From positions 4,526,001 through 4,590,000 of the forward strand of contig NC_089441.1 in NCBI RefSeq assembly GCF_026210795.1: 64,000 bases of DNA. Direction: 5' to 3'. Shown one piece after another: positions 1 through 64,000 of the stretch. Position 1 is the first letter of the stretch. Every line of letters begins with the position of its first letter. A program made the translations under genes and the position numbers. Under the pieces are notes generated by a model. The model made no database searches and was not told the DNA's origin. It worked only from the letters and a program-made list of their open reading frames with translations. The DNA comes from Rhizophagus irregularis. Taxonomy: Eukaryota > Glomeromycota > Glomeromycetes > Glomerales > Glomeraceae.

Positions 1-21
1 AAATAACTTTAATAAATATTA

Positions 22-1012
22 TCAATGATAATAAATTATAATTGTATCAAAGTGTATTAATTTATAACCTTCTGATATTAATATTTCGTGTTGTCCAAAA
101 AGTGGGGATTCCCCCCATAAATTTCCATGCCAAAATTCTGATTTTTCTTCAGAATTAATGCCGGGTCCAAAATACATATGCTTCATTAGCATCAGATTAT
201 TAAGAACACGCCATATAATTTCACTAATTGAGAGTTGATACGAAGGTTTTGATCCTCGTGAGGTTGATGGAGTTTTTTTTGGTGAAATTTTAATAGACTT
301 TGTTATTATTGGTAGGAGAGGAAGACGTTTTCTCCATGATTGGAATCTTCGGATATTTTTTACCACATGGGTAGGTTCAAATTAAGAATTGTGAATGATA
401 TCGACAAGATCTTCATATGCTTTCGTAGAAACATTATGTTTCTGAAGCCAGCAAAATAATGCCGTAGTTGTATAATTATCAAAGTACGGTGCAAATTGAC
501 CATTGCAGAACAGTATCTTGTCTTCATCTAACGCTTCAACGATTTGATGTATTTCTTCCTCTTCGTTATTACGTTCCTTTTCGTTATTACGTTCCTCTTC
601 ATCGTTATTACGTTCCTCTTCATCGTAATTACGTTCCTCTTCATCGTTATTACGTTCCTCTTCCACTTGATTATTATTATCATCATTATTACCTTCATCC
701 TCCTCCTCTTCGTCATTGTTTTCATTATTATCTTCCTCCTCTTCCTCCTCTTCATAATTGTATTCGTTATCACTTTCTTCTTCCTCTTCAGTATCAGATG
801 AATTGACATTATCTTGCGAAAATATCATCTCATCATTGTAGTCTTGAGGATTAATTGATCCATATGTATTATCGTCATCATTAATGTCTTGAAAACTTAA
901 ATCATCTTTATGATCATACTGAAAGTCCATGTCATCGTTATCATTATCAGGTGAACGTACAGGCGAACGAATTGCCACTCTCTCGTCAGAATCTGTTGTC
1001 TCATTAGGTTTG
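22..1012 (-). pseudogene. KDZ/Plavaka-like transposase fragment with acidic repeat
   Basis: One reading frame runs from a candidate splice acceptor (CTTACAG just above 1012) to a stop at 22. It is interrupted by a single in-frame TAA at 382-384, after residues AYEDLVDIIHNS; the frame resumes with VVKNIRRFQSWRKRLPLLPI. The N-terminal part is highly acidic, with a run of EEERNND units encoded by a 24-bp repeat. The C-terminal part contains KKTPSTSR, MYFGPGI, FWHGNLWGESPLFGQ. I associate this block with Plavaka/KDZ transposase-like proteins that are abundant in mycorrhizal fungi; this is recalled family knowledge and not a search result. The catalytic core is absent here, so this is a piece, probably inactive. 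A host gene that borrowed the domain is the alternative. Confidence 0.45.
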
Positions 1013-1526
1013 CTGTAAGAAAACCGATTTCGAATTCAAATTGGCTCTATTGGCTTGTTGTGACTATATCGTCTTCTCATCTTTATAACAATTTAAAATA
1101 ATTCAAATTTAATTAGAATTTTATAAATTCATCAATTAGAACTAAATTTATTAAATACTATTAGTGTGTCGGCAAAAAAAAAAAATGCAATTAAGTAATC
1201 AATTCGGTTAAATTACTGCCGATTTAGCTACACAAAATTTAGGGTCAATTATACCGGCTGTATATGGTTAATGACAATTTATGACAAATAATATTATCGA
1301 AAATAGTCATTTATTGAATGAAAATAAAATAAAATATATAATAATATAAAACATAATAATAAAATAAAATAAAACATATAATAATATAAACATAATAATA
1401 ATTAAATAAAATAAAATATATAATAAAATAAAACATATAATAATAAAATAAAATAAAACATAATATTAAAATAAAATAAAATATATTAAAATAATAAAAT
1501 AAAAAATAAAAAATCAATGACGTTGG
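1013..1526. repeat. A+T low-complexity spacer
   Basis: From about 1318 to 1512 the sequence is made of AAAATAAAATA and ATATAATAATA units with no coding structure. The rest (1013-1317) holds no recognisable gene. A possible small upstream exon of the transposase-like fragment (a minus-strand ATG near 1080 reading MRRRYSHNKP) cannot be confirmed. Confidence 0.6.
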
Positions 1527-1712
1527 TAAGAGCGCCCGCGCTCTCGGTGGTAAGGAGATCGAGAATGAGAGCGCCTGCGCTCTTAGTGGTGAGAAGATCG
1601 AAAATGAGAGCGCCAACGCCGCTGCTTGAGTGAGAAGATCGAGAACGAGAGGCGCCTGCGCTCTCGGTGGTAGTAGGGGGATCGGGAGCGAGAGCGCCTG
1701 CGCTCTCTATAC
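1527..1712 (-). repeat. GC-rich 42-45 bp minisatellite encoding RS-type peptide
   Basis: About five units of roughly 42-45 bp, read on the minus strand as GAGAGCGCAGGCGCTCTC followed by a C/T-rich stretch. The unit encodes RERRRSRSRSPYYH in the frame of the SANT-like gene. GC content is far above the surrounding DNA. Later units drift out of frame, and the last ones lie beyond the stop codon at 1583. Confidence 0.7.
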
Positions 1713-2182
1713 TCGTATGTCTTACGATCCATCCTATTTCTCCGGGCGGCCCAGACTAATGCTTAAAACAAAGCAAGTATTAATATAAATGCAATGAATT
1801 AATGAAAAAATCAGTTAAATAATAAATACTTACGCTCCACTTTCCAAAACTCGTCAGAGAGTTCCTGGTGGAATCTCTCGTCATGCAAAGTTGGGGTACG
1901 AGTGGGATATCCTTCAGGATTTCTGTTTATTAATCTCTCTAAATTCTCATACCCCGACTTTAGTGCATTTCATTTCTCTCTACATTGTTTTCTAGTTGGC
2001 CTGAATATGTGGTTGTTTCGTATATCACGAGCAATTCCACGCCATAATTGGTTTTGATCATGTAACCTCGTTGTGGTGAATAAGGGCTGATAGGCCCGAC
2101 GATGCTGAAATAAGGTCAAAGCAGCGTCATCGGGCCATTGAATGTATACTGGAAGATTTGCGTTTAAGTTTAATGCTGCCAT
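1583..2182 (-). pseudogene. SANT/Myb-like DNA-binding protein with RS-repeat tail, one nonsense codon
   Basis: Exon 1 (2182-1834) starts at ATG 2182 and encodes a SANT/MADF-like trihelical block: IQWPDDAALTLFQHR, LWRGIARDI and RPTRKQCREK, then after one in-frame TGA (1970-1972), NALKSGYENLERLIN and DERFHQELSDEFWKVE. The TGA sits where related domains carry the Trp of REKW, so a single TGG-to-TGA change would explain it. Exon 1 ends at GTAAGT; a 72-nt intron leads to exon 2 (1761-1583), which continues in frame with RRNRMDRKTYEYRERRRSRS and a degenerate Arg/Ser repeat ending at TAA 1583. Such domains are common in lineage-specific and transposon-derived regulators. Splicing and the tail are inference from the frame. 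Confidence 0.6.
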
Positions 2183-2249
2183 TATTAAATATTATTACTT
2201 TGATTTAAAAGCGCAAGAAAAGCATTTATATTTATAATAAATTTATTAT

Positions 2250-2650
2250 GATTTCTTTGAGTTTATTTTTACGATCTTGTCTAAATTTTTTAGTTCTAAT
2301 GCAATCATCCTTAATTAATTTATTTAACATTGAATACACACATAATTTTTTTTTGATTTCTTTAAGTTTATTTTTACGATCTTGTCTAAATTTTTTAGTT
2401 CTAATGCAATCATCCTTAATTAATTTATTTAACAATGAATACACACATAATTTTTTTTTGATTTCTTTGAGTTTATTTTTACGATCTTGTCTAGTTCTAA
2501 TGCAATCATCTTTAATTAATTTATTTAACATTGAATACACACATATTTTTTTTTGATTTCTTTGAGTTTATTTTTACGATCTTGCCTAAATTTTTTAGTT
2601 CTAATGCAATCATCTTTAATTAATTTATTTAACATTGAATACACTCAATT
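2250..2650. repeat. 105-bp tandem repeat, four copies
   Basis: Copies start with GATTTCTTTGAGTTTATTT at 2250, 2355, 2460 and 2555. The periods are 105, 105 and 95 bp; the third copy lacks about 10 bp of the AAATTTTTTAG segment. Because 105 is divisible by three, the minus strand is open through several copies and reads a Lys-rich 35-residue unit (NKLIKDDCIRTKKFRQDRKN). No start, splice or family signal shows that it is translated. Confidence 0.85.
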
Positions 2651-3841
2651 TTTTGATTTATCAATTTATTTTAAAAATATAATTATAGTAATACTGCATT
2701 AATTAATATATATAAATAAAAATAAATAAACAAATTCTATTAATAAAAAATGAGTTAAAATGTTATCTTTATACTTTATAATTATAAAATATAATATTTT
2801 AAATCACACATGTCCTTCCTTGATTATATTTCATATTACACTGCGATGATATATTACAATTATACTGAATTTTAAGCTAACCTTAATTTACACCGTAAGG
2901 AACTTAATTCGATCTTAATTTACTCCGTTTTAGGAATATTATCGAACAATTAAACAAATGATTAGTTGCACATGACTTGTATTATTTGAATAGTTGATAC
3001 TTTATATACCGATATTTGATTACACCAATATGTATTAAAACTCTTTCCTATCAGTAATTTCACAATTTCAATCAATATATCGGTATTTTTCAAATATCGT
3101 TGTAAGTCGACTACTGTAAATCCCATCTATTTTTTATGTAATCAATCCAGAGGCTTACACTAAATAGATATGGCTTAGTTAGATAGGATCATCACATGGT
3201 TCATTGGCTCAGTTATTTTTCCGTCAAGAGTACCAGGATCTTATAAATTTTTTTTTCTTGCATATCATCGTATCACACATAAAAATGGAAATTCAAAACG
3301 TAATATTCCATTAATTTCTTCTCACTCCTTTTCTTCTACCGATCATTTTTCTTCTCACCTTTCCATTATTTTTCTTCTCATTCCACGTATAGCCTGAAAA
3401 ATATAATAAATTTGAAACCGTAAAATCGATTTGAGGTAATCTTCCATGTAAAAAAAAATTTCACTGAATGAAATTCGATATTGTAATAATTTATTTATAT
3501 TAATTAAATTTAATTTTCGATCTTCTAGAAATCATAATTTTTAGTTTTCCCATCTCCTGATATTTTTAACTGATCCTGCATTCTACACGATACACAATGA
3601 TATTAAGATCATGTATATTTTCCAATTAAATACTACAATCATAATTACAATAGCTAAAATCTCAAAATTATATCATAATAACCTCGCCCTTTTTTTTGTT
3701 CATTCAATATTTATCATCTACTTTTTTGAGCAAGAAAGTTGCTCTACATTTTTTATTCATTCATATTTTCTCGATAAATATCACCTACTTTTAAACAAAA
3801 AGGTTGTTCCACTTTTTTTTCGCTCATATTTTTTTTATATT
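2651..3841. other. Intergenic, no gene seen
   Basis: A+T-rich DNA without a convincing coding frame, RNA gene or repeat family. The last few hundred bases are the likely promoter region of the gene starting at 3842. Confidence 0.5.
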
Positions 3842-4997
3842 ATGACGACTAAACGTAAATTACCTAATAAATCGTCTGATGATAATCAAGAAATGGAAGT
3901 TGAAGGAGGTATGTAGATATAACTCTTTTGTAAATTTATAGTAAGTTTTGCTTATATAGTTATATGTAAGAAGAATAATTAATAAATACCAAAAATATGT
4001 ATAATAGGATCGAAAAGAAAACAAATTACGAAAAAAAGAAGAGATATTGACATTGAGAAAGCCAATCAGTTGATGAAAAAAAGTAAAAGTAGTAATAAAG
4101 AAGCTGCCGAATCTGCTGATAAAGAAGTTATAGTAGTAAATGAAAAAAAAAGTAATGATGATGATGATGATGATGATGATGATAATGATGATGATGATGA
4201 GAGTAAGACGGAAGATCATAAAAAACCCGAAGTATTTCAATCAAAGTCAAATTTAGAAATAGTTGCTTGGCTCATCGACCATCCGGAAATTTTAAGATTG
4301 GCACTAGAAATGAACAATACGGATGTTGCTATCTCATCATCCAGTAAAATTACGGACGTAAGTATTAAATTAACATGATTTTATTATGTCTAAATCTTTT
4401 AAATAATGTATTTTTAATATTTTAGGATAAAATTCGTCTATGGGACGAAAGTGTCAAGTGTCTTTTTTTACGTGCAAGAAGTCCGCGTGGTGAAGTTTTT
4501 GATGAGTTGATAACAAAAATTTTCAAAATAAAAATACATTCGAACGAAGCTTAAAAGCTACCTCAAAAAACCCGAAAATTTTTTATCGATTTCAGAAATA
4601 AGTTTAACCAAATTATTTTAACTTCTGTAGAAGAATTTAAAGAAATAAGAAAAAACAGGTATTTATTTAATTGTTTTGTAGCTAACCAAATAGTGCTGTT
4701 TGTATTAATTATTAATTTAATTATAGAGCATCTACTGGAAGTTTATCTTAAAAGGAACTTATAGATTACGTTGATGAAGAATTTGTTCAAAAGATTTTAA
4801 GCCGACAGCTTGTAGCTGTTAATATTTCAGAATTAACAAGAAATGGAGGATTCAATACCTTGGTTGATTTCGTAAGAGAAACCTTTAAGGTTTCGTGGAA
4901 CAGAAAAAATTTGTCCGCCGTTAAAGAATTAGATAATATGACCAAAAAATTAACGATCCCTTCTAGGAGCGGAAATAAGATCGTTGATTCTTTATCG
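3842..4997 (+). pseudogene. Unknown nuclear-type protein with acidic tract, two nonsense codons
   Basis: Four exons join in frame: 3842-3908, 4008-4357, 4426-4658 and 4727-4997, all with GT..AG borders and 67-99 nt introns. The product begins MTTKRKLPNKSSDD, has basic patches (GSKRKQITKKRR) that look like nuclear-localisation signals, a run of about 15 Asp/Asn residues, then a region with AWLIDHPEILRLALEMNN and RLWDESVKCLFLRARSPRGE. Two TAA codons interrupt the frame, at 4552-4554 and 4749-4751, yet splice sites and frame are otherwise kept, which suggests recent inactivation. The last exon ends at GTAAGT with no following exon found. I do not recognise the family. An unusual splice pattern avoiding the stops is possible but I found no good sites for it. 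Confidence 0.45.
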
Positions 4998-6348
4998 GTA
5001 AGTTATTTTATTTATACTGTACTGATACTTCATATCCTTTAATCATAGTTATTAATAATAATATTAAATTATACATAGTTATAAATCTTAGCAAACGCTC
5101 TAATTTTTTTATAAAATTATGCATTTTATAACGATATTACATTGAATAAATTTAGTAAATTTTACAAGCAAATGATAATATGAAACATCATTATTCTAAA
5201 CATTATACCATAATGTCGAGTGATAATAATATAAAATAAAATGGATGTATAAAACTATAAAATGTTTGTCTAAGATATAACATTTTCAAGTTTAAAAAGT
5301 AATTGTTGTTTTGTTAAAAATGGAATGGTTATTATATGACGTTTCTTCTTTAGTATATACGGCCTAAATATCTCTATATATTTGACGTTCTTATACAGAT
5401 CAAAAAGAATATATTTGCGTAACATTTGCGTAAAGTAAGAACTTTAAAGTTTAAGCCAATTCTGACTGGTAATTTACAAAATAACAAACACATTTCTTAA
5501 AAAAAATTCTGAATCAGAATACTTTTCCGGTTTCCATCTTCGATTCTGCAAAAAATTGAAAAGTTCAGGTGATAATTTAAGAAATATCCACCTATAAAGA
5601 GACTAAACAATTATCAGGTTGATCAAGTTCGTGTAATACCAAATTTAATAAATTGTCTGATTAAATGATCGCGTATATTATAAGGCTATAAGGCCTATTA
5701 ATTTCTAAAAAGTCAATTTAACCACTATTTTATTTAACCGCTATTTATTTGTACATTTTTTTTTTTTGAAAAAAAAAACTTTCTTTCTGAAAGTAGAGTC
5801 TTCCTCCTATACCGTTTGCCGTCGTGCATAGTGTGTTATAGGAAAAGGCGGACTTGAATTATATAGGTGTAAGCTTATGTTATATAGGCGTAAAGCTTAT
5901 ATAATTAACGCAACAAAAATCCTTTAATCAAAGGTTAAAATAGGCATGATGGGATATTCTCATATATCATGAGCTCTGTCTGTTCGAAGTGTCGTTTTAT
6001 ATATAATTAAGTAGGCTTAAGTCGTAAGTAACTTTTTTATAACATTGATTATTGGAGAATTAAGTGGCAAAAATAATTTTTAGTTTGTAAGACTTTTAAC
6101 TCCATACCAACTTGTGTGTGTTTGGCGTGTAATTAATTCCCTAACCCTTAGACCCACTCGTGGGTTAGGTAGGTTGCTTTGCATTTCTTGCAGCCTACCT
6201 TATAATGGGTTTTAGGTCCACGTTTGCCCATTTAAAATTTATTAAACAGGATGTCATTCGTCCAAACACATTGCAACGTTTGTTGATGAAGCTATAGTTG
6301 TCTAATAAAAGTTCGCTTTGCCAGGCAATTTATGGTGGATTCAATGGA
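4998..6348. other. Intergenic; one strong hairpin pair
   Basis: No coding region seen. A compact GC-richer segment at 6141-6201 contains two stem-loops: CTAACCC (6141-6147) pairs with GGGTTAG (6162-6168), and AGGTAGGTTGC (6167-6177) pairs imperfectly with GCAGCCTACCT (6190-6200). Confidence 0.4.
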
Positions 6349-6645
6349 TCAAATTACAAACAACAATAATGCAGTCATATGAGAATTCCAGGCCAAAGAA
6401 TAAGGGTGAATTGTCAAAGTTGAGAATATATTTGTATTTTTTTTTAAAGCCATCATTCTCATGAACTTTTTCATTGTATCCCTAAATTCAATGATTTTGG
6501 TAATGATGAAACTGCAGTTGTTTATAGGGGTTTCCCGCCAAACTTCTGAGGTGAATTTATGTCTGGTGTTTTCAAATATACTTATCCTTTTTGCAATAGA
6601 GTCGTAGCGAGTCTTCTTAAAGCGTACCTGTGACACCCCATCCAA
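6349..6645 (-). CDS. Hypothetical ORF or gene remnant
   Basis: A 98-codon frame with ordinary amino-acid usage (KRISIFENTRHKF, SEVWRETPINNCSF, TIHPYSLAWNSH). The open frame appears to extend upstream without an obvious ATG (GYLALDSATLPKLDGVSQ), so this may be the 3' part of a larger decayed gene. No family recognised. Confidence 0.25.
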   Translation of the reverse strand: MDGVSQVRFKKTRYDSIAKRISIFENTRHKFTSEVWRETPINNCSFIITKIIEFRDTMKKFMRMMALKKNTNIFSTLTIHPYSLAWNSHMTALLLFVI

Positions 6646-7000
6646 CTTGGGCAGTGTCGCTGAATCTAAAGCAAGGTACCCGGTTAATCCTCAACTTTGG
6701 GTTGATGAGTTATGATTCTGGAGTATTAAGGCATAATGTTTTGACTTACATCACCAATTTAACTCATAATTCTAATTTATTGAATTAGTTTATTATAGAT
6801 TTATTGATATTTTTTTTATCTGTTATATAATATTTAAACTAATGTATACTTTATCTGTAATTAAAATTGTTATTGTAATAAATAACCGGTAACTTAAATC
6901 TATTGAAATTAACTTTTAAATTAGATTACAAATTATTAAAATATTATAAAATTGAATTTAACGATATTTGATTGATTTGATATTTTTATAGATAATATCA
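6646..7000. other. Intergenic, nothing seen
   Basis: A+T-rich sequence grading into the ATATC-rich satellite that follows. Confidence 0.4.
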
Positions 7001-8095
7001 TTTTGATATTATTTTGATACTGAATTAATATTAAAATAATATTATATTGATATTGCATTTATTAAAAAAAATCATTATTGTTATAACAATATCAAAATGA
7101 TATCGTTTCGTTATTTGTCAATATCGATTAGATAATTATAAAGTGATATCTTTACGATATCATATTGATATTGAATTAATGTTAGAACGATATCATATTA
7201 ATATCGTATTTACTTTCTATTTTTCATTGTTGTTATAACAATATCGAAATGATATCGATTTGATGTTTCGTCAATATCGTTATGATGTCGATTAGATAAT
7301 TATAAAGTGATATCTTTACGATATCATATTGATATTGAATTAATGTTGGAATGATATCATATTAATATCGTATTTACTTTCTATTTTTCATTATTGTTAT
7401 AACAATATCGAAATGATATCGATTTGATGTTTCGTCAATATCGTTATGATGTCGATTAGATAATTATAAAGTGATATCTTTACGATATCATATTGATATT
7501 GAATTAATGTTGGAACGATATCATATTAATATCATATTTACTTTCTATTTTTCATTATTGTTATAACAATATCGAAATATCGATATGATATCGATTTGAT
7601 GTTTCATCAATATCGTTATGATGTCGATTAGATAATTATAAAGTGATATCTTTACGATATCATATTGATATTGAATTAATGTTGGAACGATATCATATTA
7701 ATATCGTATTTACTTTCTATTTTTCATTATTGTTATAACAATATCGAAATATCGATATGATATCGATTTGATGTTTCGTTAATATCGTTTTGATGTCGAT
7801 TAGATAATTATAAAGTGGTATCTTTACGATATCATATTGATATTGAATTAATGTTGGAACGATATCATATTAATATCGTATTTACTTCCCATTTTTCAAA
7901 AAATTCATTGTTGTTATAACAATATCGAAATGATATCGATCTGATATTTTTTCAAACAAATATCTTTACGATATCATTTCGATATATTGAATTAATATTG
8001 AAATGATATCATTGCGATATCATAATGATATCATTTGCAAATCGATATCGCCACGATATTTATTTAACATCATTATTATATCAATTCGGTATTGT
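7001..8095. repeat. GATATC-rich satellite, about six 153-181 bp units
   Basis: The landmark TTGTTATAACAATATC recurs from about 7073, 7226, 7390, 7554, 7726 and 7907, spacing 153, 164, 164, 172 and 181 bp. Each unit is packed with the palindromes GATATC, ATATCGATAT and TTGTTATAACAA, so single strands could form many short hairpins. Neighbouring units differ by only a few substitutions in the central copies and more at the edges, the usual pattern of a tandem array homogenised from the inside. Confidence 0.85.
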
Positions 8096-8154
8096 TTAAA
8101 AATTCAAGGTTTCTGTAAAGTATACTGTTCGCAAAATGTGCTTAGTAAAAAATA

Positions 8155-9115
8155 CAGTCAACTCCCTCTATAGTCACTCCTGTTATAGTCACATTCTACT
8201 ATATAGTCACACCAGTTGAATGTTCAAAACACTTTATTATTAAAATCTATCCTATATAGTCACAATCTATCTATAGTCACTATCACACCTATCCTCAAAA
8301 ATCTTATATTAAAAAGAACCGTTTATAATCACAGTTATATAAAGAATATATTAAATAACTTGGCATCTAATAATCATACAAAGATGTACCATAGCTTGTT
8401 AGAATCGTCTCACTGAGATGAATCGAATGGTGGTAGTTTTATCCTTTTACGATCACTGGCTGATGAGTTATTCAACAAAATGTTAAGCATCGGCATTATT
8501 ATATTCCTTGATTTACGTTTACTGCGCCATTTAACATTTTGCTAAATATCTCGGTACCTAGTGATTGTAAAAAGACGATTAATAGCTCGTTGGAATCGCC
8601 TCATCAAGACGAATCGAATGGTGGTAAGCTCATCTCTCTATGATCAATATTGACGGAGTTACTACTTAAAAACTATTTAATATTTTTTAATTTCGGAAAT
8701 TGATCTAGTGATTGGATTTCGATGTATTTTATACCATTAGATTCGTCGCATCAAGACGAATCGAATGGTAGTAAGATCGTCTCTCTAGGATCAATATTGG
8801 CAGAGTTATTACACAAAAACCATTAATATTTTTTTAATTTCGGAAATTAATCTAGTGATTGGATTTCGATGTATTTTATACCATTAGAACCGTCTCATCA
8901 AGACGAATCGAATGGCGGTAAGATCATCTCTCTACGATTAATATTGGAGGCGTTACGATACAATAAAGTTTTAAGTATAATTTTGGCCAAAATTATGTTA
9001 ATTTTTGGCCGGAATTATGATATACTAATATAAGAAATTTTTTATATAGTCACATCTCTTTATAATCACCAAATATGGACTGTCCCAAATGTGTGACTAT
9101 AAAGAGAGTTGACTG
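8155..9115 (+). mobile_element. Non-autonomous Tc1/mariner (pogo-like) MITE, copy 1
   Basis: A 961-bp element bounded by inverted repeats (left CAGTCAACTCCCTCTATAG, right CTATAAAGAGAGTTGACTG) and flanked by TA on both sides (8153-8154 and 9116-9117), as expected for Tc1/mariner/pogo insertions. No transposase is encoded. The short open frame at 8216-8416 only reads through subterminal ATAGTCAC repeats. The interior has four imperfect units of about 150 bp, each centred on a palindrome like CGTCTCATCAAGACG followed by AATCGAATGG. A second copy lies inverted at 13432-14494. Confidence 0.85.
8400..8925. repeat. Internal ~150-bp repeats of the MITE
   Basis: Related units are centred near 8405, 8600, 8745 and 8892. 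Each carries an inverted repeat around a GTCTCATCAAGACG core, then CGAATGGTGGTAAG, then a block ending in AATATTGGCAGAGTTA. The array also appears, reversed, in the second copy of the element. Confidence 0.7.
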
Positions 9116-9316
9116 TACAATAAAGTATACGGTAAACATACTGTGTGATACGATATATTAAATTCATACGTTTATAACGTATATCATTTCTACTGTATAT
9201 CAGTATTTTGTATACGGTTCACAAAAATATTGTAAATAAAGGATACGGTATACGTATTATTCTACAGTATATTAAAATTCATATATTTATAACGTATTTT
9301 CTACAGATATACACAG

Positions 9317-11252
9317 GTCAAATAAATAAAAATCAGATTTTTGCCCTTTTTAATATGGCTGTCTGATTTTTTGGCAATTTTAATATAATATTTCTGATTT
9401 TAATAAATATTTCTGATTTTAATATAATATTTCTGATTTTTAACATGAAATTGCCAATTTTTGGTTATTTGTAATAGGATTTTTCGATTTTAATATATAA
9501 CATGTGATTATATATTACGGTTTAATATTTATTTATTAACTTAGATTTTTTTTTTTATTTCAGTTATAATTATTTTTTTGCCTCAAAAACTTTACTAAAA
9601 TACTTTTTAAATACTTTATAAAATAGAATTGAAATATTTTTTTTCTTAAATATAAATACATTTAAATTAAATAACTCATAATTTAAAATATAAACAAATA
9701 TTATATTTTTTTTACATATATTTCAAAGTATGGTTTGAGCATTTTGGCTGAAGTAAATCTTATTCTTTTAATTAAAAGTAGTTTAGTAAGTTTAAAACTG
9801 TTAAGATCATAAAAGTACAGTTAATATTTTTGGAATTATTTACATTTTTTATATTATACAGTAGTATTAAGTTACAAATTTTTTTACCTTCAGAGCGTAT
9901 TTTGAGATCTTTAGCCACAGTAAATCAACTTCTTATATTAATTGTAAGTTGTTCGGCAGGTTAAAATCTACTTGGATATTAATTTTCACGAAGGTACAGT
10001 TAATACTTGATGAGTTATTTACAATTTTCACAACAGTACTCATTCACGAATTTTATTTTTTTCATTTTGTCACTTCAGAGCGTATTTTGAGCACTTTATC
10101 CAAAGTAAACCAACTTCTTCTATTAATTGAAAGTTGTTTAGCATGTCAAAATCTACTTGAATATTAATTTTCACGAAGGTACAGTTAATACTTGATGAGT
10201 TATTCACAATTTTCACAATGGTACTCATTTACAAATTTTATTTTTTTCCGTTTTGTCACTTCAGAGTGTATTTGAGCACTTTAGTCAAAGTAAATCGACT
10301 TCTTTTATTAATTGAATGTTGTTTAGCATGTCAAAATCTACGTGAATATTAATTTTCATGAAGGTACAGTTAATACTTGATGAGTTATTCACGATTTTCA
10401 CAATGGTACTCATTTACGAATTTTATTTTTTTCTGTTTTGTCACTTCAGAGCGTATTTTGAGCATTTTAGTCAAAGTATATCGACTTCTTTTATTAATTA
10501 AAAGTTGTTTAGCATGTCAAAATCTACTTGGATATTAATTTTTACGAAGGTACAGTTAATACTTGATGAGTTATTCACGATTTTCACTACGATCTTACTT
10601 TTACGAATTTTATTTTTTTCCGTTTTGTCACTTCAGAGCGTATTTTGAGCACTTTAGTCAAAGTAAATCGACTTCTTTTATTAATTGAAAGTTGTTCAGC
10701 AGGTCAAAATCTACTTGGATATTAATTTTTACGAAGGTACAGTTAATACTTGATGAGTTATTCACGATTTTCACAACGGTACTCATTTACGAATTTTATT
10801 TTTTTCATTTTGTTACTTCAGAGCGTATTTTGAGCACTTTAGCCAAAGTAAATCGACTTCTTTTATTAATTAAAAATTGTTCAGCAGCTTAGAATCTACT
10901 TGAATATTTATTTTAATAAAGGCACAGTTAATATTTGTGGAGTTATTAATTTTTTATAATTGTGCGTATTACATTGAATTACAAGTAAATTTATATTCTT
11001 AATGTATTTTGTTTAAAATTTAATTATTTAAGATTAGTTTTTTATTTAATATTGCTTAATAAAATATTTTTTAAATTTTAATTCAATATTACAATATAAT
11101 TTTTTATAAAAATATATATTTCATAATGTATATACAATTTTTTTGTATAGTGAAAAAAACTGAAAAATGTGGTTAAGAATTGGTAATACGGCTGTAAAAA
11201 GTCACAAATCGGACAAATATAGCTAAAATCAGCCAATTTTTATTTATTTGAC
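9317..11252. mobile_element. TIR-bounded element carrying a satellite array
   Basis: A perfect 17-bp inverted repeat, GTCAAATAAATAAAAAT at 9317-9333 and its complement at 11236-11252, encloses 1.9 kb. Similarity between the arms extends a little further on both sides (ACAC outside, TATGGCTGTCTGATT-like inside). No clear target duplication and no coding region are present. The interior is mostly the 185-bp satellite. It may be a non-autonomous DNA transposon whose middle expanded, or a chance flank of a satellite; the first is favoured by the perfect termini. Confidence 0.55.
9721..10960. repeat. 185-bp satellite, about six to seven copies
   Basis: The landmark CAGAGCGTATTTTGAG recurs at 9891, 10076, 10262, 10447, 10634 and 10819, a period of 185-187 bp, with a more diverged copy starting near 9721. 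Each unit has GGTACAGTTAATACTTGATG and TGTCACTTCAGAGCG. Open frames through the array shift with each unit because 185 is not divisible by three, so they are not coding. Confidence 0.9.
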
Positions 11253-11354
11253 GTGTGATAGGGTAAGTTTTTCTACACTTTAAAGCATCAAACAATACTA
11301 GTATCTGCTAATACGTACTACCCAAAAATTCACCGATGTAAAATCACAATTATT

Positions 11355-11700
11355 AAAAAATTCACAAGAATTTTTGTTAATACTGTTTAATTTTTAAGTT
11401 CAAAGTCCGATTGATAATACTAAATTCAAAACTCAATTATAAATCATTTTTATAAATTATAATTTAAAAATTAAGCAGTATTAAGGAAAATTCTCATGAA
11501 TTTTTCTTAATACTACTTAATTCTAATTTAACTAATTTAGTATTAAGGTTTTAATTTAAAAATTAAGCAGTATCAAGGAAAATTCTTGTGAATTTTTCTT
11601 AATTCTAATTTAACTAATTTAGTATTAAGGCTTTAATTTAAAAATTAAGCAGTATCAAGGAAAATTCTTGCGAATTTTTCTTAATACTGCTTATATCTGC
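11355..11700. repeat. Foldback hairpin array, block 1
   Basis: Three units of 82-92 bp begin AATTTAAAAATTAAGCAGTA at 11461, 11553 and 11635, preceded by a degenerate one. Each unit folds: TTAAGCAGTATCAAGGAAAA faces TTTTTCTTAATACTGCTTAA, a nearly perfect stem with a loop of a few bases. Block 2 at 12795-13060 has the same units. Confidence 0.75.
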
Positions 11701-12257
11701 CAAATTCTACGAAATTAGTCAAACATAAAGATTTGCATATTTTAACAAGAATTATATTTCACAAGCTTAAATTGTATGTGTTACATAATCAGATGATCTA
11801 AATCTATCAAAAAATAAAAAAAAAATTTTTTAACGTTTATTCAAAAATAACAATGGCAACTACTTTCTTTTTCAATCACTTTTCAATCACTTTTTAATCA
11901 GATTTTTGTTAGGTGACTTAGAAAAGTTTATAGGCATATATAGCAGGTTTTTTTTAATCAGTAAGTAAGAAAACAAATATTAATAATTTTTATTAATAAG
12001 AAAAATCTTTTTTCATTTATTTTTAACCTTAGTTCCTTCTTTTTTTTTAGTAAAAATATATACAAAATAAAAATGTGAGTTATGATTTAAAGTTTTTGAG
12101 ATATTTTTTTTGTTTTTTACTATACTAATTTTATTCTACTTGTTAATTACTTTTTAAAATTGATTTTATTAATTTATTCAATTTAAAACAGAAATGGCAA
12201 ATAAAAACTTGTTAAGTAAAGTAAAAAGAGCCCAATAATACCTGTAAAGATCATCTT
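11701..12257. other. A+T spacer inside foldback region
   Basis: Homopolymer-rich sequence with no coding frame, lying between hairpin array block 1 and the inverted coding-like segments. Confidence 0.4.
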
Positions 12258-12664
12258 TTGGTAAGAATTATAATTTTAAAAATTTTTGTGTCAGAGTTTT
12301 ATTCAATTAACAAAATCGTTAATATCTTGGCGTACATGTATGCTAAACACATATATTTATATTCATATGAAAGCCCAGAATCTACTCTACCTGAACGAAA
12401 AAAGATTATTCAAATCGAATTACTAGATGTGAAGATATTAACGATCAAAGTCAAAGGTTAAAAATAAATATATTGAACGTAATTATTCAGCAACTTGTGA
12501 TCCAATTCATGTGATATTTGGTTTATGGATAGCTCTTGATTACCTCTTTCTAATGAATATAAATTCATTCGTCTAGCACACATACACGTTAAGTTATTCA
12601 ATATTTTGTCATAACAATTATATTTAAATTTTTTAATTTTAATGATATTATTAAAAAAAATCAA
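12258..12664. repeat. Diverged inverted repeat of a coding-like segment
   Basis: The plus-strand frame at 12258-12461 contains NKIVNILAYMYAKHIYLYS. The minus-strand frame at 12664-12458 contains DKILNNLTCMCARRMNLYS. The two peptides align residue by residue over about 20 positions, and the DNA of the arms also aligns (AAAATCGTTAATATCTTGG against AAAATATTGAATAACTTAA). The arms face each other around 12470. They look like two aged copies of one coding fragment in tail-to-tail orientation; the family is unknown to me. Confidence 0.5.
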
Positions 12665-12794
12665 AAAATAATATAATCAAATCAATTTTATTTATATCAG
12701 CGGTGTGAATCTATCATTTTCATGTAACTTGTATTTGCATTTTCTTAATAAAGTTAGTTTTTTGAATATAAAAACTTAATTCCATAAATCAGCC

Positions 12795-13060
12795 CATATG
12801 TTAATTCTAATTTAACTAATTTAGTAGTATTAAGCGCTTTAATTTAAAAATTAAGCAGTATCAAGGAAAATTCTTGCGAATTTTTCTTAATACTGCTTAA
12901 TTCTAATTTAACTAATTTAATATTAAGGCTTTAATTTAAAAATTAAGCAGTATCAAAGAAAATTCTCACAAATTTTTCTTAATTCTAATTTAGCTAATTT
13001 AGTATTAAGGCTTTAATTTAAAAATTAAGCAGTATTAAGAAAAATTTTTACAAATTTTCT
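12795..13060. repeat. Foldback hairpin array, block 2
   Basis: Three units starting AATTTAAAAATTAAGCAGTA at 12841, 12933 and 13015, in the same orientation as block 1 and with the same self-complementary TTAAGCAGTAT...ATACTGCTTAA arms. Confidence 0.75.
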
Positions 13061-13431
13061 TATTAAAAAAAAGAACTTTTAAATTACTAATTAAACTTTA
13101 AAAACAATCTGTATGATTTAAATTTTAAAAAAAATACTTCTGCTTTTTAATTTTCGCATTTCTATATTTAACCAATTAAAATTCAGCTGATCGCCGATCA
13201 CATGCATTAATAACACGTTATTGTTTATTTTTTGTTTATTTTTTCAAAAATATTCTTTTCCCTTCTTTTTTTTAGAAAAAAAAAGACAATAAAAATGAAT
13301 ACCAAAATTATTTTAACATATAATAATAAAAATTAAATAAAAAACTTATTTTGATAATATATAATATATATATTTGTACCAAACTACTAATTATACAAAA
13401 AGTGATATGCACATATATCAATTAACAATTA

Positions 13432-14494
13432 CAGTCAACTCTCTTTATAGTCACACATTTGGGACAGTCCATATTTGGTGATTATAAAGAGATGTGACTA
13501 TATAAAAAATTTCTTATATTTGTATATCATAATTCCGGCCAAAAATTAACATAATTTTAGCCAGAATTATACTTAAAACTTTATTGTATCGTAACTTCGC
13601 CAATATTAATCGTAGAGAGATGATCTTACCGCCATTCGATTCGTCTTGATGAGACGGTTCTAATGGTATAAAATACGTCGAAATCCAATCACTAGATTAA
13701 TTTCCGAAATTAAAAAAATATTAATGGTTTTTGTGTAATAACTCTGCCAATATTGATCCTAGAAAGACGATCTTACTACCATTCGATTCGTCTGGATGAG
13801 ACGAATCTAATGGTATAAGATACATTGAAATCCAATCACTAGATCAATTTCCGAAATTAAAAAATATTAAATGGTTTTTAAGTAATAACTCCATCAATAT
13901 TGATCACCGAGAGATGAGCTTACCACCATTCGATTCGTCTCGATGAGGCGATTCCAATGAGCTATAAATCGTCTTTTTACAATCACTAGGTACCGAGAAA
14001 TCTAGCAAAGTGTTAAATGGCGCAGTAAACGTAAATCAAGAAATATTATAATGCCGATGTTTAACATTTTGTTGAATAACTCGTCAGCTAGTGATCGGAA
14101 AAGGATAAAACTTGGTTGCCCATTGAAGATGATAGGACACAGACCCGAGATTAGTCTCATAAGAGGCAATGGGTGGTCTGGCCGTAAACACTAGCAAAGG
14201 AAAAGGATAAAACTACCACCATTTGATTCGTCTCAATGAGACGATTCTAACAAGCTATGATACATCTTTGTACGATTATTAGATGCCAAGTTATTTAATA
14301 TATTCTCTATATAACTGTGATTATAAACGGTTTTTTTTAATATAAGATTTTTGAGGATAGGTGTGATAGTGACTATAGATAGATTGTGACTATATAGGAT
14401 AGATTTTGATAATAAAGTGTTTTGAACATTCAACTGGTGTGACTATATAGTAGAATGTGACTATAACGGGAGTGACTATAGAGGGAGTTGACTG
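13432..14494 (-). mobile_element. Non-autonomous Tc1/mariner (pogo-like) MITE, copy 2, with insertion
   Basis: The reverse complement of the element at 8155-9115, with the same termini (CAGTCAACTCTCTTTATAG here on the left) and TA flanks at 13430-13431 and 14495-14496. Its length is 1063 bp, exactly 102 bp more than copy 1. The excess equals an 87-bp insert plus a 15-bp duplication (see 14112-14198). Apart from that the two copies are collinear, so they derive from the same master or from each other. Confidence 0.85.
14097..14213. mobile_element. 87-bp insertion with 15-bp target duplication
   Basis: GGAAAAGGATAAAAC occurs at 14097-14111 and again at 14199-14213, and only once in the uninterrupted copy of the host element. 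The 87 bp between (14112-14198) has its own structure: TTGCCCATTG pairs with GCAATGGG, and GAGATTAGTCTC is a small hairpin. On the minus strand it contains GTTTACGGCCAGACCACC, which resembles the 5' end of 5S rRNA, and GGTCTGTGTCC, which resembles a pol III B box. A tiny SINE-like retroposed RNA is the best guess. Confidence 0.6.
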
Positions 14495-14549
14495 TACTTT
14501 CACTAATATCTCTCTGGAATTGTAATGGTGAATTTTAACAATATTAATT

Positions 14550-15059
14550 AAACAACTATATGTACACCGTTTTATGTTTTTATTTTTATATTAATATTAA
14601 TTATATTTTTTTTTTTACTTTTATGTATTTTATTTAATTTTTTTAATATATTACTAACATTACTACTATCGTTTTATTACTTTTTTATATCTAACTAATA
14701 TATTAATAATATTACTAACTTTTTATTATTTCTTTTTTATATTTAAAATAATGATAATATTACTAATTAAATTTCTTTTTTTTACTAACCTTTTATTATT
14801 CCTTTTTTATATTTAAAATAATGATAATATTACTAATTAAATTTCTTTTTTTTACTAACCTTTTATTATTCCTTTTTTATATTTAAAATAATGATAATAT
14901 TACTAATTAAATTTCTTTTTTTTTGTTTATATTTTGCTAATATTATTTTTTTTACAAATAGTATATTATTTTATACTAGTTTTTTATTTATATTATTTAT
15001 AAAAAAATATTTGTATATTTAATATTATTTAATAAAAATTTTATTGATTATAAATGCAT
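14550..15059. repeat. A+T region with ~69-bp tandem repeat
   Basis: Between about 14705 and 14930 a unit containing CCTTTTTTATATTTAAAATA and ATGATAATATTACTAATTAA is present three times with a spacing of about 69 bp. No genes. Confidence 0.7.
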
Positions 15060-15470
15060 TTTAAATTCTGTTTGCAAATATAAAATATACGATTTAATTG
15101 AATAATATATACTATTTATCAGTACAAAATATGCAGTTTTAAACTGGAAAAAAGTACTGTTTATCAGTATAAAATATACGGTTTATCCTGAAAAAGTATA
15201 CTGTTCGCAATATAAAATATAAAACAATATACTGTTTATTGGTATAAAACATACGGTTTTTCTACTGTTTACAAGTATAAAACATACGGTGAAACTGGAA
15301 AAATATACTGTATGCAAACCGTATATATGATACGGTGTGCAGAATACCGAATATATACAGTATGTGAAAATACTGTAATTATACGGTAATAATACTATAA
15401 ATATACTGTTCGCAAAATACGAAAATACAGTATACTAACCGTATATATATTTTTTATAGGGTATTTACAC
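15060..15470. repeat. Cluster of short TACTGTT/ACGGT repeats
   Basis: Motifs such as ATATACTGTTCGCAAAAT, AAAATATACGGTTTATC and ACAGTATAC repeat in both orientations at irregular spacing. The same motif family flanks copy 1 of the MITE (8120-8140 and 9120-9310), so it is an older background repeat into which the MITE inserted. Confidence 0.5.
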
Positions 15471-16906
15471 AGTACATATCTGATACATATCTGCTACCCG
15501 ATATATTAGTTTTTGACTAGTGTTTTATTTTATATTTTCATTTTAATAAAAGAATTGCATATACAAAAATGATCTGTGATGCAAAATAATTTAATAAAAT
15601 TAAAAAGATTGAAAAAATATTTTTATTAAATTGTCAAATTTATCTATTTTAAAGAATCAAACAGCTATCGATGATTAGTCAATATTATATAGTTATCACG
15701 TGAATGCATTTATGGAGAATGTTCTGATATATCCAGAATTTAGAATTACATGCATATGTAGAATATAGAGAGTATGCACTTAGCTCTAAGTTCCTAGCTT
15801 GGGACTAAGCTATGGCATGCATATTAAGGTTGCTTGCCAAAACCTAGGAGTTTAAGCAAGATGGTGTTTTACCGAAAAGCGAAATTCTGCCGAAACTATA
15901 AAGTTATATTAAAAAACTGGCAAAACTTTGGAGAAAAGTGAAACTGCCAAAACTTATTATAAATGCCAAAACTGCTGAAACTCTGCTGAAACTATAATAA
16001 ATCTATAGTAAAATTTTGACAAAACTAATCGTAGGATTTTGAAGAGGTTTAGACAAGCAACCTTAGGCATATATAGGAAAGGAATGCACTTATAGAAAGA
16101 CGCTTTATGGAGGTGCAACTGTACTTATTTATTTTAGTTATAATTTTGTTGAACTTTTTAGTTTTACTACTTATATATATATTTATTTAGATATTATTCA
16201 AGAATATTACTTTTTTTAAAAAAATTATAAAATTTTGTCTCAGAATATTTTAAAACTTTTAACTTTATCAATTGGAATATATTATATTTAATTACTATAT
16301 AATGTTTATATTTTCTGTAAATTTAAAATTTTATTATTTTATTATTTATATAATTATTTTTTTGACTTTATTAAAAAAATAATATTTTATACATACTATA
16401 TATAAATATATATAAAATATTTTCATACTAGTATTACTAGTTAAAAACATATTATTATAGAATTTATCAAAAAAAAAAATAGATTAATAATATTTATTAA
16501 TTTAATTAATAAAGTTATTTTATTTAATATATATTATGATATTATAAATAAAAAAAAAATGCCAATAATTTAAAAAATAATTAGCTATTAAAATCTGAAG
16601 ATAATAATTTAATGACTAAAGTATATATATATATATATCAGAAATTATTAAAATATTTATTAAATATAAATTATAATTGATAAAGTTTTGCAAAACCTTA
16701 TAGGTAATTATAACCTTTAAAATTGGTTATAATTGATAAAGTTTTGCAAAACCTTATAGGTAATTATAACCTTTAAAATTGGGTATAAACAATTTTTGTT
16801 GTATATACTATATATATTAATAAAAAAAAAAATATTATTAGTTATAATTTAAAATATTTCTTTTTCTCTTTAATATATATATAGTATTATATTTTAACTT
16901 AACCAT
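15471..16906. repeat. A+T intergenic with one 56-bp duplication
   Basis: No gene seen. TTATAATTGATAAAGTTTTG followed by CAAAACCTTATAGG is present twice, starting at 16671 and 16727. A stretch at 15890-16040 repeats GCCAAAACT/GCTGAAACT-like phrases irregularly. Confidence 0.5.
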
Positions 16907-17754
16907 TTATTTTTCCATTTTAGAAATTACATCATCAATATCTTTAAAAATAAATTTACCAAAAGCCAAAGATTTTGGCCACCAAGTTGTTACAGGTTTA
17001 GAAAGTATATGTAAATGAATATGATTTATACTATTAAATGGTGGTGAAACAAAACCCATTCTAAAAAATCAAAAAAATCAAAAAAAAAGGGGGTTAAAGT
17101 TAAAAATAAAATTATAAATAAAAAAAATTTTTTTTTTTTTTTTTTTTGATAAACTTACTGATATGTTTTTCCCTTATTTAATTCATCAACGGATTTATTT
17201 AATCTACAAGAGATTATATTTAATCCGACTTCTTTCATTTTTTTAACTAAAAAAAAATTTTTTTTTTTATAAGAATTAATAATATGTAACTCGATGTTTT
17301 AATAAAATTTAATTATTATGATAATTTACCTGTTTCCAAATCATCTTTTTTTAAATTATTAATACTAGGGATATGTTTTTTTGGTACAACAAGAATATGA
17401 TGAGTTGCGGATGGTTTTATATCATTAAATGCTACGACTATTTCATCCTAGAGAATAAAAAAATTTTTATTTTAAAAAAATTTTGTGGGAACGAATTCAA
17501 TGAAACTAATTAAAATAAAATATATTACTCACAACATGAAGTAAACTTGTAGAATCTCGACTTGCTGATATAGAACAAAATAAACATTCTTCATGGTTTT
17601 CGTCATGATTACTATGATTATTACTATCGTCATGATTATTACTGTCATTATGATTATTACTATCGTTATGATCATTACTTTTATTATGATCATTAGTATC
17701 ATTATGATCATTACTAGTATGATCGTTAATATCGTTACTATTACCAGAAGCCAT
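16907..17754 (-). CDS. HIT-family (HINT-like) nucleotide hydrolase/transferase
   Basis: Four exons (17754-17533, 17447-17330, 17246-17159, 17060-16907) join to 193 residues. Residues 1-55 are a low-complexity Asn/Asp/His tract (NDHNDSNNH). The HIT domain follows: CLFCSI with the zinc-type CxxC near residue 58, DEIVVAFNDIKPSATHHILV, and the histidine triad INHIHLHIL in the last exon, matching H-x-H-x-H-x. HIT enzymes bind nucleotides at the triad and hydrolyse AMP-linked substrates. The C-terminal PVTTWWPKSLAFGKFIF block resembles the HINT3-like branch. The N-terminal tract is encoded by short trinucleotide-like repeats and may vary in length. Family call firm, subfamily uncertain. Confidence 0.85.
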
Positions 17755-18770
17755 TTTTTTAAAAAAAGATTATTATTTTTATTATTATTATAAAAAAAAG
17801 AAATAATAAAAAATTATATATTTTGATAAGGGATAAGAAATTCGGGACAATTTATATTTGATAAGATGTTGGGCTGAGTTTTTCCTTTCTAAGGAAAAAA
17901 GGATGTTCATTTCGGCATATGCAAATAGGCATTCATTTTCTAATTAATACTATAGTATGAATAAAATTTCCTTAATTCGAATAGTTCATTTTATAATCGG
18001 AGAAATGATTGAGAATGAATTTTTCTAGAAATAACGTCAATAACGTCATTTCAAGGGGCTCATATTGTTCATATCAATTAGGTTAATTGATCGAAAGGAT
18101 GCACAAACTTTAGAAATACTTATCATTATCAATCTTTTTCGACCCCTTTTTATCAAATGAAAGTTAAATAATGCGTTGTTACGCAGCTAATAAATTATAA
18201 GTAAATAAAATCTTTTTTTTTTATTTGCGAAAGAGATATGAGCTGCACTGCAAGTAAGACTAGTTATTTGTCGATTAAGTTTAAGATATACAATAAAATG
18301 TATCCTGTATAACTGTATATGTACTATAATAAATTAAGGTGCGCTCATTAATAGTCGCAGTAATTTTTGAATAAAAAAATTTTTTTTTTTTTTTTTTACA
18401 TACATTACAAGAGAATAAATAATAAAATTGTGCTAATGCAAAAGAAAAAGTATAATAACAATAAAAAAGCTAAACCAATCAATAGTTTACCTTAATTGTT
18501 AATAACTTGAATAAAAAAAATGCCACATTTCATAATATACTGTATAATAAATGTCTAAAATTAAAATGACCCAAAAAAAATTTCTAGAAAACATCTACAA
18601 TAAAATGAAACTAAATACAAGAATAAAACTATTCACAAAAAAAAAATTGGTTGTTACTTAAAAAAAGTGATTGTCTTAGATTATAAAATTGTTGAAAATA
18701 ATTGAAAATGAGGTTTTTTTTTGACATCCTTATGTTTATATATGTTTTATATATTATTTCTCCTAATCAA
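17755..18770. other. Intergenic between two minus-strand genes
   Basis: Holds the promoter side of the HIT-family gene and the 3' flank of the phosphatase gene. No coding region, RNA gene or repeat recognised. Confidence 0.5.
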
Positions 18771-19895
18771 TTAATGAACGAATTCATCAATTTGAGAATC
18801 ACCATGTGTTCGTTTTCCAATGGAAGTTAAATGTGAAACACAACTCCAAAGACCAACTTCACCTTCAAGTCGTACTTTACGTTCAATATCACGTCTAGTA
18901 CTCATTGCTTTTTCAGAGTTATTATCATCATCTTTTCCACTGCTACTATTACTACCAACACTCACAACACTTTTAGCATCATCATCATCCATATTTACTG
19001 AATCATCACTACTACTTTTCTTTCTTCTTACAGTAAATTTTGTAACAGAAGTATTTTTTGCTTTATATTTCATACTTAAATAATCATTAACATTAAATCC
19101 AAGATCCATAATTATATGTTCTTTTACCAATTTATTTATAACACCACCATGTGATACGATAACAATATGTGGATTTCGTTTCTTTCCAGGTTGTTTTGGA
19201 CTTGATGGTAAATCACTTGAACTTTTTGGTAAATGAGTAGCGATTATATCATTAAAGAAATCAACGACTCTATACCGAAAATCATCATCTGGTTCACCAT
19301 AATCATCCCATGTAAGACCTTCATTTTTAATTAAATCCAAAGATTGTTGAATTGATAAACCACTTAATCTTCCAGAGTCCTAAAAAAATTATTATATTTA
19401 AATTAGATCGAAACAAAATAAATAGAATAAATGAAATGAATATATTATTTTTTAACTTACTTTTTCACGAAGTCGAATATCTGTTGTTACTGGTGTATCA
19501 GGATGATGTTTGGCGATAGCTTCTGCTGTCTAAAAATATATATATATAAAATTTAGTTAGTTTATCCGACAAATTAATTGTTATGCATCACACATTTGAA
19601 CTTACTTTCTTTGATCTAGTCAAGTCACTTGTATAAATATGGTCAATTTTTACTTTTCTTAAACGCCTACCAACAGACTCTGCTTGTTCTCTTCCGGTTT
19701 TATTCAACTTTGTGTCTAAAAACAGAAAAGAAGGTTAATATAATTAATTAATTAATTATCGAAAAAATATCCTTATCCTTATTATATATATTAAACTTTT
19801 TACATACCTATTTGACCTTGTAAAATATGGTTCAAGTTAGAGTTTGTTTCAGCATGTCTAATAACTGTAACGTGTAACTGCGGTCGAGAAGACAT
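18771..19895 (-). CDS. Histidine phosphatase (phosphoglycerate mutase-like) superfamily protein
   Basis: Exons 19895-19808, 19715-19606, 19529-19461 and 19379-18771 give 291 residues. The phosphohistidine motif RHAET is at residues 13-17, followed by LNKTGREQAESVGRRLR and IYTSDLTRSKK, the usual start of branch-1 histidine phosphatases. The second catalytic histidine lies in IVSHGGVINKLVKEH near residue 166. Fungal relatives act on phosphorylated sugars or are uncharacterised TIGAR-like proteins; substrate cannot be read from the sequence. The C-terminal 90 residues carry a Ser/Asp-rich insertion (VGSNSSSGKDDDNNSEK) before a conserved-looking end LWSCVSHLTSIGKRTHGDSQ. The start is the first ATG, just before the canonical beta strand. 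Confidence 0.88.
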
Positions 19896-22800
19896 TTTTT
19901 TTTTTTTTAAATATGATATAAAATAAATAATAATAAGATAATAAGGATAAATTATATAAATATTGTTTATTTTGGCGTATATATATACGTATTTTTCAAA
20001 AGAAAAAAAATATATATTTATATTTTTTTTTTTAAGAAAAATTTGGTATTATGTTCACTGTCTCGTCGCTTTTTATGCGGCGGCAGTAAAGAAAAAAAAA
20101 AGGAAAAAAAGAGATTTGATATTTAAATAATAAAAATAATAATCTTTGATCGACCTAAAGTTTTGGTTGTGCAATTGTTTAATCGAAAGGAACACAACAA
20201 CAATAAATAAAAATAAATATTTGAAAGGATTAAGGAAAAACCGAAAATAGAAAAAAAGAAAAAAGAAAAAATATATATATATATTTTTTTTTTAAAAAAA
20301 AAGTTTTTTAAATAATTTATTTTTTTTTCTTTTTTTTTGTGTGGGATTGGGAGGTATAAATACTTTTCGATCATTTCACCCAATTTAACAATAAGCTTTA
20401 TACTAACTATCCTTATACTATCTGTTAAAGTATATAATTTTTACGGCAGGCAAAAAAATAAAGGATCGACTTTATTTTAAAGTAAAAAAGAATTTATTAT
20501 TATGAACTATATTTTGATCTCAAAAGAAAAATATCCCATCATATTAACCATAATTAGTTCAGTTTTTTAACACAGTATAGTACAGCATTTTAACATAGTC
20601 AGTTAACACAGTTTTCTTTTTGTACCCGTTCAACAATGACATGAAATTCTAGTTGATACTAGATGTATCCTATATATTATATGTCATATGTAACTAATAA
20701 ATTATTATTATAATTATTATAATTTATAATTTAAAAATTCCCACACAAAATGAAAATTAATTGGAGGATAAATTGAGAACGTGATAAATTTGTATTACGT
20801 ATTTGGCGTTTTTCTTTGATTACTTCTTTATTATTATTTCAATACCTTTTTATCAAAAAAAAGATTATTAAAATAAAATAAAAAAAATATGCAAAAGTAG
20901 ATTGATAAATATTTATATTCCGAGAAAGAAGAAAAAAAAAAATATTTCAATTAAATGATTTACAAAAAAGTTGTACACTTGTGACAACAACAGCATGAAT
21001 AAAATAAATATTTATTAATTACCAAGAAAGATATTAGATATTTATATGTCACGAAAAAAAAAAAAAAAATAGTTTGTATTACAATAACATAAGCGGAATT
21101 TATCTAAATTTATATACTTATTTTAATAAAAGGAATATATCGGAATAAAGAACGGAAACTTTGATTTAATCACAAAAAGTTTATTATGTAATTTATGTAA
21201 TTTGAAATTACTTTTGAAACATTACTTGTTCCTAAATTACACATGCTTTTTAAGCCCAAAAATTCTCCACAATGCAAAATATATCAAATAAATCAAAATA
21301 AATCAATATCATTCACTTTAAACAATTAACTTTACATATTTTATGAAATTCAAATGTTTCCACAGTATTAATATTATTAGGTCATCAATATGTTAGGTGA
21401 ATCTCATTGTTTTAATATAATGTCGCAGTTATGCTTTATGTCTCATGACCTTTTATTTATTTGAATTAAATGAGGTAAGCGAAGCCAAAGGAAGCATGAG
21501 TAAACATAAGTAATATGAGTAACATAAGCGGCAAAATGGCAACTAACCATTCAAGTAATTCATGCAATCATTTCATCCTAATTATCCAGGAATCCGGCTC
21601 ATAATGATCGTATTACATTACATTAATCGAATCCCAAAATATCCGGAATCTTGCGAGTTTAAAGTATATCGGATTTTATATTTTATATATTCCGATTTTT
21701 ATTTTCATTTTATTTTCATTTTATTTCATTTTATTTCATTTACATTTAACATAAATCATTTTATCATTTCCCTCATTTAAATGACATTTTTTACGACGTT
21801 TTATTTTTAATTTTTGAGATACCGTCGGATACGACCGAAAACAAAAAAAAAAAATATTTTTTCCTTCTTTTGCATATTTATTTATTTATTCGTTTTACAA
21901 CGAAATACGACGAAACATGTTTACTGATCTTTCATATTTGGTAAGAAAGAGAGATAATTTTGCCTAAAGTAATGTTTGAAGTTTATCATAATAAAATGTG
22001 CCTTTAGGCAACTCTCATTTGTTTCACTATACTAAGTAATTTATAAGTAATTCGTAATTGTTTATCAAATTATGCAGTTTTGTTTTGGATGTACTAAATC
22101 CTTTTTTTATTCAAGGTTCATAACTTTCATATTTAAACAAACATTATCTGTTATTATTACTTGTCGGATTTTTTTTAACGAATAATTTTCATAGGGGGGA
22201 AAAATTATTACATTACATTTATATTAATTATATTGAAAACTTATTTTTCTTTTTTCTTCCTTTTTTTTTTTCTTTTTTTTTTTTTTGTAAAACAAAAAAA
22301 AATGATTCTTATCTTTCTTTGCTTTCTTTAAATAATTTCAAAGAATCCTTTTTTAAGTATAAAACTATTTGTTATTTATTTATTTATTTATTTATTTCCT
22401 GTGTAATTCTTACTTGAAAATTCGCCACAACTAAAAAGTTGAAATTAAAAATCAAAAAATCAAAAAAAATCAATGAATCAATGAATCAATGAAAAATGAA
22501 AATCAATCCCTATCTTACTAAACTGATAATAAACTGTCTAAAAAGTCTAATACAAAAATTCACTATAATCACAATAAATCATGAGAATATATATCATTAA
22601 CTGTTAAGTTTAAAGTTATAATTACTACTTACTGTATGTTACATGTACTGTACTGTATATAATGTGTTGATAACCTTGTTATTGTGTTCAGAATATTCGA
22701 GATCTTAAATATTCAAAATGAATGACCAATGAAAATTTTTATTTTTATACTTTATATTTGAATGAAATTAAAATTTGATCTCTTTAACTTCAATAAACAT

Positions 22801-23006
22801 GTCTCAAACTCTCTTTTTTTTCGCTCGCTTTCAATATTGTTGGATTGGTTGGTTACAATGGTTACAGCGGTTACAGTCGGTTACAGTGGTCACAGTGGTT
22901 ACACAACCTGACAAACTAATGATTATGATCGACAGTTAAAAATTTTTCTTGTGTTCCCTCAAGTTTCTAAATTTATTTTATTTTCTTTTTTTAATCTTTT
23001 AAAAAA
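19896..23006. other. 3.1-kb gene-poor interval
   Basis: A+T-rich with many homopolymer runs. No convincing coding region on either strand; the open frames at 20123-20383 and 21562-21780 are A/T-run artefacts. Around 22847-22905 a short run of GGTTACAGY-type repeats lies 100-160 bp upstream of the NDUFB3 start and could be a promoter element. Confidence 0.5.
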
Positions 23007-23225
23007 ATGCCTTCTCAAAAATTACACGATCCTTGGGCTAAACGTGAAGCTTGGCGTAATGCTCCTCATTTTTCTCCTCGTTATTCTTTAAGACATGCTT
23101 GGCCTGGTCTTTCTTGGGGAATTGGCGCTTTTATCATTTATTTGGGTATTGATGCTGTAACTTCTCGAATGAATGCCCATGATAAACATATTGAAACAAA
23201 GGAATCTCAAGCTCAAACCGGTTAA
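23007..23225 (+). CDS. NDUFB3: NADH:ubiquinone oxidoreductase B12 subunit (NDUFB3-like)
   Basis: A single-exon gene of 72 residues. The signature DPWAKREAWRNAPHFSPRY at residues 8-26, then PGLSWGIGAFIIYLGID as a single membrane helix, fits the B12/NDUFB3 subunit of mitochondrial complex I, an accessory subunit of the membrane arm in the inner mitochondrial membrane. The family is usually 75-100 residues, so this is at the short end but complete. The ATG has adenines before it (TTTTAAAAAAATG). No neighbour shares its function. Confidence 0.85.
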   Translation: MPSQKLHDPWAKREAWRNAPHFSPRYSLRHAWPGLSWGIGAFIIYLGIDAVTSRMNAHDKHIETKESQAQTG

Positions 23226-23649
23226 CCCTGGGTTAGTATTATTATAAAAAAAAAAAAATAAAAAATAAAATAAATAAAGTTTGTATGATATCTCTTTAAC
23301 TTAATAGGTAAATAATTATTATCATTTGGTTTTTTATTACTTAAATAGGTAAATAATTATTATCATTTTGTTTTTATTATATTAACAAATTAAAATCTAA
23401 ATTAAATTTTATAATCAATAGGAATATATGTATTAAAATTGGAGATATATAATAATAAAATTTTGGTGTTATTGCAATAATGAAATTAATGAAACAGATT
23501 CAATTATAATAATTTAGATCTATTGTATAATTTATCAGAAAGCTATTTCACACTATTTCACAACTATTTCACAATGATTTCTCACCAAATCATAATTAAA
23601 TAAGGAAATATAACTTTCCTAGGAATTTTATTAATAATTTTAACTTCGA
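23226..23649. other. Convergent intergenic region
   Basis: 3' ends of NDUFB3 and the CCDC174-like gene meet here. A 40-bp phrase with AGGTAAATAATTATTATCAT occurs twice (about 23308 and 23349). Nothing else seen. Confidence 0.5.
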
Positions 23650-25476
23650 TTATCCGTTTTTCTTTTTTGTTTCTATTTGTCTTCTGATATCTGATAATAA
23701 ATCATTTACTGCTTGTTCTGGGTTTGTTAATTGTAAAACTTTGTTAAAACTTTCGTTATTTGTTGAATCTGTAGATGATGATGATATATTAGGGATATTT
23801 GTAACATCTGAAATGACTGATTCTGTTGTAGTATCTTCTGTTGATCGTGTAGAATTCGTTCCATTTTTTGAAGATATTTTTCGTCTTTTTACTCGAATCA
23901 TATCCATCCTTGCATCCAACTGTGCTTGTCGTTTTTCTTTAATGGTTTGACGTGATGCTCGTTTCAATTCAGTCTATAATAAGTAAATTATTGATAAAGT
24001 AAATTAAAGTAAATTTCTATAAATCTATTACATCTTTTCTTATCCCTCTAACTATAACTTCAGAGATACAACAAAGTCACTACTTCACTAGCCAGCTTTG
24101 CCTTTCATTCGTGACTTAGATAGAGTATTTTGCAAATATAGCCAGAATACAGTTAAAGGGATATCTTTATATATCTTTTATATCTTTACAAACCTCAAGA
24201 CGCAACTGCTTCAAAGCACGCATTTGTTCTTGACGTTCCTCTTCATCTTTAGAAAATCGATAGAAACCAACACCCTTTGTTCGAATTTCTACAGGATAAA
24301 ATGAAATCAGATATCAATATTTGTGGTATCTCATATAAGAATTTAATCATGAAATATGGATTCAAACCTTTCGTTTCATCATAATGGATAGGACCGATAC
24401 CCGCTATAATAAAAAAAAAAAAAAAGATTTTATTTTTTTAATATATTATCTTATAATTCATTTATATCTCAATTTATTTATATCTCAATCTACATACAAT
24501 TCAACTCTTTCTTAGCAGCCTCTTCCCAACGTTGTAGTAGTAGCTCCTCCGGTATCATTTCATTATCATCGTTTGGTATTGTTGGGCTTTAGGTTAAAAA
24601 TATATAATTATATATTAGATAAATTATATATTAGATATTGGGTATTTTAGGTAAAAAAAAGAATAAATTGTATACCCAATGACCGGTGATTCTGATTTAG
24701 GTACTTCACTTTTTCGTGCCACGCGTGTTCTTCCAAATTCATCTACATACTCCACCCAGGGATCTTCGCTTTTATCTTTTTCTTTTGTAGGTTCATCTTC
24801 CTAATAAATAAAATCATCATAACTAATTTAAGTTAATGACAAGAGGTCAAAAAGATATATATTGCTATACTAATAAATCTACTCACCGATGGTTGTTCCC
24901 AAGCTTTCCGATCAAAATCTACTAAAACTTCTTCTGATAATATTTCATCTAAAAAATTTTTTTAAATAAGATCAATTAATAAACGATCAGATTCAAAGGA
25001 AAATATTTCATTGAATGTGCTTACCACTTATACCAGTTTTACTTAGATGATCATATAATTTGGCTTTTCTTTCCATGGCAGCCCTACTGGCCTCCAATGT
25101 TGATGTTTCTACCTTTTCCAATTCATCTCGATGTGATCTTTCAAGCACTCCTTTATTCTGACGTTCCCAAATACCTGGTTTCTAAAAAATTAAAGTAAAA
25201 TCCTTTAGATCAAACAAGCCTGATAAAAAAAAAGTGTTATTTTCTTTACTAACCTTTGCTACTTTTCTTGAAGCAGCGGAAATAGGTTGATTTTTAGCAA
25301 CAACTTTTTGTCTTTCGAACTCTTCTCTTTGTTTAAAAAGTTCGGCTTTTAAATCTAAAACCTACAAAGGAGAACGAAGAGTGTGAAAATTGGCTATATT
25401 TTACGTTTTTATTAATAAAAATGTTTCTACTTACTGATGTACTACTTATTTCGAAAACTTTACTAGGGTCTTGCAT
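23650..25476 (-). CDS. CCDC174: CCDC174-like protein (DUF4078), RNA-processing associated
   Basis: Nine exons (25476-25435, 25361-25254, 25181-25025, 24948-24887, 24800-24676, 24586-24498, 24403-24368, 24288-24194, 23973-23650) give 345 residues. The diagnostic block is RTKGVGFYRFSKDEEERQEQ, the DUF4078 motif of CCDC174, followed by MRALKQLRLETELKRASRQT and a basic coiled-coil tail. Upstream are charged helices (LEKVETSTLEASRAAMERKA) and SEDPWVEYVDEFGRTR, also family features. CCDC174 is nuclear and linked to the exon-junction complex and splicing in animals; fungal roles are less known. Divergent with the CNOT11 gene, 280 bp between start codons. Confidence 0.85.
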
Positions 25477-25756
25477 TTTAAAAATCTTTATTCGGTTAAT
25501 TTTTTGGACACCTTTTTTTTTATTAATAATGTTTTGGACACGTGATAATAATGTGACAATGATCCTGTGTCTCATTATTATCTCTTCCCTTTTTTGTTTA
25601 AAATTATTCATTGAACATTACGAATTAATGAATTTCACGTGATTTATTTGAAAGTTTGAATTTAAATTTTGTGGCACGTGCGAGATATTAAAATGAGAAA
25701 ATTTAAAGTTTATCCGTTACTCCGAGGATATTTTTTTTTTTTTAAAAAAAAACAAA
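25477..25756. promoter_or_regulatory. Bidirectional promoter of CCDC174 and CNOT11 genes
   Basis: Only 280 bp separate the two divergent ATGs. The segment contains two CACGTG palindromes or near copies (TTTCACGTGATTT at about 25636 and GGCACGTGCGAG at about 25672) and GGACACGTGATAA at about 25537, an E-box-like motif repeated three times. Confidence 0.5.
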
Positions 25757-27687
25757 ATGGCAACTTTTGAAGGACTTTCCAAATTTCAAGATCTTTTACA
25801 TACAGTGGATCGACCATTTGAAAACATAGCTATTGAGTTCAAGGGTTTAATTCCTGAACAAAAAAGATTTGAAGCCGCTTGTGCTTTGATGGCATTGTTA
25901 GAAGATGGCAAGTCTCAGGTTTGTCTAAAGAACAACGCCATTAGAAAGTTCTTGTTCAGTACTTGTTATATAAAATATTATATTTTATACTTTTGAAATC
26001 AATATTATGTTTTTGAATTCATAATTATTTTATGATAAATTTAGACATACGAAAGAGTTGTATCTCTTTATATTCTCTATAATTTATACAATGTTGTACC
26101 AATTCATCAAAATCCATTCCTTATACTGTTTTTAAATCTTTACAAAACTCTTTCATCAAATTTCGATCTTGTTGAAAAAGATTATGATCTATTGGTTGAA
26201 TTTCGAGTAGAAGCATTGATCTTAGCAGATAAAGGTTCACAGGTATTTTCCATCATTTTCTACTAAAAAGTAAATATTTCATATATTTTTTTCTAACGAT
26301 CCTAAATTAATCTAGTTGGCTGATAAAACTCCTGTGGATGTATATCAACAATTTGTGAACGGGGATAAATCATTAATAATCGACACGGAAGAAATAAATA
26401 TAGCGGAATTTGAGTATTATATTAAACAAGAATTTGATATACGACCATCAAAAGAGGAACACCCTGAAAGGTAGGAAGAAACACTTCCTAATTTGGATAA
26501 AGTCAGATTTTTATTGTTACACAAAGTTCATTTTAATTTTTAATTCAGGCATGATGATTCAAAACGACCGTGGTCATGGACTCCTATTGACAGTAATGAT
26601 GATTCTTATGCTCTTCCTTCTCTACAGCATGAGGTATTTTTTAATTGATATAATAATTTTCTTTTATTAACATTACTAATATATATATATTGTTTTTTCC
26701 GGTAGCCTAGTCAAGATCATAATCATGATCACGAACAAGATCATGAACCAGACATAGAACAGGATTATGATATCATAACAGAATTTACAGGTCAAGATGG
26801 AATCCGTGTTTTGATGGATAAAGCATTACAAGGAGCTTTGACAATACCTGAAGAAGAGGTTAGTTAATAATCAAAAATACAATTATATTATATTTTATTT
26901 TATTTATATCTAACTTCTTATTCCAAAATTTAGTTTATTTTGGAGCAATTTGAAAAGAATGACAAGTTAGTCTATCATTGTGATCTATTACCAGAAAAGT
27001 TCCCTGATCTGGTTGAAAATAATTCTAGAATTGCTGTAGAAGCATTATTACAACTTAAATCATCATCTCAAGTTGGCAAGTAAGTATCAATTGATTCAAT
27101 ATTTCAAATTCTTTATTTTACCATATATATATATATTTTTTTACCAAGATTATATTTTTTAAAAATAGATTTTTGAAAGCTCTTATAACAGTTAATGATC
27201 CAGAACGATCACAACAATCATCAGTGGATCCAGTAAATAGAATGAGATCTTCTATGGAAGTTATAAATGGGTTAACTTCTTTTCCACTTTCCCCCGAGTT
27301 TTTACACAAATATCTTACTAATTGTATACGAGCTTGTGAAGCGAGTCAAAACCGAGATACACAGGATCGCCAAGTTCGTTTGGTAAGTGTCATTTTTTTT
27401 TTTATAAAATATATAATAATTGTATTAACCAATTTCTTTTTTAGATATGCGTATTCTTTCAATCTTTAATTAGAAATAATACAGTAGATGTTAATAGATT
27501 CCTTGTAGAGATGCCTGCATTTTGCCTTCAATTCTCACGAATAAGAGAAGCTGTAGACTTATATAGACAATTTTTAATTTTGCAAAGAAATCCTGATGTT
27601 GATAATGTGGTATCAAATGCTGATATTGTTGAAGATGTTAATGGGGAACTTAACCTTGACGATCCGGGACAATGGGATTTATCTTAA
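25757..27687 (+). CDS. CNOT11: CCR4-NOT complex subunit 11 (CNOT11-like)
   Basis: Eight exons (25757-25918, 26045-26242, 26316-26470, 26549-26633, 26706-26858, 26934-27079, 27169-27382, 27445-27687) give 451 residues. The C-terminal DUF2363 region is clear: LTNCIRACEASQNRDTQDRQ, VRLICVFFQSLIRNNTVDVN and FCLQFSRIREAVDLYRQF, as in animal CNOT11. The N-terminal region (FENIAIEFKGLIPEQKRFEA, then helical segments) fits the domain that in animals binds CNOT1/CNOT10. A His/Asp-rich linker (QDHNHDHEQDHEPD) lies in exon 5. CNOT11 with CNOT10 forms a module of the mRNA deadenylase. Budding yeast lacks it, so its presence agrees with an early-diverging fungus. Confidence 0.88.
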
Positions 27688-27919
27688 CATAATATATTTT
27701 ATATATATATATATATCATACTTTGTACAAAGTGTAATAGAAAAGCATTGTAATATATAGAAAAATATATAATCAACCAACTTTTCTTTTTAATATTTAT
27801 ATATTCCATAACAAAAAATATTTATATTATATTATTTTACTATATAAAAAGGTCCTCAAATATTGAAGTTATTAAAGAGATTAAATTATTTGTCCTTTTG
27901 AATCTAAATTAAATAATGA

Positions 27920-28982
27920 TTATCTTAATACGACTGCAGCATGTCTTAATCCAAGATAATCTTGAATAACACCGGGTGCCAATTGTTTAATTTCTTTATA
28001 AACTTCGGCAGAATGATATCGAAGACGCGTTTTTGGATCCGTATATTTAGCCTATATAATAAAAAGACAATATGTTTATATTCAGAAAATAACTGTAACC
28101 TATGATAAACTTAATAAAAAAAAAAATTTTTACCTCTAATCCTGTAATGTCGCAATATTTCTTTTGAGGTCTAATTGAAGGTGGTGCTTCTATATTCGAA
28201 TCTAAAATAAAATTAATTATTAAGTACAAAAAGAAATTTAACATATCAGTTATAATATAAAAACACTTACAAGTTGGTACATCTAAAGGAGTATTTAAGT
28301 TTCTTTCAGCAGCTAAAATTTGTTTAAGGGTTTTGAATTTTTTTGGAGTTTTATAATGTGGGTTCTTAAAAGGTTTTCTTACAAGGTGTAAATTAGTTGG
28401 AGTAGGAAAACTGCTTCCAAAAGGTGAAAATGTTTCTGATGAAGAAGAAGTATTAGAAGGAGTAGGGGTAAAAGTAGTTGAAGCTTCGGAATCAATAGCT
28501 ATATTGGACATATTTTGTGTTGTTAAGGGTGGTTGTTCAAAAGTAATGGAAGTATCAAGATCCATTTGTAAAGAATTATTATCATTGTCAGGTTCTTCTA
28601 CTTCCATTTGTGTTGAAGTATTTGTACTATCAACATCTTCTCCTTCTTGTTCAAGTTCCATTTGTGAGGAAACATCCGTTATTTCTGCTTCATATGTAAC
28701 TTCAGTTTCTATCTCATAAGTTAATGAAGCAGCTTCTGTTTGAGCAGCAGCTTCTGCAGCAGCTTTTTCCTATAAAAATTTAATAAAAACAGTTAGTTGG
28801 TAAATAATTTATAGCATAAGAGAAAGTCTTACTTTTGCGGCTCTTGTTACACTTCTAGTAGTCGTTTTCTTTGGAAGTCGTCGTGTCCTAAAAAAAAAAA
28901 AAAAAGGAAAGAAAAGAAAATAATTTTATTTAAACCAAAGATTTTGAAAGAATAAAAGAAATTAAAAATTATTTATTTACAT
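27920..28982 (-). CDS. IES6: INO80 complex subunit C (Ies6-like, YL1 C-terminal domain)
   Basis: Exons 28982-28981, 28887-28833, 28769-28271, 28201-28134 and 28051-27920 give 251 residues. The C-terminal half is typical: KTPKKFKTLKQILAAERN, SNIEAPPSIRPQKKYCDITG, LEAKYTDPKTRLRYHSAEVY and a YLGLRHAAVVLR end. Ies6 binds Arp5 and the INO80 chromatin remodeller. The N-terminus is basic (TRRLPKKTTTRSVTRAAK) then long, acidic and Ser/Thr-rich, longer than in most relatives. The initiation codon appears to be split by an intron: AT at 28982-28981, then GTAAAT...TTTAG, then G ACA CGA. The alternative start, an internal Met in exon 3 (MELEQEGED), would leave out the basic N-terminus but keep the domain. 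Confidence 0.85.
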
Positions 28983-29130
28983 TTTCGCGAAATAATTAAT
29001 GAAATAATAAAATGAGTCAGTGAATTTTGAATACAAGTAAATGTTTATTTTGATCGAAGATCGAGTTTGTGTTACCTAAAAATTTTTCTTATCGGTTTTT
29101 CCTCAAATTTCATAACTTACTCTTACCACA
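28983..29130. promoter_or_regulatory. Bidirectional promoter of IES6 and MCTS1 genes
   Basis: 148 bp separate the divergent starts. It contains CGATCTCG/CGAAGATCGAG-like purine-pyrimidine segments and no obvious TATA box at a fixed distance from either start. Confidence 0.4.
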
Positions 29131-30670
29131 ATGTTCAAAAAGTATGTTTTTCGATCTCGTTTTCTTTTTTTCACCTTTGGATGTTTGTTAACCATTTATT
29201 TTCGCCTTTGCATGCTTGTTAACCATTTTTTCGCCCTTGCTTGTTTTGCTAACCATTCTTTCACCCTTGATTGTTTCTTTCATTGTTAAAGATTTAACAT
29301 CAAAGAAGATATAGCAACTAGATCTTTAGTGAAATCTTCAGTACAAAGAAATATTCGTTCTAAAATTTTAGAACAATATAATAGATTAGAACCAGTAATA
29401 GACGAAGTGTTACCAAAAAAATCATCTTTGATTTTAGTGAAATGGTAAGATATAAAAAATGTTTCGTTAAATTTTTATTTTTTTTAAGCTAAATAATTTT
29501 TTCTAATTTTGTTTTTTTCTTTATTATTATTTAGTCATGAACATATTAATTTATTAACAGTGAATAATGAAATATTATTTTTTCAACATTTTGATGGACC
29601 TTATTATCCAACTTTAAGGTTACTTCATAAATGTAATTAATTATTAATTAATTATTAAAAATATATTTTTTTTATAAAAAAATTAACTTTAATTTGTTCA
29701 AAATGATAATCAAATAATCCTTGCTTTATAATAATAGATCCTCATGCATTTCCAAGAGTACAAGTAGATAAAGGAGCGACAAAAAGAATTTTATCAGGAG
29801 CAAATATTATGTGTCCAGGATTAACAAGTAAAGGTGCAAGATTGGAAGAAGCTTTACCCGCGAACACTATTGTTGGAGTATTTGCTGAAGGTAAAGAACA
29901 TGCTCTTGCTATTGGTTTAACTAAAATGTCAACTGATGATATGTAAGTAAAACTTTTTGTATATTACTTTTTTTGAAATTTTATATTGATTTTTTATATT
30001 GATTTTTTATATTGGTTTTTTTTTTATGATTTTTTGAATATGAAATATTATGGATTTTGAATGAATTTTAAACATGATTGGATTTTAAATATGATAAATT
30101 TTAAATATGATGGATTTTTTTGAAATATGTCTGGAATTTGGAATATGATGGATTTTAAATATAATGAATTTTAAATATGATGGATTTTTTTGAAATATGT
30201 CTGGAATTTGGAATATGACGGATTTGAAATATGATGGATTTTAAATATAATGAATTTTAAATATGGATTTTTTTGAAATATGTCTGGAATTTGGAATATA
30301 ATGTATTTGAAATATGACTGGAATTTGGAATATGATGGATTTGGAATATGGATTTGGAATATGGTAAATTTGGAATGTGATTGATTTGAATTTTAATGGA
30401 TTTGAAATATGATGGACTTGAAATATCTCGTATTTGAAATGTGTTGTATTTGAAATGTGATGAATTTGGGAATATGATGAATTTGGAATATGATGGATTT
30501 GAAATTTAATGGATTTTGAAATATCTTTTATTTGAAATATCTTCTATTTGAATCATCTTTGATTAATATGGTGGATTTGAATTTATAGTAAAAATATAAA
30601 TAAGGATATTGGAGTTGAAAATATTCATTATTTAAATGATCCATTATGGAAAAGTAGCATTGAGTCTTAA
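29131..30670 (+). CDS. MCTS1: MCTS1/Tma20 translation factor (PUA domain)
   Basis: Exons 29131-29141, 29292-29444, 29535-29632, 29738-29942 and 30589-30670 give 182 residues, the same length as animal MCTS1. It starts [20 protein letters not shown], contains [40 protein letters not shown], and the PUA domain from about residue 95 ([40 protein letters not shown]). MCTS1 with DENR/Tma22 recycles 40S subunits and supports re-initiation. The first coding exon is just 11 nt. The last intron is 646 nt, about ten times the usual size, because of an internal repeat array. Confidence 0.93.
30010..30585. repeat. Degenerate ATATGATGGATTTGAA repeat array in MCTS1 intron 4
   Basis: About 30 loosely conserved units of 14-18 bp built on GGATTTGAAATATGATGG fill most of the intron. 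Drift between units is high and no strand-specific structure is evident. Confidence 0.75.
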
Positions 30671-31820
30671 AAAAAAATATGATTATAAGAAATTTTTTTT
30701 TTTTATATTAGCATTTAAAAATTATTGAAATTAACAATAAATAAAGAAATTTTTTTTTTATATTAGAATCTTTTTTAGATAATATCATTTTTAGATTTAT
30801 ATTAACCGGAAATAAAAAATAGTTCTTTAAAATACAAGTTTTTTATGTGAATTTATTTTTAGAGTTCTATAATTAAAAAAAAATGAGATTTTTTTTTAAT
30901 CATATTTCTAAAAATTGCTGAAACTTTCCAATTCAAAATATTTGATTATCTAATATTAATTTGTTTAAAATGAAATATAAACATATTTATATTAAAAAAA
31001 AATAAATAAATTTATTCAAATAAAAGAATTATTCTTTGATTTTATATATATATATATATACATAATACATCATATATACATATAAGTATACATATATACA
31101 TATATACATATAATATTTATTTATTTATTTATTTTAATTTATTTAGAATTTATTTAGAATTTCAAAAAAACAAGAAATTATAAACAATTGGTTTTTTTTT
31201 GATTAAGAATTTTCGAATTTTTTTTTTTAACAGGTAATAATTTTTAATTACCTTACATCATCAGAAAATAATACAGTTTTTTCTTTTTTAACTTAATGAG
31301 AAAAATAAGACTTAACCAAATCTTTGTATTATAATAAAAAAAACTTGAATTAAAACAAATTTTATTCTAAATTCAAAAATGGTCCATCCCAAAAATCATT
31401 GTATTACTTTTTTTTCCTAACTAAAGCTTCATAATAATAAACGTTTACATAGAGATGAGCAGTTTTTTTGTTTAAATGATGATGATGGATTGCGTGTCCA
31501 TTTTAAGATCAAAATATCAGAAGATACGTGATTCGTGACGTTTTGGATGATCATGAAATATAAACAATGTCATATGACACACTGGTTTTTTTTTATATCG
31601 ACTTTTACAAAAAAAAAAAATATTCTCATTATTTTCAAACTCAATGTGGTTATCTCGTTATTTGAAATAATTTTTATTCAAATGATTTAACCTTTAATTT
31701 CATTGAGTTTGAATTTATTATTTGTAACGACAAGAAAAGTTTTTTTAAATTATCAAGAATATTTATTTTTATATATATAATTCGAAAAGATTTCAAAAAG
31801 GAAAAAAAAAATTTATTTAA
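30671..31820. other. Intergenic with TA/CA microsatellite
   Basis: No gene. A run of TATATACATATA-type repeats lies at about 31043-31112. The last 200 bp are the upstream region of the TPR-like gene. Confidence 0.5.
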
Positions 31821-34387
31821 ATGAGTAATACAATAACAGTTACCAAAATGAAGCCAAAAAACCAGGTTGGAAAAAAAGTTAATAAAGTAATTAATACTTC
31901 TTTAATCTCTCACCAGTCACAACAACAAAATCAAAGTCAACAACAACAACAACAGTCTCATATTTTAAATAGTCAAAGTTCTTTATCCATATCTCGTAAT
32001 AAACATTGGAAATATATTTCTTCTTACCATGGACCATGGCTTCAACTTCCTTTAGAACTTCTTGAATCTTTATATGTGATTAATAATGAAAATGTTTCAA
32101 CTCCTCCATTAATTGATCCAATTATTTTTGGTAATTTGATATCAATTCGTCGTTTAGTAGATGAGGCAGCTGATTTATCCGTTCGTGCAGCTGCAGGAAT
32201 TTCAACAACTGGAGGTGGTCCAACTAGAAGTTCAATGTCTCATACACGACAACATCGAATGCGTGAACTTGCTGTTAATAAGTTAGCTCTTGCTTATCGA
32301 ATTGATGAAATAGCTACAGCTGTGGTAACAATGCAATCTGCTAGTGCAATTGATGAAGTTGCTAGTAAAGTATTAAAGAAGAATCCTACAAATTTGGATG
32401 CGTTATATGTCAATTTTTTTCATGAAAAAATTCCATCAAGGTAAATATAATATAATTTTATTTATTTATTTATTTATTTATTTATTTGTTTTATATCATT
32501 TTTTTTTTTTTTGTTGTTTTTTAATTATGAGAAAATTGATTGGTGTGCGGCAACTGATTTGTTGTGGTGGTACTATAGATAATATTAATCTCGATACGGA
32601 GGATATCTCATTCCCGTTAATTAAAAATTAATAAAATAATAATAATAATAATAATTTTGGCTCCAACCTAATATTTTCACAACTTTTTATCCACCCATTA
32701 TATAAGTAGAATGCTATCACAATCTACGTCCACTGACGTACTTGATCAAATCATTTCAACATCTCCAACAATACCAGAGTTTTATAGAACTCGTGGTGTT
32801 GTTAAATGTTTTAAAGAGGAATTTACTGGTGCTCTCCGTGATTTTAAAATGGCTTTGGCACATGTAAAACATCGAAAACGTGTAAATAATGTTTTACTTG
32901 GAAAAAAATCTACTTTACCTCTTCATAATCATCATGGAAATGATGATGACGAATGTACAGGAACCGAAAGTCAATTATATTTTTTACGTGCTGCTTGTTA
33001 TTTACAATATGCTATTAGTCTAATAGATAAAGCAATTCAAAAAGTTGATGGAGTTGAAAGAAAAGAGGGTGAAGGTAGTGAATTAAGATTAGTGGCTGTT
33101 AAAAAAGGTACAGCTTCTAATCATGGATCTTATTCGAAATTAGAAGAATACAGAAAGGAACTTTTGCCAATAATGAATCAAGTACAGAATTTGGCAAAAC
33201 GTTCGGTGAGAAATTATACTCATTTTCTTAGTTTTTATCCTAACTCATTACCACCTTTTTCACCTATGAATGATGAAACTGCTTCAAAAGGTAGTACACC
33301 TGTAACCTCAAGGGATTCTTCCCCTGCTAGGTCGTTTAAAGAAAAAGAAGATAATGGTTGTTGTTCTTCTTCTTCTTCAAATGGTCATAATGATCACCAG
33401 CCTAATACAAAGTTTTTTGAAAGAACAAGAAAATTTACTGAAAAAGTTACTGGGGTATCATCTGATAACGGAAATAGTTCCTCTACAGCTATTTCAACTT
33501 TTCCTAAAGACCATCATCATCACCATCACCATCATCATCATCATCATCATCACCACCACCATCCTCATAATTTTCATGGATTTCAACAAACTCACACTTT
33601 TGCTACTTATCATCCGTTACTTATTGAAGCTTGGTATGCTATAGCGATCAATTATGTACTTATTGGTGATATTCATACTGGGGCTATGTGGCATTCACGT
33701 ACTTCTGAAATGCATGAATGTATTGATGGATATCCAGTTTTTCTTCCAGCCAGGTCAATGGCACAAGCGGACTATATGGAAGTTTTGGAAAGAATTAAGA
33801 AATCTATTAGTTTATCACAACATGAAAAATTAAGAGAATTAATAGAAGTAGTTAAACAAAAAGAAAAAGAAAGAGAAGAAAAAGAACGTGAATGGGTTAA
33901 ACATCATCATCATCATCATAGGATGCTTTTAGCTGCAGCAGAAGAAGAAAAGGAAGTGAATGAAGGAAAAAAATTTGTAAAAATTGGAAAAAGATCAAAA
34001 AATTTGAAACAAGGAAATAATAATAATAATATTACACCTGTTATAGGTATTGATGGTCAAAGACATCATCCTTGTTGTCCTCTTGCACCCGGAAATCATT
34101 CATCTTCAAAAGAACATAATAATCATCATGTTCATCACCATTCTCATAATTCTGGTTCTTCTATTTCAGCTTCGAATAGTTCTTATTCAAATAATAGTAA
34201 TGGTAGTTCAGGTCCAAGGCAATACCCTTTACATACTCAACGTGCTGATTCTGTTATGATGTGGCTAAAAGCTATAATTTTAAGACAAAAAGAAAATGAT
34301 GGCAAAGCATCTGTTGCTGCTAATACTAATGGTGAAGTTAAGCCTATGATGAATGGTACGAGCACGAAAATTATTGATAATATTTGA
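31821..34387 (+). CDS. TPR-like fungal protein with poly-histidine tracts
   Basis: Two exons, 31821-32440 and 32710-34387, give 765 residues; the junction reads ...VNFFHEKIPSR/MLSQSTSTDVLDQII. An N-terminal poly-Gln stretch precedes a conserved-looking helical region (HRMRELAVNKLALAYRIDEI, ASAIDEVASKVLKKNPTNLD) and a TPR-like repeat (PEFYRTRGVVKCFKEEFTGA). Similar architecture occurs in fungal TPR proteins sometimes named filamentation protein Rhf1; that name is tentative. Around residue 475 there is a run of about 17 His, and other His-rich patches occur at HHHHHH (exon 2 middle) and near the C-terminus. The His runs could bind metal or simply reflect CAT/CAC slippage. The 269-nt intron carries a short open frame, so intron retention would give a truncated product. 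Confidence 0.7.
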
Positions 34388-34904
34388 AGTTTAAAATGAT
34401 ATTGCGAAAATGCGAAAATTATTTAAGAAAAGTTCTTTTATCTTGTTTAATAACTAGTTTCCATTAAAAAATATATATATATATACATATTTATTTGATC
34501 CAGAATAATAATAAAATGAAAACTATGAAAGTTAAATTATTAAGATTTAATTGATATCATTGTATTATTGCTTTTTTTTTTAGTTATATTTTATATAATT
34601 GTTTTTTTGCCATATACAGTATATATAATTGATTTCGTTTATATGCAATTCTGTATATTATTATTTTTTCATTTATTAATTAATAAATTAATAATAAAAA
34701 AAAATTCAAAATTATTATTTATTTTTTTAATTAAAAAATTTTTTCTATTTTGTTTTGAAATTAAAAAAAAAGAGAGAGAAATTAACTAATTTAAAATTAT
34801 ATATACTATAAGTTTAAACTTGATAACTTGTTCACTTATTACATACATAATGATTTTTGTTATATAATGTATATAATTGATTTTTTCTTCTCCTGTCTCC
34901 TATT
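34388..34904. other. Intergenic 3' flank
   Basis: A+T-rich, no coding region seen. Confidence 0.4.
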
Positions 34905-35148
34905 TTTAATTATTATCCGCCTCTCTTTTCCAAATTATATCATTGTCTCGTATTTTAACGATTATCCAGCTTCATTCCTAAATATATCATTGTCTCCTAT
35001 TTTTAACGATTATCCAGTTTCTTTTCCAAATTATATCATTGTCTCCTATTTTAACGATTATCCGGCTTCATTTCCCAAATTATATCATTGTCTCCTATTT
35101 TTTTAACGATTATCCAGCATCTTTTCCAAATTGTATCATTTATATCAT
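34905..35148. repeat. ~50-bp tandem repeat next to the PP6 stop codon
   Basis: Five imperfect units with ATATCATTGTCTCCTATTTT, AACGATTATCCAG and CTTTTCCAAAT run up to the stop codon at 35149, so the 3' UTR of the phosphatase gene is built from this repeat. Confidence 0.8.
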
Positions 35149-36662
35149 TTATAAAAAGTATTGTCCAACACCAGCTCTAGCAGGAATAGATCTTTCTTGG
35201 TCAGGTACAGCATTAAAAATTTTAAAACTACTCTCATCAATTTGTAAATTTTCATTAATTTGCATAATTGACGCTACATTGCCACATCTATAACAATAAT
35301 TTGGTGCAGACCATACCGTCACTAAATTATCATCAGGAAACATATATTTATATCCTTCTTGCACTAATTGATGTGCTCTAGCTATTAAACTTAGAGCATT
35401 GACATGATTAAACTAATTGGTTTTTTTTATAAAAGAATAAATTATTAATAAATTTTAAACAATATTATTTCAAAATAATATATATAGTACATGTCACTAC
35501 CTCATTCGTTACTTTAGCTCCAAATAACCAGCCAGCACCTCTAGGACTTACAGCCCATGTTTCAATATCTTCGGGATCAGACCACATCAAATCTAAAATA
35601 AAAATTTTGTTTAAAAATTTTTTTTTTAAATTCTTGCTATATATCGTTGTTTATAATTACATTCATACCACAAAAAGCACCCTCATGAGGAATTTCTTGA
35701 GCTCTAGGTATCGTTCTTATTTGGTCTAGTGTCCTAACTTCGGGTGATAATCCACCATGAACACATAAAACACGACCATCTACAATCTAAAATTTTTATT
35801 ATTATTTTAAATAAAATAAGATATTATTTAATATAGCAATAACAAAATAAAAAAAAAAGTAATAAATAATATAACATAATTTATAAAATAAACTTACAGC
35901 TGCTAATGTTAAATAATCAAACACTTGACAACAATATTTCCAAACGTTTGGATTTCCGTATTTTGATTGACACTCGTCTTTTGAGTTTTTTTTTGGAGAA
36001 AAGGTTATTTTGATATAAATTCAAAATAACAATTAATATGTATTATTCTTTGTAAAATGACTTACCATAAAATCCATACACTTGTGTGATTTGTCTACTT
36101 TCATGATTACCTCTCAAAAGTGTAATTTTGTCTGGATATCTATGCGTATATAAAAAAATTATTTAGAACTAACAACTATTCAATAAATTGTTCGATTAAA
36201 ATATTATTACACAAAACCTTGCTTTCAATACCATCAATAAAGTAAATGTTTCTAAACTATAGTAACCTCTGTCAACAAAGTCACCCTAAAATTTTTTTTT
36301 AAAAAAAAAATTATTATCCAAAAATTTGCATAAAGAAGGTTCAATTACTATATTTTGGTAATTACCATAAATATATAATGAGTATCGGGAATTTCTCCTC
36401 CAACATGGAACAATTCTAATAAATCGTAAAACTGTCCATGAATATCTCCGCATACCGTTACAGGTGTATGTACGGGTTGTATATTTGATTCCTCCATTAA
36501 CAATTCTTTAACCTATTAATAAGAAAGTCGTTAAGTCTTAAGAAAAGAGAGTAGAAAGTAGGAAATTACTAAGCTTACCATTTCACACAGTTTTTTCATG
36601 TCAGATTCGGGCAAATACTGGCATTTCCGTATAGTAGCTAACCATTCATCTGGTCCGGCCAT
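35149..36662 (-). CDS. PPP6C: Serine/threonine protein phosphatase PP6 catalytic subunit (Sit4/Ppe1-like)
   Basis: Eight exons (36662-36579, 36512-36366, 36285-36218, 36139-36066, 35977-35898, 35786-35669, 35592-35501, 35412-35149) give 308 residues, normal for the family. Metal-binding and catalytic motifs are intact: GDIHG (residues 50-54), GDFVDRG (78-84), RGNHE (109-113), then [21 protein letters not shown] and [11 protein letters not shown]. The C-terminus GVGQYFL fits the PP2A-like tail (YFL), the target of carboxymethylation and regulatory-subunit binding. KVTNEF and the N-terminal [20 protein letters not shown] favour PP6/Sit4 over PP2A or PP4. Sit4-type enzymes act in the G1/S transition and TOR signalling. 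Confidence 0.92.
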
Positions 36663-37085
36663 TTTTATTACAACAATATAAAATAAAGATATTTTCGGTA
36701 GAATTACTATTTTTTTTTTTAAAAAAAAAAAAGAAAATCGAATATGATCAAACCCCAAAAAGTTTGTTTACTTTTTTAATTAACATTTTAGGGGTGATAA
36801 TTTAAATCATGATTGGATAATTATGATGATGACAAATGGTAAGATCTACATTAACACGTAAGAATTGTAACACAAGATCTAGTTTTTCGCTCCATTGTAC
36901 GTAATTAGTTATATTTTCGGCGAAGTTTATATCGAAGAATAGTTAATTCTTCAGCCTGAATGTAAAACTGTACTTTTAGTCATTGGCTAACTTGAATTGA
37001 ATATAAATATTCACTTTATTTATGATTATATTTAATTAAAACACGTTAACAAAATAAGCTTCCTTATAAAGTTCTTTCCTTCAAA
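36663..37085. other. Intergenic; PP6 promoter side
   Basis: Upstream of PPP6C and downstream of the RING-Ubl-TerD gene A. No specific element recognised. Confidence 0.4.
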
Positions 37086-38443
37086 TTAAATTCCAAAAAA
37101 TTGATCCATATTACCAATAGTTGTTTCAATTGGAGCATAATTTTTTGCATTACCGGCAGACAACTTACCAACTTCAAATACATTCCAGTTACCATCATAA
37201 CCATTTTTTGCAGCAACACACATTATAACAGCTTGTGAAGAAGCAGCAGATTGTATAGTATAAGAACATAATTGTATATCAGGTTTTGAAGGATCAAACA
37301 TTTTAAATGATGGATTTGGAAAATGGCCTATATTTGGTGCATTCCATGAACTTAAAATAAAATATAATTTTGTTACAGTTTGTGGTAATGATGCTAAATT
37401 TGCCGTTATACGATGATGTCCTAAGGATCGAGAATAAGAATTAAATTTTTTTTTTAAAAAAAAAATAAAATAAAATAAAATATAGATAAAATAAAATATA
37501 CGCACCTCTTCTGTTGCTGTGATCCATAACATCACCGGAATGTGCCATATTAGGAATATCATGGAAACTTGTTGATTGATAATCGAAGCGACGCCAAAGT
37601 TGACCAGCATTATTTCCTGTACCCGTATAAAGCATACAAGTACCATCTAGATAATCACATCCAGTTGCAGGATAACCCCAAAATAAATCGAAAGTTAAAG
37701 CATTAATGGATAATTCTTTCGATATAGAGTATAATAATACAATAAGTTGTATGTGACTTTCTGCTACTATGTTGTATTCTGATAATTGAATTTGAACTCT
37801 TCCTTGATTTGTGTAAGTCTAGAATATAATAAGGTGGAATTCTTAGAAAATTTTATTTTTTTAAAATGTTTAAAAGAACTTCCAAACTTACTTGTAGCTC
37901 AACGCCTTTATGAATTAATTTTTGTTTATTAGTTTCAACTTTAGTTTGAGCTTTAATAGCTTCTTTTAGAGCTCCAACGCTTCTAATATGTTCTAGCCTA
38001 AATTTCAATTTTGTACCATTCAATAATACTACATAAAAGTCTCCTGTAGTAGCATTACCATGTCCATCAACTTCACCATTTCGTGCTGGATTTATTTGTG
38101 AATGTGATTGTGAAATGTTATCTACGTCAATTCTAAATGATGCTTTTTCCCATGCTACATTTAAATCCTTAATTTCCTTTGCCTCAAGATTCATTTTACA
38201 TTCTGGACATTGTTTTACTACAGTTTGTTTGTTTCCTGTCTTAGCATTTATATGGTTTATTACACACTTTTGATCCAAAAATGAAGAAAAAGATTAGACC
38301 TTAGTGTGAATTATGCTTAAGAAGGTATAACAAATCAAACTTACCTTTAAACAAAAACTAGAAATATGGTTGCACCTTTGACTAATGGTATCAGTTGGAA
38401 ATTCTCGTGATAATTTATCAACTTTACAATTTGAACACTTCAT
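37086..38443 (-). CDS. RING-ubiquitin-like-TerD fusion protein, paralogue A
   Basis: Exons 38443-38345, 38266-37892, 37818-37506 and 37420-37086 give 373 residues. Residues 3-56 show a C3HC4 RING pattern: C3xxC6, C24xH26, C31xxC34, C53PEC56. Residues about 109-190 look like a ubiquitin fold (DFYVVLLNGTKLKFRLEHIR, NKQKLIHKGVELQ, SEYNIVAESHIQLIVLLYSI). From about 200 the sequence matches the TerD pattern: LTFDLFWGYPATGCDYLDGT, AHSGDVMDHSNRRG, ITANLASLPQTVTKLYFILS, and a FEVGKLSAGNAKNYAPIE end. TerD proteins are calcium-binding stress proteins best known in bacterial tellurite-resistance operons. A RING E3 with Ubl and TerD modules suggests a ubiquitin-ligase-type stress protein, which is inference. 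The acidic DxDxS-type site is altered to DYLDGT. Confidence 0.75.
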
Positions 38444-38819
38444 GTTTTTTTGAAAAAGATAATAATAAAAATATTGTTTAGTTTTTTTGAAAATTAGAAG
38501 CCGCGTTCAAAGGAGTTCATTTACGAAAAAAAACTCAGGCTGGGAATCTTTTATAGCCTACTAAATCAGGTTATTTAACAGGGCAATAAATGGTCAATGT
38601 TTATACAATTTCGGTATTTTGTGTCATAAAATATGCTTTTCAAAAAAAAAAGGATTTTAACCTTATAAATAGGGTTCATACGGATGTTGAAGTAAAATCT
38701 ATCGTGACACGATACCTTATTTTTATTGTTACGAATATCATCAGTATATCAGTATATCAATAAGAATTTCCGTTTATTATTTTACTTATTACACATTACA
38801 AAAATCGAACTGCTATAAT
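38444..38819. promoter_or_regulatory. Shared divergent promoter of the RING-Ubl-TerD pair
   Basis: 376 bp separate the two start codons. It contains ACCTTATAAATAGGG at about 38661-38675, a good TATA-like site for the right-hand gene, and GAATCTTTTATAGCC on the other side near 38555. Two TCAGTATATCA phrases repeat at about 38740-38760. Confidence 0.5.
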
Positions 38820-40147
38820 ATGAAGTGTTCTCAGTGCAAAGGTGATAAACTCTCTAAGGAGTTTCCACCAACGACGGTTACAGAACGTTGTAATCATATT
38901 CCTTCTTATTGCCTAAGAGTAAGTCTCAAGATTTATATTTAATTTTATTTCCTAAAACACAATTCTTTCTTTCCTACTAATTACTTTCAATCATTTCTAC
39001 AACAATAATAAATAGTGTTTGGTAAAAAATTTAGATTTAACAAATACAAATAATCAAAAATCTCGTAAATGTCCCGAATGTCCGGAGAAAATAACTGCAG
39101 AGGAATTAAAGTTATTAACATTAGCATGGGATAAGGCGCCATTTAAAATTGATGTAGATAGCATTGGAAAAGTAAAACTAACACAAAATACTAATGCAGC
39201 GGATGGAAATATTAAGGGAGAAATTTATGTTGTATTATTAAATGGGCAAAAGTGTACTTTTCAATACAATCAAATTAAAAATATTCCTGTATTAAGACAA
39301 GAAATTAGAAAAAAATTAAATGTTGATGAAGGTAAACAAAAATTAATTTTTAATGGTGCTGAATTGCAGGTAATTTATAAAATTATTTATTTGATGTGAG
39401 ATGCAAATTGTTTTCAATTAATTTAAATTCATTTCATTATAAATTTCAGGATCGAAAAGCTGGAGGTGTGCCTAATACATTACAGGATCTTAATATTGGA
39501 CCAGGAAGTCATATTCAATTGATTGTTGTACTTTATAATATTACACGTGCAGAATCCATTAAGAATTTAACCTTTGATTTATTTTGGGGTTATCCCGCAA
39601 ATGGAACTCAAGATTATTTGGATGGAACTTGTTTACTTTACGTGGGGTAAATATTAGAATTTTTTTTTAAAAAAAACAAAATGAACTCTCCCTTGAATTA
39701 ATTTTGTTTTATTATTTTAGTGAAGTATTTTTTAGAAAATATGATTATGCATCAGTATTTTATCCATCATTTCCACATATGAAACATTCAGGCGATTTGA
39801 TGGATAATGCAAATAAAAGAGGTCACCAACGTATCACGGCGAAATTAGATCAATTACCAGCTGAAGTAACCCAATTATATTTCGTTTTGAGTTCGTTTAA
39901 ATCTCCTACTATCGGTCATTTTAAAACTCCTAGTTTTAAGTTGATAGATGAAACTCAACCTGATAAACCTTTATGTTCTTATCAATTAGAACAAGCTGCT
40001 GAATCTCAAGCTGTAATTATGTGTTGTGTATCAAGAGTTGGACAAGGAATGTGGCAGGTCATTCAGATTGGTAAATTAAGTAGGGGTAATGCCGAAGATT
40101 ATGACCCAATTGAATATAGTATTGGTCAATGTGCTTTATTTGGGTAG
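38820..40147 (+). CDS. RING-ubiquitin-like-TerD fusion protein, paralogue B
   Basis: Exons 38820-38918, 39016-39369, 39450-39646 and 39721-40147 give 358 residues, collinear with paralogue A. The RING cysteines are kept (C3xxC6, C24xH26, C31xxC34, CPEC at 52-55), the Ubl region reads GEIYVVLLNGQKCTFQYNQI and GKQKLIFNGAELQ, and the TerD-like region reads LTFDLFWGYPANGTQDYLDG, KHSGDLMDNANKRGHQRI and VTQLYFVLSSFKSPTIGHFK, ending IGKLSRGNAEDYDPIEYSI. The first two introns fall at the same places as in paralogue A; the third does not. The segment after CLLYVG is shorter than in A. Head-to-head layout suggests a local inverted duplication and possible co-regulation. Confidence 0.75.
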
Positions 40148-41562
40148 ATTACATAAGTTATGTGAAGATTGCTTATCTAATAGAAATATTTATAGCGAAT
40201 TTTATGAATTTAACTGCTATTGTGTATGATTTTTCTTATAGTGATGTATCTTTCACTAAAGAATAAACTTGTTTATTAAATAAAAGAATTTTTTTGCATT
40301 ATATTTTATATTTAGTTCATTTGTTTCGTCTCATTGAGATGCCATTTGTTTTATATTGGTATCACCTGATCTGCTTCTTCATAATATAAATTTGAGAGAA
40401 TTTTATTTGTAGTAGCAGATATTAATAATTTATATACGAAATAAAAAATGTGCTGTACATTGCCAATTTTTTGTAAATATAGCATTAAGTTTTCATCAAT
40501 TTGGCATCTAGTATTGATTCAAATTCCTTTATTATTATCAGATTTCACTATGAAATCAATTTTGTTATATAATTCTTTACTTATAATCCAATTGAATTTT
40601 TTTTTTAATAAATCGTGAAATTTTTCATTCATATTCTTATTTTTATTTGAATTTAATATAATTCATATAACTTCTCTTAAATACTGCTATAAGTATTCTA
40701 AAATTTATTATACATAAAAACTTTATATAAAATTCCACATTTTTGAAATACATTAAAAATAATTTTAGAATTATTAAAATGTATTTATATTTTATCTATA
40801 TTTAAGAATAAATCAAATATTTTTTTTAATTAAATTCATTTCAATTGTATAAATATATATATTAGTAATCTATAAATTAGAATTTTATTAGTATATATAA
40901 ATTGTATTTTAATTAGTAAGAAGAGTTTAAGGATAATTTTTAATTTTTTATAATTGTATTGTGAAGTTTTAATTATATTAATATAGAAACATTATATTAT
41001 AAATATAGAAACATTATATTCCTTATATTGTACAATATGTACAATATCTCAGTTCCGAATTAAAGTACCTCCTGTCACGGCTACCAGGATTGTTAAAAAT
41101 TTAGCCTACATTATGCTACAAATGTTAATACAGTAAATTATCAACCCCTGAAAAATTCCACCTAATAATTTAGTAATTTGAACCCTTGAAAATTTTGCTG
41201 CGCAACGTTTACAAACATTCTATTTCCTAACACTTTAAATAAAATAGATACTGATTATTTGAATTAAAATAATTTAAGGTTTATTATATCCGACAAAAAA
41301 AAATTATTTCTTTTTCAAGACCACGTCCAAGGAATTTAAATAACGCTCGCTGGCGAGACGACTTCCACACTACCATCATCGTCATCATTGTTCAACTTAG
41401 TTACTCCCAAAAAGGTTTTAAAAAGACTTTAGGAATAAACAAAATTTTAATATTTAGGACAAGTAAAAACCTATTATTTACACGCCTCTACTCAACAAAA
41501 AAATACATTTAACCTTGTTCATTAAAAAACGAAAAATTTGATCACGAAACTTCAAATTAAAT
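40148..41562. other. Intergenic, 1.4 kb
   Basis: A+T-rich, no gene seen. A short GC-richer stretch at about 41335-41365 includes the self-complementary CTCGCTGGCGAG. The final few hundred bases serve as the CDC24 promoter. Confidence 0.5.
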
Positions 41563-44500
41563 ATGAATAAAAGCGGACTTAAACGTACACCAAGTTTAGG
41601 AACCATTCCTAGTTTCGGCAGTCTTTCCATTTCTTCAATAGAATCACCAAAACCAACGAGTTCAAATGCTCTCAATCGACCTGCACAAGCATCACAATCA
41701 TTGTATCCGTTATGTTTAGATTTATTAGAACGACTTTATTGTGTGGAAGGGTTTGAAAAATATTTGATTCAAGGACAGAACAATATGCCAAATAATTCTT
41801 CAATAGTGGGTACTCCCACTACAGAAAATGGTCCAAATAATATAATTCGTAATGATCCTGTTACTCTCTTATGGCAAACCTTTCGTTTAGGACATCCACT
41901 CTGCGTGCTTTTCAATGCTTTAAAACCTCAAAAAGAAGCGATAATAGAGGAAACAAAACCTGGTACTAGTGAAATCAAAACCAGTCAAAAGAATGTATTT
42001 CACTTTTTGATGGGCTGTCGAGAAGAATTGAAGTTAGAACCAGGGCAAATGTTTACAATTTCACAGTTGTATAAGGATGATACGAATGGCTTCGTCAAAG
42101 TATGTTATTAATTTAATTTATTATCTGAGGGGAATAGTTTTTACTCTTATGGTTATAATTTAATTTTAAAAATTATTATAGCTTAATTGTTCTCTAAATT
42201 CTTTTTGACTATAAATTTTTGTAGGTAATTGACACGGTCAAACTTGTTACTGACAAAATTGAAGAAAAAGGTTTTCTCGAATTGTCTCGCAGACAACTTT
42301 TACGAAACTCAGATCCCATGAAACCCACTGATAATCGTGCTAAGGTTGTGCATGAATTATTGGAAACCGAAAGAAAATATGTGCAAGATATGGAAGTTTT
42401 ACAGGTAAAATAATTTAGCATATAAAAACAATTTATTCTTATTTATGTTAAAAAAAAATTTTTTTTTCTAGCATTTTGCACGTGAACTTCAAATTCAAGA
42501 AATTGTTAGCGCGGATACTATTCATTTGCTTTTCGCAAACCTTAACCAACTTGTAGATTTTCAACGTCGTTTCCTTATCGGTGTAGAAGCCATTGCCAGT
42601 CAACCACCAGCAGAACAAAGATTTGGAAATCTTTTTGTGCAAATGGTTGTCCATTAGCTATAAGAATTAAAGTTATTTATTTTTTTTTTTATTTTTCAAT
42701 TTTAATACTAAATAGTAAAATTTTGTTATAATAATAATCATATTTAGGAGGAAAACTTTGCCGTATACGAACCATTCTGTGCAAATTATCAGTCTGCGTC
42801 AGAATTAGTCATCCAAGAAACACCCAATTTGCAGGTATAAATTATATTTCGGTTTCATTTTTTCTTTTTTTAAAAAAAAAAAATTTAAATATTTAATTAA
42901 TGATTTTTTTTATCAATTTAGAAATTGGCTAACATAGTTGAACCAACGTACGTATTACCATCATTATTAATTAAGCCCATTCAGCGCATTTGTAAATATC
43001 CATTATTATTACAGGTAAATGACCATATAAGTATATTAAAAATAATTTTGCTATATAAAGTTTATTTATAAATTTGTACATGATCAATTCTAGGAATTAT
43101 TAAAATATTCTGATAAGGATGAAACACCTTATTATGATGAAATTGAACGAGGTCTTAAAGCTATTAAACGTGTGGCTGATCGAGTTAATGAAACACGACG
43201 AAAACAAGAAAATGAAGCTGTTGTAAAAGATCTAGAACGTAGAGTTGAAGACTGGAAGGGGCATAAAATTTCTCAATTTGGCAACTTATTACTCGAAGAT
43301 GTGTTTATTATGTCAAAGGAAGATTCTGAGCGAGAATATCATGTGTATTTATTTGAAAAAATCCTGCTTTGTTGTAAAGAGACTAATACTAAAAAACCTC
43401 AAAGCAAACCTAGTCCACTGATTAAGGGTTCTAACAGAAAGCAAAAAAGAGCCAGTTTACAACTTAAAGGAAGAATTTTTATACATAATATAACGGCTGT
43501 TGTAAACAATAGTCGGGCTGGATGTAAGTCGCATTAATTTGTTTAAATATGAAAATTTTTATGGTATAAAATTATTTACATTTTTTTTTTTTTCATCAGT
43601 ATGGTCTTTGAAAGTATTCTGGAGAGGAGATACAGAAATGGAATCTTTCTCACTTAAGTGTCGTAATGAAGAACAACTTAATCAATGGCAATCCACATTA
43701 GAAAAACTGCTCGCGGATTTCAAAAACCGACATAAAGATGAGTCGGTGAAACCTGTTACTAAACGTACTCAGGTTTCTAATACTCAATTGGCATCTTTAC
43801 AGAATCTTGACGTATATTCTCGTCGCGACGATGATGCTGCTTCGTTTATTGATGAGGATGAGGATGAGGATGATTATGAAGAAGAAGAATTGGAAGACGA
43901 TTGGGAAGATAATAAAGTCAAAAGTCGATCACTGCCTTATGGACAATATCCTAAAACTGGCTATAATGGAAGAAATAGACCACGAACTGAAGATGCTCCA
44001 CCACCTTATAACTGGTCTCCTCCATTACCACCAAGCGTCCCTAGTGTCCCACCTCAACATCGATCTCTTACGAATATATCATCCTTATCGCGTAATGGAA
44101 CTCCTACTAGTCCATCCAATTCCATACATCAAGGAGAAAATGCAAGCTATTTTCCCAATTCTCCTCCGCCGTCTTATCCAGTTTCTCCAGCTCAATCTGT
44201 CCGTAGTAGTGCTAGTCATTCCAACTTAAAGGGTACATGGCAAAGACAAAGTATCGAGCCTCTTACAGATACAATTACCAGATTTATGATGGGAAATGAT
44301 GATGATTACGTAGAAGTTCAACCACCGCAACGTGCGACTACTGGTCAAACCTATCAAATTAATAATGGATCTTCACCAGCATTACAACAAACATCAGCAT
44401 CGAATTATAATCGTTTACGGTCGGCAAGTAGTCCAAATATTCAATCAATTAAAGAACAATGGGAAGAGTTGGAATCTCTTCCTACTAATGACAATGTCCA

Positions 44501-44915
44501 AAGAAATAATGGAATTCAATCATCAGAAACACATCAACGACATAGTGGATCAAGTACTTCATCACAAACATCAAATACAGGTAATGGTTTGTCATCACCG
44601 CCTAACGGTTTAGCAAATGGTCATCAATATTCAAGGTCCAACTTTTCAACTACAATGAAAATCAAAGTAAATTATGCTGAAGATATTTTTGTAATTGTTG
44701 TTCCTCAAAACATTGAATATAAAGAATTATGTGATCGTGTTGAACGAAAGATACGTTTATGTACTACTCAACGCGACGAAAGTATTCCTCTACGTATTAA
44801 GTATCAAGATGAAGATGGTGATCATATCACAATCAATTCCGATGAAGATGTTTTAATGGCTTTTGAAGGCAGGCTAGCTGCTGGAGGAAATTTTGTTAAT
44901 CTTTATGTTAGCTAA
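41563..44915 (+). CDS. CDC24: CDC24-like Rho guanine nucleotide exchange factor
   Basis: Seven exons (41563-42099, 42225-42404, 42472-42645, 42748-42834, 42922-43014, 43094-43523, 43600-44915) give 938 residues. Order: a calponin-homology-like region (LYPLCLDLLERLYCVEGFEK, about 45-180), a DH domain from about 219 (VVHELLETERKYVQDMEVLQ ... LIKPIQRICKYPLLLQELLK), a PH domain about 390-535 (GNLLLEDVFIMSKEDSEREY, WSLKVFWRGD), a long Pro/Ser-rich linker and a C-terminal PB1 domain (MKIKVNYAEDIFVIVVPQNI, SDEDVLMAF). CDC24 activates Cdc42 at sites of polarised growth; PB1 binds a Bem1-type scaffold. The donor after exon 3 is GTTGTC rather than GTAAGT, chosen because it keeps frame and DH homology. 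Confidence 0.93.
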
Positions 44916-45823
44916 AAAATATATATATATATATATATATTTATTTATTTATGGGGAATATGTTATTTAGGATATTATAAAATTGTTTATAAGCTGTAAG
45001 AAATGAAAAGAAAGTTAACCCAAAGACTTTAAGAAAACTCAGAGATGGTGGTTACCTAATAGGGAATAATATATGTTTGGACTAATAGAATTAAGATAAT
45101 GATCGCCTGAAATGAGCTTCAAGAGTTCCTAAATTTTTTATTATTTCCTTTTTTGGTGTTTATTTATAGTCTATTCTTATAACAATATTATTCAACAAAA
45201 GAAAAAAAAATGACATCCTCTTTTCCTCCTTATATTCAAAATCTTAATTTTAATTCATTTATTTCACATTACTTTCCTTTCCTTTTTTTTTAAAAAAAAA
45301 ACTATTTATTTCAATATGTTGAAATATAAAAAATTTGGGAAATTCATCATTTAGGCATTTTAAGAAATCATTTATCAATTATATATACACATAACATAAT
45401 ATATATACATATTTTTATTGTTCATAACCAAAAAAAATTTTTTTTGTAATAAATTAAATAAATTAAAAAATATATTTTATTATTTTTATTTGAGAAATTC
45501 GCTCAATTGCATAGTTTTATTATACAGTAAAAAAAAGCACAGTACATATTTTCTTTATTTGTAATTTTTATATATTTTATTTTATTTTATTTTTCTTTTT
45601 AAAAGACCAAAAAAAAGAGATAAATGTACTTATATTTATAAATTTTTTTTTAGATAGTGAAATATATTAATATAAACAATAAACAAATTATATATTTTAT
45701 TCCTAAAAAATTGATATATTTGCAGTTACATAATTTTAATACAAAAAGCTATATAAAATAAAATAATTACATGAATAAAATATTGACAATACATTCAACC
45801 AACTAAAACAATAGAATGATATA
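44916..45823. other. Convergent intergenic region
   Basis: Lies between the 3' ends of CDC24 and the malate synthase gene. Starts with a (TA)n run at about 44919-44940. No coding region. Confidence 0.5.
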
Positions 45824-47724
45824 TTAAAGCCTAGCCTTATTTTGAATACTTGTAATCTCATCATATAATAAAGTAGTAATAAAATCTGAATAATCTTTTC
45901 CGGTAATTTGACTAGCTAAATATCTTTTAGCTAATGGATATTTACTTGCACCAAAACGTTGTGGACCTAATTGTTTCTCTAATTTTGCAACTTCTTCATT
46001 AAGTAATTTAAGTAAATATTCTCCTGTAACATTTTTACCATCAGAAGTACGAGAACCATGATGAGCCCATTGCCATAATTGTGAACGTGAAATTTCTGCT
46101 GTTGCCGCATCTTCCATAAGATTATGGATTGGTACACAACCAAGTCCACGTAACCATGATTCAATATAAGTTAATCCAACTGAAATATTACTACGAATTC
46201 CATTTTCGGTAATACTTCCTGGTACATTTGTATTCAATAAATCCAAAGCACTAATATTAACATCTTCACGACGTACAAAAATTTGATTTGGAGTTTTTAA
46301 ATTTTCATTAAAAACTTCCAAAGCAATCGTTACAAGATCTGGATGTGCAACCCAAGTACCATCATGTCCAGCTTTTACTTCACGTAATTTATCAGCTCGA
46401 ACTTTATCTAATGCAACCTGATTTGCCTTTGGATCATTCTTAATTGGAATTTGGGCAGCCATTCCTCCCATAGCATGTACACCACGTCTATGACATGTTT
46501 TAATTAATAATCGAACATATGCATCCATAAATGGAACAGTCATGGTTACATCGCTACGATCTGGAAGTGTAAAGTTAGGGTTGCTACGGAATTTTTTGAT
46601 TAAAGAAAAGATATAATCCCACCGTCCACAATTAAGACCAGATGAATGTTCACGAAGTTCATAAATAATTTCATCCATCTCAAATGCGGCAAGGATGGTT
46701 TCTATCAAAACGGTAGCACGAATAGTACCACGAGGAAGGCCAATAAGATCTTGGGCAACGCAAAATATGTCATTCCAAAGTCTTCAAATATAAAAAAAAA
46801 AAGGAATTAAATAATTTGTACATATATTTATGAACATCATGATCTTTGGTCTTATTTACCTCGCTTCTAAGTGAGATTCCATTTTTGGCAAATAGAAATA
46901 AGGTCCGATACCCACTTCAATAGATTTTTTGGCATTGTGAAAGAAATACAAAGCAAAATCAAAAATTGATGCGGAAGCAGGTTCACCATCAATTAATATA
47001 TGCTTTTCCTCCAAATGCCATCCACGGGGACTATCAATTTTTTTTTTTAAAAAAAAAAAATTTATTATTAAAATTTAAATATTACACTTTACATTTGTAG
47101 ATAATTCGAAAATAATTTTACCGAACAATCAATGTAGCAATTTTACCATCAGCACGTAACGAATAATTTTTATTGTTTCCGGGGTTAGTATAAGTAATTG
47201 TTCTTCGGATGGCATCACGCAAGTTTAATTGTCCATCAATATTATTCTCCCATGTGGGAGCATTGGAATCTATAAATGATTGGCAAAATCAAATTAACAG
47301 ATCATTTGTATGAGATATTATTTTTAATTGGTTAATAATCAATAAAAAACTATCTTGTAAAAGATTTACCCTCAAAATCGGCCATATAAGTGTAAGCGTT
47401 ACTATTTAAAGCATTAATAACCATCTTTCTATCAACTGGTCCAGTAATTTCAACGCGTCTATCGACTAGACCAGGAGCAGGATAAGCACCACGCCAGGTA
47501 TCATCCTCTCTAATATGAGCAGTTTGTGGTAAAAAATCAGGAAGAACACCACGGTCTAATTCTTGCTGACGAAGAATTCGACGTTGAAGTAATGACTTCC
47601 TAGTAGAATTAAAAGCTCTATGAAGTTTTGCAAGGAACTCCAAAGCTTCTGCATTAATTATTTCAGCTTGAGCTTCACTCACAGGTGCGAGAACAGTAAC
47701 ACCGGGAACAGACTTATAAGACAT
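45824..47724 (-). CDS. Malate synthase
   Basis: Exons 47724-47370, 47269-47122, 47030-46860 and 46781-45824 give 543 residues, normal for malate synthase A. Clear blocks: [20 protein letters not shown]-like region at exon 1 end, [94 protein letters not shown]. It condenses glyoxylate and acetyl-CoA to malate in the glyoxylate cycle. The C-terminus is ARL, which fits the peroxisomal PTS1 consensus (S/A/C)(K/R/H)(L/M), so peroxisomal import is expected. In a fungus living on plant lipids the glyoxylate cycle turns fatty acids into sugar. The acceptor before exon 4 (TTTGAAG) is atypical but keeps frame. Confidence 0.95.
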
Positions 47725-48180
47725 ATCTTTAGAATAAGAAAATTTAAAATTAAAACAAAAAAAAACGTTGTGAAAACAATCGATTTGAAAAAAAATTTAA
47801 GATTATGCTTTCGGAAAATTTCGGACACGTAAATAATCTTGTCATACTCATAACGTTAATAACGAACGTAAAATAAATGCAGTTAACACGAATTAAGTAA
47901 CAGTGAGAAAACTCTAATATTAACGCTTAACTTATTTAGAAGCGCTATATTGTATTATTTATAATATTACAAATAATTATTGAGTAACGTGATCAAAACT
48001 GTGGCTCAAAACAATTAAAAACAATTATAATTATAAAAATTTTTTTTTTGAATAATTAAAAAAAAAAAATTTCGCGCCAAAGTATGAGATTTATTTTATT
48101 ATTATTAACTATTAAATCTAATCTAACTTTATATTTCTAAATATAAGATAATCACAATCATGGATGACTCATCTTCCCTC
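47725..48180. other. Intergenic; malate synthase promoter
   Basis: Upstream of the malate synthase start and downstream of the HUT1-like stop. No specific site assigned. Confidence 0.4.
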
Positions 48181-49173
48181 TTATTTTTTCTTTTCACTAT
48201 CATGAATTTTATCTAATTTATTTTTACTATTATCTAATTTTTTAATGTAAGATTCTAATCCAATACCCGAAAATACCAATGCAACGGCAAACCATTGTCC
48301 AATGCTCAAATGATGATCGAACCAGAATATTGATATTAACATGGTAAACAATTTTCTAGTTACAGTTATAGTGACTACAACCAATGAACCAAAATTTTGT
48401 AAGGTGAAAAAAATAAAACATTGTCCTACTGCTCCACAAAGAGAAAACAATAAAATATCTTTAATTACTTCGGGATATTTACCGCAGAATTCAATTGCAT
48501 TATTCAGTTCAGGATAGTTAAGTAATAAATAAGAGAATGTAAATGCTCCACTAAATAAATTCATAAAAAACATCATTTGTAATCCCGTTATTTTGAATTT
48601 ATGAAAAATTTGATCTTGAGTAGAATTTGTTATACCATCAATTAACAAATTCGTTGATAATAACATTATACCGTATAATGAATTTGATGCCATTGTCTTC
48701 TTTTTTTCACTTATAGGTTGTAATAACATGAAAGCGCTTACTCCAACCGTAACTAAAAAGACCACAATATATTTATAAAATGGAAATTTCTTTCTATATA
48801 ATATTACATTCATCATCATAACTGGTACCAATTTACATGATTTACCTAGAATAATTGTTGGATAATCTATGTGTTTTAAACTTTCATATCCAAAAGGTGG
48901 TCCAATCGTACCAACAAATGCAACTTGAATCAAACTCTTAATTAATGATAAATTAATATTTTCTATTATGGTTTTTCCAGTAATTGTTAAACAAGAAAAT
49001 GCTACTGTTGATGCTAATAATGATTGTATCATATTCAAAAATATGAAATATCGAAATCTACCATCTTTTTTTTCCCCGTATGGTGTTGTTGATATTCTTT
49101 CTTGTAATACTCCCCATGTTAAGAAACACGCATATATTCCTATAACACTAATTCCGATCTTAAATAATGTCAT
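48181..49173 (-). CDS. HUT1: HUT1/SLC35B1-like nucleotide-sugar transporter
   Basis: A single exon of 330 residues with about ten hydrophobic helices. Family features: an N-terminal helix followed by TWGVLQERISTTPYG, FVGTIGPPFGYESLKHIDYP, TIILGKSCKLVPVMMMNVIL, FGSLVVVTITVTRKLFTMLI and SIFWFDHHLSIGQWFAVALV. This is the HUT1 (UDP-galactose transporter homologue)/SLC35B1 branch of the drug/metabolite transporter superfamily, located in the ER membrane and now linked to ATP/ADP or UDP-sugar exchange. The lysine-rich C-terminus (HDSEKKK) would suit ER residence but is not a strict KKXX signal. Confidence 0.9.
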   Translation of the reverse strand: MTLFKIGISVIGIYACFLTWGVLQERISTTPYGEKKDGRFRYFIFLNMIQSLLASTVAFSCLTITGKTIIENINLSLIKSLIQVAFVGTIGPPFGYESLKHIDYPTIILGKSCKLVPVMMMNVILYRKKFPFYKYIVVFLVTVGVSAFMLLQPISEKKKTMASNSLYGIMLLSTNLLIDGITNSTQDQIFHKFKITGLQMMFFMNLFSGAFTFSYLLLNYPELNNAIEFCGKYPEVIKDILLFSLCGAVGQCFIFFTLQNFGSLVVVTITVTRKLFTMLISIFWFDHHLSIGQWFAVALVFSGIGLESYIKKLDNSKNKLDKIHDSEKKK

Positions 49174-49968
49174 TGTGATTCGTTTTTTTTTTCAAAAAAA
49201 TAAAACAAATAAATAAATAAATAACTAAAATTTTATTTAAATATTTTCAAATTTCAAATTTGAGAGATGAAAGAAATAACAACACATACTAAATTTCGAA
49301 ACTGTTATGAGCGGAAATAAAAAACCAAAAATTTGTTTACAATCATTTTAACTATTTTTTCGTGTCGCATTTTTATTGGATGATGAAAAAAAATAAACTG
49401 AGCCGCCGATAATCTGGAAAAACAAATTTACCGCATCAAATCAAATTCAAAGAACTCGGCTGTCTTTATACCCATTTACATAATTATTACTAAATTGTTA
49501 TTCATTTTGAAATGAAAAATTCAGAAGTACATACAGTAATTACGATATGCTTTGCTGATTATCCTGGGTTTAACAAATTAAATATTCGTTAGGATTGAAT
49601 TAACCTAAAAAGGGTTATTATACTCGATATAACTCCTCCGGTTTGTGTATTAATCGAATTTAATACATAGTACCTACTATAATATTTACAATCAAAGAAA
49701 TCTAACCACTAAATTCTCTTAATTTTGTTACCTAATCTACCAATTATGATAATTTAGTGTTTTTTTCTTTGGGAGTCTCTTTTAACTAGATATCCTAATT
49801 TTTTATTAAAAATAAATCTGAAAATTTAAATTCGATTAATCAGAGATTCACATTTATTTAGGCAATAAAGAATTATTTAATATACATTTCCAAGAACAAT
49901 TTAATCTAACTTGTGAACTACATAAATTTAAACTAAATAATCTACACAAACCATAAATATTATAAATA
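49174..49968. other. Intergenic, 0.8 kb
   Basis: HUT1 promoter side and kynureninase 3' flank. No gene or repeat recognised. Confidence 0.5.
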
Positions 49969-52062
49969 CTACTTTTTAATACCTAAATCACTCATGATAA
50001 TTTTAAGAGCTTTAACAAATTTAAATACTTCGGAAAAATTATTATACATAGGAGTTGGTGCAACTCTAATAGTATCATCACGTTCATCAATGACTATCCC
50101 ATAACTCATTAGTTCTCTAGAAACTTTATCTCGTACATTCTTATCAAGAAATTTTAATGAAAGTTGACACCCTCTCTGATGCGGATCACGGGGCGAAATT
50201 ATTTTAAATCCTAATCCATTTACCTGCTTATCCAATAGATATTCTAAGTATCCAGTTAATAAAATGGATTTTGCACGTAAATGTACCATACTTGTTTTAG
50301 AAAATAGTTCTAAACTTGCAATTAACGATACCATATTCAATACTGACGGATTAGATACTTGAAAACCTCCTGCTCCAGGAATTGGTTTAAATTCTTCGTA
50401 AAAAAAAGAAAAGGACTTCAAATTAATACAAAGTATCAAAATAAATAAATTGAGCCAAATTGTTCCTCCATTACTTACGTTGATCCACTTGAAATCTTGT
50501 CCCTCTGTCCGATCCCCACCATCCTGCAAATCTGTAATGAAGTACATACACTGTTCAGATACAAGTTTCAATGTGTGTAATTATAAATAATTTTGTATAT
50601 AGTTGATATGTACCTTGGACGATTGAAATCATTAGCATGTCTTTCGTGGAGAAATATACCAGCAATACCGCCAGGCCCAGAATTCAAATACTTGTAAGAA
50701 CACCACGCTGCAAAATCAACTCCCCATTTATGAAGTTTAAGGACAACATTACCAACGGCATGAGATAAATCGAGTCCTACAATGCATCCCTACGAAGATT
50801 ATATGAAAAAAAGTTGAGTACGATTTACAATAAAAAAAACTTTTTAAACATTCCAGGAGTTTAATACAGACCTTCTTTTGAGCAGCTTCAGTGATCTTTT
50901 TAATTTTAAAGAATTGTCCGGTATAATAATGAACTCCACTAAATAATACCAAAGAAATAGTATGACCTTCTTTTTCAATAATCTTGAGAATATTATCAAG
51001 TGGAACAACGTTTTCTCCTTCAGGTGGTGTCACTTTGATCAACTCTTTAGCAGGATCTAATCCATGAAATCTAATTTGAGATTCCACAGCGTACTTAAAA
51101 TATCAATGTAAAATTTAATTTTTCTATTTTTTTAAAAAAAATATTCATATATAAAATAATATATATATATACGAATACTAACAAGATCCGATGGAAAAGC
51201 CATTGGCTCAATTAAAATCTTTTTTCGGTTCTTTTTTGTAGTTGGTGTATAAAATGATGCCATAAGTAAATGTAAATTCGAAGTAAGAGTATTCATAACA
51301 GCAACCTCAATAGGTTTAGCACCTAAAGATACATAATTTAAATTATATCATCATGTATAAAAATTTATGAGAAGAATAAATAATTTAATTACCAACAATC
51401 TCTGCCATTTTATCTATGACATTATCTTCAATGGATATCCATGGTCGTTTATGTTTATGCTTAAAATGACCAACAACACCTCTTTAAACGTTTTAAAAAA
51501 CGAAATTTAATAAATCTTTTAAAACAAAGATTAAAATTTATAATACAACATATAAAAACTGATATATACGATGAAGCCCATACGTCAAGTTCTTGATTAA
51601 CCAAGTCTCTTGTACGTCTTGGCATTAATCCAAGTGAATTACCACAAAAATAAACTGAATCATCCTCAGGACTCAATGCCTCTTTAATAAGGGAATTAAA
51701 TAAAAATTCAAAAAATTTTGGTTAAACTTATTTTAAACTACAATTCCATTAATTTAATTAAATGAACAACTTGAAAGAGCGTTTAAAGACAGCCATTTCC
51801 ATTTTTATAACTTACCAACACCATCACTAACAATATCACGAGCTTTAGGGATAGTAAATTCGTATCTCAAATATTTTAATTTATCATTTTCATCAAGATA
51901 TTTAGCAAAATCATTACTTAAAGGATCAACTTTTCCTCTATTAGCAAGTTTTTCTAAGAATTCTTTAACATCTTTTACACCATGTTTAATTTTTTGATAT
52001 TTAATTTCATCACTAAGATCATCTGTAAATTCTTTAAGATGTGGTGCAAGTATACCGAACAT
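49969..52062 (-). CDS. KYNU: Kynureninase
   Basis: Eight exons (52062-51816, 51681-51570, 51481-51393, 51322-51183, 51093-50872, 50789-50614, 50531-50479, 50393-49969) give 487 residues, close to the family length. Landmarks: [52 protein letters not shown], the PLP-lysine region [13 protein letters not shown], the [16 protein letters not shown] block (exon 7) and [20 protein letters not shown]. It cleaves kynurenine and 3-hydroxykynurenine to anthranilate or 3-hydroxyanthranilate in the tryptophan-to-NAD pathway; cytosolic PLP enzyme. In exon 7 the correct frame differs from the longest open frame, and was chosen by splice signals and homology. Confidence 0.92.
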
Positions 52063-52394
52063 TACAATTTAATTTTTTTCTTCTTTAAAAGCTTCAAGAA
52101 AAGAACAAAAAAAATTGCCCCCTTTTTTTTTGCTTTTCGCAGTTAATTAAAAAGGATCTACAATTTAATTATAGAATTATAGGAAATATTTTATTTACTA
52201 TACAAGGTTATTAAAATAAGTTAGGATAAGGGTGGTTCTGTGAGGTTGGAGAAATCCCTTATCATTCATATTGGCGGATTTGTGACAATTAAGTTTAAGT
52301 GGTTTTTAAATATAGAATTTCGGATGATCCGTTTTGTAATATCCTGATAATTGATCATATGATCAATTGTCTTGTGTAATGAGCTCATATGGTT

Positions 52395-52600
52395 ATGACA
52401 ATTACCCCAGCTGGTTAATTGCCCAAAGAATCCTCTGAAATAGAAATTAATGTTACATTTTCACGTTATGAGGATTTGTTTGATTGTCCATCAGTTCATG
52501 AAACATTTTTAATTCATTTGATGGAATAATCTCAAAATCCAAATACAAAAGATTATATAATTGTTTTTGCAGATGTAATAAAAGATATACAGTATTAAAT
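52395..52600 (+). pseudogene. Decayed short coding remnant
   Basis: A frame starting at ATG 52395 reads coding-like protein (SSEIEINVTFSRYEDLFD, SVHETFLIHLME, NPNTKDYIIVFADVIKDI) but is broken by TAA at 52416 and again after HLME. Family not recognised. It lies in the 2.1-kb region between kynureninase and chitin synthase. Confidence 0.4.
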
Positions 52601-52939
52601 AAAAATTTAGCTGGTTTAAATTATAAATATTACATAATATAATATAAATATTGAATATTAAAATCAATAACTTACTTCCTGCATTCTGCTAGTTAACTAG
52701 GAAATGCTGAAATATCTCGTTAACTGAAATTACGTTGATTCCGGCCAGAATTAAGATCTACAAATCACATTCTTCAGTGGTCGCACAAACTTCCCGAGTT
52801 ACAGTACCCATTTTCCAGACATACTGAACACTCTTACTTGAAAGAACAAGCTTTGTAAATTAATCTTTGGAGCATTTCCCAATCTTTTAAACCTTTTACT
52901 TTGAAAGTCGTTGACTTATTGGGTTTTCACTTTACCAAT
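52601..52939. other. Spacer, nothing seen
   Basis: A+T-rich DNA between two decayed coding remnants. Confidence 0.4.
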
Positions 52940-53400
52940 TGATTTTTTTCCTTTAGAGTTGCTTTTTCTAATGAAAATATAAACTGGCAAAATCATCAGC
53001 GACATAACCCTTCGCTCCTTCATCAATAGGTGGTCAATAATTCGCTTGCTGATTAATTTGGCTTGTTGTAATAACCACCACCAATCTCATTAGTGGGCTT
53101 CCGCTTTTTAATCTTTCGACTTCTCACTGAGACGAAGCGAAAGAACTAACTCGGTTTGAAGCTGGTCTAGTTCATCGGTTAACTTTATTCATTTGCTCCA
53201 CCTTGCAGATTTCTCTTGTAAATTATAAATCTTTTCACGTTAGTTTTAGAGTTTTCATCGCAGGAATTTCTATTAACTCTGTTTATTCTTGATATTATCT
53301 CCTTTGAATGGTTTCTTTTTCCATTAACATCAACAACTTATTCTAACAAAATATTCTTAAATCTTTCTTTAGCTCGATTTTTCTCATTAATCATAATACT
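52940..53400 (-). pseudogene. Decayed coiled-coil protein of a lineage-specific family
   Basis: Minus-strand frames read, in order, MINEKNRAKERFKNILLE, LQEKSARWSK, IKLTDELDQLQTELVLSLRL, SEKSKD, then in shifted frames NEIGGGYYNKPN, SASELLTT and DEGAKGYVADDFASL. The order and phrasing (charged heptads followed by a GGGYYNKPN-type tail) resemble a coiled-coil family I associate with Rhizophagus genomes. Several stops and at least one frame shift separate the pieces, so the copy is dead. The function of the family is unknown. Confidence 0.45.
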
Positions 53401-54185
53401 TTAAAATGAAAATACTTATTAAGTAAATTGATTTTATGTTTTCTATTTCAATATGAAATGATAAATTTATATCAACGATATCAACGGAGGAAGTATCCCT
53501 AAAAGATGATAATATTCCCGAAGCCTAGGCGAAAAACTAGTTCAAAATCAAACAACAAAGGCAATTATATTATTCAACCGTAGCATTTTTTCTAAAAAGT
53601 CACAAGTATACTGCTAATCTATCAGGTTTATAACATCAGAAAAATTCGGATAAAAAAAAAAAGAAAGGATTTTCATATTTTTCATAAATGAAATTACCCA
53701 TTAGGAAATTATTTTAAATGGGAAATTACAATGTACTTTATCAAAATTCCATTTTAAGCCAAATAAAAAAGTTGATCGTCTCATCTGACCAAAATATTAT
53801 TTGTTTTAGTATATAAAAACGCACTGAGAAAGTTTTTCATTTACAGTTATTGTTACTGTGAAACCTATTTGTCACGCTAATGCATATTTCTTATACATAT
53901 GAAAGTCATACGAGTTGTTGTTAAAGCGTGATAATTAATGCAGTGATATGTAATCGTCTAAGTTATAAAAGGACTTTAAATTCGCTTTTCCGTTTATCTC
54001 TCCGCTCTTACAGCGTGTAATGAAAGATAATTAATGATTATCGTATTTTTGATATAATTGAATCCGCTAGTAATGAATAATTTATATAATTAAGGAAATT
54101 AAAGAAATTAAAGAGAAATAAAAAGCAACCCTTGAGAATTTTTTTAAACAAGTATTAAACGTCCTCCACCTTTGGATTGTAATTA
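53401..54185. other. Upstream region of chitin synthase
   Basis: No coding region recognised; probable promoter and 5' UTR of the chitin synthase gene. Confidence 0.4.
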
Positions 54186-56926
54186 ATGTCTGACTATCAA
54201 AGCTTTTATCCTCCTCCGAAACAACAATATGGCGGTTATCCAATACAAGAACAACCGCAACGAATTCAAAGTTATCCGCCAGCATTACCAAGCGCACATT
54301 TTTTTAACCCTAACCAAGAAATTCAATTTGCAGCTGAGCAAGATATTTATAAGCAAAATCATTACAAAAGGACTAAACGTGTAAAACTCTTGGAAGGAAA
54401 TTTTGTTATAGAATGTCCTGTGCCTTCAAAACTCTTATCGATTGTTCCTGAACAAGATGACAAAGAATTCACTCATATGAGATATACTGCTTGTACTTGT
54501 GACCCTGACAACTTTCGAGAAAATAAATACACACTTCGTCAAGTACTTTATGAAAAAAGTAGGCAAACCGAATTGTTCATTGCGATTACTATGTATAACG
54601 TAAGTATCCATAATGAGATCCAGCATAAATGCTGCGCCACTGTTCTTGGTACGCAAAAAATGAATGTATGCTGTTTCAGTCAATTTTTTTTTATTTGTGT
54701 ATAGGAAAATGAAGTTCTTTTCGCTCGTACATTTCATAGTGTTGTAAAAAACATAGTTCATCTTTGTTCTCGTGATCGATCACGTATATGGGGTAAAGAT
54801 GGATGGAAAAAAGTCGTAGTATGTATAATATCTGATGGTCGAAAAGAGATCGATCAACATGTTTTGGCTTATTTGGCTGTTATCGGCGTCTATCAGGACG
54901 GTATAGCCAAAAATAAAGTTAATGACAAAGATGTTACTGCTCATATTTATGAATATACAACCCAAATTTCAATTAATCCTGAGATTCAAGTAAAGGATGC
55001 TGATGAAGGAATCGTTCCAATTCAAGTGATCTTCTGTCTTAAAGAGAAGCAAGCGAAAAAGATTAATTCTCATCGTTGGTTCTTTAACGCTTTTGGTCCT
55101 ATACTTAATCCAAACGTTTGTGTCCTTCTTGATGCTGGCACCAAACCTGGTAGTAATTCCATTTATCACTTGTGGAAAGCTTTTGATCTCAATGTAAACA
55201 TAGCGGGAGCTTGTGGTGAAATCGTTGCTATGAAAGGTAAAGGTAGTGTAAATTTGATGAATCCCATAGTAGCTGCTCAAAACTATGAATATAAAATGTC
55301 AAATATTTTGGATAAACCCCTCGAATCCATCTTTGGATACATAACTGTATTACCTGGTGCTTTTTCCGCTTATCGCTACACCGCTTTACAAAATGATCAT
55401 AATGGAAAAGGTCCATTGGCTTCTTATTTTTTGGGCGAATTCCAACGAGGTCGTGATGCCGATATTTTCACTGCAAATATGTATCTCGCTGAGGATCGTA
55501 TTCTTTGTTTTGAATTAGTGGTAAAACGTAATAATTCTTGGGTATTGCATTATGTAAAATCTTCTTATGCTGAAACTGATGTACCTGACACCATTCACGA
55601 ATTTATTTCACAAAGACGACGTTGGTTGAATGGATCTTTCTTTACTGGTGTTTATGCTATTTGTCATACTTTTTCCATTTGGAGGAGTAATCACAACTTT
55701 CTTCGTAAGATATTTTTACATATTGAAATGGTTTATCAAGCTATCAGTCTAATTTTTTCTTGGTTTGCTTTGGTAATTTTATATTAAAACTATTATTATT
55801 CATTTCGCAATATTTTATTAACATTTATAGTTTATCTTTAGGGTAATTTCTTTTTGACTTTTTATATTCTTAGTAAATCACTCACGCAACCTGATGTCGC
55901 TGAAGGTCATTGGGATGTAAAAACTGGTAAAACTATATTCGGAATATTACAATACGTTTATTTGACAATACTACTTGTCCAACTTCTCCTTGCTATGGGT
56001 AATCGACCTCGAGAGTATTTATTTATTTTTTTTTATTATATCTTTTTTTTTTAATAATGTGTACCGTATTATTTAATTTAACAATCAATTACACTTTAAT
56101 TATTACAGTTCAAGATGGACATATATTTTTTCAATAACATTCTACGCGGGACTTATGATATATTTATTGCTGGCAACTGGCTGGATTACTTACAAAGGAG
56201 TTTCTCAAGAGATAATAGGAAAACATTTTAGCATAAATAGCTTTATTAACACAAAAACAACCCTTTGGAATATTTTTCTTTCTATTGCTTCAACTTATGG
56301 AATATACATTATAGCCAGTCTCTTGTTCCTTGAACCATGGCATTTGTTATCAAGTTCAGTGCAATATTTGTTGTTAATTCCGTTCTATATTAACGTATTG
56401 CATGTTTATGCCTTCTGTAATATACACGATGTTAGGTAATTATTTTTTGATGTCGGGTTTTCTTTATTTAAAGAAAATAATAATATTAATGATAACAATT
56501 ACACTTATATATCATGATAGTTGGGGTACTAGAGACGACACTTCAATGGAACATGATTTGGGTGTGATAAAAACCACAGAAAAAGGAGAAGTTGAATTAG
56601 AGATTTCAGTTGAACAAGAGGATATTAACACGGCGTATGAAGAAGCAAAAATCAAATTAATGCGTCATACAGAAGTTAAACGTCAATTGAAACCTGATAA
56701 ATATAAATCTTTTCGTACACGCATTGTATTTTTCTGGCTTTTTTCTAATGCTATTTTAGCTATTGGAATTATAAATGGAGATGAATCACTAAATATTATA
56801 CCCTTGTCTTCACAAGAACGTTACAATTATTACATGCTAGCTGTGTTTTGGTCTATGACTGGATTATCTGTTTTCAGATTTATTGGTAGTTGTATGTTTT
56901 TATTGTTTAGATTGTTTACTGATTAG
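54186..56926 (+). CDS. CHS: Chitin synthase, division 1 (class I/II-like)
   Basis: Five exons (54186-54599, 54705-55772, 55842-56014, 56109-56435, 56521-56926) give 795 residues. The Chitin_synth_1N block ([30 protein letters not shown]) is followed by the catalytic GT2 core: [62 protein letters not shown], the LAEDR motif (EDR about 401-403) and QRRRW (441-445). Several membrane helices follow. It polymerises UDP-GlcNAc into wall chitin at the plasma membrane. The C-terminal VSWGTK-type motif appears as SWGTRDD. A Pro/Gln-rich N-terminus of about 60 residues is present, without a myosin head. Confidence 0.95.
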
Positions 56927-59900
56927 ATAAATAATTTATATGTTTTAATAAGAATTGTAAGGATTTTAAAATTCGTATAAAAGTTTAAATGCCAATTGAC
57001 TTGAGATTTAATTTAAATTGATCATATGCAAATTAGCAAATATGATATTAAGTAAAAAATTGTTTTCAAACTGTCACATTCAATTACATTTTATTATGAA
57101 ATTAGATTTCAATTACTAGTAAGAATATATATAGTATAAAAAAATTTTTTAAAAAATATATAATATAAAACATTATATTTTTAATTTTTAAAATTAATGT
57201 AAAAAATTAATAGTTATATAGATTTTAATTATATTTTTACATAACAAATAAACTTTATACCAGATTTTATTTTCTAATAACATTTAATTTTAATGAAAAT
57301 TAATATTCAAATTCTATATAAAGTTATTTAAATTAATAAAATTAATAGATTTAATACTAAAAATTTAAACTTAAAAATGTAAATTTTTATAGTAATTTTA
57401 TTTTAAAATTAATTAATATAATAGTTTTATAAAATATTTTTTTTAAAGGCAAATTTATTCTTCATTCTGAATGAAATTTAATATTCTTTACCTCCCTTCC
57501 AAGTTATAAATTGTTAAAAATGTCAAAAATAGTATTTATAATTTTTCTTAAATTGAAGTATTAAGTAAATTTATTAAGTAGGCAAAATTACTTATAAATT
57601 ATAGTTATACAAAACTTATATTAAGTTTTATTTAAAAAAAAAATTCTTTTATCAAAAATTATATTATTTCTTTTTGGAAATAATTGGTAAATAATTGGTA
57701 TAACATCATTTTTATATATTAAAGTATTCTTATAATATGTAACAAGTATACTAATTATATTATATTTCTATAATAATATGTGATAAATTATGCCAATTAT
57801 ATTATTTTTTACAAAATTTTTTCTTTCAAAAAATAAACTTCAATAAATATATTTATATCTTTAAAATTATATATATAGAAAATAACTACATTTAACTAAA
57901 AGGAAAATTTCCTTCTCCTAATATTTATTAGAATTAGGGATTAGAATTAGAGTTAGTTTAGGATTAATTAAAAGTTAAATTTATTTATTACAATGTATTA
58001 CATTCTTATGATTTTCATTTTGTTAATTAATCTGAAAACTTAAAAAGTTTTATTATTAAAAATCCTATTTGTCATTTTTATTTATTATAAGAAAAATTTT
58101 CCTCTAATTAAAATTAAAAATTTTTATATGTATTTTTATTTACTTTGCAAGTTTATTTAGAATGATAAAGGATTTTTGATATAAAATTTAAATACATTTT
58201 TTGTAAAAATACATTTATATATATTTGCATTTTTATAATATATGATAAAATTGAATGCCAAAAATTTTAATAATAATTAGAATTAAATTACTAAAATTTC
58301 AAAACTATTAAATTTACTATTATTAAATTTCAAATGATTGCTAAAATTCCAAATTATTGCCAAAATTATAAACTATTACTGAAATTTCATTGAAACTTAA
58401 AATTAAATTCCAAATTTATCAACTGTATAGTAAAAGTATTTCAGTTCTTAGAATATAATAATTGTTAAAATCCTAAATTTCAAATTTGTCAAAATTTTAA
58501 ACTATTGCTGAAAATCCAAAATTGATGTCAAAATTTCAAAATTTGATTTGAAATTTTAGTTAAAAAGTTTTAACATTTGCCATAGTTAAAATATTTTGGT
58601 ATTTAACTCTAATGTGTGATAAATTATAATGATTATATATAATTTAAAATGCATTTTTAAAATAATTAACAAAATAATTAATATTATTTTTGTTTACTTT
58701 GCAAGTTTATTTAGAATAACAAAGGGTTTTTACTGTAAAATTTAACTTAAATGCATTTTTTTGTAAAATATACTATTACAATACTTTAAGTAATATAATC
58801 AATATAATTTGCTATATATTATAGGAATATTATATTAAATTCAGAAGACTTGCTGTGAATGAAAGATAAATTTTTTCTTTTTTAAAATTTTTTAGTAAAT
58901 TAAATTAATAATAAATAAAATAAAAATAAATATTAAAAAATCATTATTTAAAAATTTATATTGACTTGCATTATAGTAATTTTAATCAGAATTATGAAAA
59001 CTTTGCTAAAATTAAAGTTTATAAAATAGTTGTTTAATTTTATAAAAATTATTAAAAATAAAAAATGGTTATATAATAAAATTTTTTTTATACTTAATAA
59101 AAAGAAAATTATTTATAGATCACACTATATTATCTATTTATTTTTTTTAGAAATATTTAAGAAATTCAGTTTTTTTTAATATATAAAATTATATTTATCA
59201 TTAATACTTGTCATTGCATATAATTTTATAATACCAGTTAAATACCAGTTAAATATTTTTTTAGCCAGATTTTACTAAAATAATTCATATAATTTATAAA
59301 TTCTGATTTATAATTAACTAGAATTATAATTAACTAATAATAATAACATAATACTAATATAATCTGATTTTATAAATCAATTCCTTTAAATAAAGTTAAT
59401 AATATAAAATTAAAATCCAATTACTAAATGAAATTTTATTATAAAGGTTTTGCACTATAATATAATGTAATATCCATAATTCAAATTTTTATATTTTAAA
59501 CAGTAACATAAATAAAAAATAAAAAAAAAATAATGTATTAATATTACTTTAACTATTTCAAAATAACTAATGTTAAATTTAACAACTATCAGATTTTTCA
59601 TATTTTACATCTCATGCATTTAGAAGACTAATATAATGTCAATCCTTTTAATATAATTTTTACCATTTATTAATTGATTATACGAAAAAAAAATTTTTTC
59701 TGTATAACACGCTCTCTAATTACAGAATGGCTACGCAATAGTTAAAAAAAATGTCCTCGAGGTAAATCTAACTAAATAGGTAAAGTCATTAAATTATTCT
59801 AAGAGACCAAAATTAGAAAAAGTGATACAAGTTATCCAATTGACCTAAATTTGGTAATGATTATATATATAATAAATTTCGAGTCGGAGTAATAAAATGT

Positions 59901-60732
59901 TACACTATATGCTATATTAGATTTCTAAAACCTATTTCTGCCATTGCTGCAATAACGGGGCCAAGAAATTTCAATATTTCCGGTATTTCCGGTCTAAAAA
60001 AATGTCATTTTGTATGAAAGGGCTTATAACTTTTAACCGAATCTAATCAAATCAATATAAAAGTACAATAAAAAAATAGTACAATGAACAAATCTTTTTT
60101 TTTAAAAAACAATAGAAATTTTTTATCCATTATCTTTGTGATTCATTCTATAAATTACTTTATTTATAATCTCTTTTTTATATCGAATACTAAATTGAGT
60201 GATTGAGTAAAGTCAAACATCCTGACTATCCATTGTATCATACTAGTTGTCAGTACAGTATCCGCAGTAGATTAAAAATTAATAAAATTCATTTTTAAAA
60301 AATCAAAATTTACATTAAATACTTTATAAATTCAAAATTCATTTTTTAATAAAAAGAAATTTATGAAAAAAATATACAAGTATCATATAATCAGCATCAT
60401 CATCTGCTTCACACATAACAATACTTATTTAAAGAAAAAAAAATAATACAAGCAAAAATAAAGGAAAATAATAAATAACACCAAAAAAAAAAATAAAATA
60501 AAATAAAATATAATAAAAATAAGTATAAGGGTAAGAATAAAAAAAATAAACTAATAAAATATAATGTATAGAAAATTTTAAAAAACAAACCCCCAATAGT
60601 AATAATAAAAATTCAAGACTAATATATACAAATTGAAGATGCTGAACCATTTCGCCTTTTCACAATATTGTTAAGAAAAAATAAAATATCAAAAAAAAAA
60701 AAAAGTTATTCACTTGTTTTCCCTCTAAAATT
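56927..60732. repeat. 3.8-kb A+T desert with scattered degenerate repeats
   Basis: No gene on either strand. A segment of about 85 bp with CTTTGCAAGTTTATTTAGAA and a following GTAAAATTTAA-type stretch occurs near 58145 and again near 58695. Between 58260 and 58560 phrases such as AAAATTCCAAATTATTGCC recur irregularly. The end (60420-60620) is a polyA/AAATA-rich 3' flank of the next minus-strand gene. Confidence 0.5.
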
Positions 60733-62857
60733 TTAATATTTTGGAGCTTTAAAAGAAAGAGGACGTGTACTTTGCGGTGGCGGTCGAATCGCAATTGCAT
60801 CGTCTTTTGCGGTTGGGTCACCACCAACACTAACACTCTCTGAATATCTTTGTTGTCCGTAAGGATGGACATGGTTCATCACATCATCTACTCCCGTCGT
60901 AGAAACTGCAATCCTTTTATCCTGTTGCTGCGATGAAATTTGATGTGAAATATTTTGATCAATTGCAAAAATTACTTGTTGGATTCCCACATGTCCATTG
61001 TCACTATGTCCTTGTTTCATCACATCATTCCCAATCGGACCTCCAATAGATGTTGCTACCATATTATTTACACCACTATTACTATTATTATTATTATTAC
61101 TATTATTATTAATTCCGATATCAGCTTCATTCAGTGGTTCATAAACTTCATCAAATCCAGTTAATTCCATCTTTTCTCTTACAGCAGCGACCCAGTCTTG
61201 ATTATCCTGATTTTTCAAGAAATCCACCAACTTTGAAAATTCTTCAACCAAAATTCTTTCCAATTTGGCTCCGCTCAACTCCTTAGTCATCAATAATACA
61301 CCTTTACCTAATAATTCACATAATATGCTTAAACGCCATGCACAATTCAATCGATGTTTTCCGACTTCTTTACCACCCGTTTGTTCTTTAATATGAAGAG
61401 TAACAGTTGGATCTATAAATGAAGAATAAGTTGGAAAAGTGATTGGAGATGGATCTGTTGAAGAAGGTGAAGACGTATGATTTTTTTTATTAGGAGAACT
61501 TGTTTGATCTGAATGAATATTTTGTGCAACTTCTTCTTTGTAAGCATTATATGTGGTAAATAGTTTATACAACTCTAAATTAGAGAAAACTTTTGAAGAA
61601 ATGCCATCAATACGGGATGTAGGTGGTGATTGGAGGAGGTGACATAAAAGATTCAAACGCGGGGATGATGATAAATTTGACGAGTTATTTGGAGGCCTAA
61701 TACCGGAATAACTTTCTTTAATGGAGGATATTAACGCTTTTGACTCTTCAAGTCTTTGGAGAAGCATAACTTTTGTAATTCCCGTGAAAAGCTTTTTAAC
61801 AGCTTCACAACCTAAATGAAAAGGATCGATTCGTTAATAAAAGCCTTTTTGAGATATCTTAACTTATCTTATATTTCTTTAAAAAAATTAACTTACTCAA
61901 TGGAGGAGCTTTATGCTTATCCGTTGAACGTCTTTTATTAGATGACGTGTTCGGTGTTACGCAATGATCTTCATCGGAAGGACTGTCGCTGTTACGTTTT
62001 CTTTTAGTGGCAGGCGGTCTCCAAATTTCAGTTTCCGTCTGTGGTTCTTCAACGATTTCATCTTTCTCTAATTCATCCATCATATCTTCATCTTCATCTT
62101 GTTGATTATGAGGATGAGGATGATGATGATGAGGAGGATGATGATGATGATGAGGGACAGATGTCAAAGGAGGTTTGAATACATGAATTTCAGAAACATT
62201 ATTCATCATATTGTTAGATCCATTAGTTAAATAATCATTATTGTAATGAGATGAAGGAAAGAATTGATTACGTTGATCTTCAAATTCAACGGTGTATTCG
62301 CGAGTATTAGCACTATTACTAGAAACAAGGTGTGTAAACGTAATCTTATTCGAGAATAAAAGTCCCCTTAATCCCACCTCATCAAGCACAGCTTTTACTA
62401 TGCATAATAAACTAGCTAGCTTTAATGGAGATTCTTTACTTTTTTCTTTTAATACTTCTATAAGTCTAAGAGTTTGAGAGTCGCTAAGAATGTCAGCGAT
62501 TGTAGGTTGTAAAAGTACAGAAGGGGAAGTAGAATTTCTACCAGCTTCTAAGGAAGCATTTTGAAAAGGACGTTTATTATTTTCACAAGACGCGAATTCA
62601 ACAACACAAGATTGTCCTTTGAACTCAAACGCAACTGATTTTTTATTACCAAACACGCTTTCGGGGAAATAGGGCTTGCCTAACACGTATCTTATAACAT
62701 TTAGAATACTCGCTAGCGAATAAGCTGACACAAATGATTTCTCTCGTAATATTTCAGCTGCTTTTAAAAGTTGTACGTCCGTTACGACGTCGGCTATAGT
62801 CGGACGCACGTTTAATGGTGAGGAAGAAGTAGTGGTTGTGTTTGTATATTCTCGCAT
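60733..62857 (-). CDS. Unrecognised protein with internal domain duplication
   Basis: Two exons, 62857-61897 and 61811-60733, give 679 residues (junction PPLS/CEAVKKLF). The N-terminal third contains two related units: RPTIADVVTDVQLLKAAEIL...LASILNVIRYVL (about 16-60) and QPTIADILSDSQTLRLIEVL...LASLLCIVKAVL (about 115-165), each followed by a strand-like segment ending in VEF. Then a His-rich tract, an acidic stretch, a basic TKRKRNSDSPSDED region, and a helical C-terminal part (RLNCAWRLSILCELLGKGVL, WVAAVREKMELTGFDEVYE) with Asn/Gln-rich linkers. The composition suggests a nuclear regulator, which is inference. An upstream ATG at 62929 would add 24 residues, but TTTCTTAACAG just before the extra part looks like an intron acceptor. 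Confidence 0.7.
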
Positions 62858-63553
62858 ATTTTTTGGTTTACTATTATTATTATAGGCTGTTAAGAAAAAA
62901 AAAAAATATTTCGTGGTATTCCAGCCCACGTCTATGTATAAAGAAGTTTTTGTCTATTTTCTTTTTTTTTTTTTTAGTCTCTTTTATGAGAAATATAAAA
63001 AACCGCAAACTAAAAAAAATTATGAGAGAACAAAAATTCTAACGGGCGGTGCCGTGCGGTGCGGAGGTCATAAATACTGTTTAAAATAGAGTTTTTTTTT
63101 TTACTTGAACTGAAAAAAATAAGCCTTCTTTGTATGACTCTAAGTTCGGCCCGTTTCTCCGGATAGGATTGGATCATCATGACGGAAAACCGCCGAATAA
63201 ATTTTACTCAAGATGTCATTTGATAACTTTCGTAACCTTCGGCACTAAAATCGGAATTCGTACAACGAATAGATGTCGGAATCAATATGAACTTCATCCC
63301 CCATCTTGAATGTTTTTATATAAGCGCATAAAAAAAAGGTCCATTTTTAATACAAACTGTTCCCAATTGGTTTTGAGCTACCCAAATATGAAACATGATC
63401 CCGAGTTACATCGGTCACGAGATGAAATTGTTACTGAAAAATTTTTTATGATTCAGAAACTTTTTTAAATAAAAAAAAAAAATGTTCAAAAAACTGCCAA
63501 TTTATTTTATATCAAAACGACCAATTTGTACAATTAATTCTAAGGAATGCTTC
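62858..63553. promoter_or_regulatory. Divergent promoter region
   Basis: Separates the starts of the 679-residue protein gene and the TMEM223-like gene. It includes a GC-rich patch at about 63040-63070 (CGGGCGGTGCCGTGCGGTGC), rare in this A+T-rich window. No other gene seen. Confidence 0.4.
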
Positions 63554-64000
63554 ATGAAAAATTTCGATATCAAATGTAAACTTTCTTTGAAGTTTTTATT
63601 ATAACAACAATTTAATTTGCGTTATATTTATTTATTTATTTAATTTGCAGATTTTAATACACGAATTATATCAAGATTATACCAAACAAAGCCATCAAAA
63701 AATGATTTTGCATCTACTTCCACTAATACAAAAAAATCAAATTTTACCAAGATAAATGAAGAGCGTGTGTCGTCACTTTCACTCAAAGAATCAGTTAAAA
63801 CTTTTAATGATCGATTAAAAAGAGGAGATGTAGTGATTTATAGAGCACCGGAAGATTCAAACAAGTTCTTTTGGTGGTGGCATATTGCCGCTTTCTTACA
63901 ATTAATATTTTGGTACTTTTAAATTTTTTTTCTTTTTTTCTTTTAAGAATTCTTTGTATCTGATAAATTTTTTCTCATGAATCAGGGTAAATTTGGCTGA
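63554..64000 (+). CDS. TMEM223-like mitochondrial membrane protein, 5' part
   Basis: A probable first exon at 63554-63575 (MKNFDIK) joins through a 75-nt intron to 63651-63912, then to an exon starting at 63986 that is cut by the window end. The joined reading contains a Ser/Lys-rich N-terminus (FNTRIISRLYQTKPSKND, mitochondrial-presequence-like), then LKRGDVVIYRAPEDSNKFFW, WWHIAAFLQLIFWVNLA. The GDVVIY...FFxxxHIAAFLQLIFW pattern fits the start of the TMEM223 family, proteins of the mitochondrial inner membrane involved in complex IV assembly in animals. The first exon is the least certain part. Confidence 0.5.

Follow-up and report, generated by a model that had tools for sequence, protein, structure and literature searches.

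A Rhizophagus irregularis gene family predicted to combine a RING-like zinc module, a ubiquitin-like domain, and a TerD domain lacking most of the bacterial calcium site

The window analyzed here comprises 64,000 nucleotides of the Rhizophagus irregularis genome (146,748,485 bases in 32 contigs), corresponding to bases 4526001-4590000 of contig C13, and has a low GC content of 17-34% per 2-kb bin. Region 37086-40147 of this window holds two divergent four-exon genes, predicted from genomic sequence and spliced at GT-AG introns, whose products share 51% protein identity. Gene A (A0; 37086..38443, minus strand; exons 38443-38345, 38266-37892, 37818-37506, and 37420-37086) encodes a protein of 373 amino acids, and gene B (B0; 38820..40147, plus strand; exons 38820-38918, 39016-39369, 39450-39646, and 39721-40147) a protein of 358 amino acids. 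The head-to-head arrangement is that proposed in the initial annotation, whose limits proved exact at both ends, bases 37086 and 40147 being the final stop-codon bases of gene A and gene B, respectively. As a control, the introns of both genes were identically recovered by a spliced aligner with the protein of the partner gene as query. A CDC24/PH gene is a neighbor of the pair in the window.

Both genes carry a zinc module, a ubiquitin-like (Ubl) domain, and a TerD domain in one frame, an organization likewise claimed at the outset and borne out by splicing and the reciprocal aligner control. On the minus strand, gene A encodes the C3HC4 zinc module (residues ~1-60) at 38186..38443, interrupted by intron 1 (38344-38267), the Ubl domain (residues 113-181) at 37750..38029, interrupted by intron 2 (37891-37819), and the TerD domain (residues ~188-373) at 37089..37731, interrupted by intron 3 (37505-37421). 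The corresponding features of gene B, on the plus strand, are the C3HC4 zinc module (residues 1-60) at 38820..39096 with intron 1 (38919-39015), the Ubl domain (residues ~102-180) at 39220..39536 with intron 2 (39370-39449), and the TerD domain (residues ~181-358) at 39537..40144 with intron 3 (39647-39720). Intron 2 falls inside the Ubl match and intron 3 inside the TerD match in both window genes. The pattern of zinc module, Ubl, and TerD in A and B is real and not due to chance; of the three domains, the RING is the least certain.

Protein searches of the fungus's own genome identified a family of eight full-length genes (A0-A3 and B0-B3) on three contigs, together with two partial copies. 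This family size is a lower bound (at least eight full-length genes), as the genome search scores best candidates only, and the paralog coordinates given here are spans of the aligned parts. B1 (3187333-3188642, plus strand), B2 (3208635-3209985, plus strand), and B3 (3470119-3468805, minus strand) are located on contig C16, and A1 (2424258-2422967, minus strand), A2 (2431876-2430536, minus strand), and A3 (2432898-2434283, plus strand) on contig C27, where A2 and A3 are likewise arranged head-to-head with 1021 bp between them. One partial copy lies near the end of contig C4 (1894-2171), and the other, containing stops, on contig C1 (2120530-2121164). All eight full-length copies have four exons and are open without a stop. 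In every one of them, intron 1 follows residue 33 and intron 2 follows EL[QKE], both in phase 0 and each at a constant alignment column; intron 3 has one position shared by the four A copies (phase 1) and another shared by the four B copies (phase 2). Separate trees of the zinc module, Ubl, and TerD split clades A and B with support of 0.999-1.0 (0.993 for the linker). Since the tree of each domain shows this split, the three-domain fusion is older than the A/B duplication. Among the open reading frames in seven flanks of the C16 and C27 copies, those adjoining B1 (L073) appear kinase-like by eye.

The start codons of A and B are 376 bp apart, and the divergent intergenic region between them (38444..38819) is a putative shared promoter. 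In blastn comparisons, blocks at ~38564-38647 and 38777-38819 of this region were similar to the upstream regions of paralogs B1, B2, and B3 (best block E values of 1.4e-12, 3e-19, and 3.8e-18, respectively), and A1, the one further A copy included, gave no match in its upstream region. An ancestral promoter common to both head-to-head pairs was considered and rejected, the best match between the A0-B0 and A2-A3 regions being an unconvincing 22 bp (E 0.01). Heat-shock-like promoter elements were also considered and discarded: in a scan of the A0-B0 intergenic region and the regions upstream of B1-B3 (that is, not those of A1-A3), TTCnnGAA occurred only upstream of B1 and B3 and was absent from the A0-B0 intergenic region and from the B2 upstream region.

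The putative N-terminal zinc module is called RING-like here. The pattern C-x2-C-x17-C-x-H-x4-C-x2-C-x13-18-C-P-E-C is present in all eight members, and the eight C3HC4 ligands, comprising seven Cys columns of residues 1-60 and His26, are invariant, the Cys columns being so even though roughly half of the positions in residues 1-60 are different between A and B. With 21 of 81 columns invariant, random placement of eight columns would yield this outcome with a probability of ~6e-6, a value that is indicative only because cysteines are conserved generally. The ligand pattern upholds the initial assignment of a C3HC4 RING, but the Pfam cut-offs do not: no RING model exceeded its cut-off in any of the eight members (best zf-C3HC4, 18.3 bits versus 21), and zf-C3HC4 scored 12.4 and 11.3 bits on the whole proteins A and B against the same cut-off of 21. 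When N-terminal fragments of 63-68 amino acids were searched against Pfam, zf-C3HC4 was the top match in seven of eight (E 0.0022-0.031), spanning only part of the motif in two of these seven, and the A2 fragment had no RING match. The family zinc profile found no strong match among solved structures; it matched the BRE1A RING weakly (E 0.042 and 0.55), with C2H2 zinc-finger arrays ranking above it (best 1.6e-4) by a match around CPEC alone. From the RING literature, we take the E2-contact positions to be a hydrophobic residue before the second Cys and an Arg after the last Cys. The former position is hydrophobic in one member (A3) and polar in the remaining seven, and an Arg follows the last Cys in none of the eight. 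The His-x4-Cys spacing of the family is also longer than usual for a RING. Pfam returned no IBR match at E <= 1 among the eight full-length members, and IBR_1 was insignificant on two fragments (E 0.65 and 3); the combination of IBR and a second RING typical of RBR (parkin-type) proteins was not found in the family.

The Ubl domain scored above the PF00240 cut-off of 25.4 bits in both A (27.1 bits) and B (30.3 bits), and PF00240 matched all eight members at E <= 1e-3. Residues ~102-180 of gene B align with ubiquitin, and in an alignment with a ubiquitin reference, Leu is found at the Leu8 position of all members and Ile at the Ile44 position of six, with Ser in A1 and A2. The rad23 model matched the Ubl in five of the eight members (best E 0.0013). 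The Ubl is internal, with TerD following it, and has no free C-terminal Gly-Gly; it therefore cannot act as a conjugated modifier.

In bacteria, TerD is a widespread domain associated with stress and phage resistance. Its model PF02342 matched all eight members at E <= 1e-3; relative to the cut-off of 25.3 bits, which was applied to A0 and B0 only, B0 scored above (35.0 bits, E 1.3e-8) and A0 below (19.7 bits, E 6.3e-4). Of the domains initially proposed, the profile searches hence confirmed the Ubl in both proteins and TerD in B, leaving the TerD match of A and the RING models below their cut-offs. A TerD profile built from the eight members and compared with known structures ranked bacterial TerD 3ibz (1.2e-5) and 2kxt (2.3e-4) at the top of 11 matches at E <= 10, the remainder being integrin chains with E 0.26 or worse. 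A plasmid search with the TerD part matched 2479 records, the best ten of which are TerD/TerZ family proteins of ~26% identity (best E 1e-5). Searching the fungal genome with PF02342 yielded four matches among five candidates, corresponding to the final exon of each B copy; a separate TerD gene was not seen in this search, which is of limited reach, as it also missed the A copies.

In a study on Klebsiella TerD, the calcium sites are assigned to residues 40, 41, 42, 78, 79, and 89 and to residues 29, 82, 84, and 88 (PMC8779313). We mapped these positions with three MAFFT modes, all of which agreed. D40, N79, and D88 are lost in all eight members, position 40 falling into a gap, and G82 and G84 are replaced in all eight. 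E89 is retained in one member, D42 in six, and D78 in seven, and the W29 and L41 positions are retained in all eight. The aligned sequences indicate that the TerD fold signature is retained and most of the calcium site lost, contrary to the initial expectation of calcium binding. Nor did the suggested link to bacterial ter operons find a counterpart: models for TerB, TerC, and TelA each gave 0 matches in the fungal genome in an exon-by-exon search that a divergent gene could escape, and the same searches were positive in 4, 9, and 3 of 14 control genomes, respectively. Given the largely lost calcium ligands and the missing TerB, TerC, and TelA matches, a bacterial-style calcium or tellurite role for the fungal TerD appears unlikely.

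Pooled omega in clade A was 0.34 for the RING, 0.39 for the linker, 0.24 for the Ubl, and 0.28 for TerD, and reached 1 or more in 0, 2, 0, and 0 of 500 bootstraps, respectively. The corresponding values in clade B were 0.35, 0.57, 0.77, and 0.78, with 0, 45, 105, and 74 of 500 bootstraps at omega >=1. Constraint on the RING part is evident in both clades; in clade B no other part is clearly constrained, and the Ubl and TerD of this clade evolve faster. Single clade B pairs exceeded 1 (B1-B3 linker, 1.77; B2-B3 TerD, 1.15). Positive selection was weighed for clade B but is not claimed, because the pooled Ubl and TerD omega values stay below 1, their bootstrap ranges extend across 1, and relaxed constraint fits equally well. 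Conversion depresses dS locally and thereby renders clade B omega uncertain. B3 is mostly B1-like, with 79 of 430 informative sites B2-like, and in one run of B3, 31 of 33 informative sites are B2-like; 0 of 10,000 shuffles reached such a run. This tract of B3 on contig C16, common to B2 and not B1, is equivalent to 39688..39883 (plus strand) of B0 and takes in a portion of intron 3 together with the TerD segment that contains the former calcium loop. The 3' flank of B3 is B1-like again, and we read the tract in TerD as a gene conversion with a B2-like donor.

Comparison of the TerD alignment and the full family alignment with bacterial and archaeal genomes and virus contigs confirmed no relative and is uninformative on other fungi. 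Protein B0 had no match at E 0.1 among 50,697 phage records, PADLOC matched none of the eight members, and NCBIfam produced weak matches only. In line with the initial view that the architecture is undescribed, no description of a RING-like module, Ubl, and TerD in one protein was found in the literature among titles and abstract openings of the matches listed. The main review of TerD domain architectures (Anantharaman et al. 2012) may list eukaryotic fusions.

Parkin, UHRF1, RBBP6, and PCGF proteins resemble the family in that a RING-type module shares a single chain with a ubiquitin-like domain, and in PCGF proteins the RING comes first and the ubiquitin-like domain after. In contrast to these proteins, the full-length family members have no IBR, SRA, or B-box at E <= 1, possess a C-terminal TerD domain, and have a RING that scores below cut-off. 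TRIM proteins with SPRY, a multigene family with a RING at the front and a variable beta-sandwich at the back, provide an analogy only: the family described here has a RING-like front, a beta-sandwich back, and several copies, but at E <= 1 neither a B-box nor a SPRY domain was matched, and TerD stands in their place. The fungal domain resembles bacterial TerD (PF02342, 2kxt, 3ibz) by a significant profile match that covers most of its length, yet unlike it is fused to a zinc module and a Ubl and has lost most Ca2+ ligands. The main texts, excluding supplements, of two articles on horizontal transfer in Rhizophagus and early fungi contain no TerD- or tellur- word (PMC5982333, PMC11291939). TerD in eukaryotes is known from Dictyostelium CapA and CapB (PMC3188802), and a TerD_like gene is listed among the bacterial transfers to anaerobic gut fungi (PMC10978972). 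Both cases are like the family in placing a TerD-type domain in a eukaryote and in the bacterial origin attributed to it, and their descriptions mention no RING or Ubl, both of which the family has, which sets them apart by description only. Eukaryotic TerD as such is already known, and the family described here is read as RING-like and Ubl-containing proteins with a repurposed TerD.

The predicted proteins are best read as candidate RING-type ubiquitin ligases or adaptors in which TerD would serve for recognition. For A and B, the favored explanation is that they are RING-like ubiquitin-pathway proteins combining recruitment of an E2 or partner, docking via the Ubl, and recognition via TerD, and we give it an even chance of being correct. 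The C3HC4 module would bind two zinc ions and recruit a ubiquitin-charged E2 or a partner RING, and the internal Ubl would dock the protein to the proteasome or to partners that bind ubiquitin. The TerD beta-sandwich, which is of the bacterial type, might recognize a substrate or stress ligand, perhaps a nucleotide-like molecule. Specialized nucleotide derivatives have been suggested as TerD-domain ligands (PMC7159879).

The main rival is a non-catalytic adaptor, in which the RING-derived domain would serve dimerization or as a scaffold and the protein, as a Ubl-TerD shuttle or adaptor, would deliver clients bound by TerD either to the proteasome or to a different ligase. The mostly absent canonical E2-contact positions, the RING scores below cut-off, and the additional similarity of the Ubl to Rad23-type shuttle Ubls speak for this possibility, which nevertheless seems doubtful to us: no UBA was found among the Pfam matches at E <= 1, a UBX-like match was weak only (OTU1_UBXL in two of eight members, best E 0.014), and in clade B no part is more constrained than the RING part, in which all zinc ligands are kept. 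Alternatively, the proteins might respond to calcium or metalloid stress in the manner of bacterial TerD (Ca2+ binding, tellurite, or oxidative stress); their ubiquitin domains would then be secondary. We consider this unlikely, since the loss of D40, N79, and D88 throughout the family, the near-complete loss of E89, and the lack of TerB, TerC, and TelA matches in the exon-by-exon genome search weigh against the significant TerD match and the retention of W29, L41, and, in most members, D78 and D42.

The high clade B omega values of the Ubl and TerD with their bootstraps at or above 1, the single clade B pairs above 1, and the two copies on C4 and C1 that are broken or partial would also suit a decaying, weakly selected multigene family whose function is not maintained in clade B. 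This is very unlikely, however, as all eight full-length copies are open, the clade B RING never reached an omega of 1 in the bootstraps, and the RING, Ubl, and TerD of clade A are constrained. That the exons stem from separate transcripts and the three domains do not form one protein would be conceivable for gene models based on genomic sequence alone, but is extremely improbable in view of a domain order and introns 1 and 2 that are identical in eight of eight copies on three contigs, all in frame, the recovery of each window gene from the partner's protein, and the Ubl and TerD matches that cross introns 2 and 3, respectively, in both genes.

Returning to the candidate ligase or adaptor, one might go further and speculate, by analogy, that the family is a fungal counterpart of the TRIM type, in which a diversifying, calcium-free TerD recognition domain behind a constrained RING-like module, encoded by clustered and conversion-reshuffled genes, would tag foreign or damaged molecules for ubiquitin-dependent removal; we regard this extension as rather improbable.

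The family keeps the TerD signature without most of the calcium site and would thus separate recognition from calcium binding, and the binding or ubiquitination partners of the fungal protein may offer a tractable route to the TerD ligand. If the ligase reading is true, TerD would add a novel type of recognition domain to the ubiquitin ligases, and this plant-symbiotic fungus may employ a domain of bacterial type within its protein-tagging machinery.

Paralog B3 (L065, C16:3468805-3470119) is a mosaic of B1-like and B2-like sequence, being mostly B1-like but for one stretch in TerD, extending over part of intron 3, which is B2-like (31 of 33 informative sites). Its introns 2 and 3 (C16:3469226-3469563), of 87 and 78 bases, are both multiples of three and lie within an open frame of 375 amino acids; thus, intron retention would preserve the reading frame.

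The A clade contributes another head-to-head pair to the family, A2 and A3 (L067, C27:2430536-2434283), in which both members are of the A type and are separated by 1021 bp. The partial copies comprise a 3' part of gene A (L068, C4:1894-2171), with 87-88% identity to the end of gene A and with sequence similar to that of the window also downstream of the stop, and a B-like copy that has decayed and is interrupted by stops (L069, C1:2120530-2121164). One end of contig C4 lies within 2.2 kb of the L068 fragment.

Beside the pair in the window, a plus-strand gene (41542-43537) encodes a Cdc24-type RhoGEF that combines CDC24 calponin-like and PH domains. A minus-strand gene at 35149-36662 resembles a PP2A-type phosphatase catalytic subunit in the appearance of its exons by eye, and a Pfam scan of two of these exons returned no matches at E <= 1e-3. 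A long plus-strand open reading frame (32672-34384), carrying a run of 17 histidines and further low-complexity stretches, gave no match in a Pfam scan.

In introns and between genes, T runs are repeatedly followed, without a gap, by A runs of about equal length, for example at 36292-36310, 36710-36732, 37446-37465, and 39660-39676; T7+A7+ stretches number 12 in the window versus 5 in the reverse order.

Upstream of gene B, conserved blocks at 38564-38647 and 38777-38819 share about 78-94% identity with the regions upstream of B1-B3. Judging from this conservation, they are candidates for promoter elements that gene B may share with these paralogs.
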